Below are positions 1 through 64,000 of a DNA stretch of 64,000 nt, piece by piece. The translations under genes were made by a program, and so were the position numbers. Each line of letters starts with the position of its first letter. Within the stretch, counting starts at the first letter, position 1. Origin of the DNA: Sporosarcina pasteurii (lineage in GTDB: Bacteria > Bacillota > Bacilli > Bacillales_A > Planococcaceae); the NCBI RefSeq assembly GCF_041295575.1, contig NZ_CP160452.1, positions 1,116,001 to 1,180,000 on the forward strand, given 5' to 3'. The notes under the pieces are model-generated. The model did no database searches, was not told the DNA's origin, and saw only the letters and a list, made by a program, of their open reading frames with translations.

Positions 1-9
1 TTAGAAATA

Positions 10-44
10 CTGGAATTGTATTATTAAAAAATAATACATTCCAG
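10..44. terminator. Inverted repeat near the left edge
   Basis: A 15-bp near-perfect inverted repeat, starting CTGGAATT and ending AATTCCAG-like, with an AT-rich loop and one bulged base. There is no T-tract on the plus strand. It may be the end of a gene left of the window. The rest of positions 1-297 shows no convincing gene, promoter or repeat. Confidence 0.35.
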
Positions 45-297
45 TCGTTCTTCATGTAGTCCGGTCTTTTACGGTTACCAGGTAGAAACGCTTAGACCAT
101 ATTTCTAAGCATATACATTCAAGAAGCTTCTATTCAGTTTTTCGACTTTTATAAAGTAGCATCCTATTTTAAACGGGTCAATAGATAGTGTAGATGTTAT
201 TTTATTTCGATAATTGCACATCACTTGACGAATAGGAGTAAAACAACATGTATGCGTATTCAAATATTTTTTTTGTTTGGGAAAGTGGCGGCAATTG

Positions 298-1248
298 TTA
301 ATCACTTATGAAAGGCTGTATCCATTGCAAAATAGTATAAATGATAGGGAGGGTAATAAAACAGAGAAGTGTAGTGAGGATAACGCCGAATGATGCAAAA
401 GAAGTATCTGCACCAAATTTTTGTGCATAAACAGAAGTAGTTGTCGCACTCGGCATGGCAGCTGTCAGTATAGCAACGATGATTAGCGAATGTGGAACAG
501 ACAGAAAAATAAAAACAAGTAAGCTTAAAGGAACTATCATTAATTTAAGTATGGCCGCGATCCAAATATACTTGTTTTTCCCATACTGTATAAAATCTTT
601 TATTCGAATATCTGCAAGAAAACTCCCAATCAAAATCATCGATAAAGGAACCGTCATTTTCCCAACATTTTCAAATGTCGTCAAAATGATGTCCGGCCAA
701 CTAAGCGGAAGAAATAGCATACATACGCCAACAAGTGTTGAAAGGATCCCGGGATTGAAAAATAACATACGCCAATTTACACTTCGGTCATGCATCGTAA
801 ATATATAAATCCCATACGTCCAAATTAAAATTAAGTAACAAATATTAAATATCGTTAAGTAAATAACTCCTTGCTCAGCCATCAAAATATGAATAACGGC
901 AAACCCAATAAATCCTTGATTGCCGAAGATAATTAAGCTCTCAAATACGCTTTTTTGTTCGTTAGGAAGTGCGGCTCTTTTTCGTAGTCTAGCCGCAATG
1001 AACACGGATAGAGAAAGTACAAAAATAGACATCATGACAAGCCAAATAAAATCGATTAACAATTCAATGGAATAAGTCGTTTGAAGCGAGAACAAGATTA
1101 GGGCAGGCAAAGTAACATATAGCATGAGCTGTGTCATGACCTGATTTGCATGTTGATTGAATACGCGTAATTTGCGAGCAGTAAAGCCAATAATCGCCAT
1201 CATATAAAGCGGCATCATCGCTAACACAAAATCGCTAATGGGTAGCAA
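298..1248 (-). CDS. AEC family transporter (auxin efflux carrier type permease)
   Basis: A polytopic membrane protein of 316 residues with about ten hydrophobic segments, of the AEC (auxin efflux carrier / malonate-type) family, which exports or imports small organic acids. The N-terminal MMPLYMMAIIGF segment and the late 'AMPSATTTSVYAQKFG' segment, with its conserved Ala-Met-Pro helix break, are typical. I place the start at the TTG at 1248: AAAGGAG lies 8 nt upstream, and the 35 codons further upstream are hydrophilic, unlike the family, and run into a dispersed repeat. The gene stands alone. The substrate cannot be told from sequence. Confidence 0.85.
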   Translation of the reverse strand: MLPISDFVLAMMPLYMMAIIGFTARKLRVFNQHANQVMTQLMLYVTLPALILFSLQTTYSIELLIDFIWLVMMSIFVLSLSVFIAARLRKRAALPNEQKSVFESLIIFGNQGFIGFAVIHILMAEQGVIYLTIFNICYLILIWTYGIYIFTMHDRSVNWRMLFFNPGILSTLVGVCMLFLPLSWPDIILTTFENVGKMTVPLSMILIGSFLADIRIKDFIQYGKNKYIWIAAILKLMIVPLSLLVFIFLSVPHSLIIVAILTAAMPSATTTSVYAQKFGADTSFASFGVILTTLLCFITLPIIYTILQWIQPFISD

Positions 1249-1309
1249 AACTGTAGCTCCTTTAGACTGTTTTTGTAATTTATGGTTACAGAAGAGAAAA
1301 GGTGAAAAG

Positions 1310-1379
1310 AGTGATGGGTATCTGTAGAACCTTGATTGGTGACAGTCACTCACACAACTTAAGCACTATTCTGACAACG
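1310..1379 (+). repeat. Dispersed repeat R1, decayed copy D
   Basis: Starts with the same 16 bases (AGTGATGGGTATCTGT) as R1 copy A at 3036 and contains a later CACTATTCTGACAAC block like ACTATTCAGACAAC of the other copies. The middle has diverged. It sits just upstream of the AEC permease, pointing away from it. Confidence 0.4.
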
Positions 1380-1515
1380 TTGATGGAGTGGTTACGAAAC
1401 TTCGATTGAGGAGGTTTTGTTGGCACGCTCTTAGTGGTTCTTTTTCTGCTAAATTACGGGGACTCGTGCAAGACATGATTCAGGAAATGAACACAATTGT
1501 ATATAAAAAATTAAA
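1380..1515 (+). other. Gene-free stretch with a possible coding remnant
   Basis: One plus-strand frame ending near 1530 reads without stops for about 35 codons (…LRGLVQDMIQEMN…) and could be the 3' end of a lost gene. It has no start, no ribosome binding site and no family I recognise. Confidence 0.2.
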
Positions 1516-1545
1516 AGGCCAATCAATTTAATATTTGATTGGCCT
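1516..1545. terminator. Bidirectional rho-independent terminator
   Basis: Perfect 11-bp stem AGGCCAATCAA / TTGATTGGCCT with an 8-nt loop, A-rich on the left and T-rich on the right. It lies 56 bp beyond the stop of the minus-strand monooxygenase gene. A near copy of this hairpin occurs at 28501-28532. Confidence 0.7.
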
Positions 1546-1601
1546 ATGTTTGTATGGTTACCTTAAGTTAAAGATTATAATTGCACTTTGCGTAGGCACC
1601 G

Positions 1602-2933
1602 TTATTCATCACGCTTAAGTGAATATCTGTTTTCCGCATAAGACAACTCTAAGTTTTCTCGTAATGTAGTCCCTTCGTATTCTGTCCGGAATATTCCACG
1701 CTTTTGTAGGATAGGAACAACTTGATCAACAAATGCAGTTAATTCGCTTGGCAAATTAGCAATTAACATAAAACCATCTGCCGCGTTCTGCTCGTACCAC
1801 GCTTCGACAAGATTCGCGACTTGCTCAGGTGTACCCATAAAAGGTGTGCGGGGTGTCGCTTCTCTAAACGCTACTTGACGAAGGGTTAAGTTTTGCTCGC
1901 GTGCTTCAGACTTAATGCGGTCCGTATCGCTTCTGAAACTATTTTTGCCAATGCATCCTATATCCGGGAAAGGTTCATCCAATGGATATTGGGAAAAATC
2001 ATGATGCTCAAATAGGCGACCTAAAAAAGCGAGTGCTTGTTCAATTGTCACCAAGCTAGCAAGTTCTTCGTATTTCCGTTCCGCTTCTTCTTCTGTATCT
2101 CCAATAATCGGGCTAATTCCTTGTAAGACAATCACGTCGTGAGGGTTACGACCAAGTTTAGCTGTTTGCTCTTTCACGTCAACATAATATTGCTGCGCCT
2201 CTTCTAAAGTAGGCATAATGGCGAAAACTGCATCTGCTTCTCGTGCGGAAAACGCAATCCCTGCTGCTGATGAACCAGCCTGAAAGATTACTGGTTGTCC
2301 TTGCGGCGAACGCGCGATATTCAACGGTCCTTGCACAGAGAAAAACTCACCTTTGTGATTCAATATATGTAATTTTTTGGGATCAAAAAATTGTCCAGAC
2401 GCTTTATTGCGAATAAAAGCATCATTTTCCCAAGAATCCCATAAGCCTTTCATAACTTCAACGAACTCGGCAGCCATCTGATAACGCATCGCATGGCTTG
2501 GATGATCTTTTACTTCTTTACTAAAATTTAATGCCGTCTTTTCCAGTCCTGACGTCACCGCATTCCATCCCGCTCGACCTCCACTTAACATATCTAGTGA
2601 AGCAAACTGTCGCGCCGCTGAAAACGGTTCACTATAGGAAGTCGATAATGTGCTCACTAGTCCGATGTTTGATGTCACCGATGCTAGTGCGGAGAGAATC
2701 GTGAGCGGTTCAAATCGATTCAAATAATGTGGGTTCGATTTTTCGTTGATGTATAAAGCATCTGCAATGAAAACAAAATCAAATTTCCCACGTTCTGACG
2801 TTTGGGCTTGCTGTTTATAAAAATCAAAACTTACACTAGCATCTGATGGCATAGTAGGGTGTCGCCAATCGGAAATCTTCTCACCAACCCCGTGAATCAT
2901 CGTTCCTAACTTCAACTTCCTTCTTACGTGCAT
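1602..2933 (-). CDS. LLM class flavin-dependent monooxygenase (NtaA/SnaA/DszA type)
   Basis: A 443-residue protein of the bacterial luciferase-like fold, in the NtaA/SnaA/SoxA/DszA subgroup of two-component FMNH2-dependent monooxygenases. These oxidise compounds such as nitrilotriacetate, dibenzothiophene sulfone or EDTA using reduced flavin from a partner reductase. Typical parts are the N-terminal LGTMIHGVG strand, the [11 protein letters not shown] strand, the '[16 protein letters not shown]' flavin-phosphate region near residues 115-130, and [13 protein letters not shown] use the second Met codon (2933) because GGAGAG lies 6 nt upstream of it, while the Met 18 bases further up has no such site. 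No flavin reductase gene is next to it. The substrate is unknown. Confidence 0.85.
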
Positions 2934-3035
2934 CGTACTCTCTCCAGTCATGTGGCTTGTTAGTATGAATTATGGTAATCATCCATTATCTAAAATTATC
3001 ATATGTGTCATGCTCGGTGTCAAGACAGAAGGTAA

Positions 3036-3090
3036 AGTGATGGGTATCTGTGCGAAAAAACTATTCAGACAGTAAACTACAATTATATGC
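3036..3090 (+). repeat. Dispersed repeat R1, copy A
   Basis: Shares a conserved run with the reverse strand of copies B (28276-28384) and C (45308-45340 plus 42624-42695): AGTGATGGGTATCTGTGCG, then AAAAACTATTCAGAC, then AAACTACAATT. It lies between two minus-strand genes. No reading frame is conserved among the copies. Confidence 0.7.
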
Positions 3091-3177
3091 CAAGTTTCGT
3101 ACCTGTCACTCATTCAAACATGTTAATTCAAACAATCATGTTTGTTTGGGGGATTGCACCTAAAAGAAGACCATTTT

Positions 3178-3218
3178 AAAAAGAGTGATCGATTCGCAAA
3201 GCCATCGATCACTCTTTT
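3178..3218 (-). terminator. Terminator of the RND pump gene
   Basis: A 13- to 15-bp stem (AAGAGTGATCGAT / ATCGATCACTCTT) with a 10-nt loop, followed on the minus strand by TTTTTAAAA. It begins 3 bases after the stop codon of the RND gene. Confidence 0.85.
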
Positions 3219-3220
3219 AA

Positions 3221-6217
3221 TCATTGCGTTTCTAAACTTTCCATACGCTGTTTCTTCGCTTTCTTAAAATGAAACAACTCATAGAGGACCGGAATAATGA
3301 TCAATGTCAACAACGTTGAAACGGTCAATCCTCCGATGACCACTACCGCTAAACCTTTTGATACTAAGCTGCCCATTTCCTCTTTTCCCATTAACAGTGG
3401 AATCATGGCAAAAATCGTTGCCAATGCTGTCATGACGATGGGACGGAGGCGAGTCGCGCCCGCTTCAAGCAAAGCTTCTCGAATCGACATTGTTGCCTCA
3501 TTTTGTCTAACCCGGTCTAGTAAGACGATTGCGTTCGTTACGACAATGCCGATTAACATTAACGCACCAATCATGGCCCCGATATCTATAGGCGTTTGAG
3601 CAATTAATAATCCGAAAACGGCTCCGATGACTGCCAATGGCAATGTGAATAAAATGACTAACGGGGCGCGTAATGTCTTAAATGTCATCACCATAATTAA
3701 GTAAACGAGACCGATAGAGACCGCCATTAACTGAAATAGCTCTGCGAATTGATCGGCTTGTGCACTTGCTGCTCCGCCCATTTCAATCGAAATCCCATCT
3801 GGCAATGAAAGAGCAGCCGTTTTTTGTGTGATTTCGTAGGAGATTTTGGATAAATCTTGTGAATTTACATCAATCGTTACGCGAACATATTCTTTTCCAT
3901 CTTTCCGTAATACACTTGTCGGCTTATCCGCTTTATCGATTTCCGCAATGGACGAAAGGGGAACGAGTTGTTCATTGACGATGACTTGGATTTCATTCAG
4001 TTCATAATCTGTCTTCGGGTGGATGGAACTGTCTAAATAGACCATCGTATTTTGGTTTTCCAGCTTAATCGTTCCGAGGGGAATTGGATTTAACAACAAC
4101 TGCACTTGTCTTGCAACTTCTTCTGCATTAGCTATTTTCTGATCAATGACGATGTCGTAAACAGTTTTAACATCACTTTGATTGCTCGAAACCTTTCTAA
4201 CGCCTGTAATTCCTTCTATTTCATCCATGACCTGATCTGCTGCCGTTCCTAATTGGGACGCATCATTTCCTACGATATCGAGTGAAATGGTCGAACCGCC
4301 TGAAGACATCATTGAAACGAAAGAGACTTCCATTTCGGCTTGAGGATAGAGCTTTTTTAGCTGATCAATTTCCCTGATTAATTTTTTCGTACTTGCACCG
4401 CTTTTCATCACAACATGGAAACGTCCCGAATTTTGTGCGTTCACTTCACTAAACTCGGCATCTTCTGGGTTTGATCCGAGGAAGAGAATGACTTCTTCTA
4501 CGTCAGAATGCCTCATAAAAAAATTTTCTAATTGTAAAACCTCTTCTTTGACTGTCGTAAATGGTACTTCATCTGGATACGAGAGTGATAGAACGACGTC
4601 TTGATCAGTCGCATCTTCGGTTCCTTTTGGCATTGCAAAATATAAGCCAATTGAGCCAATAAAAATGAGGATTGACGTTACAAGTGGTATCCATTTATGA
4701 CGTAGACACCAATCCAAAATTCGGATATATCGCCTCGGTGTCTTATATGCAGGCAATTTTCCTTTTTGCAGTAGGCCTGTGCTCATTAACGGTACGACAA
4801 TCAATGCGACGAGTAAGGACGATAAAAGCGCATACGTAATCGTTAAGGCGAACGGCAATAAGAGATCTTGCATCGATTTTACAAGCCCCATTGGTAAAAA
4901 AACAGCGACGGTTGTTAACGTAGAAGATGTAATGGCAGACGCAACTTCTTTTGTCGCTTCAACAATGACTGGCTTCGAAAAATCTCCATTTTGCGCTTTA
5001 CGAAAAATGTTTTCTATGACCACAATACTATCATCGACTAATCGACCGACCGCGACTGCAACTGCACCGATTGTTAAAATGTTTAACGTAATGTCTGACA
5101 GCCACAGTAATAATAATGTCAACCCGAGTGATAGAGGGATACTAATGACAGTAATTGCTGTCATGCGAATATGGCGCAAGAAGACAAATATGATAATTGT
5201 TGCAAACAATGCACCTAGCAGAACGGCTTGCATCATGCTGTCAACAGAGTTGACGATAAAATCAGAAAACGAAATCAGCATGGCTGCTTCAATCGTTGAC
5301 TTGTGATCCACATTCACTTGCTGGATCGCGTTCTCTACTTTTTTACCGATTGCGACGGCATTGGCATTCGGTTCTTTATAAAGCACCAAGGCAATAGCCT
5401 CTTTGCCATTCACATGTGTGAAAAAAGTGGAACTGGAATCCGCAACGTCAACAGTCGAAATTTCTTTTAATGAAATCCCTGGAACAATTTCTAATGCTTC
5501 CAATGAGGCAATCCCGTCAATTTGGCCGACAATTTTAATATTCGTTGTTTTGTCATCAATCGTTGCTTCCCCGACCGATACAGCCAGATTTTTCCCGTGA
5601 AGGATGCCTAGAAGCGCTTGAAGTGGAATTTGATACGTTGCTAACTTTTCTTGATCCACCGTCACGTTCACTTGTGTTTGTTGACTGCCGTAGACTGAAA
5701 CATTCGAAACGCCAGAAATTCCTTGGAACTTCGGAATGACTTCATTGTCGACTTTCTCCATGGCATTCGAATCGATGCCACCTGGAAAGGAGAGTCCAAT
5801 TTGCCACAATGGAATCATATCGATATTTAATTGTGAAACGATTGGCTTCGAATAACCTTCTGGTAATGGAATGCTGTTGACTGCTTCCTGCACTTGTGTC
5901 TTTGCTTCTTTCATATCAATCGATGCATCCAGTAAGATATCTACAGAGGTGAAGCCATCTGCAGCAGTGGAAAACACATCTTTTTTCCCTTTCACAGACC
6001 CGATTGCTTTTTCAATCGGCTTTGTCACTTGCTCAGCCATCGTTTCCGCATCGGTATCTTGCCCAATCACGATGACCGTCACCATCGGATTATCCGCAGG
6101 CGGTAAAAACTCCTTAGGCACTGTGAAATAACTGACAATCCCCAGTACTAGCGACAAAACAACCATCAAAATCACAGCAGCCTTATTCTTAAATGCCCAA
6201 TTTGTAAAACGTATCAA
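3221..6217 (-). CDS. RND-family efflux transporter permease (SwrC/YerP-like)
   Basis: A 998-residue inner-membrane pump of the AcrB/CzcA (HAE1-like) superfamily, driven by the proton gradient. In Bacillus the closest known type is SwrC/YerP, which gives self-resistance to surfactin and other amphiphiles. It has the family duplication: a first membrane helix at residues 10-33, a long extracellular loop, a helix bundle carrying the 'GRLVDDSIVVIENIF' motif with the proton-relay Asp pair, then a second loop and bundle (TPIDIGAMIGALMLIG, NAIVLLDRVR). The start is a TTG; the only purine-rich stretch upstream is a weak GGGG. No membrane-fusion or outer-membrane partner is nearby, as expected for a Gram-positive. 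It is a little shorter than YerP. Confidence 0.9.
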   Translation of the reverse strand: MIRFTNWAFKNKAAVILMVVLSLVLGIVSYFTVPKEFLPPADNPMVTVIVIGQDTDAETMAEQVTKPIEKAIGSVKGKKDVFSTAADGFTSVDILLDASIDMKEAKTQVQEAVNSIPLPEGYSKPIVSQLNIDMIPLWQIGLSFPGGIDSNAMEKVDNEVIPKFQGISGVSNVSVYGSQQTQVNVTVDQEKLATYQIPLQALLGILHGKNLAVSVGEATIDDKTTNIKIVGQIDGIASLEALEIVPGISLKEISTVDVADSSSTFFTHVNGKEAIALVLYKEPNANAVAIGKKVENAIQQVNVDHKSTIEAAMLISFSDFIVNSVDSMMQAVLLGALFATIIIFVFLRHIRMTAITVISIPLSLGLTLLLLWLSDITLNILTIGAVAVAVGRLVDDSIVVIENIFRKAQNGDFSKPVIVEATKEVASAITSSTLTTVAVFLPMGLVKSMQDLLLPFALTITYALLSSLLVALIVVPLMSTGLLQKGKLPAYKTPRRYIRILDWCLRHKWIPLVTSILIFIGSIGLYFAMPKGTEDATDQDVVLSLSYPDEVPFTTVKEEVLQLENFFMRHSDVEEVILFLGSNPEDAEFSEVNAQNSGRFHVVMKSGASTKKLIREIDQLKKLYPQAEMEVSFVSMMSSGGSTISLDIVGNDASQLGTAADQVMDEIEGITGVRKVSSNQSDVKTVYDIVIDQKIANAEEVARQVQLLLNPIPLGTIKLENQNTMVYLDSSIHPKTDYELNEIQVIVNEQLVPLSSIAEIDKADKPTSVLRKDGKEYVRVTIDVNSQDLSKISYEITQKTAALSLPDGISIEMGGAASAQADQFAELFQLMAVSIGLVYLIMVMTFKTLRAPLVILFTLPLAVIGAVFGLLIAQTPIDIGAMIGALMLIGIVVTNAIVLLDRVRQNEATMSIREALLEAGATRLRPIVMTALATIFAMIPLLMGKEEMGSLVSKGLAVVVIGGLTVSTLLTLIIIPVLYELFHFKKAKKQRMESLETQ

Positions 6218-6573
6218 AGCCCCACGCCCTATTCCCTAGAATTTATAAAACCTTCCACATTAAACTTATTGTAATCAGGAGGCAGTTATAACAAGCTAAG
6301 GAATGAATTTTGGATTGGACTTAGGTCGTAATGACGAATCACTGTGCTGAATACAATTTGTATCAAAATCTCTTTTAATTTAAAGAAAAAAAATTAATGA
6401 TACTCCCCAACACCGAAAACTCATAACCGAGTTCGGTGTTTTTTATGTTTAAATCACTCCGATTAAAAATCTTTTTAAACTATTTTTCAATAAATGTATC
6501 CTTTTTCGTTATAACTCTCTATATAAAGGATGAAGAGGGTGTTCATTAATTAAAACAAAGCGGGGGGATCAAT
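6218..6573. other. Intergenic region between RND gene and phage-type cassette
   Basis: AT-rich and non-coding. It holds an AGGAGG-containing stretch near 6277 with no gene behind it, the hairpin at 6409-6446, and an AT-rich leader before 6574 with a clear GCGGGGGG site. I see no confident promoter. Confidence 0.4.
6409..6446 (+). terminator. Orphan rho-independent terminator
   Basis: 9-bp stem AACACCGAA / TTCGGTGTT with six T after it, pointing rightward. The nearest upstream gene runs the other way, so this may end a short unrecognised transcript from 6240-6400 or be left over from a lost gene. Confidence 0.65.
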
Positions 6574-7383
6574 ATGAATAAAGGTTGGATAAAATTGCAT
6601 CGGGGAATTATGGACAAGCCAATTTGGACGGAGTCGACACCAGAACAAAAAGTGGTGCTTATTACGTTATTAATGATGGCAAATCATAGTGAAAAACAAT
6701 GGGAATGGCGGGGCAAACCTTTTACTGCGCGTCCGGGCCAATTTGTCACATCTCTGCCTAATCTTGCTCAGAAATGTGGGAAGAATTGTAGCGTACAAAA
6801 AATCCGCACAGCACTCAAAAGATTTGAAAGATACGGATTTCTAACAGACGAATCAACAGCCCATAATCGGCTCATAACCCTTGTCAACTGGGGCGTTTAC
6901 CAAGGGGGAACTGAAATTGCAACAGCCGAATCAACAGACGATCAACAGACGGCTAACAGACACTTAACAGCTAACAAGAATGTAAAGAATGAAGAGAATG
7001 AAAAGAAAAGTAATCGTCGAAAACAAGTTTACGACGAATCTTCTATTTTTTATCAACTTGCTTTGGCGCAGTTTGAGGAGATCCAAATGAATCAACCTCA
7101 CGCGAAGGAACCGAACTTTCAAAAGTGGGCAAATGATTTCAGGTTGATTGTCGAGCGAGATGATAGGACAGTTGAACAAATTACGTATTTGATGAAATGG
7201 GCTATGGGGCATTCATTTTGGCACTCTGTGATTCTATCTCCATCCTCTTTAAGGCGACATTGGGACCGTTTAGTCGCCCAGATGAAACAAGAACGAGCGT
7301 TGGCAAACGAAAAAGTTGTCTCCATACCGAAAAAGCAAATTCAAGAATTCAGTTTAGATCTTACGAAGGGGGAATCCATATGA
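6574..7383 (+). CDS. Phage-type replication initiation / helicase-loader protein (DnaD-like)
   Basis: A 269-residue protein whose first ~110 residues (GWIKLHRGIMDKPIW…, then a winged-helix-like region with KIRTALKRFERYGFL) match the N-terminal domain of phage replisome organisers and DnaD-like proteins, which bind the origin and bring in the helicase. A polar low-complexity linker (about residues 112-150, rich in T, N, K and E) leads to a C-terminal part resembling DnaD helical regions (FQKWANDFRLIVERDD…). The GCGGGGGG site lies close upstream of the ATG. Its stop overlaps the start of the DnaB-like gene (ATGA), so the two are translationally coupled. Assignment rests on motifs and on the helicase next door. 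Confidence 0.75.
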   Translation: MNKGWIKLHRGIMDKPIWTESTPEQKVVLITLLMMANHSEKQWEWRGKPFTARPGQFVTSLPNLAQKCGKNCSVQKIRTALKRFERYGFLTDESTAHNRLITLVNWGVYQGGTEIATAESTDDQQTANRHLTANKNVKNEENEKKSNRRKQVYDESSIFYQLALAQFEEIQMNQPHAKEPNFQKWANDFRLIVERDDRTVEQITYLMKWAMGHSFWHSVILSPSSLRRHWDRLVAQMKQERALANEKVVSIPKKQIQEFSLDLTKGESI

Positions 7384-8639
7384 TTGCGGAAAAAGCTGTA
7401 CTCGGCGCAATGTTGAAAGAGAATTATTTAATTACCGAATCTAACTTGAATGTAATGCAATTTACTGATCCAGTAAACAAAATGATTTTTCAATCAATGA
7501 TAGAGCTTCGTAAGGCCGGTAAAACCGTTGATATGATTACGTTGCTGACGTCTTACAGTCCGCAAGATTTAGGCGGTGCGAATTATTTGAATGACCTGAC
7601 CAACTATGCGCATCTTGAAAGGTTTGATAATCATGTTGGCGAGTTGTTGGACGTATGGCGGGAGCGGGAGAAGAAAAATGTGCTGCATGTTTCGGCGCAT
7701 GAAGATTGGTCGATTGACAAGATTACGGCTGAACTGACGGCACTAACCGATAATCGGGTCAATGATCATTCCGACATCTTGTCAATGCTGGTGGACGTTT
7801 ATGAAGATGCATTTATTGAAAAGGACATAAAGGAAGGGGCCCCTTCAGGCATTGACAAATTAGATGATATGACGAATGGATTCCAGGACGGGGAATTAAC
7901 AATCTTGGCGGCCAGGCCGTCTATGGGAAAGTCGGACGTGATGCTACATATCGCGAAGCAATCTGGTTGGAAAGGCTATTTACCGATCATCTTTTCACTT
8001 GAAATGTCGGACAGTAGTTTGAGAGATCGACTCATTGCATCCACTGGACGATATTCAAGAAGCCGCATGCGAAATCCATACAGTATGTTAACGGACCGTC
8101 AAAAAGAAATTTGGCCTCAAGCAATCGGGTTATTGAGTGAAACGAAGATCCAGATTTTTGACCGCAGCAGGCAAACGGTTCCAGAAATGCGCATGAAAAT
8201 ACGCAAAATGATGAGTGAACATCAAGGGATGAAACCACTTATTTTAATTGACTATTTAACACTGATTCATTCGGATGAAAATAAACAGAATATGCATTTG
8301 CAAGTATCTAGCATTACGAAAGAGTTGAAAGCTGTTGCTCGAGAGTTTGATTGTCCAGTGATCACGTTGGCGCAATTGAGTCGTGCTGTGGAACAGCGGC
8401 AGGATAAACGTCCCATCATGGCAGACCTGCGCGAATCTGGATCGATTGAGGAAGATGCGGATGTCATTGTATTTTTGTATCGCGATGCGTATTACACAAA
8501 AGACGAGGACGACAATTTGATGGAAATGATTGTTGCGAAAAATCGAAATGGCCCAGTTGGCACTGCTGTCGCGCAATACAACAAATATACCGGGGAGGTA
8601 CTGAATGGTGAGCCAATCAGTGAAAGAGTTGTTGTATGA
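7380..8639 (+). CDS. DnaB-like replicative helicase (phage/prophage type)
   Basis: A 419-residue hexameric 5'-3' DNA helicase. An N-terminal helical domain (residues 1-105; EKAVLGAMLKE is the DnaB signature start) is followed by a RecA-like ATPase domain: Walker A 'ARPSMGKSD' near 178-186, the 'FSLEMS' motif, Walker B 'LILIDYLTLIHSD', the 'TLAQLSRAVEQR' helix, and 'LRESGSIEEDADVIVFLYR' for DNA binding and the arginine finger. The start is the ATG overlapping the previous stop, with GAAGGGGG in front. It is somewhat shorter than chromosomal DnaC/DnaB of Bacillus (about 450). With its two neighbours it forms a phage replication module with no other phage genes around it. Confidence 0.9.
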   Translation: MIAEKAVLGAMLKENYLITESNLNVMQFTDPVNKMIFQSMIELRKAGKTVDMITLLTSYSPQDLGGANYLNDLTNYAHLERFDNHVGELLDVWREREKKNVLHVSAHEDWSIDKITAELTALTDNRVNDHSDILSMLVDVYEDAFIEKDIKEGAPSGIDKLDDMTNGFQDGELTILAARPSMGKSDVMLHIAKQSGWKGYLPIIFSLEMSDSSLRDRLIASTGRYSRSRMRNPYSMLTDRQKEIWPQAIGLLSETKIQIFDRSRQTVPEMRMKIRKMMSEHQGMKPLILIDYLTLIHSDENKQNMHLQVSSITKELKAVAREFDCPVITLAQLSRAVEQRQDKRPIMADLRESGSIEEDADVIVFLYRDAYYTKDEDDNLMEMIVAKNRNGPVGTAVAQYNKYTGEVLNGEPISERVVV

Positions 8640-9060
8640 TGCCGTTTATTATGACGAATCGTTTTTAGCCCATGCAATTTATTTCGCGGTGCAAAAAGGA
8701 TTTGTGCATCTAGAGGATCCAGAAAGCAAAATCCCTTATGAGCAATTGGATTATACAGCTATTTTGAAAATGCGCGATGAAAATCAATTGAAGATGTGCG
8801 GTGTAAAATTTTATATCATTCCCATGGCGTCTAAAAAATTTGCGCTTTATCTAGCGGAAAGGGATGATGAAGCGCGTGCTGAGCACCGACGGATTTATGG
8901 GGAGGTTGCGCGTAACGTTTTAGACATGAGCGATAAAATGGACACGTCAACTTATTGTGAGGAAACGAAAAAGTGGCAGTCGTTTCGGGAGTTGAAAAGG
9001 GAGGTGGTTGAGTTTCCGTATTATGCGGGGGAGATTTGGGGGCGCGGAGCGAGATTATAA
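8605..9060 (+). CDS. Small protein of unknown function in the phage replication cassette
   Basis: 151 residues, not recognised. It starts inside the end of the helicase gene (35-base overlap) behind GGGGAGG, so it is translated with it. It is charged and probably cytosolic; the middle (KMCGVKFYIIPMASKKFALYLAERDDEAR) looks like a compact alpha-beta fold. The position after dnaD-like and dnaB-like genes suggests a phage replication accessory role, which is inference only. A terminator follows at 9126. Confidence 0.7.
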   Translation: MVSQSVKELLYDAVYYDESFLAHAIYFAVQKGFVHLEDPESKIPYEQLDYTAILKMRDENQLKMCGVKFYIIPMASKKFALYLAERDDEARAEHRRIYGEVARNVLDMSDKMDTSTYCEETKKWQSFRELKREVVEFPYYAGEIWGRGARL

Positions 9061-9125
9061 GAAGCAAATATAGTTTTGAGCGCCTGCATCAAATCCATTT
9101 TAAACTAGCAATGTCATGTCAATTG

Positions 9126-9170
9126 CCAGGTCCTAAAACAATTCAGAATTAAATTAGAACCTGGTACTTT
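9126..9170 (+). terminator. Terminator, hairpin family R2 copy 1
   Basis: Stem CCAGGTcCTAA / TTAGaACCTGG (10 of 11 pairs) with an inner AATT/AATT pairing, then TACTTTTT. It ends the phage-type cassette. The arm sequence GAACCTGGTAC…TTTT recurs in the hairpin at 36028-36077. Confidence 0.75.
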
Positions 9171-9238
9171 TTCACGAGTATCTGCAAGACGACCAGCAGG
9201 CAACATGAAGAAAACTATTTCAAAATGCTGCTTTTATA

Positions 9239-9745
9239 CTATTTAATTAAGGTTTCTTCAAATGAATTCGTAATATCTATGGCGCACAATGTTTTGTTTT
9301 TTGTATAGTCAAGCGCACCTGTTCCCCCTAGATAAAAATCAATTTGTGGATGTTCAACGGCAAATTGGTCTAGGCTGTTTAACAAGTTTCGATCCGTTTC
9401 AAATGGAATTGTTGTTGTTGCTGATAATACGACTATTACTGGTTCTAATTTTTTTACAAGTGATTCAATTGAACCTGGTGCTGGAGAAGCGCCGATGAGA
9501 ATGGTTTTCCAGCCTTGCATCATAAATTGCAATAAGAGAATATGCAAAGGGATTTCATGCTGCTCATAAGGAAGGCAGGCGCCTACAATTAAAGGAGCAT
9601 CCTCTTTGTATCTGAAATTACGCCGAATTTGTACTAAAAAATCTCGTACGACAAGGCTTGAGACGGATTCTTGATATGCATCCCATTCTCTATTACTCCA
9701 TTTACTTCCTATCTTATTCAAAAAAGGAATGACAACGGATGTCAA
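9239..9745 (-). pseudogene. 5'-truncated cobalamin-binding regulator (CarH/LitR-like), probable pseudogene
   Basis: The readable 168 codons form the helical bundle and Rossmann part of a B12-binding domain as in MerR-type light-responsive regulators CarH/LitR. The cobalamin ligand motif is present as 'LPYEQHEIPLHI', with His aligned to the family's E-x-H, and 'LGGTGA' lies near the end. The only start is a TTG without a ribosome binding site. Upstream DNA continues the same domain in frame (…HSNLHAFGLSDF) to a TGA, and beyond that homologous-looking coding (YKEHLYLLKHAIRHIENL) appears in another frame up to about 9850. No DNA-binding domain is left. I read this as a regulator broken by a frameshift and loss of its 5' end. 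It sits beside tspO. Confidence 0.65.
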
Positions 9746-9930
9746 AAAGTCGGATAGACCGAAAGCATGTAGGTTACTGTGACAAGGTTTTCAATATGAC
9801 GGATGGCGTGCTTAAGCAAGTATAAGTGTTCTTTGTAGCGTATATAGAAAAGCACATCCTGGGACCAAGTTTAGGATATTTTACATAGAACTAAAGGAAT
9901 AAGGTAATACTCTGGAAAAATAGGAATGGA

Positions 9931-10443
9931 GTGAAGCCGTTAATGGTGCCTAATCACAAATGGAAATTAGTAACATCCATTGCAATACCTCTTATTGGCG
10001 GTACGATTGCCGGTACATTGGCAACAAAGTCTGCAAAAGCTAAGTATCAAAATTTGCAGACACCAAGTTTTGCCCCACCTAGTTGGGTGTTTCCCGTGGC
10101 ATGGACGAGTCTATATACTTTAATGGGTGTCGCAAAACATCAATTCGATAAACAGCCAAAATCAAGTAATCTGCAGACCGGCGGCAATGCAACTTATACA
10201 ACACAACTTGGCCTAAACTTTCTTTGGTCCTTTCTGTTTTTCCGGTGGAACTTAAGAGGAACTGCACTTGTGGATGCATCGATGCTATGGACGGCGGTAA
10301 CATTGAATACGTATTATTTCTACCGTGGAAGCAAGCTTGCAGGCTCCTTAATGATTCCATACACTGGATGGACAACCTATGCAGTTGCACTAAACTATGC
10401 GACTTGGAAAATGAATCGTGGAAGACATACAGAGTATTCTTGA
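9931..10443 (+). CDS. tspO: TspO/MBR family membrane protein
   Basis: A 170-residue protein with five membrane helices of the TspO / peripheral benzodiazepine receptor family, which binds porphyrins and steroids and is linked to tetrapyrrole handling and stress. Signature parts are 'PSFAPPSWVFPVAWTSLYTLMG' at about residues 47-68, 'LNFLWSFLFFRWN' and 'WTTYAVALNYATWKMN'. A hydrophobic N-terminal helix follows MVPNHKWK. The GTG start has AGGA 5 nt upstream; the in-frame ATG at 9943 is a possible alternative. It diverges from the broken B12-dependent regulator at 9239. B12 photoreceptors often control tetrapyrrole and light-stress genes, so that regulator may once have controlled it. Confidence 0.88.
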   Translation: MKPLMVPNHKWKLVTSIAIPLIGGTIAGTLATKSAKAKYQNLQTPSFAPPSWVFPVAWTSLYTLMGVAKHQFDKQPKSSNLQTGGNATYTTQLGLNFLWSFLFFRWNLRGTALVDASMLWTAVTLNTYYFYRGSKLAGSLMIPYTGWTTYAVALNYATWKMNRGRHTEYS

Positions 10444-10557
10444 AAAAAGAAGCTTAATTAAGTGAGCAAGGGAAGGTCTGCAGGATTTTCCTCTAATTCA
10501 GTAAAACAAATCCTGAATCCATTGATTAACTGTTAGCGTAAAATAAGAGATACAAAG

Positions 10558-10604
10558 ATAACCGTAAACGTTGCTGTAAAGGTGGCGTTTATGGTTATTT
10601 TTTG
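10558..10604 (+). terminator. Rho-independent terminator downstream of tspO
   Basis: 13-bp stem ATAACCGTAAACG / CGTTTATGGTTAT (one G-T pair) followed by six T. Confidence 0.75.
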
Positions 10605-10895
10605 TGTGATTTTAAAGACCAGACTTAAAAAAATGCGGATAGTAGAATTTGTGAAAATCAATCTAGTGAAACAAAATACTTGTGGGGATTTATCCTTAAT
10701 GGTCTATCGTGTGTAACAAAAGAAAACAATTAAATTGGAGGCGATAGTCCGCTTAGAGTACCACCGCTAAGCTTTACAGATTATTTTGGTAGGTTTAATG
10801 ATTTTGATGGTGACATGAATGCTTCATTCATTTGAAGTGACGTTTATACATAACAGTCATTAATGCGGTTGTACGGTTGTTTAAAATTGATTGAG

Positions 10896-10925
10896 AAAGT
10901 CGGGGAATTGTGTCCTCGGCTTTTT
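10896..10925 (+). terminator. Orphan rho-independent terminator
   Basis: Stem AAGTCGGGGA / TCCTCGGCTT with G-T pairs and a 6-nt loop, then TTTTT. No plus-strand gene lies between it and the terminator at 10558, so it may end an unrecognised short transcript. Confidence 0.6.
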
Positions 10926-11202
10926 GGTTGTATGTAAAAGTTATCAATTATACAAAGACATGACATGAATTATTCTAATTAGGTCGGCCGTATATATCAA
11001 ACATGATTTTAATGTATCGATTGGACAATCTGTCCAAAAAAGATAGATAAAACTATACGCATTGACAGAAGAATAAAAGTATTCTGTGTAGTAATGTTTG
11101 TTGATAGCAAGTAATTTATTTGGAGGTGTTTTGTAAGCGCCCACAATTCGAGGGTAACTGACAAATTTCACGCTAAGACATTCAAATTAGGGGGTAGAAT
11201 GG

Positions 11203-11421
11203 ATGAAAGCAACGTTCAGAACACCAAAAACGAATAAAGGTTGGTTTGGTCTAATGGCGATTCTCGCAATTATCCTGTTAGGAAGTTGGCCAGTTATTCC
11301 TTTATTGAATAAGACAACCATCCTTTTTGGTATGCCAGTCCTGATGGTTTGGTCGGTCGCCTTAATTATACTGACGACTAGTACGCTCATGGTACTCAAT
11401 AAAATAGGGGTGAATGACTGA
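11203..11421 (+). CDS. Small two-helix membrane subunit of an SSS-type symporter
   Basis: 72 residues with two hydrophobic helices (about 15-35 and 42-63). This size and layout, directly before and overlapping a large sodium:solute symporter gene, matches the small DUF997/DUF3311-like proteins that accompany some SSS transporters. AGGGGG precedes the ATG. The stop TGA shares one base with the ATG of the next gene, so the two are coupled. The exact family is not certain. Confidence 0.75.
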   Translation: MKATFRTPKTNKGWFGLMAILAIILLGSWPVIPLLNKTTILFGMPVLMVWSVALIILTTSTLMVLNKIGVND

Positions 11422-12932
11422 TGGCACAGTGGATTCCATTTATGATTACAGTATTGTATATGGTTGTCGCCGTTTGGCTTGGCTTTGGTGCAGGTAAGGG
11501 AAGAAACATGAACAAGGTTGAGGAATGGGGAGTAGCGGGAAGAAGTTTGGGACCAATCATCATGTACCTGCTTGTCGGTGCGGGAGGGATTAGTGCTTAT
11601 ACATTCATGGGAGCGCCCGGATGGGCATATTCAAAAGGTGTTCCAGTTTTGTATGTAGTCGTTTACTTGACGTTTATGGGCATCACAGCCTGGTATCTTG
11701 GTCCGAAAGTTTGGAGTTTAGGTGTGAAATTTAACCATGTGACGCAAGGGGCGGCAATTACGCATCGGTATGAAAGTCCGGCGTTGGGCGCTTTGGCTAC
11801 ATTCGTGACTTCTATTGGAATTCTTGCTTATGCCGTACTCCAGACAACAGGATCAGCTTATATCTTGAATGTAATGAGCCATGGTAAGATTCCAATCTGG
11901 TTAGGGGTTATTCTTTCACTTTCAGTCATCTCTATCTATCTATTTCGAAGCGGGCTGCGTGCAATTGGCATCACGAATGCTTTCCAAGGAGCACTTATGT
12001 TCGTTGTGTCCTGGTCGTTTGGACTTTGGGTAGTGAAGCAGTTCACAGGCGGCTATTCGTTCGGTCCGGTTTTTGAACGGGTACGAGAGGAAGCACCTCA
12101 ATTCCTTACACTTCCCGGAAATCTGGGGGATATGGGCTTTGCATTCTGGACGACATCCATTCTGATCTCTATGGTTTCTGTTTGGCAGACACACTGGATT
12201 CAGTGGATGGGCGCGGATACTCGAAAATCAATACGTACAGCTGCCACGATGTTGCCGACATATTACATCGTTTGTATACCAATGTTAGTCGTTGGGTTCA
12301 TCGGCATTTTTGTGTATCCAACTTTGGCCAATGCGGATACTGTGGCAATCCAGATGGCGATGGATAGCATGCCGGTTTTTCTTGCTGGTTTGTTAGGAGC
12401 AGGAACACTTGCAGCTGCAATGTCGTCAAGCGAGCCGTGTATTCATTCAACGGCACTTAGCTATAGCAAAGACATTATCCAACCGCTATTTAAGTTATCT
12501 GATGAAAAGGCTGGAAAAATGACGCGCTGGCTCATCTTCCCAATTATGGGACTCATTGTTGCACCTATTTCAATCATGCAGCCGGCAAGTCTCGTTTACA
12601 TCTTGCTCATTGGCTATGGCTTTATCGGTCAGGCATTTCCAGCGCTAGTAGGCATGTTCTTCTGGCCACGTGCGACCAAGCAGGGAGCCTTCTGGGGTCT
12701 AGCGGCAGGGTTCGTTCTAACGCTCATTTTCTCGGTTTGGTTTCCGCATCCGTTGGGTATCCATGCGGGTGTCTGGGGTCTCTTTATCAACTTGCCGATT
12801 TTCTTTATTGTCTCGCTTATGACAGAGCCAGTCTCAAAGAAGGCGGTTGAGGACTTTTTCCCTGATATGGTTGAAGAACTGTACGAGGAAAAAGAAGTTT
12901 CAGAGGAAGTTACGAAACCGGTATCCATCTAA
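11421..12932 (+). CDS. Sodium:solute symporter (SSS family)
   Basis: A 503-residue protein with about 13 membrane helices that uses the sodium gradient to import a small organic solute. It shows the SSS hallmarks: the N-terminal helix followed by 'WGVAGRSLGPIIMYLLVGAGGISAYTFMG' (residues ~35-65), the 'GLRAIGITNAFQGALMF' segment, and 'AGLLGAGTLAAAMSSSEPCIHSTALSYSKDI', which contains the conserved sodium-site Ser region. It lies between its small partner and three amide-cleaving enzymes, so the cargo is probably an N-acylated, carbamoylated or lactam compound. That is inference from context. Confidence 0.9.
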   Translation: MAQWIPFMITVLYMVVAVWLGFGAGKGRNMNKVEEWGVAGRSLGPIIMYLLVGAGGISAYTFMGAPGWAYSKGVPVLYVVVYLTFMGITAWYLGPKVWSLGVKFNHVTQGAAITHRYESPALGALATFVTSIGILAYAVLQTTGSAYILNVMSHGKIPIWLGVILSLSVISIYLFRSGLRAIGITNAFQGALMFVVSWSFGLWVVKQFTGGYSFGPVFERVREEAPQFLTLPGNLGDMGFAFWTTSILISMVSVWQTHWIQWMGADTRKSIRTAATMLPTYYIVCIPMLVVGFIGIFVYPTLANADTVAIQMAMDSMPVFLAGLLGAGTLAAAMSSSEPCIHSTALSYSKDIIQPLFKLSDEKAGKMTRWLIFPIMGLIVAPISIMQPASLVYILLIGYGFIGQAFPALVGMFFWPRATKQGAFWGLAAGFVLTLIFSVWFPHPLGIHAGVWGLFINLPIFFIVSLMTEPVSKKAVEDFFPDMVEELYEEKEVSEEVTKPVSI

Positions 12933-12964
12933 CTATCATTTAGTACGTGGAAGGGGTATGCAGA

Positions 12965-14584
12965 GTGGCGAAGGAATTATTCATTAATGGTGAAGTTATT
13001 ACAGTCAATGGCAAAGATGAAATTGCTGAAGCAATCGCTATCAAAGACGGTAGGATTATGGCCGTCGGAACAACGGATGAAATACTTAAGCTTCAGGACG
13101 GGGAAAGCGAAGTGACTGATCTTGATGGTCGGACACTTATGCCAGGCATCATCGAGTCCCATATTCATACGACAATGTATGGGGCGAATGTGCTTGCTGT
13201 TTCATGCAAAAATCCAGAAATCCGTTCGATTCCGGATTTACTTCGGAAGTTGAAGGAACAGGCTGCGGAAGTTCCGGTAGGTCAGTGGGTTCGGGCCTGG
13301 GGGTTTAATGAAACAATCATCGAGGAAGGACGCTTTCCTACGCGAGAGGAGTTAGACAGCGCCACGGACCGGCATCCAGTGATGGTAGTTCGCGCGTGCG
13401 GGCATATTTCAGCCGTAAACAGTAAGGGGCTTGAGATTGGAGGCATTACTCGTGATATGCCAAATCCGGAAGGTGGCGAAATTGGTCGCGGTGCGGACGG
13501 AGAACCAGATGGACGCCTTATCGAGACTGCGCATATGAACCTGTATCAACTCGCCGCACATACCCGCGAAGAGATTCGTGATGCGCATAGAATTGCCTCT
13601 AACCATTTTGCGGAGAAGGGTATTACATCAATCCATGATGCAACCGGTTATGGCATTAATAATATCGAGGCACTTCGTGAGGACGCTGAAGCGGGGATAA
13701 TAAAACAGCGTGTTTATGCGATGGTGGGTGCTTTGAATAAGCCGGAAGAAGTAGTCCGTCATTACCTCGAAAAAGACATTCGAACGGGAGACGGGAATGA
13801 GCGCTTCAAGTATGGTCCGGTCAAGGTGTTCCTCGACGGCTCGAGTAGCGGACCGACCGTTTGGACGACCGAGCCGTATACGAGCGATTCTGAAAACTAT
13901 GGTATCCATTACCTGACACAAGAAGAACTAGACGAACTATTTATTCCCGCGCATGAAAAAGGATGGCAGATTACTGCTCATGCACAAGGGGATGCGGCGA
14001 TTGACCAGTTGCTCAATACGATTGAAAAGGCACTTAAGCTCCATCCGCACAAGGATGCTCGCCATCGAATTGAGCATGCAGGACTTGCTAGGAAGGACCA
14101 TGTACAACGTATGAAGGAATTGGGAGTTGTCCCGACACCAAACCCGGCATTTTTTCATGAATATGGGGATGGCTACATGAAGAACTACGGAAAACGTGCA
14201 GAAGGAATGTATCCACTTAAAAGCTATTCCGAAAATGGAGTTCCTGCGACGCTAACAGCAGATTGTCCGGTCGCAGATTTTAATCCGATGCGAGGTATAC
14301 ATGGTGCAATAACGAGGAAGGCGCAGTCCGGCCAAGTTGTTGGAGAGGCTGAACAGATTAGTTTGCTTGACGCCATTCGTTGCTACACGATGAACGCAGC
14401 TTACTCTGGATTTGGTGAAAAGGAGACTGGATCAATTGAAGTCGGGAAGATGGCGGACATCGCAATCCTTAATCGGTCCATCTTAACTGCCAATGTGGAT
14501 GAAATCCTTCTAATCAATATTGACCGGACAATCATCGGTGGCGAAACTGTTTATGACCGGAACATGGAAGTAATTCGGGCATGA
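12965..14584 (+). CDS. YtcJ/ExoE-type metal-dependent amidohydrolase
   Basis: 539 residues of the amidohydrolase superfamily (Amidohydro_3). An N-terminal beta domain (LFINGEVITVNG…AVGTTDEIL) precedes the TIM barrel with 'GIIESHIHTTMYG' (metal-binding HxH near residue 68), 'FLDGSSSG', 'HAQGDAAIDQLLN', 'HRIEHAGL' and 'TADCPVADFNP'; a C-terminal return to the beta domain ends with GKMADIAILNR. I use the GTG at 12965, with AAGGGG 8 nt upstream, over the in-frame GTG at 12947. Family members hydrolyse amides, carbamates or lactams; the substrate is unknown. The stop overlaps the next ATG. Confidence 0.88.
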   Translation: MAKELFINGEVITVNGKDEIAEAIAIKDGRIMAVGTTDEILKLQDGESEVTDLDGRTLMPGIIESHIHTTMYGANVLAVSCKNPEIRSIPDLLRKLKEQAAEVPVGQWVRAWGFNETIIEEGRFPTREELDSATDRHPVMVVRACGHISAVNSKGLEIGGITRDMPNPEGGEIGRGADGEPDGRLIETAHMNLYQLAAHTREEIRDAHRIASNHFAEKGITSIHDATGYGINNIEALREDAEAGIIKQRVYAMVGALNKPEEVVRHYLEKDIRTGDGNERFKYGPVKVFLDGSSSGPTVWTTEPYTSDSENYGIHYLTQEELDELFIPAHEKGWQITAHAQGDAAIDQLLNTIEKALKLHPHKDARHRIEHAGLARKDHVQRMKELGVVPTPNPAFFHEYGDGYMKNYGKRAEGMYPLKSYSENGVPATLTADCPVADFNPMRGIHGAITRKAQSGQVVGEAEQISLLDAIRCYTMNAAYSGFGEKETGSIEVGKMADIAILNRSILTANVDEILLINIDRTIIGGETVYDRNMEVIRA

Positions 14585-15627
14585 ATAATATCCGGATAGT
14601 GAAAGCAATCACGCTTAGTGGCTCACCGTATGACATCGGTCGCAGTCATGGGGAGCAAGGAAAAACAGAAATTAATATTAGCCTCGAAACATACGAGGCT
14701 CTTTTCTATGGATACACAGGTATGTCATGGAATGAAGTGTGCGAGAAAGCGCTATTACATCATGATGCCATTATGGCTTTTCGACCCGAATATATTGAGG
14801 AAATGCAAGGGGTTGCAGATGGGGCTGGTGTTCGCTTCGAAGACATTTTGGCATTAAATGCAAGGAGCGAGATTGCACTTACATCTACTCCAGACGGTTG
14901 CACGTCTTTTGCTCTTAATAGTGGCAAAAGGACATGGCTTGGTCAGAATTGGGACTGGAAAGGGAGTCAGACAGGTGCGCTACTTGACGTTCATATAGAA
15001 CAGAAGGATAAACCGGCTATCCGTATGATTACCGAAGGCGGGATTATCGGAAAAATTGGTATAAACTCAGCTGGTGTTGGTGTTTGCTTGAATGCACTCC
15101 TGACCCGCACTTGGCAGCCGAAAGTCCCGATCCATCTTGGGTTAAGGGCAGTACTCGATTCGCACTCTTTTGAGGAGGCAACTGAAATTGTTGAAGGGAA
15201 AATGGCCTCACCTGCGCATTTTCTAATTGCCTCCAGAGACGGCAGAATGGCTGGAATGGAAGTATCGCCCGTTCGTACGGCAACCATTGGACCAAAGAAT
15301 GGGATGGTATTGCATACAAACCACATCTGCGATACACAGCTCCAAGAAGCAGTGTGCGACTTTCCGATCTTAGATTCCGTTCCGAGACTGGAACGAATTC
15401 GAGATTTGATAGGTGAGTTGGATGACGATCCCCAGCAGGAAGATTTGTTCAGCGTCCTATCTGATCATCAGGGATATCCTGATTCAATCTGCAGACATGT
15501 GAATGTTAATGACCCTGAACACACGCAAATGGAAACCGTATTTAGCATCGTAATGAATTTGACGGAAGGTACTTTTGAATATCGACTTGGGCATCCATGC
15601 AGCACAAATGTTAATCGTTTGAAATGA
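14581..15627 (+). CDS. C45 family autoproteolytic acyltransferase/hydrolase
   Basis: 348 residues of peptidase family C45, the group of acyl-CoA:6-aminopenicillanic acid acyltransferase, an Ntn-hydrolase that activates itself by cutting before a Cys. The 'DGCTSFAL' motif places the nucleophile Cys at about residue 107, followed by 'TWLGQNWDWKGSQ' typical of this group. The protein would cleave or exchange an acyl amide. It overlaps the amidohydrolase gene by four bases (ATGA) and precedes a carbamoylase, so it probably removes an acyl group in the same pathway. Confidence 0.85.
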   Translation: MNNIRIVKAITLSGSPYDIGRSHGEQGKTEINISLETYEALFYGYTGMSWNEVCEKALLHHDAIMAFRPEYIEEMQGVADGAGVRFEDILALNARSEIALTSTPDGCTSFALNSGKRTWLGQNWDWKGSQTGALLDVHIEQKDKPAIRMITEGGIIGKIGINSAGVGVCLNALLTRTWQPKVPIHLGLRAVLDSHSFEEATEIVEGKMASPAHFLIASRDGRMAGMEVSPVRTATIGPKNGMVLHTNHICDTQLQEAVCDFPILDSVPRLERIRDLIGELDDDPQQEDLFSVLSDHQGYPDSICRHVNVNDPEHTQMETVFSIVMNLTEGTFEYRLGHPCSTNVNRLK

Positions 15628-15726
15628 TGCATTCTGTTTTAATTGAGACGTCAACCGATGGACTGGTATTAATGTGATCTTTATTAGAAGAAAATCAAGC
15701 AAATAAACTTACTGGGGGGATGTAAA

Positions 15727-17001
15727 GTGGAGCGGGTCAATCGCAATCGGCTGCGAAATTTAATCAATCAATTCAGTGCGTTTGGTGCGACGCCAGGCAA
15801 CGGGGTATCTCGTCTTTCTTTATCCCGAGCAGACATAAAGGCACGTAATCATTTCAGGGAGATTTGTGAAGATGCCGGGCTATCGGTGAAAGTAGATGAT
15901 ATGGGCAATATGTATGGAATACTTCCAGGTCTAAAGGAATTACCCCCAATTGCAATGGGCTCCCATCTCGACTCTGTCGTGAGGGGAGGACGCTTTGATG
16001 GGACACTTGGTGTCATTGCTGGACTTGAAGTCGTGCAAACCATTCGTGACCGTAATATGGAGCTCAATCATCCGGTTATGGTCATAAATTTCACCAATGA
16101 AGAAGGGGCGCGTTTCGATCCGGCTATGATGTCGTCAGGTGTTCTATCAGGTAAATTCGCCAAAGAGGTAATGCTTCGCTCAGTTGATACGGAAGGCATA
16201 TCGTTTGGGGAAGCGTTAAAACAGAGCGGCTTCGAGGGAGGTAAGGAGAACAGACTAAAAGAAGCAGTTGCCTTCCTCGAACTCCATATTGAACAAGGTC
16301 CAGTACTTGATAGTTATGGAGAAGATATTGCGGTAGTGGAAGGGGTCATGGGCATGGTCTGTTATGAGATTTCTATTAAAGGCGAGTCGAATCACGCTGG
16401 GACAACGCCAATCACAATGCGAAAAGATGCTATGTTCGCAGCTGCCAACGTGATTGTACAGCTCCAGAAAGAACTAAAGAAGTTGCCAGAGGACCTCGTC
16501 TATACAATTGGTCGTATCAACGCATATCCGAACATTCACACCGTCATTCCGAACGATGTGACATTCACAATTGAAGCGCGCCATACAGATTCCGATGTTA
16601 TCCGTGCAGTCGAGGAGATTATTGAACAGTTGCCTGAGGAAATTGAGCAGTGCACATTTAAGCATGAAAAACTATGGGAACGTTCAACAGTAGACTTTGA
16701 TTCTGTTATTGTCGACGCTGTAGATGAAGCCGTGGGGGAGCTTGGTTACAAGACCCGCCGGATGTACAGCGGTGCGGGGCATGATGCGCAGTTCATCGCA
16801 AGCTATATCCCATCGGCAATGATTTTCGTTCCAAGCATGAAAGGATATAGTCATCGCGAAGACGAATATACATCATACGAAGAGTGTGCAAAAGGGGCCG
16901 ATGTCTTGCTGAATACGTTATTAAAGTTGGACAGGAAAAAATCGGATGACAAGGACAGAGAGACGTCTGTTATTAGTAAGTCCACACACTCAATAAAATG
17001 A
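15727..17001 (+). CDS. M20 Zn-dependent hydrolase (N-carbamoyl-L-amino acid hydrolase / allantoate amidohydrolase type)
   Basis: 424 residues of the HyuC/AmaB/AllC branch of M20 metallopeptidases, which release CO2 and ammonia from N-carbamoyl amino acids or ureido compounds. Metal and active-site motifs are 'GSHLDSVVRGGRFDG', 'NEEGARFDP', 'LHIEQGPVLD', 'HAGTTP' and 'SGAGHDAQ'. The GTG start has GGGGGATG in front. It is separated by 99 bp from the C45 gene but has no terminator between, and closes the operon before the terminator at 17094. With a transporter, an amidohydrolase and a C45 enzyme it suggests stepwise use of an N-substituted amino acid or hydantoin-like compound. Confidence 0.88.
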   Translation: MERVNRNRLRNLINQFSAFGATPGNGVSRLSLSRADIKARNHFREICEDAGLSVKVDDMGNMYGILPGLKELPPIAMGSHLDSVVRGGRFDGTLGVIAGLEVVQTIRDRNMELNHPVMVINFTNEEGARFDPAMMSSGVLSGKFAKEVMLRSVDTEGISFGEALKQSGFEGGKENRLKEAVAFLELHIEQGPVLDSYGEDIAVVEGVMGMVCYEISIKGESNHAGTTPITMRKDAMFAAANVIVQLQKELKKLPEDLVYTIGRINAYPNIHTVIPNDVTFTIEARHTDSDVIRAVEEIIEQLPEEIEQCTFKHEKLWERSTVDFDSVIVDAVDEAVGELGYKTRRMYSGAGHDAQFIASYIPSAMIFVPSMKGYSHREDEYTSYEECAKGADVLLNTLLKLDRKKSDDKDRETSVISKSTHSIK

Positions 17002-17093
17002 TAGATATTGCTTTTCAAAGAGGGGTGAAAACAGGAACGGTGTGAATCCAATTGGAAGTTTTGTTATTCAGCCAACGTGCGCTTAAGTCAAGG

Positions 17094-17126
17094 AGAGCAA
17101 TGTCCTTGAAGACGTTGCTCTTTACA
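17094..17126 (+). terminator. Terminator of the amide-catabolism operon
   Basis: Stem AGAGCAATGTC / GACGTTGCTCT (one G-T pair), 6-nt loop, then a T-rich tail. Confidence 0.8.
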
Positions 17127-17287
17127 TTTAAACACTTCAACCAAAAGACCAATTTCCACGTATTCAAGAGAAGTATCCTGAGTAACATTTATAGACTAAA
17201 CAAGAATACATCTAGTTAAATTTACATGAATAGTGATGTAGAACCGCGATTCACAAAAAATTAGAGACTTCCGCCATATCCAAACTA

Positions 17288-18439
17288 TTATTTCAAGCTA
17301 TAGATGAAAGCTTCGATTCTGTCGAGGCCTTCTTTTATATTTTCCATTGAATTGGCAAATGAAATGCGAATGTAGTCTTCAGCTCTAAAGGCACTTCCCG
17401 GAACAACCGCAGTATATTGTTCTTCTAAAAGTCGAGTTGCAAACTCAAGCGAACTTAATTTTGTATGCTGAATGGAAGGAAAAATGTAGAATGTGCCATT
17501 TGGTTTTAAGGCATGTAAACCCATTTCAGTTAATCGATTATAGACGTAATCTCTTCTTTCGATATAGGCTCTGTTCATATTTTCCGGCGCATTACGACAA
17601 TTGTTTAAAGCATCAATTGCAGCATATTGGCTAGGCAGTGATGCGCAAATGGAATTATTTAGATGAACTTTTAATACTTGTTCAATGACTTTTTGATCCC
17701 CTAGTACATAACCAAGTCTCCAACCGGTCATCGCATGCGATTTTGATAAGCCATGCAATAATAGTAATTGAGGTCTAATTTCTGGATAGCTTGCAAAAGA
17801 AATATGGTCAAAATCAAATACATTTTCACTATAAATTTCATCAGACAGAATAAAAATCTTATGTTTACTCAATAGACGTACAAGTGGTTCAATCTGTTCT
17901 TTTCTCAACGAAACGCCGACCGGGTTCGAAGGGAAGTTTAAAATAATTGCTTTTGTTTTAGAAGAAATTATTTTTTCTAAATCATCCGGATCGGGAATGA
18001 AATTTGTTTTCGTTGTATCGAGTGTCACGATTTTCCCGCCGCTTAATTGGATGATCGATTCATATCCCGAATAGGAAGGGATTGGCAGAATAACTTCGTC
18101 ACCTGGGGTGATAATCGTCCTTAATACAGAATCAATCGCTTCACTTGCCCCGTTGGTAATGATAATTTCCTCATAAGGATCATATAGAAAGCCGTATTTT
18201 TCATGAAAAAAATTAGATACAGCCTCTCTTAAAGGTAATAAACCAGCATTATGTGAGTAACCGGTGAGATTATTTTCGATTGCTTTAATTCCGGCATCTT
18301 TTACACGAGTTGGTGTGGGAAAGTCCGGTTGGCCAATTGTTAGATTAATCCCATTCGAATATTCACTTACTTTGTTTGCAAAAACTCGAATACCTGGAAC
18401 ACTAATATCCTTTACAATAGGATTTATTTTGTTTAGCAT
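17288..18439 (-). CDS. patA: PatA-type class I aminotransferase
   Basis: 383 residues, a fold type I PLP-dependent aminotransferase of the AspC/PatA group (subclass with N-acetyl-LL-diaminopimelate or aspartate activity). Seen are 'GQPDFPTP', 'GYSHNAGLLPLREA', 'NFPSNPVG' with the PLP-binding Asn, 'ILSDEIYSE' with the PLP Asp and Tyr, the lysine motif 'GLSKSHAMTGWRLGY' near residue 230, and the C-terminal Arg in 'YIRISFAN'. Length is normal. The ATG follows a GAGGAG site. It diverges from a TRAP transporter operon with a shared 13-bp operator candidate, so it may process the transported compound. patA is a family-level name; its exact substrate is not established. Confidence 0.82.
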   Translation of the reverse strand: MLNKINPIVKDISVPGIRVFANKVSEYSNGINLTIGQPDFPTPTRVKDAGIKAIENNLTGYSHNAGLLPLREAVSNFFHEKYGFLYDPYEEIIITNGASEAIDSVLRTIITPGDEVILPIPSYSGYESIIQLSGGKIVTLDTTKTNFIPDPDDLEKIISSKTKAIILNFPSNPVGVSLRKEQIEPLVRLLSKHKIFILSDEIYSENVFDFDHISFASYPEIRPQLLLLHGLSKSHAMTGWRLGYVLGDQKVIEQVLKVHLNNSICASLPSQYAAIDALNNCRNAPENMNRAYIERRDYVYNRLTEMGLHALKPNGTFYIFPSIQHTKLSSLEFATRLLEEQYTAVVPGSAFRAEDYIRISFANSMENIKEGLDRIEAFIYSLK

Positions 18440-18462
18440 GAATTCTCCTCATTTCTTAATAT

Positions 18463-18475
18463 GTATACATTATAC
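18463..18475. promoter_or_regulatory. Operator candidate GTATACATTATAC (copy 1)
   Basis: An interrupted palindrome 24 bp before the aminotransferase start. On the minus strand it reads GTATAATGTATAC and contains a TATAAT -10 candidate for that gene. The identical 13-mer occurs at 18783, just past the TRAP promoter. Shape resembles GntR-type operators; the regulator is not in this window. Confidence 0.5.
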
Positions 18476-18737
18476 AATGAACACTATATTCCAAAAGAGC
18501 GGAATTGTAAATCTCTTCTTGCGTTGAATTCTTTAATTCTCTAACTCACTGATGAAAAACAAGTTTAACTTATCTATATTAATGGGAAGCTAGAATGGTA
18601 GCGGAGATATAAAGATAAGTGGGAGGTTATCTGACCTTAGATTGCTCATTTATAAGGATTACTTAGAGAAATCTCGCCTGATTGAAAGATCAATTTATAA
18701 TTGAAAAATAATATGGGTAATTATTAAAAATATTCAA

Positions 18738-18766
18738 TTGACAACTATTTATGAGTAAGTTAGTAT
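18738..18766 (+). promoter_or_regulatory. Sigma-A promoter of the TRAP operon
   Basis: TTGACA, 17-bp spacer, TAGTAT. Transcription should start near 18773, about 118 bp before dctP, leaving a leader that contains the operator candidate. Confidence 0.7.
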
Positions 18767-18782
18767 ATTTATGAGTTATTAA

Positions 18783-18795
18783 GTATACATTATAC
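18783..18795. promoter_or_regulatory. Operator candidate GTATACATTATAC (copy 2)
   Basis: Identical to the 13-mer at 18463. It lies about 10 bp after the predicted transcription start of the TRAP operon, a position suited to repression. Confidence 0.5.
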
Positions 18796-18890
18796 ATTTA
18801 TTTATTAACTTAGAAAATGGGGTGGAGAGTTAAAATTCAATCTCTTCGCTTTGATAGGGAAAGCAGCTTTTACTATGGGGGAGGATTTAT

Positions 18891-19895
18891 ATGCGTAAAA
18901 AGATAGTTTTATTTTTAAGTGTAACTGTATTGTTATTTATGTTGGCAGGATGTTCCGAGAATGGCGATGCTGGAGGGGAAGGGACGAAACTTCAATTAGG
19001 TCATGCATTATCTGAAGGAACGCCGGCTGCGGAACTAATTGAAGAAATGGCTGAAAAAGTAAATGAAAGAACGGATGGCAGAGTTTCCTTTGATATATTT
19101 CCTAATAGCCAACTAGGCTCTGAGACTGAAATGTTGGAGCAAGTTAAACTTGGTACGATGGATTCAGCAGGAATTATGATTGGCACCATGCAATCGTTAG
19201 ATCCTAAATTGGCGATTGAAGATTTACCATACATGTGGAAAGACATTGAACATGCTCGTTCCGCATATGAAGGGGAATTTGGGGATTATTTAGCAGATAT
19301 CATTGAGAAACAAGGAATGAAGAAAATTGGTTATCTTGAATGGGGATTTCGGCATATTACAAATAATAAGCAACCAATCGTGACACCTGAAGATATGAAA
19401 GGGATGAAAATTCGGGTTGCTGAAACAAAGTTACGTGTCGATGCATTTGAAAAGATAGGCGCGCTTCCAACTGTGATGGCTTTTAGCGAATTATATGGAG
19501 CTTTACAGCAAGGTACAGTAGATGCGCAAGAAAATCCCTTGGCGAATATTGTTGCGCCAAAGTTTTATGAGGTACAAGACTATTTATCACTGACGGGTCA
19601 TTTTTACAATACGATCATGTTAGTTGTATCTTCAGATGTTTGGGAAAAGATTTCTGAAGAAGATCAACAAATCATCTTAGAAGAAGCTGAAAAAATTCAA
19701 CAAGAAGTGATTGTTCAAAATGATGCGCAAGAAGATGAATATATTGAAAGTTTAAAAGAAAATGGAATGCAAGTGAATGACGATGTAAACAAAGAAGCTT
19801 TCCGTGATGCAATGTTGCCAGTTTATGAGAAATGGGAAAAAGATGTATTCGGGGAAGAATTAATGAATATTTACCGAGAAGCTTCGGGGTGGTAA
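18891..19895 (+). CDS. TRAP transporter solute-binding lipoprotein (DctP family)
   Basis: 334 residues. A lipoprotein signal peptide ends in 'LAGC' with the lipidated Cys at residue 21. The mature part is a DctP/TeaA-type binding protein: 'GHALSEGTPAAELIEEMAEKVNERTDGRVSF' start pattern, 'LGSETEMLEQVKLGTMD', 'DLPYMWKDIEHA', 'MKGMKIRV' with the carboxylate-binding Arg, and 'QENPLANIV'. It captures an organic acid outside the cell for the DctQM permease encoded next. The ATG follows GGGGGAGG. A hairpin with a T-run lies between this gene and dctQ. Confidence 0.92.
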   Translation: MRKKIVLFLSVTVLLFMLAGCSENGDAGGEGTKLQLGHALSEGTPAAELIEEMAEKVNERTDGRVSFDIFPNSQLGSETEMLEQVKLGTMDSAGIMIGTMQSLDPKLAIEDLPYMWKDIEHARSAYEGEFGDYLADIIEKQGMKKIGYLEWGFRHITNNKQPIVTPEDMKGMKIRVAETKLRVDAFEKIGALPTVMAFSELYGALQQGTVDAQENPLANIVAPKFYEVQDYLSLTGHFYNTIMLVVSSDVWEKISEEDQQIILEEAEKIQQEVIVQNDAQEDEYIESLKENGMQVNDDVNKEAFRDAMLPVYEKWEKDVFGEELMNIYREASGW

Positions 19896-19924
19896 GGAAG
19901 AGGAGGGGACTTCCTTCCTTTTTT
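19894..19924 (+). terminator. Partial terminator between dctP and dctQ
   Basis: AAGGAAG / CTTCCTT hairpin overlapping the dctP stop, followed by CCTTTTTTTCTT. A short stem before a good T-run probably gives partial termination, so more binding protein than permease would be made. Confidence 0.55.
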
Positions 19925-19958
19925 TCTTTATGCACATATGAAACTGGAGGTCAATGGA

Positions 19959-20429
19959 ATGCAAATAACTAAAATGATTGCGAGAATATTAACATTTCTA
20001 TGTGTGGTTTCAATTGCTTTATTAGTTATAGTCGTTTTTACACAAGTCGTTTCTAGAATGTTAAATTATTCATTACCAGGCACAGAGGAATTGTCTAGAT
20101 TGATGATAGTTTGGTTAACGTTTTTAGGAACAAGTTTAGCAATTCATGAAAAATTGCACTTAGCGGTAACTTTTTTCGTTAAGAAGGTAAGCACGAAGAT
20201 AAAAAAGTGGATTTATTTCTTTGTACATATTCTAACCATTTTATTTTTCGGTATTTTGCTAGTTTACGGGTTTAAATTAACATTTTCATCAATGGGAAAT
20301 TTATCACCGACCTTACAATTACCTATGTCTGTGTTTTATGCAGCCATTCCTGTCAGTTCAATTTTTTCTATCTACTTTATATCAACACATATGTTTGAAT
20401 CTACTGCGGAAGGAGAATCTTTTGCATGA
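19959..20429 (+). CDS. TRAP transporter small permease subunit (DctQ)
   Basis: 156 residues with four membrane helices, the small subunit of a tripartite sodium-driven TRAP transporter. Typical is 'LPGTEELSRLMIVWLTFLGTSLAIHEKLHLAVTFF' at residues ~35-70. I choose the ATG at 19959, which has GGAGG 8 nt upstream, over the in-frame ATG 21 bases earlier, which lacks a site. Its end overlaps the start of dctM (ATGA). Confidence 0.9.
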   Translation: MQITKMIARILTFLCVVSIALLVIVVFTQVVSRMLNYSLPGTEELSRLMIVWLTFLGTSLAIHEKLHLAVTFFVKKVSTKIKKWIYFFVHILTILFFGILLVYGFKLTFSSMGNLSPTLQLPMSVFYAAIPVSSIFSIYFISTHMFESTAEGESFA

Positions 20430-21706
20430 TCATTTCGATGCTAGTGCTATTTTTCCTTCTACTTTTCTTAGGAATACCCATTGCCTATACGATGGGGATT
20501 GTCAGTGTTGCTATGTTACTAGTAAGTGGAGTTTCATTGGAAATTGTTGTTCAACGAATGTTTGCTGGGGTGAATAGTTTTTCATATTTAGCAATCCCTT
20601 TATTCATTTTAGCGGGAAATATTATGGGAAAAGGAGGACTTACGAGACGCTTAATGGATTTGGCCCATGTAATTGTAGGAAAGTTGACAGGTGGCTTGGG
20701 AATGACTGCGGTTGTGACAAGTGCACTTTTCGGGACGGTTTCAGGTTCTACAGTAGCTACGACCTATGCTGTCGGATCTGTTGTTGTTCCTGAATTAAAA
20801 AAGGAAAAATACAGTAACTCTTTCATCGCTGCAATTATTGGACCGGCAGGCGTTTTAGGGTTGATTATTCCGCCGAGTATAACGATGGTTATTTTAGGAA
20901 TCACAGCTGATATTTCAATTGGAAAATTATTTATTGCCGGGATTTTACCTGGAATTGTCTTAACGATTGCGATTTGTATTTATGTGGCATTTATGGCGAA
21001 ACGAAAAGGTTTTGGTATCCAGGAGGCTGAACCGGTTAGTCGTCAGGAGTTTTTTAGAATCGCTCGAAAAGCAATTTTACCTTTACTATCTCCTGTATTT
21101 ATTTTGGGAAGTATTTTCTCAGGATTTGCGACAGCAACAGAAGCGGCGGTAATTGCGGTTGTGTATAGTTTTATTTTAGCGTTATATTACAAGGAAATAA
21201 AGATGAAGACTTTCAAAGATATTATGGCGGATTCTGCGTTGGCATCTGCTACAATTTTAATCATAATTTCTGTGGCCAATGTATTATCTTATGTACTCAC
21301 TGCGAATAAAATTCCGGCAATGATTTCGGAATTCTTTTTACAATTTGCAAATACACCATGGCAATTTTTATTAGTCGTTTCCCTAATATTATTGTTGCTA
21401 GGTATGTTTTTAGAAGTGACGTCATTAATCGTTTTATTGGCACCAATTTTTATGCCAATTGCACTTCAATATGGTATTGATCCAATCCATTTTGGAATGG
21501 TATTAATTATGAATTTTGCATTGGCAAATGTGTCACCTCCTGTAGGATTGTCTTTAATTGCTGGAGCAAGTGTTACAGATAAAAATATGGGCATAGAAGA
21601 TACATTTCCTTATGTCCTTCATGTGATTGGTATTATCGCTGCAGTTGTTTTACTTATTATTACCGTACCGAGTATTTCAACAGTAATTCCAAGTTGGTTT
21701 GAATAA
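20426..21706 (+). CDS. TRAP transporter large permease subunit (DctM)
   Basis: 426 residues with about 12 membrane helices; the sodium-coupled membrane channel of the TRAP system. Recognisable segments are 'FFLLLFLGIPIAYTMGIVS', 'LFILAGNIMGKGGLTRRL', 'GTVSGSTVATTYAVGSVVVPELKKEKY', 'PPSITMVILG' and 'NFALANVSPPVGLSLI'. It is translationally coupled to dctQ and followed by a cupin gene 11 bp downstream. Substrate unknown; nearest family members carry C4-dicarboxylates or other carboxylates. Confidence 0.92.
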   Translation: MIISMLVLFFLLLFLGIPIAYTMGIVSVAMLLVSGVSLEIVVQRMFAGVNSFSYLAIPLFILAGNIMGKGGLTRRLMDLAHVIVGKLTGGLGMTAVVTSALFGTVSGSTVATTYAVGSVVVPELKKEKYSNSFIAAIIGPAGVLGLIIPPSITMVILGITADISIGKLFIAGILPGIVLTIAICIYVAFMAKRKGFGIQEAEPVSRQEFFRIARKAILPLLSPVFILGSIFSGFATATEAAVIAVVYSFILALYYKEIKMKTFKDIMADSALASATILIIISVANVLSYVLTANKIPAMISEFFLQFANTPWQFLLVVSLILLLLGMFLEVTSLIVLLAPIFMPIALQYGIDPIHFGMVLIMNFALANVSPPVGLSLIAGASVTDKNMGIEDTFPYVLHVIGIIAAVVLLIITVPSISTVIPSWFE

Positions 21707-21717
21707 AAGGAGGACAA

Positions 21718-22059
21718 ATGATAAAAAAACCTGGATTGATTGAAACGTATCATTGCTTGCATGGTGGAAATGGTAAAGTTTTAGTTGAAAGAAATATTAC
21801 GAGGGAAGACGGGATTCAAGGATTAGATATGTTGGCGCGAGTATCTGTTGAGGTCGGGGCGTCGATTGGTTATCATCAACATGTAGAAGATTCTGAAGGG
21901 TATTTTATTGTCGAGGGCGAAGGGGTTTTTATTGACAATGGGAAGGTTGAGAAAGAAGTAGTGAAAGGGGATTTTTGTTTTATTTGTAAAGGTCAAGGGC
22001 ACGGCATAATAAACACAGGTGATGTGCCTTTAGAAATTATGGCTATTGTGATTAGTTAA
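21718..22059 (+). CDS. Small cupin-domain protein
   Basis: 113 residues forming one cupin barrel with metal-ligand-like positions: 'IGYHQHVEDSEGYFIVEGEGVF' (His pair and Glu of motif 1, near residues 60-80) and 'GQGHGIINTG' (His of motif 2). AAGGAGG precedes the ATG. Last gene of the TRAP operon, so it may be a sugar-acid or amino-acid derivative isomerase, or a sensor for the transported ligand; that is inference. Confidence 0.82.
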   Translation: MIKKPGLIETYHCLHGGNGKVLVERNITREDGIQGLDMLARVSVEVGASIGYHQHVEDSEGYFIVEGEGVFIDNGKVEKEVVKGDFCFICKGQGHGIINTGDVPLEIMAIVIS

Positions 22060-22182
22060 GGAAGTGGATTTACATTGTCCTGCTTAAAGAATCATAATAA
22101 ATAGCACCCTTCAAGATTGTTTATTGTCATATGTGGAAAAACATGTTTAAGTTGTATGGAAAATAGGAATCTGCGTAAACAT

Positions 22183-22226
22183 AAAGGTCTTTTGTAGTTC
22201 TTAGAACTAACGAAAGGCCTTTTTTT
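22183..22226 (+). terminator. Terminator after the TRAP-cupin operon
   Basis: Long stem AAAGGTCTTT…GTAGTTC / GAACTAACGAAAGGCCTTT with a TTA loop and a run of T. Confidence 0.75.
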
Positions 22227-22293
22227 ATCCACACAATTGAGATAACTAAGTTGGTTGTTTTTGTAGAGTGCTTGTACTTGGTCCATACATGTC

Positions 22294-22309
22294 TGTGATA
22301 TTTATCACA
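22294..22309. promoter_or_regulatory. FNR/CRP-like box upstream of the DGC gene
   Basis: TGTGATATTTATCACA, matching the Bacillus Fnr pattern TGTGA-N6-TCACA. Its centre is about 41.5 bp before the start expected from the TAAAAT -10 at 22331-22336, the classic geometry for an activator contacting RNA polymerase. Confidence 0.6.
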
Positions 22310-22397
22310 GTATTGAAGGTAGAAGTTTATTAAAATTAATACTTGAATACTTAGAATCATTTGATTTGGGTTGAAAACAGGAAGGGGTTGTAATGTG

Positions 22398-22769
22398 ATG
22401 AAGAAAAAAACAGATATGCCGCTTGTTTATTCGTGTTCTGGTTGTTCTTCTGCGGCGCAGACCGCAAATACGATTGCAATTAAAATGGATAGGGCAGACA
22501 TTGCTGAAATGTCTTGTATTGCAGGAGTTGGCGGCGATGTGAAGCCACTTGTGAGAACAGCGAAGTCGGGCAGGGATATTATCGCGCTTGATGGTTGTCC
22601 ACTCGCTTGTACGAAACATATTTTAGCAAGACATGACCTTGAAGCAAAACATCATTTTGTCTTAACACAGTTTAATGTGCCGAAGAAAAATGGTGTAGAC
22701 CCAGATCCAGTGCTTACAGAGAAGGTTTACAATGAAATCGTAGATCAATTAATTGTTCCTACACATTGA
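22398..22769 (+). CDS. DGC-domain putative zinc-binding protein
   Basis: 123 residues of the DGC-domain family, named after its conserved Asp-Gly-Cys. Cysteine motifs are visible: 'SCSGCSS' near residue 12, 'MSCIAGVGG', and 'LDGCPLACTK' near residue 65. The Cys pattern suggests metal or Fe-S binding in the cytosol; the function is not established. AAGGGG stands 10 nt before this ATG; the GTG just before it is an equally possible start. An FNR-like box and suitably spaced -10 upstream suggest induction when oxygen is low. Confidence 0.82.
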   Translation: MKKKTDMPLVYSCSGCSSAAQTANTIAIKMDRADIAEMSCIAGVGGDVKPLVRTAKSGRDIIALDGCPLACTKHILARHDLEAKHHFVLTQFNVPKKNGVDPDPVLTEKVYNEIVDQLIVPTH

Positions 22770-22808
22770 TCTTGTTTAGTAGGAGATGTGGCATTATAAA
22801 AGACAATA

Positions 22809-22856
22809 AATACTAGAGGCCCGGGAGTGTTGAGCACTTACGGGCCTCCAGTATTT
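22809..22856 (+). terminator. Terminator after the DGC gene
   Basis: Stem AATACTAGAGGCCCG / CGGGCCTCCAGTATT (one mismatch) with a 17-nt loop. Confidence 0.7.
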
Positions 22857-23041
22857 AACTGTGACGAAGAAGGTTAACACGTGTCATTCCCTGGATCATT
22901 CGTTGTCATTTTGTGGTAAATTTTAATGACCGTAATCAGTAAGTTTTAGCTAGAAGCTTTTTACCATCAAGCAATAAAGTTTATCTTTTTTTAATGTAGC
23001 TCTACAATAAACAATATCTAAACATAAAGGAGCGAATTAGC

Positions 23042-23782
23042 ATGGGAAAATTAGATAATAAAGTTGCATTGATTGTTGGTGGTACATCAGGTCTTGGAGA
23101 AGCGACAGCTAAAATGTTTTCAGAAGAAGGCGCTAAAGTGGTCGTTGTTGGTCAAAATGAAGAAAAAGGTCAACGTATTGTTAGCGAGATTAAACAAAAT
23201 AATGGAGAAGCAATTTTTGTAGCAATGGACATAGCGAATTCCGCATCAGTCGAAAAAGGGGTTAATGAAGCGATTGAAGAATACGGCACGATTGATGTAT
23301 TGTATAACGGCGCTGGTATTCATGATGCTTATAGAAACGTCCTTGAAACGGACGAGGAAGAATTTGATAAATTAATGGGTATCAATGTTAAAGGTCCATA
23401 CCTTACAACAAAAGCTGTTATGCCTATCTTTTTAGAGAAAGGTAAAGGATGTATTATTAACATCGGATCCCAATCCACATTTGTTGCGGGTGCAGGTGGT
23501 ACTACATATGTAACGAGCAAACATGCAATAGCTGGATTTACGAAGCAATTGGCTTATGATTTCGGTAGTAAAGGAGTTAAAGCTAATTTAATCGCACCAG
23601 GGTTTATTGAGACACCTATGACAGAAGGTATTTCAGATGAGAGACTGAACGACATTCCAGCGGGTAGGGCAGGTAAACCAGAGGAGATTGCAGCAGTAGC
23701 CGTATTCTTAGCTTCGGAAGAATCAAATTATATGCAGGGCGCAGAAATTAAGGTTGATGGTGGTTGGACTGTTGGGCGTTAA
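23042..23782 (+). CDS. SDR family NAD(P)-dependent oxidoreductase
   Basis: 246 residues, a classical short-chain dehydrogenase. It has the nucleotide-binding 'GGTSGLGE' near residue 14, 'DIANS', 'YNGAG' (the NNAG variant), the catalytic Ser in 'IGSQS', Tyr and Lys in 'YVTSK', and 'APGFIETPMT'. It ends with the usual VDGGWT. AAAGGAG precedes the ATG. The gene stands alone with its own terminator. A 109-bp piece of its middle (codons ~77-112) is duplicated at 28389-28497. Substrate unknown. Confidence 0.92.
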   Translation: MGKLDNKVALIVGGTSGLGEATAKMFSEEGAKVVVVGQNEEKGQRIVSEIKQNNGEAIFVAMDIANSASVEKGVNEAIEEYGTIDVLYNGAGIHDAYRNVLETDEEEFDKLMGINVKGPYLTTKAVMPIFLEKGKGCIINIGSQSTFVAGAGGTTYVTSKHAIAGFTKQLAYDFGSKGVKANLIAPGFIETPMTEGISDERLNDIPAGRAGKPEEIAAVAVFLASEESNYMQGAEIKVDGGWTVGR

Positions 23783-23875
23783 GAATCATTACCAAAAATT
23801 CACATTCAACGCTGTGTAAGGTATTATCCGGACAATACACTACGATTGTATGAAGGAAATGGTGATTGTAAAAGA

Positions 23876-23917
23876 AGGATTCTTGCTGGAATAATATATA
23901 GCGAGAATCCTTTTTTC
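23876..23917 (+). terminator. Terminator after the SDR gene
   Basis: Stem AGGATTCTTGCT / AGCGAGAATCCT (one G-T pair), then six T. Confidence 0.85.
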
Positions 23918-24008
23918 ATTTATTCATATTTGCAACGGAGGTTGCTCACGAATTAGTTTCAGTGACTGACACCCACATTGACACAATGCCGAATTGCGTT
24001 CCTGATTA

Positions 24009-25376
24009 TTAAAACACAATAAAGTGAGCGATCAGAACAATGATTGGCAGTGTAATAAGTGTTCGTTGGATAAAGATAATGAGTAAATCCAAGAAACTGA
24101 CAGGAATATTTGAACGTAAAATTAAGATTCCAATTTCGGACATATAAACAAGTTGTGTTAGAGATACTGCCGCGACAACAAATTTTGTGAGCTCGCTTTC
24201 TAATCCACTCCCAATGACGGCAGGAAGAAACATATCAGCAAATCCAACGAGCAAAGTAGGTGCTGCATCCGATGCTTCTGGAATTCGCATCCACTCAAGC
24301 AGTGGAACAAGTGGCGTTGACATGATATTGAAGATAGGTGTAAACTCTGCAAGAATAAGTGCAATCGCCCCGAGACTCATGACAAGTGGGATAAGACCTA
24401 GCCAAATGTCGAGAACTGTTTGGACACCGTCTGTCACTAGTTTCATAGGTCTCTTCGATGTGTTTGCTTTTTCAATTGCCTTTGTCCAACCCCATTGCAG
24501 TAAAGTTATCCCCTCCGGAACTTCCTCATCGATTTGTTTTCCCACTGGTTCATAATACGTGTTCTCTTTACGGGAAAGTGGGGGAATCCTTGGCATAATG
24601 ATTGCGGCAATAATACTTGCCACTGTTACAGTTAAATAAAACGGAATGAATAAATGACCAATCCCAACAACTTGCGCAATGACTAATGAGAAAGCAATAG
24701 ACGCGATGGAAAATGTCGTTGCAATCACCGCAGCTTCTCGTTTCGTATAATTGCCTTGGTCATATTGTTTCATTGTGACGAGTACACCGACCGTTCCAGC
24801 ACCCATCCATGATGCCAGCGTATCAATCGACGAACGTCCCGGTAGTGTAAATAGGGGACGCATCACCTTTTGAAGGAGAGAACCGAAAAATTCCATCAGG
24901 CCAAATTCAACGAGCAATGGAAGTAAAAGGCCAGCAAATAAGAACCATGTAAGTAAAACAGGTGCAAGGTCATATAAGACAACCCCGCCCGTGTTTCTAG
25001 ATGAAATAAATTCAGGTCCTACTTCAAAGTAAGCCAAATAACCAACTGCAAACCCAAAAATTCGCATGATAATTCCAAATGGTCCTACAAGAAATACTGA
25101 TTTGAGAAATGGCTTGTCCAGTATAAAGCTAGGCTTAAACGTGACAGTAGCTAGTGTGATGACCATGGTGATTCCTAACATGACTAAAATGAATAATGGG
25201 ATTTGTTCTCCAAATAGATTGAGTAGAGATGAGGCGAGCACACCAATCCCGATTGTAAATTCACCATTGACTTTAATTGGCACAAGAAATAATAACACGC
25301 CGATTAAAGATGGAATGATAAATTTCAATACGCCATATTTCTCCTTAGTTGTTCCATCTTTGCTTAATGTTGTCAT
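24009..25376 (-). CDS. YjiH family membrane protein (nucleoside-recognition GATE domain)
   Basis: 455 residues with about ten membrane helices. It resembles YjiH/spore-maturation-type proteins with the GATE (nucleoside recognition) fold: 'GRSSIDTLASWMGAGTVGVLVT' and 'GSGLESELTKFVVAAVSLTQLVYMSEIGILIL' are the paired gate segments. Probably a transporter for an amino-acid-like or nucleoside-like compound. It lies 19 bp after a class III aminotransferase and is controlled with it, so it likely moves that enzyme's substrate or product. Confidence 0.8.
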   Translation of the reverse strand: MTTLSKDGTTKEKYGVLKFIIPSLIGVLLFLVPIKVNGEFTIGIGVLASSLLNLFGEQIPLFILVMLGITMVITLATVTFKPSFILDKPFLKSVFLVGPFGIIMRIFGFAVGYLAYFEVGPEFISSRNTGGVVLYDLAPVLLTWFLFAGLLLPLLVEFGLMEFFGSLLQKVMRPLFTLPGRSSIDTLASWMGAGTVGVLVTMKQYDQGNYTKREAAVIATTFSIASIAFSLVIAQVVGIGHLFIPFYLTVTVASIIAAIIMPRIPPLSRKENTYYEPVGKQIDEEVPEGITLLQWGWTKAIEKANTSKRPMKLVTDGVQTVLDIWLGLIPLVMSLGAIALILAEFTPIFNIMSTPLVPLLEWMRIPEASDAAPTLLVGFADMFLPAVIGSGLESELTKFVVAAVSLTQLVYMSEIGILILRSNIPVSFLDLLIIFIQRTLITLPIIVLIAHFIVF

Positions 25377-25395
25377 TGGTTTTCCTCCTTTGGGT

Positions 25396-26721
25396 TCAGC
25401 TTAATTTCAACTCCATAAGCACTTCTTCAAGTACGGCCAGACCATGATCAATTTGTTCTTTTGTAATGGTTAGTGGTGGAATCATTCGAATTACTTCGCC
25501 AGAGTTTCCGCATAGATAGAAGAGTACGCCTTTCTCAAGACATCTATCGAGTACCTCCATTACCGCATCGCCGTCTGGTTCTCCAGTAGCTGGATTACAA
25601 AGCTCAATACCAATCATCAACCCAACACCGCGAACGTCTTTTATCATTGGATATTTTTGTTTCATTTCTAGTAGATTTTTCAGTGCATATTGGCCCATAT
25701 CAGTCGAATTTTCTAGTAGTTTTTCTTCTTTAATAATCTCGAGAGAGGCGAGTGCGGTAGAACAAGCAAGTGGGTTGCCGCCGAAAGTCGTACCGTGCGC
25801 TCCTAATGGCCACTGGTCCATCAGTTCTTTTGAAGCAATTGTTGCACTTAGTGGAAGACCTGCAGCAATTCCTTTTGCAACTGCCATAATATCTGGTCTT
25901 ACATCAAATGTTTGCGCAGCGAACCAATTACCAGTACGTCCAAATCCTGTTTGTACTTCATCAAAAATAAGAAGAATCTCATGACGATCACAAATTTCAC
26001 GTATCTTTTGTAACCATGCTTTTGGAGGGATAATGTATCCGCCTTCTCCAAGAACAGGCTCGATAATCATACAAGCAACTTCTTCAGGATCGACTTGATG
26101 GTCGAACAATTTTTGTACGTCACGCTCCAGTTTTTCCGGGAAAAAGATATTTGGATCTGCTCCTTCTGGAAGGTATTCGGGTAAAGCGTATGGTAGCTGA
26201 TAGGCAAGCCATGAAGGTTGTAGATGCTTTCTATATTTACTTTTAGATGTCGTAACACTTAGTGCACCGATTGAACGTCCGTGAAAACAGCCCGTAAATG
26301 AAACGACATAAGGTCTTTTGGTTACGTATTTTGCAAGTTTTAATGCGCCCTCAATCGCTTCAGTTCCACTATTGGCAAAAAAGAAGTTATCTAATTTTGG
26401 CGGTAATATTTTTTGTAGCTCATATGCTAACTTCAAAATAGATTCATAGATAATGACACCAGATGGACCGTGCACAAGATGATCGACACCGTCTTTAATT
26501 GCTTGAACGACTTTCGGGTGACGATGGCCCACGTTTTCAACAGCAATACCAGACGTGAAATCTAAATATTTTTTACCATCAGCACCGTAATAATAACAAC
26601 CTTCCGCTTTTACGACAGGTAGGTTAGGGTGATCCTTTGCCATACTTGGCGCTAGTAAATTTCCGATGTTTTCAACCATATGAAGCCAATCTACTTGTTT
26701 AATATCTTTTTGTACCATCAT
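25396..26721 (-). CDS. Class III aminotransferase (4-aminobutyrate aminotransferase-like)
   Basis: 441 residues, PLP-dependent omega-aminotransferase of the GabT/acetylornithine group. Seen are '[17 protein letters not shown]', '[17 protein letters not shown]' (cofactor phosphate), '[14 protein letters not shown]', 'IEPVLGEGG', '[13 protein letters not shown]' (PLP Asp) and the lysine motif '[14 protein letters not shown]'; '[12 protein letters not shown]' carries the conserved Thr. Start at the first ATG of ATGATG after GGAGGG. Located between an NtrC-like regulator and a YjiH transporter, which suggests use of an omega-amino acid such as GABA or a close relative. Substrate inferred only. 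Confidence 0.87.
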
Positions 26722-26768
26722 TAACCCTCCTAATTCGATTTGAGTCTACTGAAATTAAGTAATCTCAT

Positions 26769-28091
26769 TCAAATCGTGTATTTTTTTAATTTTCGCACTA
26801 CTGAAGGTTGACTAATGCCTAGATATCTGGCCATCTCAGTCGTTGTGCGGTAGCGTTCTTGTGCGTTTTTTAACACTTTCTTCTCAACACTTTCCAAAAT
26901 GCTTGGAAGCGTTCGCCCTTCAAGTCCGATCTTTGATAATCCTGCGTCCGATTCAATCTGGTATTCGACAGGTAAATCATCAAAGGAGATGACAGTAGAG
27001 CTACTTTGTACGAAGAGTCGCTCGATTAAATGGATCAACTCAAAGTGATTTCCTTCCCATCCAATAGTAAGTAAAAAATTGAAAACGCCATCCGATAGTT
27101 TTTTAGTCATATTGTATTTTTTGGAAAACTGCATTAGGTGAAACGATAGAAGGGCACTTACGTCTTCTTTCCTTTCCCTTAACGGTTGTAAATGAATTGG
27201 GACGATATGAAGTAAATAATATAAGTCCGATGCCAAAGTGTGTTCTGCTGATGAAATAAGCCGAACATCCAATTCCCGCGTTTCATCTGTATTAATTGGT
27301 GTATATTTCATTTCTCTCAAAATGGTTGCTAGTTTCGTTTGAAGATAAATTGACAATTTATCGATATTTTTTAAATATAACGTTCCATTGTGAGCGACTG
27401 TTAACAAACCTGGCTTTTGTTCGTTCCCTAACAGTTCTTTTTCAAATAGCGCCTTTGGAATGGTTTCACAATTCACTTCTATGAAAGCTTCTTCTTTCCT
27501 TGAGCTATGATTATGAATCACTTTTGCCAATGTCGTTTTACCCGTTCCATGTTCTCCATAGAGAACTACAGATACATCGAGCGGTGCAACTTTTTGGGCA
27601 GTTTCGTAGGCGCGTATCGTTGATCGACTTTCAATGACAAGACCATCAGTTGCAAGTTGCTCTTTTCGAAGCAACAATAATTCTTCTTTGGCCAGAAGCA
27701 TTTCGTTTTCCAACTCTTTCAGATACTCCTGGATGACGAGAAGTTCTGACACTTCATAGGAATAGCTAATCACAAATTGAACCTTACCTATTTCATCAAA
27801 GAAAGGCATGCCTGTAATCAGCACTTTTTGATTGGTTGGTGTCGTTTGGACAACAATAACCTTCTTTTTCTGTTGGAGTACTAGAGGTGTAATCGCTGGG
27901 CTAAAAATACCTTCCTTTTCCAAGTCATAAACACATTTCCCAAGAAGATCTCCAGCACCAAGCCCGTAGTGTCTGCCACTAATTTTTGATGCCTTCAAAA
28001 TGATGCCCTCATGACTTGTTACAATAATATCTTCATCATTGGAATCAATGATCTCTTTCTTGGAATTTGGATATAAATAAAAATTTGTCAT
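26769..28091 (-). CDS. Degenerate NtrC/TyrR-like transcriptional regulator (PAS, AAA, Fis-type HTH)
   Basis: 440 residues. An N-terminal PAS-like sensor (15-115) leads through a coiled coil (120-150) to an AAA domain with an intact Walker A 'GEHGTGKT' (179-186), then a C-terminal helix-turn-helix (TTEMARYLGISQPSVVRKLKK). Two things normally needed for sigma-54 activation are missing: no GAFTGA loop lies between 'CETIPKALFEKELLG' and 'GLLTVAHNG', and the Walker B acids are replaced (GTLYLKNID instead of GTLFLDEI). It therefore resembles TyrR-like members that work with sigma-70. No -24/-12 promoter is visible in front of the next gene, 47 bp downstream, which it probably regulates together with the transporter. 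Confidence 0.85.
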   Translation of the reverse strand: MTNFYLYPNSKKEIIDSNDEDIIVTSHEGIILKASKISGRHYGLGAGDLLGKCVYDLEKEGIFSPAITPLVLQQKKKVIVVQTTPTNQKVLITGMPFFDEIGKVQFVISYSYEVSELLVIQEYLKELENEMLLAKEELLLLRKEQLATDGLVIESRSTIRAYETAQKVAPLDVSVVLYGEHGTGKTTLAKVIHNHSSRKEEAFIEVNCETIPKALFEKELLGNEQKPGLLTVAHNGTLYLKNIDKLSIYLQTKLATILREMKYTPINTDETRELDVRLISSAEHTLASDLYYLLHIVPIHLQPLRERKEDVSALLSFHLMQFSKKYNMTKKLSDGVFNFLLTIGWEGNHFELIHLIERLFVQSSSTVISFDDLPVEYQIESDAGLSKIGLEGRTLPSILESVEKKVLKNAQERYRTTTEMARYLGISQPSVVRKLKKYTI

Positions 28092-28275
28092 ATGACCACC
28101 TTTCTCTTAAGGGATTATTCAGAAACGAATAATCATTTATGTTTGAATAAATTATACGATACGAAAACGTAATAATCAACTAACGATTTGGAATAGTCAA
28201 ATAACAATAACTACTGAAAAAGTGCGTCGGGTACTTGTGCGCGGCCTAATTATGAAAATTCAATGTTTGTATAAG

Positions 28276-28384
28276 TGTTAGAGAGGAATGTCTATAAACG
28301 TTGTTACAATCAACTTAACTTCATAGGTGTATGCAATTGTAGTTTGTTGTCTGAATAGTTTTTCGCACAGGTACCTTTCACTGA
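28276..28384 (-). repeat. Dispersed repeat R1, copy B
   Basis: The most complete copy. Read on the minus strand: AGTGAAAGGTACCTGTGCG, AAAAACTATTCAGACAAC, AAACTACAATTGCATAC, then a tail with TGTAACAACGTTTATAGA and CATTCCTCTCTA. The tail matches 42624-42695 and the head matches 3036-3090 and 45308-45340. Its head end is joined directly to a copied piece of the SDR gene. Confidence 0.75.
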
Positions 28385-28388
28385 TCAT

Positions 28389-28497
28389 GCGATTGAAGAA
28401 TACGGCACAATCGATGTATTGTATAACGGCGCTGGTATTCATGATGCTTATAGAAACGTCCTTAAAACGGACGAGGAAGAATTTGATAAATTAATGA
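28389..28497 (+). pseudogene. Duplicated fragment of the SDR gene
   Basis: 109 bp matching 23270-23378 of the SDR gene with about four differences, same reading direction. It starts exactly at GCGATTGAAG next to repeat R1 and ends at TTAATG. It has no start signal and is joined on the right to a terminator-like hairpin. Non-functional as a gene. Confidence 0.9.
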
Positions 28498-28500
28498 GTA

Positions 28501-28532
28501 GGCCAATCAAATTTATCTTTGATTGGTCTACT
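28501..28532. terminator. Terminator-like hairpin following the SDR fragment
   Basis: Stem AGGCCAATCAAA / TTTGATTGGTCT with a short loop, closely resembling the hairpin at 1516-1545. On the minus strand it ends in the T-poor SDR fragment. Confidence 0.5.
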
Positions 28533-28627
28533 TTACTAGCTGTACACTTGAATTCTCATCTAAAATTGTAGATACTTGAGTGATGTATGGCGTTTCAGAA
28601 GTAAATGAGAAGTTTGGAGTGTACATT

Positions 28628-29488
28628 TTGAACAACATCGTAAAAGGAATTTTATTCATGCTTATTTCATCTGTCGGATTTGCGGTTATGACGTTATTTG
28701 TAAAATTATCAGGCGATCTGCCATCTGTACAAAAAACATTTTTCCGAAATCTGGTTTCTGTAGTCATTGCATTTGTGCTTGTTATTTATAATAAGGAAAG
28801 CTTATTTGGTAAACGGGAAAACCAGCTTGTTTTGATAAGTCGTTCAATTTTTGGAACGTTGGGCATCATATTTCTATTTTATGCAATCGATCACCTGGTT
28901 TTATCAGATGCGGATATGTTAAATAAAATGAGTCCGTTTTTAGTCATTATATTTTCAGCACTCTTTTTAAAAGAAAAAGTGTTGCCATTCCAAATGGTAA
29001 CGATTGTGATGGCGTTTATCGGGATGCTCTTTATCGTCAAGCCTTCTTTTTCAGTGGATTTCATTCCTTATCTCGTTGGCGTATTGTCGGCTATATTTGC
29101 AGCGGCTGCGTACACGTTTTTGAGAGTGTTAGGAAATCGAGAAAAATTTTATACGGTTGTCTTTTATTTTTCCTTCTTTTCAACAGTCGTTCTATTACCG
29201 TTTTTAATATGGATTTATGAACCAATGACGGGGAAACAGTTCCTGTATTTATTGCTTGCTGGTTTATTTGCGACGGTTGGTCAGTTTGGGATTACGTTAG
29301 CATACAAATATGCAGCGGCACGTGATATATCCATATTTACATATTCGACAGTTGTTTTTACGACGATATTTAGTTTTACGTTTTTTGGGGAAGGGCCGGA
29401 TCTGTACAGTTTAATTGGGTACGTTATTATTTTAAGTGCAATGATATTCATGTTCTTCAGAGGCAGAAAGTCAGCACCTCCAGTATGA
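28628..29488 (+). CDS. EamA/DMT family permease
   Basis: 286 residues with ten membrane helices in two EamA halves: 'MLISSVGFAVMTLFVKLSGDLPSVQKTFFRN' in the first and 'FATVGQFGITLAYKYAAARDISIFTYSTVVF' in the second. It exports or imports small metabolites; the substrate is unknown. I place the start at the TTG with GGAG 8 nt upstream; in-frame ATGs at 28580 and 28583 would add 15-16 hydrophilic residues and have weaker sites. Monocistronic. Confidence 0.85.
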   Translation: MNNIVKGILFMLISSVGFAVMTLFVKLSGDLPSVQKTFFRNLVSVVIAFVLVIYNKESLFGKRENQLVLISRSIFGTLGIIFLFYAIDHLVLSDADMLNKMSPFLVIIFSALFLKEKVLPFQMVTIVMAFIGMLFIVKPSFSVDFIPYLVGVLSAIFAAAAYTFLRVLGNREKFYTVVFYFSFFSTVVLLPFLIWIYEPMTGKQFLYLLLAGLFATVGQFGITLAYKYAAARDISIFTYSTVVFTTIFSFTFFGEGPDLYSLIGYVIILSAMIFMFFRGRKSAPPV

Positions 29489-29703
29489 GAGTTGAAAAAT
29501 ACACATACACGATTAGTTAAGGTTTTTATTAAAATATAAGGAAGTTCAGTTCTAATAACCATGATTATTCGTTGTTCTGTATAAGGATTAGAGAGGGCTG
29601 TTTATTCACTATGTTTGAAATTCCATAAAATTAGGGTATGTATTTATGGTAAACAGAAAACAATAATAGAAACACGTGAATGGGATAGAAGGAGAACAAA
29701 TGA

Positions 29704-30657
29704 ATGGCATATATTTTATTAATTTTAGGATTTGCATTGTTAATAAAAGGCGCTGATTTTTTTGTTGACGGTTCTTCCAATATCGCGAGGCTACTTCAAG
29801 TCCCGCCGATTTTAATTGGTTTAACGATTGTAGCTTTTGGAACGAGTGCTCCGGAAGCGACCGTCAGTATTATTGCGGCACTGGAAGGCAATGCAGATGT
29901 TGCAGTGGGAAACGTAGTTGGTAGTAATATACTCAATAGCACGCTTGTTGTAGGAGTGGCGGCTTTTTTATATCCTTTAAAGGTTGAAAGTGAGATGATC
30001 AGGAAAGAAATCCCATTTACCTTACTTGCCGGTGTGGCATTGCTCATTCTTATGAGTGACATTGCATTACAGGGATTCAGCGGCAATATGATTACACGCG
30101 GTGATGGATTTATCTTCCTGTTATTCCTGTCAATTTTCATGTATTACGTTATTGCAATCGGCCTGAGAAGCCGAAAGAATGCAGCGAACGAACCAACGCC
30201 TCAGAATATCAGTTGGGGTAAAAACTTATTCATTACCATATTAGGTCTGGCGGCAATAATATTTGGAGGGGATTTGGTAGTAGGTAATGGTACAAAAATT
30301 GCCTACTCCCTTGGCATGAGTGAAACATTGGTGGGACTCACGGTCATTGCAATAGGAACATCTCTTCCTGAGCTTGTCACGTCTATTTCAGCGGCATTGA
30401 AAAAAGAAAGTGAAATTGCGCTAGGGAATATTGTAGGGAGTAATATTTTCAATATTTTATTTGTACTTGGTGCCTCGGCTGCAATTTCTCCATTACCAGT
30501 GAACGATAAAGTATTTACGGATGTCGTGTTAATGATCGTGTTGACTGTCTTACTATTTATTTTTTCAAGGACCAACTTCAAAGTTGGAAAGCGTGAAGGA
30601 TTGGCACTTGCCGCCGCTTACATTATTTATTTAGTATATATTATAGTACGGAATTAA
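29704..30657 (+). CDS. Calcium/sodium antiporter (CaCA family, YrbG-like)
   Basis: 317 residues with ten membrane helices and the two inverted alpha repeats of cation/calcium exchangers: 'GLTIVAFGTSAPEATVS…GNVVGSNI' and 'GLTVIAIGTSLPELVTS…GNIVGSNIFN', each carrying the ion-binding Glu. It exchanges calcium for sodium across the membrane. AAGGAG precedes the ATG. Confidence 0.92.
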   Translation: MAYILLILGFALLIKGADFFVDGSSNIARLLQVPPILIGLTIVAFGTSAPEATVSIIAALEGNADVAVGNVVGSNILNSTLVVGVAAFLYPLKVESEMIRKEIPFTLLAGVALLILMSDIALQGFSGNMITRGDGFIFLLFLSIFMYYVIAIGLRSRKNAANEPTPQNISWGKNLFITILGLAAIIFGGDLVVGNGTKIAYSLGMSETLVGLTVIAIGTSLPELVTSISAALKKESEIALGNIVGSNIFNILFVLGASAAISPLPVNDKVFTDVVLMIVLTVLLFIFSRTNFKVGKREGLALAAAYIIYLVYIIVRN

Positions 30658-30747
30658 CGGCGTCGCGATATGGCGCAGAAGATTAGATGGAATTTAATTT
30701 TGATGTTTATTCGGAAATTAGGCCACGCGCCTACTCTTCACTAGAAT

Positions 30748-30841
30748 AGAACCTCCTTCAAACTTACGAAGGAGGTTTATTTGCATTTAATTCTTAAAGT
30801 ATGAATTGAAAGAATATGCGTTGAATTCTATTAACATATGT
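30748..30841 (+). repeat. Repeat R3 copy 1: terminator hairpin plus conserved downstream tract
   Basis: Hairpin AACCTCCTTC / GAAGGAGGTT (30750-30777), which ends the antiporter transcript, then TTTGCATTT, TAAAGTAT, and GAAAGAATATGCG followed by TTGAATTCTA. The same order of blocks occurs at 39866-39984 after a longer hairpin. Confidence 0.65.
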
Positions 30842-30922
30842 GTTAAATTAAGGTACATTATGAAGTATTGGCTTCATTCGTAGTGATAAAAGATTTTGAA
30901 ACTTCATTGGGAGCGAAAGTGA

Positions 30923-31783
30923 TTGGAATTTAAAGAATTAATTCATGAACATTATAACCAACTGTCAGTTAGTCAGAAAAAAGTTGCGTTATACGTCATG
31001 GATCATCCAAAGATTGTTGCCATGTCCCCGGCTCAAGTAGTTGGGGAAACAATGGGGGTCAGTGAAACGACGGTGATCCGCTTCTGCCATAGCTTGGGAT
31101 TTTCAGGATATGCTAAATTGCAAAAAGCAATCCGAGAACAATTGCTATTTCATGAAAGCAGTTTAACAACTTATCAGCAAGCCAAGGTCGAACTCGAACA
31201 AGCACCCCATTTTTTTGAGCAAGTGATGACGCAAGATTTAGAGAAAATTATGGAGACGATGAAACAAATTAATGAAGCCGATTATGAAGCGGCTATCCAG
31301 CAACTAGCCAAAGCAGAAACAATTTATGTGCTTGGCCTTCGTTCGTCGCATATCGCGGCAAATTGGCTTTCCTATGCGATTGGATTGGTGAGGGATGATG
31401 TTCAATTAATACGACCTGAAACGGAGGATGTTATTCAAACGCTTCGTCAAATGAATCGTAATTCCGTCGTCATCGTGATTTCGTTTCACCGTTATTTAAA
31501 GCAAACCATTCAAATTACACAGTTGGCTCATGAACAAGAGGCTTTCATTATTGGCATTACTGATTCATTGCTGGCGCCAATCAGTCAATATAGTCATTTG
31601 TTATTTCCAATTCATTCGCCAAATCAATCAACACTGGATGCGACGGCTTCACTATTTTCATTTATGAATGCTATTGTAGCCGGATTGTCGGTGAATGACA
31701 AGGATCGTTTTGAAGAAAGACAGAATCAGTATCGAGCGATTGCAAGTGATTTCTTATTCGTAGAGGGAGTAGATGAACAATGA
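30923..31783 (+). CDS. MurR/RpiR family transcriptional regulator
   Basis: 286 residues. N-terminal RpiR helix-turn-helix (residues 1-75: 'SQKKVALYVMDHP…MGVSETTVIRFCHSLGFSGYAKLQ') and a C-terminal SIS domain (about 115-260: 'AETIYVLGLRSSHIAANWLSYAIG') that binds a phosphosugar-like or related effector. TTG start with GGGAG 9 nt upstream. It is the first gene of a coupled operon (stop overlaps next ATG), so it probably controls the D-amino-acid genes that follow. Confidence 0.9.
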   Translation: MEFKELIHEHYNQLSVSQKKVALYVMDHPKIVAMSPAQVVGETMGVSETTVIRFCHSLGFSGYAKLQKAIREQLLFHESSLTTYQQAKVELEQAPHFFEQVMTQDLEKIMETMKQINEADYEAAIQQLAKAETIYVLGLRSSHIAANWLSYAIGLVRDDVQLIRPETEDVIQTLRQMNRNSVVIVISFHRYLKQTIQITQLAHEQEAFIIGITDSLLAPISQYSHLLFPIHSPNQSTLDATASLFSFMNAIVAGLSVNDKDRFEERQNQYRAIASDFLFVEGVDEQ

Positions 31784-32910
31784 AAGCAGTACTAAAGGAG
31801 ATTAAGCCTATTGTGGATGAAGTATTTCACCATTTGCATACGCATCCCGAAATTAGTTGGCAAGAGGTGGAGACGACTAGATACATACAACAATTGCTAG
31901 AAAATGAAGGGTTTCAAGTGTCGACATTTGAGGATTCGACGGGGCTCGTTGTGACGATGGGAACGGGAGACACTTGCGTCGGGATACGTACAGACATTGA
32001 TGCGTTGTGGCAAGAAGTGGATGGCGTTTATCAAGCGAACCATTCATGTGGACATGATGCGCATATGGCCATGGTCGTTGGCGCGTTACTCGTTTTGAAG
32101 AAGTTGGGCATTCCTGAAACGGGACGCTTAAAAGCTATTTTCCAACCAGCTGAGGAAAAGGGGACGGGCGCATTGGCATTCGTGGAAAAGGGAGTTGTTG
32201 ATGATGTTGATTTCTTGTATGGCGTACATCTTCGTCCGATTCAGGAAATCGGTCATGGGTACTCAGCACCTGCGATTTTACACGGTTCTGCAAAGATGCT
32301 AACGGGTGCAATCATTGGAACGGATACACATGGCGCGCGGCCGCATCTTGGACAGAATTCGATAGAAGTCATGGCCCAACTCGTCCATGCCATTCAATCA
32401 ATCCATGTCGATCCGATGGTGCCGCACTCTGCGAAAATGACAATGTTCCAAGCGGGTGGGGAATCTGCAAATATTATTCCTGGAAATGCCGTTTTCAGTT
32501 TAGATATTCGGGCCCAAACAAATCAGGTCATGGATAAATTAATAAGCGAAGTAGATAAAGCCATTTCGTCTGTTGCCAATATGTTTGATGTCTCGATCAC
32601 CTATGATATAAGTGCTGAAATTGCGGCTGCTGAAGTGGATGAAACTGCTGTCGAAATCATGTCGCAAGCCATTATCGAAACGGTGGGTGAACAATTTTTA
32701 GTCCCACCAATCGTTACGCCGGGCGGAGAGGATTTCCATTATTACACATTGAAAAGACCAACTGTTAAGGCAACAATGCTCGGCTTAGGTTGTGATTTAT
32801 CACCGGGACTTCATCATCCAAAAATGACATTCAATCACGACAGTATACATACTGGAATCGAAATACTCGCTCGAACAGTTAGCCAGACTTTTGAACGACT
32901 AGAGGAGTGA
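31780..32910 (+). CDS. M20 family amidohydrolase (probable N-acyl/N-succinyl amino acid deacylase)
   Basis: 376 residues, M20D-type metallohydrolase with a catalytic domain split by a dimerisation domain. Di-metal motifs are 'NHSCGHDAHMAMVVGA' near residue 85, 'QPAEEKGTGA' near 125, 'LRPIQEIGHG', and a C-terminal 'TPGGEDFHYY'. In the matching Geobacillus operon this member is the L-desuccinylase that frees the L-amino acid. Coupled to the regulator by ATGA and one base from the next gene. Confidence 0.87.
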   Translation: MKAVLKEIKPIVDEVFHHLHTHPEISWQEVETTRYIQQLLENEGFQVSTFEDSTGLVVTMGTGDTCVGIRTDIDALWQEVDGVYQANHSCGHDAHMAMVVGALLVLKKLGIPETGRLKAIFQPAEEKGTGALAFVEKGVVDDVDFLYGVHLRPIQEIGHGYSAPAILHGSAKMLTGAIIGTDTHGARPHLGQNSIEVMAQLVHAIQSIHVDPMVPHSAKMTMFQAGGESANIIPGNAVFSLDIRAQTNQVMDKLISEVDKAISSVANMFDVSITYDISAEIAAAEVDETAVEIMSQAIIETVGEQFLVPPIVTPGGEDFHYYTLKRPTVKATMLGLGCDLSPGLHHPKMTFNHDSIHTGIEILARTVSQTFERLEE

Positions 32911-32911
32911 A

Positions 32912-33742
32912 ATGATGACGAAGAATTTATCGATACGGAAACTAGAATCGATTGAAGATATCCGCCTGATCCAATCCATGCAGGAGGAGGTTTGGGGGCC
33001 GCCCGCGATTCCAACCCACCAAACGTATACAGCTTCGAAAAATGGCGGGCTAGTGTTAGGGGCCTTTATGGATGACGAGATTATTGGATTCTCCTATAGC
33101 TTCCCGGGGTTTGCCGATGGAAAGACTTATTTATGTTCGCATATGCTCGGCATTCACCCAACTCATCGAGGAAAGGGAATTGGCAAGCTGCTGAAGGATG
33201 AACAACGTAAAATTGCAATAGAAATGGGATATGACCTGATTACGTGGACATTCGATCCATTGGAAAGTCGAAATGCGTATTTAAATTTGCAAAAACTATT
33301 TGGTATGAGTCAAGTCTATTTGGAAAATTGTTATGGTGAAATGCAAGATGGGCTAAACAAGGGACTGCCTTCGGACCGGCTTCAAGTCGAGTGGTGGATC
33401 TCAAGTAAACGGGTTCAGGAAAACTGGATGCCCGAAAATATTACGTATGAGAGGCCGTTGACAGTAGGCCAATCCGAAAAAGGAAATCCAAAGATTGAAG
33501 GGGATTTCAAGAAAGTTCCTGCAAACGGCTACGGCATTGAAATTCCGGTACCATCGGATATTCAATCGATTAAAACGAATGAGCCCGAACTCGCCCTCAA
33601 TTGGCGAATGAAAATTAGAGCAGCGCTTCAAAGGTTATTTAGTGCTGGCTATGCTGTAATTGGATTGAAAAAGTCAGACGATGGTGTCCATTATTACCAA
33701 TTGGTTAAAAGAAACACAATTCCACTAACTACTAAACGATGA
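32912..33742 (+). CDS. GNAT-superfamily N-acyltransferase (probable D-amino acid N-succinyltransferase)
   Basis: 276 residues. An N-terminal GNAT fold with the CoA loop 'LGIHPTHRGKGIGKLLKDEQR' near residues 80-100, then a ~120-residue C-terminal extension typical of COG3375-type predicted acetyltransferases. In the Geobacillus kaustophilus pathway this kind of protein adds a succinyl group to D-amino acids. It sits between the deacylase and the racemase, exactly as that pathway needs. Activity is inferred from context. Confidence 0.83.
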   Translation: MMTKNLSIRKLESIEDIRLIQSMQEEVWGPPAIPTHQTYTASKNGGLVLGAFMDDEIIGFSYSFPGFADGKTYLCSHMLGIHPTHRGKGIGKLLKDEQRKIAIEMGYDLITWTFDPLESRNAYLNLQKLFGMSQVYLENCYGEMQDGLNKGLPSDRLQVEWWISSKRVQENWMPENITYERPLTVGQSEKGNPKIEGDFKKVPANGYGIEIPVPSDIQSIKTNEPELALNWRMKIRAALQRLFSAGYAVIGLKKSDDGVHYYQLVKRNTIPLTTKR

Positions 33743-33753
33743 GGAGAATTTGA

Positions 33754-34866
33754 ATGATTATTAAAGAAGTTACAATCCGTAAAATGAAGATGTCATTAAA
33801 AGATCCATTTACAACAAGCTTTGGCACGTTCCGAGATAAAGACTTTTTATTGCTCGAAGCAAAAGATGAGCTTGGCAATACCGGGTGGGGGGAGTCGGTC
33901 GCCTTTCATTCGCCGTGGTATAGCGAAGAAACGCTAGAAACAAATTTACATATGATTAAAGACTTTCTACTCCCATTAGTACTAGGTAAAGAAATCGGTC
34001 ATCCCGATGAAGTGAATGAACTATTTTCTGCAATCCGTAGAAATAATATGGCGAAGTCAACGGTTGAAGGAGCGATTTGGGACCTTTACGCAAAGCGAAA
34101 TAAACTGACGTTAGCCGAAGCATTAGGTGGAGAACAAGAGAAGATTGAAGTGGGCATCAGTATCGGGATCGATGAAGATATGAATCGTTTAGTCGAAACG
34201 GTTGGTGGTTTTATTGAAGAAGGCTATAAACGGATCAAAGTGAAAATTAAGCCTGGTTTTGATGTTGAAGTGATGCGCGAGCTTCGAAGAAATTTTCCGG
34301 ATGTTCCAATGATGGCGGACGCGAATTCAGCGTATACGCTTGAAGATGTTGACCTGCTGAAGCAACTAGATGAATTTAATTTAACAATGATTGAACAGCC
34401 TCTTGCTTCTGATGATATTATTGACCACGCGACTTTGCAAAAACAATTGGAAACACCAATCTGTTTAGATGAAAGTATTCATTCATTAGAGGATACGCGA
34501 AAAGCAATCGAACTTGGAAGTACAAAAATCATTAATATTAAAATTGGGCGTGTCGGTGGATTGACGGAATCGAAAAAAATTCATGATTACTGCATGGAAC
34601 GTGGCATTCCGGTTTGGTGTGGCGGCATGCTTGAGTCGGGAATTGGACGCGCGCATAATGTAGCGCTGACAACACTTCCGAATTTTATCTTACCGGGTGA
34701 CACAGCGGGTTCATCGCGTTACTGGGAACAAGATATCATTTCTCCGGAAGTTGTCGTAGAAGATGGCTATATTACAGTACCAACTGGATACGGAATTGGA
34801 TACGAGCCGGATTTTGAAGCAATGGATCAATTTACTGTAGAGAAAATGCATTTTAAAGCAGAGTAA
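33754..34866 (+). CDS. menC: Enolase-superfamily OSBS/N-succinylamino acid racemase
   Basis: 370 residues of the muconate-lactonising subgroup. The catalytic lysine pair is K162 and K164 ('IKVKIK'), metal ligands are D189 ('MADAN'), E214 ('IEQPL') and D239 ('CLDES'), and the opposing base is K263 ('NIKIGRVGG'). Sequence alone cannot separate o-succinylbenzoate synthase (menaquinone pathway) from N-succinylamino acid racemase; many such enzymes do both. No men genes are near, while a deacylase and an acyltransferase are, so I favour the racemase role. menC is the family name. GATGAGGAG precedes the ATG. Confidence 0.85.
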
Positions 34867-34955
34867 GTGGTAGGGGTGAAAGTTTACACCCTTTACACCT
34901 TAAATGTTCAGAAAAAACAAACAACTGGGCATTGCATAATTAAAGGGGAAATTTT

Positions 34956-36014
34956 ATGAAGAAAAGTGTTCAAATGGGCGGGGCATTTATCGGCGTGATC
35001 GTTGGCGCGGGCTTTGCATCTGGTCAAGAAATTTTACAGTTTTTCAGTAGTTTTGGGTTAATTGGCATTGTAGGTGCGCTTGTTGCAACTGGCTTATTTG
35101 CTTTCATCGGGATGAACTTGACGCAGCTTGGCAGTCGCCTGCAGACGACATCCCACCAAAGTGTGATTTACCATATTTGTGGGCGTTATTTAGGTGTACT
35201 TGTTGACTTTGTCATTACATTCTTTTTGTTTGGCGTTACGGTCGTTATGTTTTCCGGGGCAGGCGCCATTTTTGAACAGCAGTTTGGCTTGCCCGCTTAC
35301 CTTGGAAGTATCATCATGGCGGTATTGACAATTATCACCGTAACCTTGAGTGTGCAAAAAGTGATTCAACTCATTAGTGCATTCACACCGTTTCTATTAG
35401 TATTAGTGATTATCATTGTCGTTTATTCTCTAGTTAATTTTGACTATTCTACTGCAAGTATTCAAGCAGCTGTTACGAATAAAAATCAAGGGGCCTCCAA
35501 TTGGTTATTAGGTGCATTTTTGTATGTATCTTATAATATTGCGGCTGGCGCTGCGATGCTTACCGTCATGGGCGGCACAGTGAAAGATGAAAAAGTAGCC
35601 GCATGGGGTGGAATTATCGGAGGACTTGGCCTGGGTCTTCTCATCCTTCTCATACATATCTCCATGCTGACACAGTTAAAAGAAATTTCAGAAGTGCCAA
35701 TGCCGATGCTATTTTTGGCAAACAATATGAGTCCAGCGGTTGGCGCAATCATGTCGATTGTTTTACTTGGAATGATTTACAACACAGCAGTCGGAATGTT
35801 GTACGCATTTACGGCGCGCTTTATTCAACCAGGAACAAAAAGATTTAGAGGTTCTGTCGTTGGGTTCGGATTAGCCGCATACGGGGCAAGTTTTATTGGA
35901 TTCATTACGCTCGTTGGAACTGTTTATCCCGCGATGGGCTACCTAGGTTTTACATTAATCGCCGCGATTATTTTCGCATGGATTATGAAGAAAAGAGCGC
36001 CGGTTAAAGTTTGA
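34956..36014 (+). CDS. YkvI family membrane protein (APC-like permease)
   Basis: 352 residues with about ten membrane helices, starting 'GGAFIGVIVGAGFASGQEILQFF' with the broken first helix typical of APC-fold transporters. It matches the YkvI family of Firmicutes. It follows the racemase by 89 bp with no terminator, so it may import D-amino acids or an acylated form for the operon. Its last ~60 bp are duplicated at 45342-45407. Confidence 0.85.
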   Translation: MKKSVQMGGAFIGVIVGAGFASGQEILQFFSSFGLIGIVGALVATGLFAFIGMNLTQLGSRLQTTSHQSVIYHICGRYLGVLVDFVITFFLFGVTVVMFSGAGAIFEQQFGLPAYLGSIIMAVLTIITVTLSVQKVIQLISAFTPFLLVLVIIIVVYSLVNFDYSTASIQAAVTNKNQGASNWLLGAFLYVSYNIAAGAAMLTVMGGTVKDEKVAAWGGIIGGLGLGLLILLIHISMLTQLKEISEVPMPMLFLANNMSPAVGAIMSIVLLGMIYNTAVGMLYAFTARFIQPGTKRFRGSVVGFGLAAYGASFIGFITLVGTVYPAMGYLGFTLIAAIIFAWIMKKRAPVKV

Positions 36015-36860
36015 ATATAGATTTTTTGGTACCAGTTTCCAATACAATTTCTAATTGTTCGGAACCTGGTACCTTTTACTATGAACAATTCAGTATTTAA
36101 TAGCATTCGTTATAAGATAATCGTGAACACGCAATATGGTATTAGTCACAAAACCTTCATCGTAAATGTAAATAGTTCGAAAGTCGTTAATTTTACAATT
36201 ACTGTTGACATCCATTTCAGACAATTCTATTATGAAAACAGTGCTTCCAACGCACAGAAAGTTCAAATTATTTATATATCTTTTTGCAAGAATAACCCAT
36301 TTTTCACTAGATTTTAAAATAGTTGAGTGGGTGGATGAAATAGTATGTTAGTGAATATAAGATTTAGAAAGTGTCTTTCATATTCAGCGAATAATTGTTT
36401 GAAAAAAGCTGTTTCTTCAATGAACAAAAGGAACCCTAACACACGAATTCCTTTTGCAAGGCGCTAATTTTTGCTCTTCATACTGCAAGGCAGAAAACAG
36501 CCCAATGATGATGTCGCCAGCAATTCCTAAGCGGGCGATAATCAAAAGTCACCAATTACCCTTGTTATATCCACTTTATAATTCTTCATGAGGACTTATC
36601 GGGAATGTAAAAACAATCCTTGATCAGCCACCCTCTCTAAAATTCTCTTATCTTGATACGATTAACATCGTACTGCGGGAACGATCTTTTCACATGAATA
36701 AATTCTCAAGTTTCATAGGATCAACAATGGTTATTCAATTGTTTAGAAGGTGTAAATAATTCCTGCTAATATGTGGGTGAAAAGCACTGAAGTCAAACTT
36801 CATCAAAAAAACGCCAAGGTGAAACATTCGTAATGGTGGTCGGACTTGGAGGTGAATGTT
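36015..36860. other. 850-bp intergenic region before ectA
   Basis: Contains the terminator at 36028-36077 and otherwise no supported gene. A 78-codon frame at 36081 lacks a ribosome binding site and looks random. Near 36770-36800 there are an extended -10-like TGCTAATAT and a GAAGTCAAACTTC hairpin that could belong to the ectA promoter region, but no confident -35 was found. Minus-strand 36440-36550 shows a stop-free stretch that may be an unrecognised coding remnant. Confidence 0.35.
36028..36077 (+). terminator. Terminator of the racemase operon, hairpin family R2 copy 2
   Basis: Stem GGTACCAGTTTCC / GGAACCTGGTACC (one G-T pair) with an inner ACAATT/AATTGT pairing, followed by TTTT. Arm sequences match the hairpin at 9126-9170. 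Confidence 0.8.
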
Positions 36861-37394
36861 TTGGTAATAAGTAAGCAGGGATCAACAGCAGTCGCTGAGC
36901 AAGAAGAGACCCTGGTCTTCAGAGTACCAACGGAAGATGACGGCAAAGCAATATGGAAACTGATTAAAGAAACCGGTGTACTCGATTTAAACTCTTCGTA
37001 TAGTTATTTAATGTGGGCGAAGTTTTTTGACCAAACCAGTGTAGTTGTTGAAACAAACGAACAAATTGTCGGTTTTATATCGGGCTTCATACAACCGAAT
37101 ACGCCAGATACGCTTTTTATTTGGCAAGTTGCAGTCGATGAAACCCAGCGACAGAAAGGGCTTGCTTCAAGGATGTTGCAAGCGATTTTGCATCGCTATG
37201 CATGTCGGAATATTCGGTATTTGGAGGCGACTGTAGGGACTTCAAACGAAGCATCCGAAGCCTTATTTCAAAAGTTATCAAGAGACTTGAAGACGGCGTA
37301 CCATGTGACAGAATTTTTTACTGAAGACCAGTTTCCAGGAAAGGGACACGAAGACGAACGGTTATTCAAAATCGGCCCCTTTCAGCAAGTATGA
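36861..37394 (+). CDS. ectA: L-2,4-diaminobutyrate acetyltransferase
   Basis: 177 residues, GNAT-fold enzyme of ectoine synthesis that acetylates L-2,4-diaminobutyrate using acetyl-CoA. Seen are '[32 protein letters not shown]', and the CoA-binding '[21 protein letters not shown]'; '[20 protein letters not shown]' is diagnostic of EctA. The start is the TTG at 36861 with GGAGG 8 nt upstream; a TTG 15 bases earlier lies before that site. First gene of ectABC. Confidence 0.92.
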
Positions 37395-37443
37395 AAATGA
37401 GAACAAAATAATTGAACGTAAAAAGTGGAGGAATGTCAAACCA

Positions 37444-38724
37444 ATGTTATTAACTAAAGAAAAAAATGGTATGGAAATTATTGAAGAACGTGAGTCAGCA
37501 GTCAGAAGTTATAGCCGTAGTTTTCCAACAGTATTTGAGAAAGCGAAGGATCATTTGGTGTGGGATGTAGACGGTAAAGAGTATATCGATTTCTTCGCAG
37601 GTGCAGGTTCACTGAACTATGGCCATAATAATGAGAAGATGAAGACGAAAATCATGGACTATGTGATGAACGATGGCATCTCACATAGCCTGGATATGGG
37701 GACGGTTGCCCGGGCTGAATTTCTCGAGACATTTAACGAAGTTATTTTAAGGCCACGGAATTTAGATTATAAAGTGATGTTCCCAGGTCCAACTGGAACA
37801 AACACAGTCGAAAGTGCCTTAAAGATTGCAAGGAAGGTAACTGGACGTCAGAACATTATAAGCTTTACAAATGCTTTTCATGGTATGACGTTGGGTTCGC
37901 TATCTATCTCGGGAAATTCATCAATTCGTAACGGAGCCGGGGTCCCGCTGACAAACACGATTTCCATGCCGTATGATACTTTCTTTAAAAATGGCAATGC
38001 AATTGATTATCTTGAACAGTATTTGGAGGATACCGGAAGTGGGGTAGACCTGCCGGCGGCCATGATCCTAGAAACAGTTCAAGGGGAAGGCGGCATCAAC
38101 GCTGCAAGCTTTGAATGGTTACGAGGGATTGAAAAGTTATGCCGTCGTTATGATATTTTGCTCATTATCGATGATGTGCAAGCGGGGTGTGGTCGAACCG
38201 GCACGTTCTTTAGCTTTGAACCCGCAGGCATCCAACCTGATATCGTTTGCTTGTCTAAGTCAATTGGTGGGTATGGTTTGCCATTAGCCATCACGTTAAT
38301 TAAACCAGAACATGATATATGGGAGCCAGGCGAACATAATGGCACATTTCGTGGTAATAATATGGCAATCGTCGCTGCGACAGAAGCCTTATCTTACTGG
38401 AAAACAGACGACTTAGCGAAATCTGTTCAAAAGAAATCTAAGATTATAAAATTGCGTTTCGAGCAAATCGTTGAAGATTATCCAGAATTAAAAGCGACAA
38501 CACGTGGCCGAGGTTTTATGCAAGGCATCGCATGTGGAAAAGGAAAAGAGGCATATGCAACAAAAATTTGTGCGAAAGCTTTTGAAAAAGGGGTCATCAT
38601 GGAAACGTCAGGACCTAGCGGGGAAGTCGTGAAATTTCTAGGCGCGTTAACAATTGACGAAACGAGTTTAATCAAAGGCTTAGGTATTTTAGAAGAAGCA
38701 ATTGAAGAAGTCGTTCGTCAATAA
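37444..38724 (+). CDS. ectB: Diaminobutyrate-2-oxoglutarate transaminase
   Basis: 426 residues, class III PLP aminotransferase making L-2,4-diaminobutyrate from aspartate semialdehyde, the first step of ectoine synthesis. Signature parts are '[20 protein letters not shown]', '[14 protein letters not shown]', '[19 protein letters not shown]', '[19 protein letters not shown]' and the PLP lysine in '[13 protein letters not shown]'. GGAGG lies 12 nt before the ATG. Separated from ectC by a 159-bp structured spacer. Confidence 0.95.
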
Positions 38725-38883
38725 GGATAGATGATGTGTGAATGGATTTTGTATCAACGTGTAGGTCGGATAAGTCAGGACACGTCCTGCTCGTGATAAG
38801 TTGCCTACCTCAAAACTTTAGGTGGGGGATAGGGAACCCCCACTCATTAAATTTTTTTAACTTACAAAGGGAGAGATGAAGAA
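38725..38883 (+). promoter_or_regulatory. Structured spacer between ectB and ectC, possible attenuator
   Basis: Holds CAGGACACGTCCTG (self-complementary) enclosed by GTAGG…CCTAC, then a GTGGGGG / CCCCCAC hairpin (38822-38843) followed after 9 nt by ATTTTTTTAA. It looks like a transcription attenuator or processing signal that sets ectC levels apart from ectAB. Confidence 0.5.
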
Positions 38884-39288
38884 ATGATCGTTCGAACGAT
38901 TGATGAAATCATAGGAACAGAAAATGAAGTGGAATCGGACACATGGACGAGTCGCCGTTTACTACTTGAAAAAGATGGCATGGGCTTTTCATTTCATGAA
39001 ACGATTATCTATGCAGGTACAGAAACGCATATCCACTATCAAAACCATTTAGAAGCGGTGTACTGTGTCGGTGGAGATGGAGAGATTGAAACGGTCTCGG
39101 ATGGAAAAGTGTATCCGATTCAAGACGGAACGATGTATGCATTGGATCAACATGATGAGCATTATCTCCGCGGGGGAAAAACGGATATGAGGCTAATTTG
39201 TACATTCAATCCACCGCTCGTCGGTACCGAAACACATGATGAAAATGGTGTGTACCCACTTCTTTCGAAACAACCTGTTGGAAAATAA
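38884..39288 (+). CDS. ectC: L-ectoine synthase
   Basis: 134 residues, cupin-fold enzyme that closes the ring of N-gamma-acetyl-diaminobutyrate to give ectoine, an osmoprotectant. Recognisable are '[20 protein letters not shown]', '[20 protein letters not shown]', '[14 protein letters not shown]' and '[22 protein letters not shown]', which contain the metal-binding Glu, Tyr and His. AAGGGAGAG precedes the ATG. No ectD hydroxylase gene follows, so the product would be ectoine rather than hydroxyectoine unless ectD is elsewhere. Confidence 0.95.
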
Positions 39289-39378
39289 GGTGAGTTTTGA
39301 TCAAATGTCCTATATTGTCATCATAGGTTGTACAGAGATTCCTTACGCTAATTGTCTGAGGGAACACTGGAATAAAAT

Positions 39379-39410
39379 AGCCTTTATTGTTAACAATAAA
39401 GGCTTTTTAT
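39379..39410 (+). terminator. Terminator of ectABC
   Basis: Perfect palindrome AGCCTTTATTGTT / AACAATAAAGGCT followed by TTTTATTT. Confidence 0.85.
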
Positions 39411-39483
39411 TTCTTGAATAAACGAGTTCCTTCTATTTATATAGTGCTGATGATCGCACTGGCACTGTAGGAATATATTACCG

Positions 39484-39512
39484 TTGAAAATAGCGCTCCT
39501 TTATTATAAGAT
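39484..39512 (+). promoter_or_regulatory. Promoter of non-coding RNA candidate copy 1
   Basis: TTGAAA (39484-39489), exactly 17 bp, TAAGAT (39507-39512). The expected start at about 39519 is where similarity to the second copy begins. Confidence 0.65.
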
Positions 39513-39515
39513 ACT

Positions 39516-39718
39516 AATACAAGCTGCATTGTTCGTATCATTATTAAGTTTTAACCTTTAAGCTGTAAAAGGGAGTTTTATGATTGAAACTGAAATGGCA
39601 AGCCTCGTTCTTTTAATTAACAACGAGGACAGACAGGCAAGTTTCTGCGAACACCCACTTTGAGGAGTGGTGGTTTAAAACTTTCTAGAGACGTACGGCA
39701 GAGGCGGCTGATACATAA
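39516..39718 (+). ncRNA. Structured non-coding RNA candidate R4, copy 1
   Basis: About 203 nt, roughly 90% identical by eye to 52459-52660. Predicted helices: closing stem AGCTGC (39522-39527) with GCGGCT (39704-39709), extended by TTG/CAG and CGTA/TACG; AAGTTTTAACC with GGTTTAAAACTT; GAAACT with AGTTTC; CCTCGTT with AACGAGG; CCCACT-type hairpin with AGTGGTG. Differences from copy 2 keep pairing (CCTCGTT to CCTTGTT, AGTTTC to GGTTTC). No reading frame is conserved. Its own promoter lies directly upstream. Downstream, CATCCTCCGAAA looks like the left arm of copy 2's terminator without a right arm. Not recognised as tmRNA, SRP, RNase P or 6S RNA. Confidence 0.7.
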
Positions 39719-39865
39719 TTCATAATAAATATGCTAACTATATATAAGCATCCTCCGAAACTCACACAAATGGTCCGTTATGCAATTGAACATTGATGGC
39801 GGACAATCCATTTCATAATTATAAATAAGTGCGAAAATCACCAACGTTAATTATTCAAAAATATA

Positions 39866-39984
39866 CCCCCCTTCAAACTTTTGGCAAAAAAAGTTCGAAG
39901 GGGGGATTTGCATTTGCACTAAAAAGTATTATGATTCGTAATGAAGAAATGAAAGAATATACATTGAATTCTACGAATATACGT
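39866..39984 (+). repeat. Repeat R3 copy 2: hairpin plus conserved downstream tract
   Basis: Hairpin CCCCCCTTCAAACTT / AAGTTCGAAGGGGGG (39866-39905, one mismatch), then TTTGCATTT, AAAAGTAT, GAAAGAATATACA and TTGAATTCTA, as at 30748-30841. It may terminate leftover transcription from ncRNA copy 1. Confidence 0.65.
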
Positions 39985-39999
39985 GATGAGATAGTTAAA

Positions 40000-40545
40000 C
40001 TACTTCCATATATCCATATATTTTTTTTTGTATTTTTTATCGTCAACCGTTTCAATTAAATCCAGGGCCGTTTGTTTTATATACTCATCATTGAAGCTGT
40101 CATATAGATTTTTCATGTTTTGAATAATGTCATTACGAATTAAGGTGAAATTCTTTTCATCTACACATTTTTTAAAGCGTTCAACCAAAGCCTTCATAAC
40201 CATTTCTTGTTGGGCTGTCCCTGCGATTCCGACTTTCCATATAGATTGTAGACTATGTCTAGCCGTAACAAACTTTTCATCTTTAGTTACCTCCCACAAT
40301 TTAGGGAAATCTTTCATCATTCTCATCTCTGGGTCGCTTTTGGCAAGATTGGCTAAATATTGTGCCGCACGAGATCGTTGATGGTTATCTTTATGAGTTA
40401 AGTCCTCTATTAGTTGATTCCACACCTCGTAAGCCCAATCAACTTGTTTATCAGTTGCATTTAAAATACTTTGATAGGCTTCATAACGCTCATCTTTATC
40501 GCCCGATTTTGATTTTTCAAATGCCAATTTTATTTGATTATCCAT
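40000..40545 (-). CDS. HEAT/ARM-repeat-like protein
   Basis: 181 residues, almost all helical, with repeated amphipathic helix pairs such as 'IEDLTHKDNHQRSRAAQYLANLAKSDPE' and 'RHSLQSIWKVG', as in HEAT or armadillo-type scaffolds. No signal or membrane segment. AAGGTGGAG precedes the ATG. It stands alone on the minus strand. I do not recognise a specific family; a protein-binding role is only inferred from the fold. Confidence 0.75.
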   Translation of the reverse strand: MDNQIKLAFEKSKSGDKDERYEAYQSILNATDKQVDWAYEVWNQLIEDLTHKDNHQRSRAAQYLANLAKSDPEMRMMKDFPKLWEVTKDEKFVTARHSLQSIWKVGIAGTAQQEMVMKALVERFKKCVDEKNFTLIRNDIIQNMKNLYDSFNDEYIKQTALDLIETVDDKKYKKKYMDIWK

Positions 40546-41019
40546 TTTTTCTCCACCTTATTTCATGTTATAACGCTGACAAGTAGTCATTTAATTATTA
40601 TTCTAACCAAAATAATAACATACACCATTTGCAAAATAACCATTACTGGTATAAGTCTTTTATCCTAATTGAACTAACCTGCACAGTTACCTCAATCACA
40701 TATCCTCATTCTAACATTTAATCATATTCAATACACATGAATAAGGATAGCCTTTATCAAATGGATTGAACGGATGGCTGTTTTCGTGAGGGGAATTGGA
40801 TAACTCATACAATAAATCGGTTGAATAGGAACAGAATGATGACCCTGGTACTCCTGTATTTTATCAGCAGGAGTGAAGTATCTTAAATCAACCATACTTT
40901 ATATTAATCGATATGTAGCAAATTATTAAACTTTCAGTTACAATACTTGGTAGTAGGAATTTTTTTAAAATTAAACCCTACTTATTCAATGTGTTTAATT
41001 TACTTTAGGGGGAAATGAA
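40546..41019. other. Intergenic region between HEAT-type gene and binding-protein gene
   Basis: 470 bp, AT-rich, without a gene. It contains a perfect 7-bp inverted repeat ACTCCTG / CAGGAGT around TATTTTATCAG at 40850-40874, which could be an operator or leader hairpin for the lipoprotein gene. No confident promoter hexamers were found. Confidence 0.4.
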
Positions 41020-42615
41020 ATGAGGAAGAGAATTTTATTTAGTTTTTTAGTAAGCCTTCTAGCAGTAATAATAGTGGCTTGCAGTAATTCATCTGAAGAG
41101 AATGAGAGCAATTCAACAGGTGAGCAAAGTGACGAAAACACATCGGAGGCAAGTGATTTAACCATTATGCTTGGCTCTGATCCAAATTCACTCGATCCAC
41201 ACGGCGCTAATGATGGCATATCTTTATATGTCATGAGTACGATGTATGACAAACTTGTTTATTTGGATAAAGATTTAACAATCACACCTGGACTTGCGGA
41301 AAGCTTAGAACAAATTAGTGATACGGTTTGGGAAGCAAAAATTCGTGAAGGTGTAGAATTTCATGATGGGTCTAAGCTTGATGCTGAAGTTGTGAAAGCG
41401 AACTTGGACCGGGTAAGAGATCCAGAAATTGCTTCACCTCTTAGCTTTTTGTACGACATGATTGAAGAAGTAGAAGTGATTGACTCCTATACGGTGCATA
41501 TTAAAACGGCATATCCATTTGCATCTCTCCCTGCACATTTGGCGCATCCGGGAGGCAGCATGATTAGTAAAAAATCGATTGATGCGGATAATGAAGCCGT
41601 TAAAAATGGTGCACTACCTTTTGCAACGGTAAATGAGGCACCGGTCGGGACAGGCCCTTTTAAATTTGAATCACGTGAGCATGGCGTTGCAATTAAAGTT
41701 GTCAAAAATGAAAAATATTGGGATACAGAAAAAGCGAAATCAGCGTCCATCACATTTAAAACAATTCCTGAGGACTTTACAAGAATCGCAGAGTTAGAAA
41801 CAGGCGGAGCGGATTTAATCTATCCTATAAGTCCTGTAGATGTTGCGCGAATTGACGCATCAGATTCAGCTCATGTTCAACAATCAAAAAGTTCTAACCT
41901 AACATATTTAGGTTTTAATACAGAAGTTGAGCCGTTTAATCAGAAAGAAGTGCGTCAAGCGATATCGATGGCAATTAATAAAGATAATTTAATTGATGGA
42001 ATATTGGAAGGTAGAGCTTTACCTGCTATTGGTCCAATCGCTCCGACAGTTTTTGGATATTCAGACTCGATTGATACACTTGGCTATGACGTGGAAAAAG
42101 CAAAAGAATTAATGAAAGAAGCCGGTTATGAAGATGGATTTAAAACTACATTGTTAACGTATGAAACGAGCGCAAATGCTGATTTAGCAATATTTTTACA
42201 GGCAGAGCTAAAAAACATTGGCATTGAAGTAGACATCGAAACTGTGGAAACGGGCGCCTATTTGGATGCGACTGGTGAAGGTAATTCAGAAATGTTTATC
42301 GGTGCATGGGGAACAGTTACGTTAGATGCAGATTATGGGTTATATCCGATGTTCCACTCCTCGAATGCAGGTTACTCAGGCAACCGGTCGTTTTTAAAAA
42401 ATGATGCTATAGATAAAGTGCTTCAAGCAGCGAGAGAAGAAGGCGATGAACAGAAGAGGCTAGAACTCTATGAAGAAGCACAAAATTTATTAGCTGAAGA
42501 AGCGCCAGTTGCTTATTTGTATCACTCCGAATTATTAGCAGGATTGAATAATGAGGTAGAAGATTTTTGGCAATATCCGAGTAGTATTTTTTTCTTGCGA
42601 GACATGCATAAATAA
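41020..42615 (+). CDS. Peptide/nickel-type ABC transporter substrate-binding lipoprotein (SBP family 5)
   Basis: 531 residues. Lipoprotein signal ending in 'VAC' with the lipidated Cys at residue 21, a Ser/Glu-rich linker (22-47), then an OppA/DppA/GsiB-type binding fold: 'GSDPNSLDPHGANDGISLYVMSTMYDKLVY', 'TVWEAKIREGVEFHDGSKLDAEVVKANLDRV', 'PVGTGPFKFE', 'DLIYPISPVDVARI', 'NLTYLGFNTEVEPFNQKEVRQAISMAINKD'. It would bind a short peptide or a similar ligand such as glutathione. GGGGG precedes the ATG. Permease and ATPase genes that normally follow are missing; instead repeat R1 and a group II intron lie downstream. Confidence 0.9.
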   Translation: MRKRILFSFLVSLLAVIIVACSNSSEENESNSTGEQSDENTSEASDLTIMLGSDPNSLDPHGANDGISLYVMSTMYDKLVYLDKDLTITPGLAESLEQISDTVWEAKIREGVEFHDGSKLDAEVVKANLDRVRDPEIASPLSFLYDMIEEVEVIDSYTVHIKTAYPFASLPAHLAHPGGSMISKKSIDADNEAVKNGALPFATVNEAPVGTGPFKFESREHGVAIKVVKNEKYWDTEKAKSASITFKTIPEDFTRIAELETGGADLIYPISPVDVARIDASDSAHVQQSKSSNLTYLGFNTEVEPFNQKEVRQAISMAINKDNLIDGILEGRALPAIGPIAPTVFGYSDSIDTLGYDVEKAKELMKEAGYEDGFKTTLLTYETSANADLAIFLQAELKNIGIEVDIETVETGAYLDATGEGNSEMFIGAWGTVTLDADYGLYPMFHSSNAGYSGNRSFLKNDAIDKVLQAAREEGDEQKRLELYEEAQNLLAEEAPVAYLYHSELLAGLNNEVEDFWQYPSSIFFLRDMHK

Positions 42616-42623
42616 AGGTGTCA

Positions 42624-42695
42624 AAATTATAGAGAGGAATTCCTACAAACGTTAATACATTCAACTTCTTTTCAAAGGAGTGTGCAATTGATAGC
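42624..42695 (-). repeat. Dispersed repeat R1, copy C tail half
   Basis: On the minus strand reads CAATTGCACACTCC, then TGTATTAACGTTTGTAGGAA and TTCCTCTCTATAA, matching the tail of copy B. The head half is at 45308-45340, on the other side of the group II intron. Confidence 0.7.
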
Positions 42696-42696
42696 A

Positions 42697-45162
42697 ATAG
42701 GTAAGGCTTTGAAATTATCTCTACCTTTTCCCCTGCTCCACACCGTACGTGAGACTTTCACCTCATACGGCGTTCCATCTTAATCTGATTAGATAATTTC
42801 AGTTAAATTACACTTCTTACGATATTTATTTAGTTTCTCAAGCTGTTTTCCGTTCAACTTCAGTATTTGCATATATCGTTCAATCGTTTTATCGGTTACC
42901 GCATGAATCAACTTGTGAACCGTTCGGTTCACTATTACTAGGTTTCTATATTCATCCGTCCCGCCTAATGACTTTGGCAGTATATGGTGGCAGTGCACAT
43001 CATAGCTATAAATGAATTCTCCAGTGATTGCACAGATTCCCTTCTGCATTGAATACCTTGAAAGCCTATTATCCGTATATTCTACAGTTTGTCCTCCATG
43101 TGTATTCATAAGCATTAGTTGCAGTTCCAGAGCTATACTCCCTTTAATTATTTGTTTATCATTTCGACCTTCTGATGTGTAATTACAGATACTTTGCTTA
43201 AAGTTTCTATTATCCAAAGTTCTGACATCCGCAATAGGATGCAGATGTACACCCAGTACTTCAAAGGTTTTATAGTTGTTTTTGTTAAATAATTTATAAG
43301 TTTCTGATGGTTTTCTTGGAACACCATACTTACCAATAGATTTCAAACGATTGTACAAGGTGCGGAATAGGCGATAGGCAATTTTAGCGAAGTCAATGCT
43401 AACATGCGTTGCTGATTTATAATAATTCTTAATCCCCATTACGTAGCTGTTATAATGGTTAACCGATTTTACGCTAGTGTCTTTCTGTATGGTCTTGATT
43501 AGCTCCCTAGCCTTATTTACTATTTCGTTTTTCTTGTTGGGGGCTACGTGCGTTATTGCTACATACTTTTTCTTCTTTCTTTTCGCTTCTAGCGTGAAAC
43601 CAAGAAATTCAGATTTATTTTTCCTAAGGTTTGTAATCTTAGATTTCTCAGGCGAAATTTCCAGGTCTAAATTGTTTTTCAGATACTTTTTGACTCCATG
43701 ATAAATTTTATAAGCTGATTTGTGATTCCTTGCGAATATCTTAAAGTCGTCTGCATAACGGACAATGAACATTTCTTTTAGATTCGTTTTCTTGAGCGAT
43801 CTATATTTACATCCATTGTCACTATACTTGTGATTCGTGTTCAATGATTCCCATTGGTTTGATATCCAGTGGTCCAAATCATTCAGTACCACGTTCGATA
43901 AAAGGGGCGACAATATCCCACCTTGCGGTGTGCCTTTTGTTGGAACCCCTGTTATTTCAATAGGTGCTTTCAACATTTTATTTATTACCGCTAACACTCT
44001 TCTATCCTTTATCCCCATATTGTATAATTGTTTCATCAGCTTATTGTGATTGACATTATCAAAAAATCCTTTTATATCTATATCTACAACATAGTGCAGA
44101 CCATTCCTGTTGATTAAATGTTGGCAACGAGCCATTGCATGTTTTGTAGCTCTATTTGGTCTAAAGCCATAAGAATGATTGTAGAATTTCGCTTCGCAGA
44201 TAGGCTCTAGGATTTGCTTTAACATTTGTTGTATCAACCTGTCGCGCATCGTCGGAATTCCCAGAGGTCTTGTTTTACCATTCGGTTTTGGTATCTCGAC
44301 TCTCCTCACACCATTTGGTTCATAGTTGTCTAGGCAGTTCACGATTTCGTTGACTAAACTATCTTCAGACTCTATCTTGAAATCAGCTATCGTTTTTCCG
44401 TCAACACCAGCAGTTTTGGAACCGGTATTGCTTTTAATGTTCCTATACGCAAGTAAGATGTTATGTTTTTCAGTAATTTTTCCATATAAGTCGTATCCCT
44501 CTAGCCCGTTATTCTTACTTCTTTCATAGAGTTCATCCAACTTGGTTTGCATATTGTAGTATTCATTATGACGTAATTGTGTACTCACCGATGGATTGCT
44601 TCCCTTTCCTTTCGAAAAGTCCCATCATCCTACACGACCTTGTGAGTTGCATTTAAGTTGTAATTATTTTCGAGAATTAAGACTTGGGGCTATCTCTCCG
44701 CAGTTTATTATCACTGTTTCATAAATACTGTGCCCCTACTCTCACAAGAATAAAGTCATTTCGGTTGGTTTTTAACCTTATAAACATCGACCCGATTATA
44801 GTCGTTTTTGTGGTCGTTTCTTGCTTTCCACGTTCCAATTAACCTAGCTGTGCATATATCTTTAGGTGGTTGCTCTGAGCCTGTGAAGTTATAGATTCAT
44901 CGTTACCTATTCCGAATTTCATAACGCCAGTCTTACTTTTCGGTACTTCACCCCACGGAGTGGGCTACATCTTTCGCGTGTAGTGACAATCTAGACCCTT
45001 TAATCCACAACTTTGTCAGTTCTTATAGAACATTCTCACCATTGATATTTTATAGCATCCCGACCTATCTATATCCTTGTCATTATAGTGGCTTGATTTA
45101 GGTTATATTCAGTCGACTTCACCTGGCTTCGTACGATTCAGAACTATATTTCTTAGTCGCAC
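42697..45162 (-). mobile_element. Group II intron with LtrA-type protein
   Basis: A self-splicing retroelement read on the minus strand. The 5' end is set at GTGCGAC (45162) and is followed by ~570 nt of domain I-III RNA before the protein gene in domain IV. Domain V is visible at about 42735-42775: CGCCGTATGAGG, GAAA tetraloop region, TCTCACGTACGG. Domain VI follows, and I place the 3' end at CCTAT (42697). Domain I features such as CGAAGCC and TGTAGCCCACTCCGTGGG are present. Size (2466 bp) is normal for bacterial introns. Boundaries are predicted, not proven; I could not confirm EBS/IBS pairing. Confidence 0.8.
42789..44588 (-). CDS. ltrA: Group II intron reverse transcriptase/maturase/endonuclease
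   Basis: 599 residues, apparently complete. Reverse transcriptase motifs run from 'GKTRPLGIPTMRDRLIQQMLKQIL' through 'YGFRPNRATKHAM', 'VDIDIKGFFDNVNH', 'GTPQGGILSPLLSNVVLNDLDHW' to the catalytic 'VRYADDF' (near residue 275). A maturase X domain follows, and a C-terminal HNH endonuclease ('CAITGEFIYSYDVHCHHILPKSLGG…LVIVNRTVHKLIHA'). It binds the intron RNA, assists splicing and drives retrohoming. GTG start; the purine-rich site is a rather distant GGAAAGGGAAG. All catalytic residues I can check are intact, so the intron may be active. Confidence 0.92.
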   Translation of the reverse strand: MSTQLRHNEYYNMQTKLDELYERSKNNGLEGYDLYGKITEKHNILLAYRNIKSNTGSKTAGVDGKTIADFKIESEDSLVNEIVNCLDNYEPNGVRRVEIPKPNGKTRPLGIPTMRDRLIQQMLKQILEPICEAKFYNHSYGFRPNRATKHAMARCQHLINRNGLHYVVDIDIKGFFDNVNHNKLMKQLYNMGIKDRRVLAVINKMLKAPIEITGVPTKGTPQGGILSPLLSNVVLNDLDHWISNQWESLNTNHKYSDNGCKYRSLKKTNLKEMFIVRYADDFKIFARNHKSAYKIYHGVKKYLKNNLDLEISPEKSKITNLRKNKSEFLGFTLEAKRKKKKYVAITHVAPNKKNEIVNKARELIKTIQKDTSVKSVNHYNSYVMGIKNYYKSATHVSIDFAKIAYRLFRTLYNRLKSIGKYGVPRKPSETYKLFNKNNYKTFEVLGVHLHPIADVRTLDNRNFKQSICNYTSEGRNDKQIIKGSIALELQLMLMNTHGGQTVEYTDNRLSRYSMQKGICAITGEFIYSYDVHCHHILPKSLGGTDEYRNLVIVNRTVHKLIHAVTDKTIERYMQILKLNGKQLEKLNKYRKKCNLTEII

Positions 45163-45307
45163 GCAGGAGTATTAGACAGTTCGTTTCGGCTCAACATGAC
45201 GGCTTTCATTCCGAACTACAGTTAATTAGTTATATTTCTTTTGGTTCAAGAAATCTCGCATTTCATGCCGTAGGCATTTATAGCGAAACGTGTCGCGCTA
45301 GCGCATT
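45163..45307. other. Unexplained 145-bp segment between intron 5' end and repeat R1
   Basis: Contains the palindrome GCGCTAGCGC and a TGCCTACGGCA hairpin on the minus strand. It is absent from the uninterrupted R1 copy B. It could be 5' exon, part of a larger insertion, or intron RNA if the true 5' end is further out. Confidence 0.4.
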
Positions 45308-45340
45308 ATCTGAATAGTTTTTCGTGCAGGAACCCCTCAC
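45308..45340 (-). repeat. Dispersed repeat R1, copy C head half
   Basis: Minus strand GTGAGGGGTTCCTGCACG then AAAAACTATTCAGAT, matching the head of copies A and B. It is joined on its outer side to a piece of the ykvI-like gene. Confidence 0.65.
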
Positions 45341-45341
45341 C

Positions 45342-45407
45342 AATCGATGCGATTATTTTCGCATGGATTATGAAGAAAAGAGTGCCGGAAAAGTTTGAAA
45401 TACAGAG
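45342..45407 (+). pseudogene. Duplicated 3' fragment of the YkvI-like permease gene
   Basis: Matches 35957-36021 (the last ~18 codons, stop and a few bases) with a handful of differences. It begins AATCGATGCGATTATT where the original has AATCGCCGCGATTATT. It is followed by a good terminator at 45413. Not a gene by itself. Confidence 0.85.
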
Positions 45408-45412
45408 ATACG

Positions 45413-45448
45413 AAAAGGCACCCTATGGAAATCGATAGGGTGCTTTTT
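45413..45448 (+). terminator. Terminator after the ykvI fragment
   Basis: Perfect stem GCACCCTAT / ATAGGGTGC flanked by AAAAG and CTTTTTG; works in both directions. Confidence 0.75.
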
Positions 45449-45469
45449 GTTGTTTCGTTTGGGAACAGA

Positions 45470-45615
45470 TGGGGGAATGTCCGTCCCCGCTCCAGTGATG
45501 TCCTCTCCCCGATCGCGGATCTTCGCTGAATTTTACGATGTCCTCTTAACTGTTCATGTTGTTCGCCCTCGGTCCAAGGACATCCTCTCCTGAGTCGGGA
45601 ATGTCCTATCCAGCT
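45470..45615. repeat. Imperfect tandem repeat R5 with GATGTCCTCT units
   Basis: Five irregular units of about 20-45 bp, each starting (G)AATGTCC, GATGTCCTCT or the inverted GGACATCCTCT, separated by GC-richer spacers such as CCCCGATCGCGG. No reading frame is kept. GC content is clearly above the flanks. Confidence 0.5.
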
Positions 45616-45741
45616 ACCGAAAAATGGTGTGTTTACTAGATTTTTATCGGTGGAATTGGCCAGCACACCGTTAGAAGAAAAGGATAAAGCTTATTAATGA
45701 ATCTTAATTTCAAAAAAATAAGAATAAACCGCAATTTACTA

Positions 45742-45779
45742 TTGACATAAGCATATGTAAAATATAGTATTCTACTATA
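45742..45779 (+). promoter_or_regulatory. Promoter of the NhaC gene with overlapping palindrome
   Basis: TTGACA (45742-45747), 17-bp spacer, TAGTAT (45765-45770). A TATAGTA-ttc-TACTATA palindrome at 45763-45779 covers the -10 and the expected start, a place where a repressor would block transcription. Confidence 0.65.
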
Positions 45780-45827
45780 CAGATAATTCTAACATGCTTT
45801 GTATAAGGGGTTTGAGGGGGAATGTAG

Positions 45828-47306
45828 ATGAAAAATCATACAAAGAAGGAAATGAATATTTGGCTTGCGTTATTGCCTTTAGTGATCATGATTGTTGTGA
45901 TGATTTTTACAGTTGTAAAACTGGAACAAGGTCCACATATTCCACTAATTGTCGGGACATCGATTGCTGCGCTAGTTGCTTGGAAAGTTGGCTTTAATTG
46001 GAAAGAAATTGAGGAAATGATGTATAAAGGAATTCGCCTTGCGTTACCGGCAGTTGTCATTATTATTTTAGTCGGCTCAACAATCGGTGCGTGGATGGGT
46101 GGCGGGATTGTTGCGACGATGATTTATTATGGTTTGCAAATTATTTCGCCCGCTTGGTTTTTGGTGACGATTACTTTAATTTGTGCAATTGTTTCACTCG
46201 CGATTGGGAGTTCTTGGTCCACGATGGGAACAATCGGTGTCGCGGGAATGGGGATTGGTCTAAGTATGGGGATACCTGCTGGTATGGTTGCGGGGGCAGT
46301 CATTTCAGGTGCTTATTTTGGCGATAAAATGTCGCCATTGTCAGATACGACCAACTTGGCAGCGGGGTTAACGGGTACGGATTTGTTTGAACATATTAAA
46401 CATATGTTATGGACAACGATTCCGGGTCTTGCGATTGCACTTGGTATTTATGCTTATTTAGGGCAACGTTTTGCAGCGGCGAGCATTGAAACAGTGGAAA
46501 TAGGACAAACGGTGCAAGTGTTGCAGGAAAGCTTCATTATTTCGCCGTGGTTATTACTTATTCCACTTGCCGTCATTGTACTTGTTGCGTTTAAAGTACC
46601 GGCCATTCCTGCTTTAATTGTTGGGATTGTACTTGGTTATTTAGCGCAAGTGTTTGTGCAAGGCGGGTCGATGGCGGTAGCGATTGAAGCGCTTCAAAGT
46701 GGCTTTACAATTTCGACAGGCAATGAAATGGTCGATGAACTATTCAATCGCGGCGGCTTGGATTCAATGATGTATACGGTTTCAATGACAATCGTTGCGA
46801 TGACTTTCGGTGGGATTTTGGAATTTTCGGGGATGTTGCAGTCGATGATGAATCAGCTATTAAAAATCGTGAAATCAGCAAAATCACTGATTGTATCAAC
46901 GATTGCTGCTTGTTTTATGACGAATGCTTCATGTTCAGAACAATATATTTCGATTGTTGTACCATCAAGAATGTTTAGTGGTGCATATCGTAAAATGGGG
47001 CTTCATTCCAAGAACTTATCGCGTTCATTGGAAGACGGGGGAACATTAACCTCCGTTTTCATTCCGTGGAATACATGCGGCGTCTTTATTTTTGGGACAT
47101 TAGGAGTTAGCGTCGTGCAATACGGCCCCTATGCCATTTTAAATTTCGCTGTTCCGATTCTTGGGATGATTTATGCGGTGACAGGCTTTACAATCACGAA
47201 ATTAACGGAAGAAGAAAAAGCAGCTGCGGAAGTAGAAGAAACGCAAGCTTTACAGTCACAAGAAGTGCTTACCCCCCTAGAAAAATCGGTATCCAGTCAT
47301 TTTTGA
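45828..47306 (+). CDS. nhaC: NhaC family Na+/H+ antiporter
   Basis: 492 residues with about 12 membrane helices. NhaC-family features are 'GSTIGAWMGGGIVATMIYYGL', 'AIGSSWSTMGTIGVAGMGIG', 'GAVISGAYFGDKMSPLSDTTNLA' (conserved Asp-Lys-Met-Ser-Pro) and 'TNASCSEQYISIVVPSRMF'. It exports sodium in exchange for protons, or swaps related organic ions as some NhaC relatives do. GAGGGGG precedes the ATG. It stands alone with its own promoter; the ectoine genes 8 kb away fit a salt-tolerant lifestyle. Confidence 0.9.
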   Translation: MKNHTKKEMNIWLALLPLVIMIVVMIFTVVKLEQGPHIPLIVGTSIAALVAWKVGFNWKEIEEMMYKGIRLALPAVVIIILVGSTIGAWMGGGIVATMIYYGLQIISPAWFLVTITLICAIVSLAIGSSWSTMGTIGVAGMGIGLSMGIPAGMVAGAVISGAYFGDKMSPLSDTTNLAAGLTGTDLFEHIKHMLWTTIPGLAIALGIYAYLGQRFAAASIETVEIGQTVQVLQESFIISPWLLLIPLAVIVLVAFKVPAIPALIVGIVLGYLAQVFVQGGSMAVAIEALQSGFTISTGNEMVDELFNRGGLDSMMYTVSMTIVAMTFGGILEFSGMLQSMMNQLLKIVKSAKSLIVSTIAACFMTNASCSEQYISIVVPSRMFSGAYRKMGLHSKNLSRSLEDGGTLTSVFIPWNTCGVFIFGTLGVSVVQYGPYAILNFAVPILGMIYAVTGFTITKLTEEEKAAAEVEETQALQSQEVLTPLEKSVSSHF

Positions 47307-47505
47307 TGATTGGGCACGGATTTTGATGATCAAGATAAAACCTTATCGAATCCGAAGATATTGTTGGCGTAACGGCGGCTAATTAAATTAAGTGGCTGCT
47401 GTATAATTTCTTCCTGTTATCTTCGTGTAGGGATATCATTTTTTACTGTTATCGATGGTAATAGGTACCTAGATATATCAAAGTTTGATGAAGAGAGTAC
47501 AACCA

Positions 47506-47544
47506 AAAAGTAGTGCAGACCATAAATTGGTTTGCACTACTTTT
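47506..47544. terminator. Bidirectional terminator between nhaC and alkaline phosphatase
   Basis: 16-bp stem AAAAGTAGTGCAGACC / GGTTTGCACTACTTTT (one G-T or A-C mismatch) with a 7-nt loop; T-run on either strand. Confidence 0.85.
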
Positions 47545-47561
47545 ACCATTGTGACCAAAAT

Positions 47562-48866
47562 TTACTTAAATGGTATTTTCATTGCTTCGGCCATCAGTTG
47601 TGGGAAATCAGTATTTTCGATAAGACCAGCAAATTTATGGGCTTGTGGTCCATAAGCATAAATAGGGATGTCTTCACCCGTATGTCCAGTATGTGACCAA
47701 CCAACAAGTGCATGCCTAGAAATGATTGAGTTAATTTGAAGCGCTGGATTGCCTGCTTGTTTAATTTGTTTTATTTCGGCTTCAGTTAATGTAATGCCTG
47801 TATGTTCCAATACAACTTCTTGAATATTATTTCGTTCTTCATTTAATTGAGCAGCCATAAAATCACCAGTAGCTGTTACATTTTTAAGGATGTCCAAATT
47901 AGCACCTGATTGATTGTAACCGCCGACAGACATACCGCCTGTGTCATGATCACTTGCGATAACGACTAATGTTTTCTTATCTTTTTTTGCAAAATCTAAA
48001 GCTTCTTTGACTGCATCTTCAAACGCTTCGGTATCTTTCATCGCCCATGCTGCATCGTTTGCGTGGCCAGCCCAATCGATTTGACTGCCTTCAACCATTA
48101 AGAAGAATCCGTCTTTATTTTTACTTAAAACTTCGATAGCTGCGGCTGTCATTTCTTGCAAACTTGGCTCATTAGTCGTCTCACGATCTAATTCAGGAGT
48201 TAAACTATCTTCCGCGAAGAGACCGATTAACTTGTCCACTTTCTTTAGATTACTCATCGATTGTGCATCGGATACAATTTCATAACCATTTTTTTGTGCT
48301 TTATTTAAAAGTTCATTACTAAAATACTTTTTACCGCCACCTAGGAGGACATCGACATCATTTTCAAGGAGTTGTGGTGCAATAGCTGCCTCGTTTGCGC
48401 GCGATTCAACTTCTGAAGCGAAAGCCGCTGGTGTGGCATGGGTAATCGTTGAAGTTGCGACTAATCCTGTAGATTTTCCGCTCTTCTCGGCTGCCTGTAA
48501 AATTGAAGTGTGTTTATTCCCCTCAGGATCAATCCCAATCACCCCGTTGTTCGTTTTTACTCCAGTAGCCATCGCAGTACCGGCAGCAGCAAAATCCGTC
48601 ACTTCCGAGTTAGCAGAGTAAGTCCGGTGCATACCAACTAGATGTGAATCCATGACTGATTCTTCCCCTTTGTACAAGCGATAATTTGTCGCATACGCAG
48701 TAGAGTATCCATCTGGAATCATGAAAATCACATTTTCTACCTTTTCGTTCGATTGAGGATTTTTTGCTTCAGCGGGTTGAAAAGCTGCGTTTCCCGCAAA
48801 ACTTCCTACAAGTAAACTTCCAGCAATTGCTAGGATCATACTCTTTTTCTTAAACGTTTTCTTCAA
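47562..48866 (-). CDS. Secreted alkaline phosphatase family protein with altered nucleophile
   Basis: 434 residues with a Sec signal peptide (cleavage likely after AEA, residue 34). Metal-site motifs of PhoA-type phosphatases are mostly present: 'VIFMIPDGYS', 'VEGSQIDWAGHANDAA', 'ASDHDTGGM' and 'WSHTGHTGED'. The nucleophile motif, usually TDSAAA(G)TA, reads TDFAAAGTA: residue 92 is Phe (codon TTT; one C-to-T change from TCT). 'FASEVESR' stands where a His is often seen. If real, normal phosphomonoesterase activity should be lost. A PhoP-type box upstream indicates phosphate-starvation control. GGAGGA precedes the ATG. Confidence 0.87.
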   Translation of the reverse strand: MKKTFKKKSMILAIAGSLLVGSFAGNAAFQPAEAKNPQSNEKVENVIFMIPDGYSTAYATNYRLYKGEESVMDSHLVGMHRTYSANSEVTDFAAAGTAMATGVKTNNGVIGIDPEGNKHTSILQAAEKSGKSTGLVATSTITHATPAAFASEVESRANEAAIAPQLLENDVDVLLGGGKKYFSNELLNKAQKNGYEIVSDAQSMSNLKKVDKLIGLFAEDSLTPELDRETTNEPSLQEMTAAAIEVLSKNKDGFFLMVEGSQIDWAGHANDAAWAMKDTEAFEDAVKEALDFAKKDKKTLVVIASDHDTGGMSVGGYNQSGANLDILKNVTATGDFMAAQLNEERNNIQEVVLEHTGITLTEAEIKQIKQAGNPALQINSIISRHALVGWSHTGHTGEDIPIYAYGPQAHKFAGLIENTDFPQLMAEAMKIPFK

Positions 48867-49241
48867 TCCAATTCCTCCTTTGAAATATCGTTCAATTTCA
48901 TTCTATCTTTCGATTGTTAATCTAGTATTAATCTATTGTTCGGGAATTGTTAATTTTTCGTCAGCTGTTTGAGTGCGTTGTATGTTGCAGTTTATTGTGA
49001 TGAACAACGGTGCAAAAGGGGGTATGCATTTAGATAATTTAATGAGCACAATTTCCGCATGATATTAGGAATGAAGGAATACAATCAATGAAGGGGAATT
49101 GTAAAAAAAAGTGCGAGACTCCGTGACGATTGATCTACAGTGAAAATGGGATGAATTGACCTTAGCATGTACTCGATTTTGTAAATCACGCGTCAAATAA
49201 TTTACAGGGATGCAAAATTTAATAAATGAAAGGATGAGGAA
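48867..49241. other. Divergent region between alkaline phosphatase and sugar ABC operon
   Basis: Contains the PhoP box at 48915-48953 for the minus-strand gene. For the plus-strand operon TTGACC near 49157 is a possible -35, with TTGTAAA-like sequence 17 bp later. No gene seen. Confidence 0.4.
48915..48953 (-). promoter_or_regulatory. PhoP box upstream of the alkaline phosphatase gene
   Basis: On the minus strand four hexamers lie at an 11-bp period: TTAACA, CGAACA, TTAATA, TTAACA, matching the Bacillus PhoP repeat TT(A/C/T)A(C/T)A with 5-bp gaps. The box ends about 50 bp before the start codon, with a TAGAAT -10 candidate between. Confidence 0.7.
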
Positions 49242-50537
49242 ATGAAGAAGGTATTCGCGATGCTGTTTACTTTGTTCATAGGATCGATTTTATTAGTAGC
49301 TTGTTCAAGTAAGGATTCTAAAGAAAGTAAAGGCAATTCAGAAGTAACGGAAATTACGTATTGGCAGTACACATTCCCAACCAAAGTTGAGCAGATTGAT
49401 AAGATTATAGCCGATTTTGAAAAAGAGAATCCGGATATTAAAGTCGTAGCGCAAGATTTTCCATACGATCAATATCAAAATAAAATATTTGCGGCAGTTG
49501 AAGCTGGAGATAGGCCGGATATACTGAATATTTATAATGGGTGGATTTCAAAATATGTGGATATGGATTATATCCAACCGATTCGCGAAGAGTTTATGAG
49601 TAAAGAAGAAATTTCAGATTACTATGTGGATATGATTCAACCGTACGAATTGGATGGGGAGTTTTATACATTACCCGTGGCCGTGCGTTCATTGGCTTTA
49701 TTTTGGAATAAAGATATGTACAAAGAAGCGGGATTAGATCCGGAAAGTCCACCAAAAACTTGGGAAGAATTAATTGAAAATGCCAAAGCAATGACTGAAA
49801 TGACGGATGATGGCCGTTATAAAAAAGAAGGGTTTGGCTGGAATGCGGCAGGGCAAGGATTACATGAATTCCAACAAGTGTTGTTACGTCAATATGGCGT
49901 AGAGCCTTATAGCGAAGATGCGTCAAAAGTATTGTGGAACGAAAAGCAAGAAGGATATGACGCATTTAAATATTGGCTAGATATGACAATGGTGCATAAA
50001 ATCGGGGATCCAGATGTAGGCAATACGTACCGGGAAGCTTTCCTTGCCGGCATTGCGGGGATGATTGTGGATGGTTCATTTGCAGTTGGGGATATTCAAA
50101 ATGCAAGTTTTGACTGGGGCGTGACGACTTTGCCTGTACTTGAAGAAGGCGGTTTACAGTCAAACTACGCGTCTTATTGGACGAATGCCATTGCCAAAGG
50201 GGTAGAAGGCAAAAAATTAGAGGCGAGTGAAAGGTTCCTTGCGTATTTAATCCAAGAAGATGTGCAAAAAGATTGGTTAGAAAATGTTGGTGAGTTACCT
50301 GCCTCGAAAGCGTTAATCGCGGACGAAGAGCTTGTGAATGATCCAACTTACGGACCGTTTATTGAAGGATTGGACTATGCGCATGCTACATTTTTTGTAA
50401 ACGAAGATAAAGAGCGACAAATTATTATCGATGGCGTAGATAAAATTCGTTTGGAAGATGCGGATTATGATGAGACGTTTGATGAAATCGTGACAAAGAT
50501 TCAGGAAGTACGAGATGAATTCTTTAATAAGCAATAA
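49242..50537 (+). CDS. Sugar-type ABC transporter substrate-binding lipoprotein (SBP family 1)
   Basis: 431 residues. Lipobox 'LVAC' with Cys at 21. The mature protein is an MalE/UgpB-type binding protein: 'ITYWQYTFPTKVEQIDKIIADFEKENPDIKV', 'GDRPDILNIYNGWISKYVDMDYIQPI', 'LPVAVRSLALFWNKDMYKEAGLDP' and 'FLAGIAGMIVDGSFAVGDI'. First gene of a three-gene import operon. The ligand may be a sugar or glycerophosphodiester; an adjacent phosphate-regulated gene makes the latter worth testing. AAGGATGAGG precedes the ATG. Confidence 0.9.
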   Translation: MKKVFAMLFTLFIGSILLVACSSKDSKESKGNSEVTEITYWQYTFPTKVEQIDKIIADFEKENPDIKVVAQDFPYDQYQNKIFAAVEAGDRPDILNIYNGWISKYVDMDYIQPIREEFMSKEEISDYYVDMIQPYELDGEFYTLPVAVRSLALFWNKDMYKEAGLDPESPPKTWEELIENAKAMTEMTDDGRYKKEGFGWNAAGQGLHEFQQVLLRQYGVEPYSEDASKVLWNEKQEGYDAFKYWLDMTMVHKIGDPDVGNTYREAFLAGIAGMIVDGSFAVGDIQNASFDWGVTTLPVLEEGGLQSNYASYWTNAIAKGVEGKKLEASERFLAYLIQEDVQKDWLENVGELPASKALIADEELVNDPTYGPFIEGLDYAHATFFVNEDKERQIIIDGVDKIRLEDADYDETFDEIVTKIQEVRDEFFNKQ

Positions 50538-50593
50538 AAAGTAGCGAGCGGACATTTAGCTATGAAAGCTAAATGTCCTGCTTTAGGAGGGGG

Positions 50594-51520
50594 ATGGCTA
50601 ACTTGAAAAGAAAGGAGACGACAGCGAAGAGAACGTTCAGTTTACAGACAAAGAAGGCTTTGATTGCTTATTCGTTTTTATTGATACCCGTTTTATTTTA
50701 CTTAGCAATCCGAATCATTCCCGCATTTCAAGCTTTTTTGATGTCTTTTACAACGAGTAGTTCATCTGCGTTTACGATGGACAACTATCATAAATTAATA
50801 AACGATGAAGTGTTTTGGAAGTCTGTTAAAAATACAATTCTTTACGTCATAATTATTGTGCCGTTACAAATGTTATTTGGGTTAATTTTAGCGTTAGCGA
50901 TTGAAAGAATGGGCGGGAAGTTGAAGTGGTTTTATCGAATTGTTTTCTTTTTACCGTATATGACGTCAATCGTGGCCATTAGTTGGGTTTGGCGATTATT
51001 ATACGATCCTAACTCAGGCATCTTGAATGAAATCTTAGTGAAATTGCATTTACCAACACAAGAATGGTTAGGAAGTCCATCTACTGCGCTAATTTCTATT
51101 AGTGTGGTCATTATTTGGCAGATGATGGGTTTTTGTATGCTGTTATTTACTGCGGGCTTACAAGTTATCCCAAGACAGTATTATGAAGCAGCTGATATTG
51201 ATGGGGCCAGTAAATGGCAGACTTTCTGGCATATTACTTTTCCTATGTTGAATCCAACGATTGTCTTTTTAGCAATTATTGGGGTGATCCAAACGCTACA
51301 AACCTTCACACAGATTGCCAACTTAACAGGGGGGAGCTCCGGCGGCGGATTGGGCGGTCCTTTAAACAGTACGATGAGTGTTGTTGTTTACATGTATAAC
51401 GAAGGTTTCCGACAATATAATTTACATTATGCCGCAGCGAGTACGGTATTCCTGTTTATTTTAATTTTAATCGTGACGTTAATTCAATTCCGAACATTTA
51501 ACAAAAGTTATAAATTGTGA
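50594..51520 (+). CDS. Sugar ABC transporter permease (MalF/UgpA type)
   Basis: 308 residues with six membrane helices and the EAA loop 'YYEAADIDGASKWQTFWHITFPMLNPT' that contacts the ATPase. I place the start at the ATG at 50594 directly after AGGAGG, though the spacing is short; the upstream ATG-like extension is not hydrophobic. It pairs with the next permease; its end overlaps that gene's upstream region by a few bases. No ATPase gene is in the operon; Bacillus often uses a shared MsmX-type ATPase. Confidence 0.9.
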   Translation: MANLKRKETTAKRTFSLQTKKALIAYSFLLIPVLFYLAIRIIPAFQAFLMSFTTSSSSAFTMDNYHKLINDEVFWKSVKNTILYVIIIVPLQMLFGLILALAIERMGGKLKWFYRIVFFLPYMTSIVAISWVWRLLYDPNSGILNEILVKLHLPTQEWLGSPSTALISISVVIIWQMMGFCMLLFTAGLQVIPRQYYEAADIDGASKWQTFWHITFPMLNPTIVFLAIIGVIQTLQTFTQIANLTGGSSGGGLGGPLNSTMSVVVYMYNEGFRQYNLHYAAASTVFLFILILIVTLIQFRTFNKSYKL

Positions 51521-51531
51521 GGGGTGAAATC

Positions 51532-52362
51532 ATGAAAAAGAAAAAGTTTAGTATCTCAAAAATGATTGTCAATATCCTCCTGATTATCGGGATTGTAGCG
51601 GTATCCTTTCCTTTTGTCTGGATGATTTTATCGTCGGTCAAAAGTACGGCGGATTTTTACTCTTTTTCATTTTGGCCAAAGTCGCTCGATCTCTCAGGAT
51701 ATAAGTATGTTTTTGAAAAAACTGATTTCACCCGATGGTATTTCAATAGTTTTATCGTTGCGATTGTCGTGACGATAAGTAATATTATTTTCTGCTCGTT
51801 AATCGGGTATACATTGGCAAAATTTCGGTTTACAGGCGCAAAATTAATTTTTTTAATTATATTAAGTACAATGATGATCCCAACGGAAATGTTAATTATA
51901 CCGTGGTATGTATTCAGCAGTGACTTCCAGTGGGTTGATACGTATTGGGGATTAATCTTCCCGGGGTTGATGGAAGCGTTTGGTATCTTTTTAATGAGAC
52001 AGTTTATGCTTTCTGTACCGGAAGACATTTTAGATGCGGCGCGAATAGACGGTATGGGTGAATTTAAAATTTGGCTAAGAATTGCGATGCCACAAGTGAA
52101 GCCCGCCATATCTGCACTCGCAATTATTACCTTTTTAGGGAATTGGAACGCGTATTTATGGCCAGTCATCGTAACAAACACGGCTGCAATGAGAACCTTA
52201 CCTGTTGGAATTGCGATGTATGGAACTTCAGATGCTGGGGGAATTCAATGGAATACGATTATGGCGATGAGTTCGTTAACGGTCATTCCGATGATCATTG
52301 TCTTTTTAATTTTCCAAAGACAAATTGTTGAAGGAATCGCACTTAGCGGAACGAAAGGGTGA
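51532..52362 (+). CDS. Sugar ABC transporter permease (MalG/UgpE type)
   Basis: 276 residues with six membrane helices. 'PFVWMILSSVKSTADFYSF' near the start and the EAA loop 'ILDAARIDGMGEFKIWLRIAMPQVKPAI' are typical of the second permease of carbohydrate importers. GAGGGG stands 7 nt before the chosen ATG. Last gene of the operon. Confidence 0.9.
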   Translation: MKKKKFSISKMIVNILLIIGIVAVSFPFVWMILSSVKSTADFYSFSFWPKSLDLSGYKYVFEKTDFTRWYFNSFIVAIVVTISNIIFCSLIGYTLAKFRFTGAKLIFLIILSTMMIPTEMLIIPWYVFSSDFQWVDTYWGLIFPGLMEAFGIFLMRQFMLSVPEDILDAARIDGMGEFKIWLRIAMPQVKPAISALAIITFLGNWNAYLWPVIVTNTAAMRTLPVGIAMYGTSDAGGIQWNTIMAMSSLTVIPMIIVFLIFQRQIVEGIALSGTKG

Positions 52363-52425
52363 TTAACGAAACCATTGACTATCACAAATATGAGTGGCGT
52401 ATTGCCTTGTCGGAAGGTATTTCCA

Positions 52426-52454
52426 TTGAAAAAAGTAAGCTTGCGGTGTAAAAT
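52426..52454 (+). promoter_or_regulatory. Promoter of non-coding RNA candidate copy 2
   Basis: TTGAAA (52426-52431), exactly 17 bp, TAAAAT (52449-52454). The expected start at about 52461 is where similarity to copy 1 begins, while spacer and flanks are not conserved. Confidence 0.65.
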
Positions 52455-52458
52455 AATG

Positions 52459-52660
52459 AATACAAGCTGCATTGTTCGTACCACTATTAAGTTTTAACCT
52501 TTAAGCTATAAAAGGGAGTTTTAAATCGAAACTGAAATGGCAAGCCTTGTTCTTTTCACAAACAACGAGGACAGACAGGAAGGTTTCTGCGGACACCCAC
52601 TTTGAGGAGTGGTGGTTTAAAACTTTCTAATGACGTACGGCAAAGGCGGCTTCTACATAA
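52459..52660 (+). ncRNA. Structured non-coding RNA candidate R4, copy 2
   Basis: About 202 nt. Helices by position: P1 52464-52470 with 52646-52652 (AAGCTGC/GCGGCTT), extended by 52472-52474 with 52641-52643 and 52477-52480 with 52636-52639; P2 52489-52499 with 52614-52625 (AAGTTTTAACC/GGTTTAAAACTT); P4 52528-52533 with 52582-52587; P5 52545-52551 with 52564-52570; P6 52595-52601 with 52608-52613. A strong terminator follows 14 nt after the conserved part. The combination of promoter, closed multibranched fold and terminator says independent RNA gene. Alternatives are a non-autonomous element carrying a guide-type RNA or a known class I do not recall. Confidence 0.72.
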
Positions 52661-52674
52661 ATAAAAAATTTAAT

Positions 52675-52722
52675 AAACATCCTTCAAATCCGTATTTCGA
52701 ATTTGAAGGATGTTTTTGTTTT
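52675..52722 (+). terminator. Terminator of ncRNA copy 2
   Basis: Perfect 15-bp stem AAACATCCTTCAAAT / ATTTGAAGGATGTTT with an 11-nt loop, then TTGTTTTG. Confidence 0.85.
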
Positions 52723-52789
52723 GCTGGGCATTTTTTTTTCGTATTTGTGCGATATACTAAGAATTATTTGAAAAAACATAAAAACCGAT

Positions 52790-52824
52790 GCAGAAATACC
52801 ATCCGTTTTCTTCATCGGTTTTTT
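52790..52824 (-). terminator. Terminator of the two-repeat lipoprotein gene
   Basis: Stem AAAACCGATG / CATCGGTTTT around a 12-nt loop with T-runs on both strands, 35 bp after the minus-strand stop. Confidence 0.75.
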
Positions 52825-52858
52825 AGTAGTTTATCGGGATTAAAGTTAGAACATCCGT

Positions 52859-53599
52859 CTATTCTAAAGAAATTGTCCATTCGCCTATGGCAGTTACTTC
52901 AATAATAATTGCGTCTTTTGAGATACGAGTAGTTCCTTCATAAGCATCTGTTGTATTAACCAATAAATCTTTATCGGGATCGTAACTTTTAACTGCAAAA
53001 TGCCTTTCTCCACTATTCCCTTTAATCTTCGCAAGGCTTGGGTTGCCCTCTACTAATAAAACTTCGTCTCCAGTACCTTCAATGCTACCAGGTGATTCAA
53101 TAGCCCGCATTGAACGAACAGAACGTGATTCAATTGTCCATGGACCTTTGCTTGAGATTTCTAGTAGAGTAGTTGTGCCACGAGGATCTAGAGTTATACC
53201 TTCGTATATGTCAGTTGTATTGACAAACAGTTCCGTTGAATTGTCGTTGTCATCAAAACCCTTTACAGAAAAATGTCTACTTTCTTCGTTTCCTTTAATG
53301 AATAAAACAACTGGACCTTCTTCGGTTTTCTCAATTTTTATTACATCATCACCATTACCTTCGTAAACAATGGCTTCTGGAACAGGGGCTGGTTCAGGCT
53401 CAGGCTCCGGTTCGGGCTCGACTTCTTCCTCTTCCTCTTTTTCTGTTTCTGTTGCATCATTAGCCTCTACGTCTTCAATTATTTCATTTGCTGTTTCATC
53501 GTTACTATCGCTTCCATTCGATGAGTCACTGTTGCCACAGGCTACTAAAATACTTGCCAATAAGCCCATAGCTAAAAATAACCATAGTTTTTTCAACAC
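52859..53599 (-). CDS. Acidic lipoprotein with two tandem domains, function unknown
   Basis: 246 residues. Signal peptide with lipobox 'ILVAC' (Cys 21), a very acidic linker ending in a Glu-Pro repeat (about 22-75), then two ~75-residue copies of one domain: 'YEGNGDDVIKIEK…RHFSVKGFD…LFVNTTDIYEGIT…GPWTIES' and 'IEGTGDEVLLVEG…RHFAVKSYD…LLVNTTDAYEGTT…GEWTISL'. The units look like small beta sandwiches anchored outside the membrane and held off by the linker. I do not recognise a named family; a binding or surface role is inferred. AGGAGG precedes the ATG. Confidence 0.82.
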   Translation of the reverse strand: MLKKLWLFLAMGLLASILVACGNSDSSNGSDSNDETANEIIEDVEANDATETEKEEEEEVEPEPEPEPEPAPVPEAIVYEGNGDDVIKIEKTEEGPVVLFIKGNEESRHFSVKGFDDNDNSTELFVNTTDIYEGITLDPRGTTTLLEISSKGPWTIESRSVRSMRAIESPGSIEGTGDEVLLVEGNPSLAKIKGNSGERHFAVKSYDPDKDLLVNTTDAYEGTTRISKDAIIIEVTAIGEWTISLE

Positions 53600-53987
53600 G
53601 ATAACCTCCTAAAATTTATAACAAAACATTCGATTTATTTTCCTAATACCGAGTTTATAAAAACGATGATCGGAACTTTAGAGATAACACTATAGTTCAT
53701 TAATGTTGAATCGAATTATTCTGTATTAATGATAATTATAACACATGTAGTTCTAAAGAGGTACATTGTTTTGTAGGTATATTCTACGTTGTATAGAAAT
53801 GTAATCTACGAACATGCAATCACAAAAATGACTAAACTTTTTAATGAATTTCTACTATATGGAACGTTTTAAAAGAATAATGACTAACTTAACCCCTTTC
53901 ATAATCTCAATAAAGTGCAACTAAACCAAGAAATCGTTATGATAAAGAGAAGGCACATCGAACGATTATATAGGGAGTGTTCTAATT
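53600..53987. other. Divergent intergenic region with a PerR/Fur-like site
   Basis: 388 bp with no gene. On the minus strand TTATAATTATCATTA (53727-53741) matches the PerR pattern TTATAATnATTATAA at 12 of 14 fixed positions, about 130 bp upstream of the lipoprotein start. The match could be chance in AT-rich DNA. Confidence 0.3.
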
Positions 53988-54908
53988 TTGAAAAGTTTTC
54001 TTGTTATGCAAGGGCACACTTATAACGAAGAAAAAGAATTGGGTTTTATTTGGGCTGCGAAAAAAGATCGCAGTGGCATGCCTTCCCATTCATGGCAACG
54101 TTTGACTGATGTGAAAAAAGGGGACTTGGTTTTTCACTATGTGAATGGGCGTATTTTGGCGGTAAGTGTAGCAAAGGCTAGTTGTAAAATTGCTGATAGA
54201 CCATCGAATGATCAATCTATTGGTGGGCAGGCTGAAAAAGGATATTATGTTGAGCTAGAATATCATGAGCTTAACGTACCGATTCATATTCAGTCGAATT
54301 TTGATGAAATCCGTCCACTTTTGCCGATTAGGTATTCGCCATTTCAACTCAATAGCCATGGCAATCAAGGTTATCTGTATCCTTGCAATGAAAAATTAGC
54401 TGTTAAGCTGCTGGGAATAATTGCAGATGCCAACATTACTGAAGTGGAAGATGAACAATTAGAGTTCGCCATGAGTCCGGTTGTTCCGGTTGAAAGAGAT
54501 ATGTTGCTTCCGCTATTACATACTGCTGAGGCAAGAATGAGGACTAAAATCCGTCATAGTGAACAAAATTTCTGTAAGGACTTGATGCTGTTATGGGCTC
54601 ATCAATGTGTTCTATGCGGGATTGATTTACCTGAATTGCTGAAAGCTGTTCGATCAAAACCGTGGAAGGATAGTTCTGATGTGGAAAGGGTAGATCCGTA
54701 CAACGGATTATTACTTTGTGAAAATCATGCGGCTCTTTATGAAAATGGATTGATTGCTTTCGATGGACAGGGGAGACTCCATATTTCATCGCAATTGTCC
54801 GAAGAGGATTATGGAAGATACGACTTACATAAAAAAATGAAGATTGCCCGGCAAGAGAATCATAAGCAATATCTTAAGTGGCATAAAAGGCATTTGTTTA
54901 GAAGCTAA
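53988..54908 (+). CDS. EVE-like plus HNH protein, possible modification-dependent endonuclease (type IV-like)
   Basis: 306 residues. The N-terminal ~150 (FLVMQGHTYNEEKELGFIWAA…WQRLTDVKKGDLVFHYVNGRILAVSVA…GYYVELEY) look like an EVE/PUA-type domain that reads modified bases. The C-terminal part (200-270) is an HNH module: 'CVLCGIDLPELL', 'ERVDPYNGLLLCENHAALYENGLIAFD'. Proteins of this layout cut modified DNA. The first HNH His, normally in A-x-H-I-x-P-W, is replaced: the text is AVRSKPW with Arg222. TTG start with GGGAG 10 nt upstream. It stands alone; it may have lost cleavage or use another residue. Confidence 0.75.
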   Translation: MKSFLVMQGHTYNEEKELGFIWAAKKDRSGMPSHSWQRLTDVKKGDLVFHYVNGRILAVSVAKASCKIADRPSNDQSIGGQAEKGYYVELEYHELNVPIHIQSNFDEIRPLLPIRYSPFQLNSHGNQGYLYPCNEKLAVKLLGIIADANITEVEDEQLEFAMSPVVPVERDMLLPLLHTAEARMRTKIRHSEQNFCKDLMLLWAHQCVLCGIDLPELLKAVRSKPWKDSSDVERVDPYNGLLLCENHAALYENGLIAFDGQGRLHISSQLSEEDYGRYDLHKKMKIARQENHKQYLKWHKRHLFRS

Positions 54909-55004
54909 AGGCGAAAAATATAAATTGTAAAACCTATAAAGCCGTCCAGAAGGGTTTGAAGGAAAATTTTTGCTAGAATTGATTATTAATATTTCTGTTG
55001 AACT

Positions 55005-55043
55005 AAAAAAGAGTAGCATCTACGATAGATGCTACTCTTTTTT
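55005..55043. terminator. Bidirectional terminator between HNH gene and abgA
   Basis: Perfect stem AAAAGAGTAGCATCTA / TAGATGCTACTCTTTT with a CGA loop and T-runs on both strands. Confidence 0.88.
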
Positions 55044-55122
55044 CGTGTTTCCCGGGAAATAAATCCCTAAAAGCATGTTTTGCAATTTGTTTCTTTTCGA
55101 CTGCATCCTGAATGGACATACC

Positions 55123-56412
55123 TTAAGATTGCTTCTCCACCTTGCCGAACTTACATGCGGTTTCGAATAATATTTCCACAGCAGGAAGAAGGGTATCTTC
55201 ATCAATATCAAATTTTTCATGATGATGGCCTGCAGCTAGGTCTGTGCCGAAAATGCAGTATGTTGCTTGTCCTCCACGTTCTTGCACGGCATTTAAGAAA
55301 TAAGTTGCATCTTCGGATCCGGCATTATCTTCACTTAACAGCGTAACATTTTCGATGAAAGAGTGCTGATTGGCGATTTGAGCTAATTCTTTTGCCAGCT
55401 GCTCAGAGCATTTGCAACTGATTGCCTCTCCTGCAAGCTCAATGGTCTGTTCAACGTCATACATACGAGCTGCTCCGTCGACAATATTTTCTATCTGTTC
55501 TTTCATATAGTCATTTACTTCGCTCGTTTCTCCGCGTGTTTCCACTTTCATCGTTGCATGATTTGCGACAATATTTCTGCCGGAACCTGCATGAAGTTCA
55601 CCGACATTCACACGGGAATCGCCACTCGAATGCCGACTCACAGCATGCATATTTAAAGCGGCACTTGCTGCGGCGAGTAAAGCATTTTTTCCTTTTTGAG
55701 GTTCACTTCCGGCATGGGAAGATTTTCCAGAAAATGTGATATCCAGCTTGGACGTAGCTAAAAAGCCGTTATTCGCCGCAACGAAATGGTGTTTCGGTAC
55801 ACCTGTGCCTATATGGGCGGCAATAAAATAATCAACATCATCTACCACGCCAGCGGATGCCATGGCTTTTGCCCCTCTTGTTCCTTCTTCCGCCGGCTGG
55901 AAAATGAGTTTAATCACACCAGTAAGCTGCGCTTGATGTTCCGACAGTAGCGTCGCTAATCCTAGCCCAATTGCGGTATGCGCATCATGTCCACAAGCAT
56001 GCATTGTACCTTCAGAAATTGAGCGAAATCCTAAGTGCATAGGCGCATGATCGAATGAATCAGACTCTACAATTGGCAACGCATCCATATCGAAACGGAA
56101 GGCAACGGTAGGTCCAGGACGATTTGTCTGAAGTGAAGCGACAATCCCTGTGTAACCCTCCTGGAAGAAGGGAAGAAAACGCTCGATAGCTCCATGTTGC
56201 TTTGCCCATAAGACATGGTTGTCCGTTATTTCTGCATTTGGTTTCCCCATACATGCTTCTTCCTTCATAACACTTTTACCCATTTGTAAGTCGAAGCCTA
56301 ATTCATCTAGCACGCTCGCTACAATAGATGCCGTTCTCATTTCTAAAAATCCTTGTTCAGGAAAGCGGTGGAAATTCCTACGCCAGTTAATAACTTGTTC
56401 TTCTAGTTGCAT
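55123..56412 (-). CDS. abgA: M20 peptidase, p-aminobenzoyl-glutamate hydrolase subunit A-like
   Basis: 429 residues; length and the insertion at ~45-90 match AbgA (436 in E. coli). Di-metal motifs are 'TMHACGHDAHTAIGLG' near residue 145, 'QPAEEGTRGAKAM' and 'GKSSHAGSEPQKGKNALL'; 'LSEDNAGSEDATYFL' is near the end. With AbgB it splits p-aminobenzoyl-glutamate, a folate breakdown product, or a similar N-acyl amino acid. GGAGGG precedes the ATG. It is the last gene of abgB-abgT-abgA, 42 bp after abgT. A mostly deleted relic of its second copy lies at 61696-61869. Confidence 0.85.
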   Translation of the reverse strand: MQLEEQVINWRRNFHRFPEQGFLEMRTASIVASVLDELGFDLQMGKSVMKEEACMGKPNAEITDNHVLWAKQHGAIERFLPFFQEGYTGIVASLQTNRPGPTVAFRFDMDALPIVESDSFDHAPMHLGFRSISEGTMHACGHDAHTAIGLGLATLLSEHQAQLTGVIKLIFQPAEEGTRGAKAMASAGVVDDVDYFIAAHIGTGVPKHHFVAANNGFLATSKLDITFSGKSSHAGSEPQKGKNALLAAASAALNMHAVSRHSSGDSRVNVGELHAGSGRNIVANHATMKVETRGETSEVNDYMKEQIENIVDGAARMYDVEQTIELAGEAISCKCSEQLAKELAQIANQHSFIENVTLLSEDNAGSEDATYFLNAVQERGGQATYCIFGTDLAAGHHHEKFDIDEDTLLPAVEILFETACKFGKVEKQS

Positions 56413-56454
56413 AAAAATCCCTCCATCTAAACTGATGACCGCTCATTCAATAGA

Positions 56455-57966
56455 TTAATAACGAGCATGAATTCCTGGACCGAATGGAATTCCAAAGTAA
56501 TAGAATGCAATAATTAAAATGATCCATGTAATTAAGAAAGCAATGGAATAGGGCAACATAAGTGAAATATATGTGCCAATACTTGCCTTTTTATCGTAAC
56601 GCTGCATAAATGCTAATACGATTACCATGTATGGAAACAGGGGAGTAATGATATTGGTTGAAGAATCCCCGACCCGGTAAGCCACTTGCGTAAAGGCTGG
56701 ATGGTATCCGAGTTGCATAAACATCGGCACGAATATTGGAGCCTCAATTGCCCATTTAGCTGAACCGGATGTTAAGAGGAAGTTCAACATGGATGTAAAG
56801 ATAATGTACGCTATAATAAGTGGCAACCCTGTAAAATTAATACTTTCAAGTAGTTCTGCTCCGTTGACTGCGAGCCATGTGCCAAGATTGGACCAATTAA
56901 AGTAGGCAGTGAACTGTGCGATGGCAAAAACAAGTACGATATAGCTCGACATATCCTTGATTGATTCGGCCATATAATGACTCACGTCTTTACTGGACTT
57001 GATGGTTCCAACGACAATACCAAATGTGATCCCGATAATTAAGAAGAAGAATAAAATAATCGGAATGATGCCATCGAGAAATGGCGATGGAATAAGTCCT
57101 CCTTCTTCGTTGGTCAGTGGACTATTCGGTATGAAAATTGTCCCAACAATTATCAATACATAAATGAGTCCCGCAATTAAAGAATAAATAAATGCTTTTT
57201 TAGTTTGTGGCAAATCTTCTGTTTTGTCTTCTTCAATCGCCTCGCCAGTATATTTTCCCAGCCTAGGCTCGATTAAGCGTGTTGTGACAAGTCCTCCAAC
57301 AAACGTGAGCGCAAATACAGATACGATATTGAAAAACCAATTATCAACAGGAGTAACGGTCATTGTTTCATCGACAAAACGTGCCGCTTCAGTTGAAATA
57401 CCAGCAAGCAATGCGTCTGTTCCAGCTACAAATAAATTCGCTGTAAATCCTGCACCAGCACCAGCAAACCCTGCGGCAAGACCAGCAAGCGGGTGGCGGC
57501 CTACTTTATAAAAGACAAGTGCTGCTAAAGGAGGAACTAAAACAATAGCAGCATCAGAAGCAAGATTACCCATGATACCTACAAAAACAACTGTATATGT
57601 CAGTAAGTAGGGTGGTGATTTTAAAATTGTTTTCCGAACAGCATAATCTAGCATACCAACTTTTTCAGCTAATCCAACCCCTAGCATCATCACTAATACT
57701 AATCCTAGTGGTGCAAATCCTGTGAAGTTATCCAACATCGAGGTTAGGATAAATTGCAATCCTTCAGCGGAGATTAAACTTTTAATGGGAAGTGTTTCTC
57801 CGTTTCCGGGATGAACAACAGATGCATTGAATAGGCTAAAGCACCATGAAATGATGATCATAAAAACAGCTAAGCCAATGAATATCGCAAATGGATCAGG
57901 AAGTTTATTTCCTACACGTTCGACAAGATCTAAAAATCTTTGAAATAACTTTCTTTTTTCTTTCAT
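56455..57966 (-). CDS. abgT: AbgT family transporter, copy 1
   Basis: 503 residues (508 in E. coli AbgT) with about 12 helices including two re-entrant hairpins. Family features: 'RVGNKLPDPFAIFIGLAV', 'GFAPLGLVLVMMLGVGLAEKVG', 'LASDAAIVLVPPLAALVFYKVGRHPLAGLAAGFAGAGAGFTANLFVAGTD', 'TSGSAKWAIEAPIFVPMFM' and 'YRVGDSSTNIITPLFPY'. Imports p-aminobenzoyl-glutamate; some members export sulfonamides. GAGGTGA precedes the ATG. About nine residues in ten match the second copy at 61912. Confidence 0.92.
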   Translation of the reverse strand: MKEKRKLFQRFLDLVERVGNKLPDPFAIFIGLAVFMIIISWCFSLFNASVVHPGNGETLPIKSLISAEGLQFILTSMLDNFTGFAPLGLVLVMMLGVGLAEKVGMLDYAVRKTILKSPPYLLTYTVVFVGIMGNLASDAAIVLVPPLAALVFYKVGRHPLAGLAAGFAGAGAGFTANLFVAGTDALLAGISTEAARFVDETMTVTPVDNWFFNIVSVFALTFVGGLVTTRLIEPRLGKYTGEAIEEDKTEDLPQTKKAFIYSLIAGLIYVLIIVGTIFIPNSPLTNEEGGLIPSPFLDGIIPIILFFFLIIGITFGIVVGTIKSSKDVSHYMAESIKDMSSYIVLVFAIAQFTAYFNWSNLGTWLAVNGAELLESINFTGLPLIIAYIIFTSMLNFLLTSGSAKWAIEAPIFVPMFMQLGYHPAFTQVAYRVGDSSTNIITPLFPYMVIVLAFMQRYDKKASIGTYISLMLPYSIAFLITWIILIIAFYYFGIPFGPGIHARY

Positions 57967-57975
57967 AAATTCACC

Positions 57976-59418
57976 TCATATTTTCTTTCCATTTAATGTT
58001 GTAGGTCTGATGTCTTTCCCAATTGGACTTCTGTATGGATGTTTTGCTTGGAATTGGAAAAATTCATCTTGTATTTTCTTTAACTCTTCTTTGGAGGTAA
58101 GGAGGTTAATACCAGTCAATGCCATCGCAGCGGCGGCACGTAACATTCCTTTATGAGCAAAACTAGATAAACCTTGTGCCGTCATTTGCCATGTATGCAG
58201 TGGAGTGGCAAGGGTACTTGTCGCTGCTGTTAATTGCGCGGTAGGCACAACCCAACTGACGTCCGCCACATCAGTAGAACCAAAGAAAATTTCTTCGGAT
58301 TCTTTGTAATCGGATATAGAATCAGAGAGGTGTTTTCCTTCGAACTCACTACCATCCCCGATATAGCCGAATCCTCTCATCAAATCGATATAGAAATCTT
58401 GTTCGTCTTGTGTGAAAGTGTCCCATATTTGTTTAGCGTAAGCCTTTTCTTCATATGTCGGTTCATCAGCCCCAATGGTTTTAAAGCTCTTATGTAGCAA
58501 GGCTTCTAAACTTCTATTAGGCACATAATTGGAACAAGCTTTGTGGAACTCAACGGTTACTTTGGTTTCTGTCATTAAAGCTGCACCTTCAGCTATCTTG
58601 CAAATACGTTGGTAAATGCCTTCTACTTGATCTATTTTCGGGGCCCTTATTAAATAAAGGACTTCTGCATTTGGTTGAACAACTGCTGGAGAAAAACCGC
58701 CGGTGTTCGTCACTGCATAATGGACCCGAGCATCTTGAATAATATGCTCCCGTAAATAGTTGACGCCGACGTTCATTAATTCAACAGCATCTAGCGCACT
58801 TCGCCCTAAATGAGGAGAATTTGCAGCGTGAGCAGCAACACCTTCAAAATGAAAGGAGACTTGGTAATTTGCGAGCGTTGGTAAACTCATAATGGCGTTC
58901 GCAGGGGAGGGGTGCCATGTTAATGCCGCATCAACGCCTTCAAAGGCATTTTCCCGCACCATAAATGTTTTACCAGAACCGCCTTCTTCTCCAGGACAGC
59001 CATAAAAAATAACGGTTCCGGAAAGATCATTTTCTTCAAGATAAGCTTTCGCTGCACAGGCAGCTGCAAACGCGCCTGTACCTAGTAAGTTATGACCGCA
59101 ACCATGCCCGATATCAGACATTCCTTCAATCTGTTCTTGTTGAGTTGCACATGGTTTTTGGTTCAAACCTGGAAGGGCATCGAATTCTCCTAAAAATGAA
59201 ATGACAGGTTTCCCAGCACCATAAGTCGCTTTAAAAGCGGTTGGGATATTCGCGATATTGCGCTCTACTGTAAAACCTTGTCTTTCGCATTCAGTCATTA
59301 GGAAATGAGCAGATTCATATTCTTCGAAACGTGTTTCAGGATGATTGAAAATGTATTCTGATACTTGTTCAAAATAATCTTTTTTGTTTTCGATATATTC
59401 TTTGATGAATGTGTGCAA
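57976..59418 (-). CDS. abgB: M20 peptidase, p-aminobenzoyl-glutamate hydrolase subunit B-like
   Basis: 480 residues (481 in E. coli AbgB). Motifs include 'VISFLGEFDALPGLNQ', 'GHGCGHNLLGTGAFAAACA', 'CPGEEGGSGKTFMVRE', 'GVAAHAANSPHLGRSALDA' and 'GSTDVADVSWVVPTAQ'. The start is a TTG with GGAGG 7 nt upstream. First gene of the abgB-abgT-abgA operon; abgT follows after 9 bp. Its duplicate at 63436-63928 is a pseudogene, so this is the only working copy here. Confidence 0.88.
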   Translation of the reverse strand: MHTFIKEYIENKKDYFEQVSEYIFNHPETRFEEYESAHFLMTECERQGFTVERNIANIPTAFKATYGAGKPVISFLGEFDALPGLNQKPCATQQEQIEGMSDIGHGCGHNLLGTGAFAAACAAKAYLEENDLSGTVIFYGCPGEEGGSGKTFMVRENAFEGVDAALTWHPSPANAIMSLPTLANYQVSFHFEGVAAHAANSPHLGRSALDAVELMNVGVNYLREHIIQDARVHYAVTNTGGFSPAVVQPNAEVLYLIRAPKIDQVEGIYQRICKIAEGAALMTETKVTVEFHKACSNYVPNRSLEALLHKSFKTIGADEPTYEEKAYAKQIWDTFTQDEQDFYIDLMRGFGYIGDGSEFEGKHLSDSISDYKESEEIFFGSTDVADVSWVVPTAQLTAATSTLATPLHTWQMTAQGLSSFAHKGMLRAAAAMALTGINLLTSKEELKKIQDEFFQFQAKHPYRSPIGKDIRPTTLNGKKI

Positions 59419-59439
59419 TGAAATGCCTCCTATTTTATT

Positions 59440-59890
59440 CTATTGAAATTGAGTACTGGAACAGTTAGTCGGATCTTATAAGCTGCAAGAAATCTCGCAC
59501 CATTTAACAAGGACTGACTATCAGTGTTCTCTGCGGGGGATGGTTGATGCCTTGATGACAAGGAATAAACAATAGACCGCTTAGACCATGCCGTGTTCAT
59601 CGCATCGTGGCCTGTGCTATCCATAAACGCTTAAGAAAGATTTGATTATTAGCACAATTCCGTGAAATCTTCTTGGCGATTCACATCTAGTGCGTTTTCC
59701 AGCACACGACCTTGTTCGATAAATTGTTCGTTCTAGCGCGTCTGTTGGCAGTTTCGCTTTTTAAAACTGTTCCAATTTAAACCATAATGATGAACAGCTT
59801 CCTCAAGTGTGATGCCGCGATTCATGTCGTCTGGTAGATTTAATTGCAAAGTTTCCTTGATCCAATATAAAGATTCTCCATTGTTATCAA
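59440..59890 (-). pseudogene. Decayed M20 N-carbamoylase-type hydrolase
   Basis: Pieces of a HyuC/AmaB-like protein appear in order on the minus strand but in broken frames: 'DDMNRGITLEEAVHHYGLNW' (59771-59828), 'IEQGRVLENALDV' (59670-59730, the family's HIEQG-x-VLE motif), and 'GHDAMNTA…PAENTDSQSLLNGARFLAAY' (59480-59625, the C-terminal GHDA and pre-dimer end). Large internal parts are missing and several stops interrupt it. Related to the intact gene at 15727 only as a family member. Confidence 0.6.
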
Positions 59891-59899
59891 CCTTTCAAA

Positions 59900-60420
59900 A
59901 GATTTTTTGAAGAAAACAGATATACCGTCTTTATCTTGTTTTAGTTGAGGATCAGTGGACTCTGAATTATCGAGAGAATTATTAGTAAATTAAGACTATT
60001 GAATGTGGTCCCTAGTGTCTTATCCCGAGGCTAATTAATTTTACTCCTTCTACAACAGATAGCATTACGCCAATCATTTCAGCAGTTTCTATAAGAATAG
60101 ATGGGGCTGCTGACATGAATTTGAGAATTTTATTTATTTATCATACAAGTGCGATAGGTAAATTTCAATAGTAAATTTTCCTAAATCAAATGGGCGACTC
60201 CGTAATCTAACCTTCTATACATACACTAAAGTTGCATGAATTCAGAGAGAATCCCATCGCTACAACATTTTTTGGTATTCCACTGTTGATGTTTATTGGA
60301 ATAATTGAATTGTTATAAGACGCACATAGGTACTCTTCAATATTTTCCTGAGCGCCCGAGTAACACCTTGTAATTTTTCCACTACAGTAATTTAGACAAA
60401 AAAATTGCACCTCCAATTGT
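59900..60420. other. Gene-poor region with possible coding relics
   Basis: Short stop-free minus-strand stretches (for example MSAAPSILIETAEMIG at about 60070-60118, and a 69-codon frame at 60207-60416) look like decayed coding DNA, but I do not recognise a family and no start signals are present. Confidence 0.25.
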
Positions 60421-60491
60421 TAAATGGTGTCTAACAAATGGGGTGCAGTTCACTCCAGAAGGGGTTTGCGTCTTGCAGTGATAAGTTTTCA

Positions 60492-61331
60492 TTACGATTT
60501 CGAAATTTCCCTAAATCCTTCGCCGAAAACGTCACGAACGTCATGAATGGCGATAAATGCTTCTTGATCTGCCTCTTTCACAATGTTCTTCAGTTTAACC
60601 ACTTCTCGGCTGCTAATGATGATATACAGAATGTCCTTTTTGTCTTTTGTATAGTAGCCATGCCCCGCAAAGACGGTCACACCTCTGCCCATGAATACAT
60701 TCACTTGCTGTGCAATTTGGTCTGGATGTTTTGAAATAATCGTAACCGCTTTTTTCATGCTGAAACCTTCGATAATGACTTCCATCACTTTTGTACCGAT
60801 GTATAGCATCACAATTGTCAGCATCACTTTTTCAGCACCGATAATAAAATAGGATGATAAAACGACGATTAAATCAAAAAATAACAAGCCATAGCTGATA
60901 CTCCAGCCGAAAAATTTGTTCGTCATACTCGCAAGGATTGTTGTACCAGCTGTCGTGCCGCCAACGCGAATAATGAGCCCAATGCCAACGCCTGCAAATA
61001 CACCGCCAAAAATTGTGTTTACAATAATTTCATCTGACGCAATCCGCCAGTCCGATGTGATATGTAAAAAGAGCGAGTTGAATAAAACAGCAATAATCGT
61101 GTAAATGGTTGTATTTCTGCTTAAAAATTTATAACCCACAATAAGCAAAATACCGTTGAGCACTAAGTTTACGAGTCCAGGCGACCAGCCATAAAGATAA
61201 TAAGCAATAATCGTCAGGCCAGTTACGCCACCTTCTCCAAGGTCATTCGGAATGACGAAAAGATTTACAGCTAACGCAAAAATAAAAGCCCCTGCAATAA
61301 TAAAGAGAAAGTCGACCATTCTTTTTTTCAT
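60492..61331 (-). CDS. YitT family membrane protein (DUF2179)
   Basis: 279 residues with five or six N-terminal membrane helices ('FLFIIAGAFIFALAVNLFVIPNDLGEGGVTGLTIIAYYL', 'GVFAGVGIGLIIRVGGTTAGTTILA') and a C-terminal soluble DUF2179 domain (about 195-279: 'KAVTIISKHPDQIAQQVNVFMGRGVTVFAGHG'). Family members are common in Firmicutes; the function is unclear, possibly transport. It sits between the two abg clusters and is not part of them. Confidence 0.9.
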   Translation of the reverse strand: MKKRMVDFLFIIAGAFIFALAVNLFVIPNDLGEGGVTGLTIIAYYLYGWSPGLVNLVLNGILLIVGYKFLSRNTTIYTIIAVLFNSLFLHITSDWRIASDEIIVNTIFGGVFAGVGIGLIIRVGGTTAGTTILASMTNKFFGWSISYGLLFFDLIVVLSSYFIIGAEKVMLTIVMLYIGTKVMEVIIEGFSMKKAVTIISKHPDQIAQQVNVFMGRGVTVFAGHGYYTKDKKDILYIIISSREVVKLKNIVKEADQEAFIAIHDVRDVFGEGFREISKS

Positions 61332-61639
61332 ATACTAACCGCCCATCTGCCAAAAATTCGGATATGATAAATCTTTCTAAACTTTACCGCACCTTCTGCG
61401 AATATCTCTTTAATTTACCATCAAAGGCCTGTATAAGTCAATGTACAGACAAACAACTATAACAGAGGTGAGTTTTTAAAGTCTTTCTTATTAAGGTTTG
61501 TACAATATACTTATTTTTATTCGTGAAGTGGTACGGACATAATATTTGAGCTAAGTACTAATCAACCATTCCATTCTATATTTAACTAATCTCGCAAGGA
61601 CTGTCTCATAGGAAGTTAAACGCTCAAAAAACAAAAGAA

Positions 61640-61675
61640 AATGCTGAAACGCTTATAAAACAGCGTTTCAGCATT
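61640..61675. terminator. Bidirectional terminator after the second abg cluster
   Basis: Perfect 14-bp stem AATGCTGAAACGCT / AGCGTTTCAGCATT with an 8-nt loop and T-runs on both sides. Confidence 0.88.
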
Positions 61676-61695
61676 TTAATATCAAGGAATAATCC

Positions 61696-61869
61696 TTAAC
61701 TTCTCCCAACCTGACAAGCAGTTTCAAACAATATCTCCACAGCCGGAAGAAGGGGATCTTCACTAATATCAAATTGTTCATGATGGTGTCCCGCAGGAAG
61801 GTCTGTGCCAAAAATGCAGTAAGTTGCTTGGCCTCCTCGTTCTTGGACAGCTTTTTCTTCTAATTGCAT
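61696..61869 (-). pseudogene. abgA relic with large in-frame deletion (second abg cluster)
   Basis: 57 codons: the start MQLEE of AbgA is fused directly to its last ~52 residues (KAVQERGGQATYCIFGTD…ETACQVGRS), removing about 370 codons without breaking frame. The ribosome binding site and ATG are intact, so the fragment could be translated, but all metal-binding motifs are gone. Confidence 0.88.
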
Positions 61870-61911
61870 AAAAACTCCTCCAAGTTCATTGATGCTCGCA
61901 TAATCAATATA

Positions 61912-63426
61912 TTAAAAACGAGCATGAATACCCGGTCCGAACGGGATACCAAAATAAAAGAATACAATAATTAATATAATCCATGTGACTAAGAAAGCAA
62001 TTGAATAGGGAAGCATGAGTGAAATATAGGTTCCAATACTTGCCTTTTTATCGTATCGCTGCATAAATGCCAATATAATGACCATGTAAGGAAAGAGTGG
62101 GGTAATGATATTGGTTGAAGAATCCCCGACTCGATAGGCTACTTGAGTAAACGCAGGATGATAGCCAAGCTGCATAAACATTGGAATGAATATTGGCGCT
62201 TCAATGGCCCATTTTGCAGAACCAGATGTGATCAGGAAGTTTAACAGTGATGTAAAGAGTATATAACCTACAATAAGCGGTAACCCTGTAAAGTTGATAC
62301 TTTCTAGTAATTCCGCACCGTTTACTGCGACCCATGTCCCTAGATTGGACCAATTAAAATAGGCAGTGAACTGTGCAATGGCAAAAACAAGTACAATATA
62401 GCTCGACATGTCCTTAATTGACTCGGTCATATAGAAACTTACGTCTTTACTAGACTTGATTTTCCCGACAGAAATTCCAAAAGTTATTCCGATAATCACG
62501 AAAAAGAATAAAATAAGCGGAACGATACCAGCGAGAAATGGGGAGGGAATGAGTCCGCCATCTTCGTTCGTCAATGGACTATTCGGAATGAAAATTGCAC
62601 CCGCGATAATTAATATATAAATGAGTCCAGCAAGCATCGAAAAAATAAATGCTCTTTTCGTTTGGGGCAAATTTTCGGTTGTTTCTTCCTCAATCGCATC
62701 CCCTTTATACGTGCCGAGTCTAGGCTCAATAAAACGGGTTGTTATAAGTCCACCGACAATCGTAAGAACAAACATAGATACGATGTTGAAAAACCAGTTA
62801 TCAACAGGTGTGACCGTCATTGTTTCATCTATAAAACGTGCAGCTTCGGTTGATATACCAGCAAGTAATGCGTCTGTTCCAGCAATAAATAAATTTGCTG
62901 TAAATCCTGCACCAGCACCGGCAAATCCTGCTGCTAAACCGGCAAGCGGATGGCGACCAACTTTATAAAAAACGAGTGCTGCTAATGGAGGGATTAAAAC
63001 GATGGCAGCATCAGACGCGAGATTTCCCATAATCCCGACAAATACTACTGTGTATGTCAGCAAGTATGGTGGTGATTTTAGAATTGTTTTCCGTACAGCA
63101 TAATCGAGTAAACCAACTTTTTCTGCTAATCCAACCCCTAACATCATAACCAACACTAATCCTAACGGTGCAAAACCTGTAAAGTTGTCCAACATCGAGG
63201 TCAGGATGAATTGCAAGCCTTCTCCAGAAATTAAGCTTTTAATGGGAAGCGTTTCTCCATTTCCGGGATGGATCACAGAGGCATTAAATAAGCTGAAACA
63301 CCAAGAAATAATTATCATCATCACTGCAAGGCCAACGAATATAGCAAATGGATCAGGAAGTCTATTTCCTACTCGCTCGACAATATCTAGAAACCTTTGA
63401 AACAAGCTTCTTTTTTCTTCCATCAT
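61912..63426 (-). CDS. abgT: AbgT family transporter, copy 2
   Basis: 504 residues, intact, with the same motifs as copy 1 ('RVGNRLPDPFAIFVGLAV', 'LASDAAIVLIPPLAALVFYKVG', 'TSGSAKWAIEAPIF'). Changes from copy 1 are mostly conservative (V/I, A/G, K/R), so protein function has been under selection since duplication. GAGGTGA precedes the ATGATG start. It is the only intact gene of the second abg cluster; both hydrolase genes beside it are broken. Confidence 0.92.
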   Translation of the reverse strand: MMEEKRSLFQRFLDIVERVGNRLPDPFAIFVGLAVMMIIISWCFSLFNASVIHPGNGETLPIKSLISGEGLQFILTSMLDNFTGFAPLGLVLVMMLGVGLAEKVGLLDYAVRKTILKSPPYLLTYTVVFVGIMGNLASDAAIVLIPPLAALVFYKVGRHPLAGLAAGFAGAGAGFTANLFIAGTDALLAGISTEAARFIDETMTVTPVDNWFFNIVSMFVLTIVGGLITTRFIEPRLGTYKGDAIEEETTENLPQTKRAFIFSMLAGLIYILIIAGAIFIPNSPLTNEDGGLIPSPFLAGIVPLILFFFVIIGITFGISVGKIKSSKDVSFYMTESIKDMSSYIVLVFAIAQFTAYFNWSNLGTWVAVNGAELLESINFTGLPLIVGYILFTSLLNFLITSGSAKWAIEAPIFIPMFMQLGYHPAFTQVAYRVGDSSTNIITPLFPYMVIILAFMQRYDKKASIGTYISLMLPYSIAFLVTWIILIIVFFYFGIPFGPGIHARF

Positions 63427-63435
63427 TTCACCTCA

Positions 63436-63928
63436 TTAGATTGTTTTTCCGTTCAGTGTTGTCGGTCTGATATCTTTTGGAATCGGATTTCTGTAAGGAT
63501 GCGTTTATTGGAATTGGTAAAATACATCTTGCACTTTCTATAATTCCCCTTCAGAAGAAAGGAGGGGAATGCCGGTCAATGCCATCGCAGCCGCGGCGCG
63601 TAACATTCCTTTATGCGCGAAACTAGTTTAACCTTGTGCCGTCATTTCCCATGTATGCAGCGGAGTAGCAAGAGCACTTGTTGCAGCTGTTGATTGTGCG
63701 GTAGGCACTACCCAACTAACATCTGCCACGTCAGTAGAACCAAAGAAAATTTCATCAGATTCTTTGAATGCAGATATCGAATCTGCGAGATGTTTTCCAG
63801 AAAACTCACTACCATCGCCGATATGGTCGAATCCACTCATCAAATCGATATAAAAATCTTGCTCGTCTTGTGACTTGGCTGAAATAGTCTTTATTTTTTT
63901 CGATATATTCATTGATGAATTTATACAA
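63436..63928 (-). pseudogene. abgB pseudogene (second abg cluster)
   Basis: Keeps the AGGAGG site, TTG start and first ~18 codons (YKFINEYIEKNKDYFSQV), then jumps out of frame to the region after 'DTFTQ' of AbgB, losing about 310 codons. The rest ('QDEQDFYIDLMSGFDHIGDG…GSTDVADVSWVVPTAQ…LHTWEMTAQG') meets a TAA at 63628 and two more in-frame stops before the normal end (…RPTTLNGKTI). Clearly non-functional. Confidence 0.92.
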
Positions 63929-64000
63929 TTAAACTCCTCCTATATTAGTCTGATAAAGTTGAGTACTTCAACAGCTAGGGGCTTCATTACATTTACTAAA
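63929..64000. other. Upstream region of the second abg cluster
   Basis: The sequence around TTGAGTACTTCAACAG resembles TTGAGTACTGGAACAG upstream of abgB copy 1 (59451-59466), so the duplication reaches into the promoter region and continues to or past the window edge. Confidence 0.5.

Follow-up and report, generated by a model that had tools for sequence, protein, structure and literature searches.

Most bacteria possess one or two 6S RNA genes. PMC8876501 and PMC12005410 describe 6S RNA as a mimic of an open promoter, which occupies the housekeeping holoenzyme in competition with DNA promoters and is set free once the polymerase transcribes a pRNA from the 6S RNA itself. B. subtilis is described as having one 6S-1 and one 6S-2 RNA (BsrB). 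According to PMC7726162, the Bacillus cereus group carries a tandem pair, ssrSA-ssrSB, with both genes in one operon, and Magnetococcus MC-1 is cited with four 6S genes, the highest published number that we found. The genome described here shares with the former that a Bacillales genome has more than one 6S gene and with the latter an unusual copy number. However, it differs from B. subtilis by having four additional paralogues, which have an upstream promoter element in common, from the Bacillus cereus group in that these extra genes are dispersed and have their own promoters, and from Magnetococcus MC-1, compared by description, in having six rather than four genes, in Bacillales and mostly of the 6S-2 type (PMC7726162).

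The window that we analysed is a 64,000-nt stretch of Sporosarcina pasteurii (C1:1116001-1180000 in a single-contig genome of 3.30 Mb). A first-pass annotation had pointed to a sequence of ~203 nt recurring 13 kb away with ~90% identity. Both places were found, and their alignment of 197 columns contains 17 substitutions and 1 gap, corresponding to 90.9% identity. Copy 1 (39518..39714, + strand; genome 1155518-1155714) lies downstream of the ectoine synthase gene ectC, and copy 2 (52461..52656, + strand; genome 1168461-1168656) follows a sugar-type ABC permease operon. Compared with RF00013 (6S/SsrS, Rfam 15), copy 1 scored 70.4 bits and copy 2 79.1 bits at a cut-off of 46.4, both across the full model (1-187). 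The RNA of both copies is a known 6S RNA and its class is not new; the first-pass annotation was wrong in seeing no match to 6S RNA. At the edge of the window, a purine riboswitch aptamer (RF00167, 72.5 bits) was found at 37-138 on the - strand.

A search of the whole genome with RF00013 at E <= 1 returned six loci with 70.4-107.5 bits (cut-off 46.4), among which copy 1 has the lowest score. The 6S-1 gene (1376708) is located between an aspartyl-tRNA-synthetase-type gene (aspS) and a ThiF-family gene, where B. subtilis has bsrA according to PMC11077062. The canonical 6S-2 gene (2463606) lies beside a YpsA-family gene (ypsA), a setting found in many congeners (gene cluster c3). The remaining loci, at 1053678, 1074680, 1155518 (copy 1) and 1168461 (copy 2), all fall within 115 kb; their pairwise identities are 90-94%, compared with 75-77% to the canonical 6S-2 and 44-46% to 6S-1. 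Both these identities and a tree, read without support values, group the extra copies with 6S-2 and apart from the aspS-adjacent 6S-1. The two stretches in the window are 6S-2-type genes and belong to a set of four extra paralogues, which the genome carries in addition to its 6S-1 and its canonical 6S-2. The word "twin" used for them falls short of a genome with five 6S-2-type copies and one 6S-1.

Folding of single sequences gave a weak signal for the two window copies (z -2.46 and -3.23, with 3/200 and 1/200 shuffles equal or better), and for this reason covariation was used in its place. The alignment (A1) comprised 32 of the 62 6S-2 loci, hand-chosen for spread and with none from outside this set, which had been obtained from a 64-row tree by dropping two 6S-1 sequences. 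When the Rfam structure was projected onto these 32 sequences, 13 pairs were changed on both sides compared to 8.1 in shuffles, none of 500 shuffles reached as high a number, and the signal fell once the strands were slid. Because the projected structure left 7 non-standard pairs in copy 1 and 86.1% of the cells paired, the consensus of the alignment itself was also used. It consists of 52 pairs, 15 of which show compensated changes, although deriving it from the same 32 sequences that it scores favours this consensus. All four extra copies keep 52/52 consensus pairs, and the columns that vary among them amount to 6/104 for paired and 19/98 for unpaired positions. The pairing-preserving changes that had been claimed are present, namely C to U in column 89 opposite G and A to G in column 123 opposite U. 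The closing stem, central bubble and apical arm that characterize 6S RNA are conserved with covariation. This comparison supports the proposal of a structured non-coding RNA gene that would have its own promoter and a fold under selection.

The predicted promoters of copy 1 (TTGAAA-17-TAAGAT, 39484..39512, + strand) and copy 2 (TTGAAA-17-TAAAAT, 52426..52454, + strand) end 5-6 nt upstream of the conserved block, the former exactly as it had been described. Promoter-like matches by themselves were not above chance in our scans (5 found vs 2.9 expected; 1 vs 1.3), and we give weight to these promoters because their layout is kept in 62/62 6S-2 loci. Just upstream of the -35 box, comparison across the 6S-2 loci and of the flanks revealed a GGAA-N7-CC element on the + strand at 39470..39482 (copy 1) and 52412..52424 (copy 2). 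GGAA precedes the -35 box in 9/10 copies of the extra clade and in 15/52 other 6S-2 loci; it is missing at the canonical 6S-2 gene of this genome and present at some canonical genes elsewhere. This distribution hints at, and does not prove, a separate regulation of the extra copies. By analogy with B. subtilis 6S-2, we take the + strand segments 39546..39559 of copy 1 and 52489..52502 of copy 2 to be putative pRNA templates. The 14-nt segment is exact in 60/62 6S-2 loci and is presumably identical to the template of BsrB. The likeness to BsrB comprises the match to RF00013, the rod fold with its central bubble, the template segment and a housekeeping-type promoter of its own.

Downstream of the RNA, the two copies differ. 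By eye and against the other copies, copy 1 retains the left arm of a terminator-like hairpin (39748..39762, + strand), the right arm of which is missing, and no + strand terminator was found by scan up to 39960; copy 1 thus seems to have no terminator. Copy 2 is followed by a hairpin with a T-rich tail (52675..52715, + strand; stem and tail recognised by eye), which is conserved in a related species (G091). The scan reports it on the - strand only, since the loop on the + strand exceeds the limit of the scan. Across the four extra copies, homology extends upstream to about -51 in all pairs and to -104 in one pair, and downstream to +206 or further, up to +236, so that the homologous flank includes the GGAA-N7-CC element. 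The flanks had been described as not conserved, which is correct for the 17-nt promoter spacer and incorrect for the surrounding DNA, and the argument for selection that was built on diverged flanks fails. Better indications of selection are the covariation and the presence of a syntenic copy in another species of this lineage.

This syntenic copy is the counterpart of copy 2 in G091, which has the same transporter operon upstream, the same terminator and 94.9% identity in the core. Since copy 2 occupies the same place in another species, it is not a fresh duplication; together with the presence of five 6S-2-type copies, this led us to reject a recent twin duplication. The copy at 1074680 likewise has a syntenic counterpart in G091 (98.5% identical). 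Between the two genomes, the canonical 6S-2 genes are 97.9% and the 6S-1 genes 96.8% identical compared with 94.9% for copy 2, a value equal to that of the DNA just upstream of its promoter, so copy 2 has diverged no less than this DNA. In addition, its G091 counterpart contains one broken pair, and weaker constraint on copy 2 is possible. For copy 1, no 6S gene was found at the syntenic place in the four relatives checked. The upstream gene ectC is absent from 3/4 of these relatives, and no 6S follows ectC in G015, where ectoine genes are present. The copy at 1053678 accompanies the same amino-acid transporter operon as in G081 and has no equivalent at the corresponding position of G091. In G081 itself, this operon lies between two direct 6S-2-type copies (L140:3848-10200), whereas one copy is found at the operon here. 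The region between the two window copies contains a group II intron with a reverse transcriptase/HNH protein (42691-45234, - strand), and the syntenic stretch of G091 lacks anything corresponding to positions 42622-49053.

To place the six genes in context, we consider the counts in relatives. Among 68 genomes of the genus, RF00013 matches numbered six in 1 (the genome described here, which is the highest), four in 3 and three in 8; another 55 had one or two, and a single genome, 75% complete, had none. The strict filters of this count missed the fifth copy of G081. A DNA search for full or near-full 6S-2 genes in these 68 genomes, excluding fragments, gave 5 copies here, 4 in G081, 3 each in G087 and G091, two copies in 13 genomes, a single copy in 50 and none in 1; G081 has five 6S genes in total (four 6S-2 and the 6S-1). 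In the sister genus, four or more 6S genes were counted in 7/25 genomes. One of its members, G246, carries six, four of which form a 264-bp tandem array (L175:5765-6747). A sample of 250 genomes from the order, every one from a single family, contained at least 9 with four or more. This number is a lower bound, as at most nine candidates per genome were scored at E <= 1e-9 and the method recovers 5/6 loci here, 2 for G081 and 3 for G091; a fast-filter scan also missed two 6S genes that another scan scored at ~74 bits.

By analogy with the 6S family, each extra gene would use a housekeeping-type promoter of its own to produce a ~200-nt rod, the central bubble of which would mimic an open promoter. 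The RNA would bind the housekeeping RNA polymerase holoenzyme, hold it off DNA promoters and be freed when the polymerase uses it as a template for a short pRNA. For these copies, transcription, polymerase binding and pRNA synthesis are inferred from the family, and the extra copies are most likely working RNA-polymerase-binding 6S RNAs, a reading in which we have good confidence. Because they share an upstream promoter element that the canonical 6S-2 of this genome lacks, the likeliest reason for keeping them would be a raised dosage, a separate regulation or both, with neutral duplication next. Several points count against such a function: copy 1 was found at no syntenic place in the relatives checked, scores lowest and apparently has no terminator, copy 2 has diverged more than the canonical genes, and the upstream element is shared by a number of canonical 6S-2 genes. 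Taking up these points, one could view the extra copies as decaying neutral duplicates in a genome where only the 6S-1 and the canonical 6S-2 matter. The low score and apparent lack of a terminator of copy 1, the faster divergence of copy 2 relative to the canonical genes, a 46-nt 6S remnant in G091 and the variable copy number among congeners would all fit this view. However, every consensus pair, the promoter and the template segment are kept in all four copies, and two of the extra copies occupy conserved places in another species, which makes decay rather unlikely.

Judging from the arrangement of their genomes, relatives appear to offer the 3' end of 6S-2 to temperate phages as an attachment site. 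In G085 (L187:2692-2883, L189:14223-15699), a prophage of ~50.7 kb, which includes a tape-measure gene, is bordered by a full 6S-2 gene and a repeat, which is a perfect 120-bp copy of the 6S-2 3' end and its terminator, and a tyrosine integrase (PF00589) is encoded ~150 bp from this repeat. A 73% identical integrase adjoins a 6S 3' fragment in G083 (L190:6165-7554). In G031 (L072), ~4 kb with a 56-residue integrase tail separate a full 6S-2 from a fragment, and G091 has a 6S fragment without such an integrase. At E <= 1e-90, the integrase occurs in 4/68 genomes; in G029 and G032 (48-49% identity) it is located away from 6S loci. Twelve viral contigs carry the 3'-end motif, of which five show a 6S 3' fragment next to the integrase (L194, L195, L197, L199 and L202, with L197 and L202 looking like the same phage), two contain a full 6S that is followed on its 3' side by phage genes, and five are unrelated. 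A separate search of viral contigs yielded eleven integrase relatives. In four cases the contig continues for 1 kb or more beyond the gene, and each of these carries the fragment 166-207 bp away, but these four contigs are among the five just named; the other seven stop within 21 bases of the gene and are uninformative.

On their origin, the copies might accordingly have been spread by mobile elements, for instance by phages attaching at the 6S-2 3' end, which would not exclude a function. Besides the integration in relatives, the transporter operon flanked by two direct 6S copies in G081, the absence of the 1053678 copy at the G091 place matching the same operon and the position of the 1074680 copy after genes resembling, by eye, phage-type replication genes can be read in this way. 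Yet integration duplicates the 3' end only, neither the promoter nor the whole gene, and no integrase of the 6S-targeting family was found in this genome at E <= 1e-90. Furthermore, no transposase or integrase was recognised beside either window copy, partly by eye, and nothing was found to support the idea that phages or plasmids brought in the window copies, with 0 matches in 50,697 phage and two in 72,556 plasmid records. We consider spread by mobile elements decidedly unlikely. A 6S-2-type 6S RNA was observed aboard the 22,218-bp plasmid NZ_CP137638.1 of Niallia sp. XMNu-256 (L186), together with ParA, a replication protein, two tyrosine recombinases, two complete rRNA gene sets and 29 tRNA matches. 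Since the integrase was not detected here, a link between phage attachment and the copy expansion in this genome is conjecture. It is a long shot that 6S-2 has grown, throughout this bacterial family, into a set of up to six genes in connection with temperate phages attaching at its 3' end, such that spare copies buffer the polymerase regulator against phage insertion, phage-driven rearrangement adds copies and some of these have gained regulation of their own. Finally, a new class of structured RNA, as proposed in the first-pass annotation, can practically be dismissed and we reject it, since nothing except the fold itself speaks for it and the full-length match of both copies to RF00013 is the outcome that the annotation itself had named as refuting.

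Phages classically attach at stable-RNA genes for tRNA and tmRNA, and the 3' end of 6S-2 would add a further target of this kind if it is unreported; judged by titles and the openings of abstracts, none of the literature matches listed describes a 6S gene as a phage attachment site. Six 6S genes are unusual for an RNA that is commonly regarded as a global regulator encoded by one or two genes. Where their number reaches six, as in this lineage, they would offer a natural dosage series and may serve to test for a division of work among paralogues.
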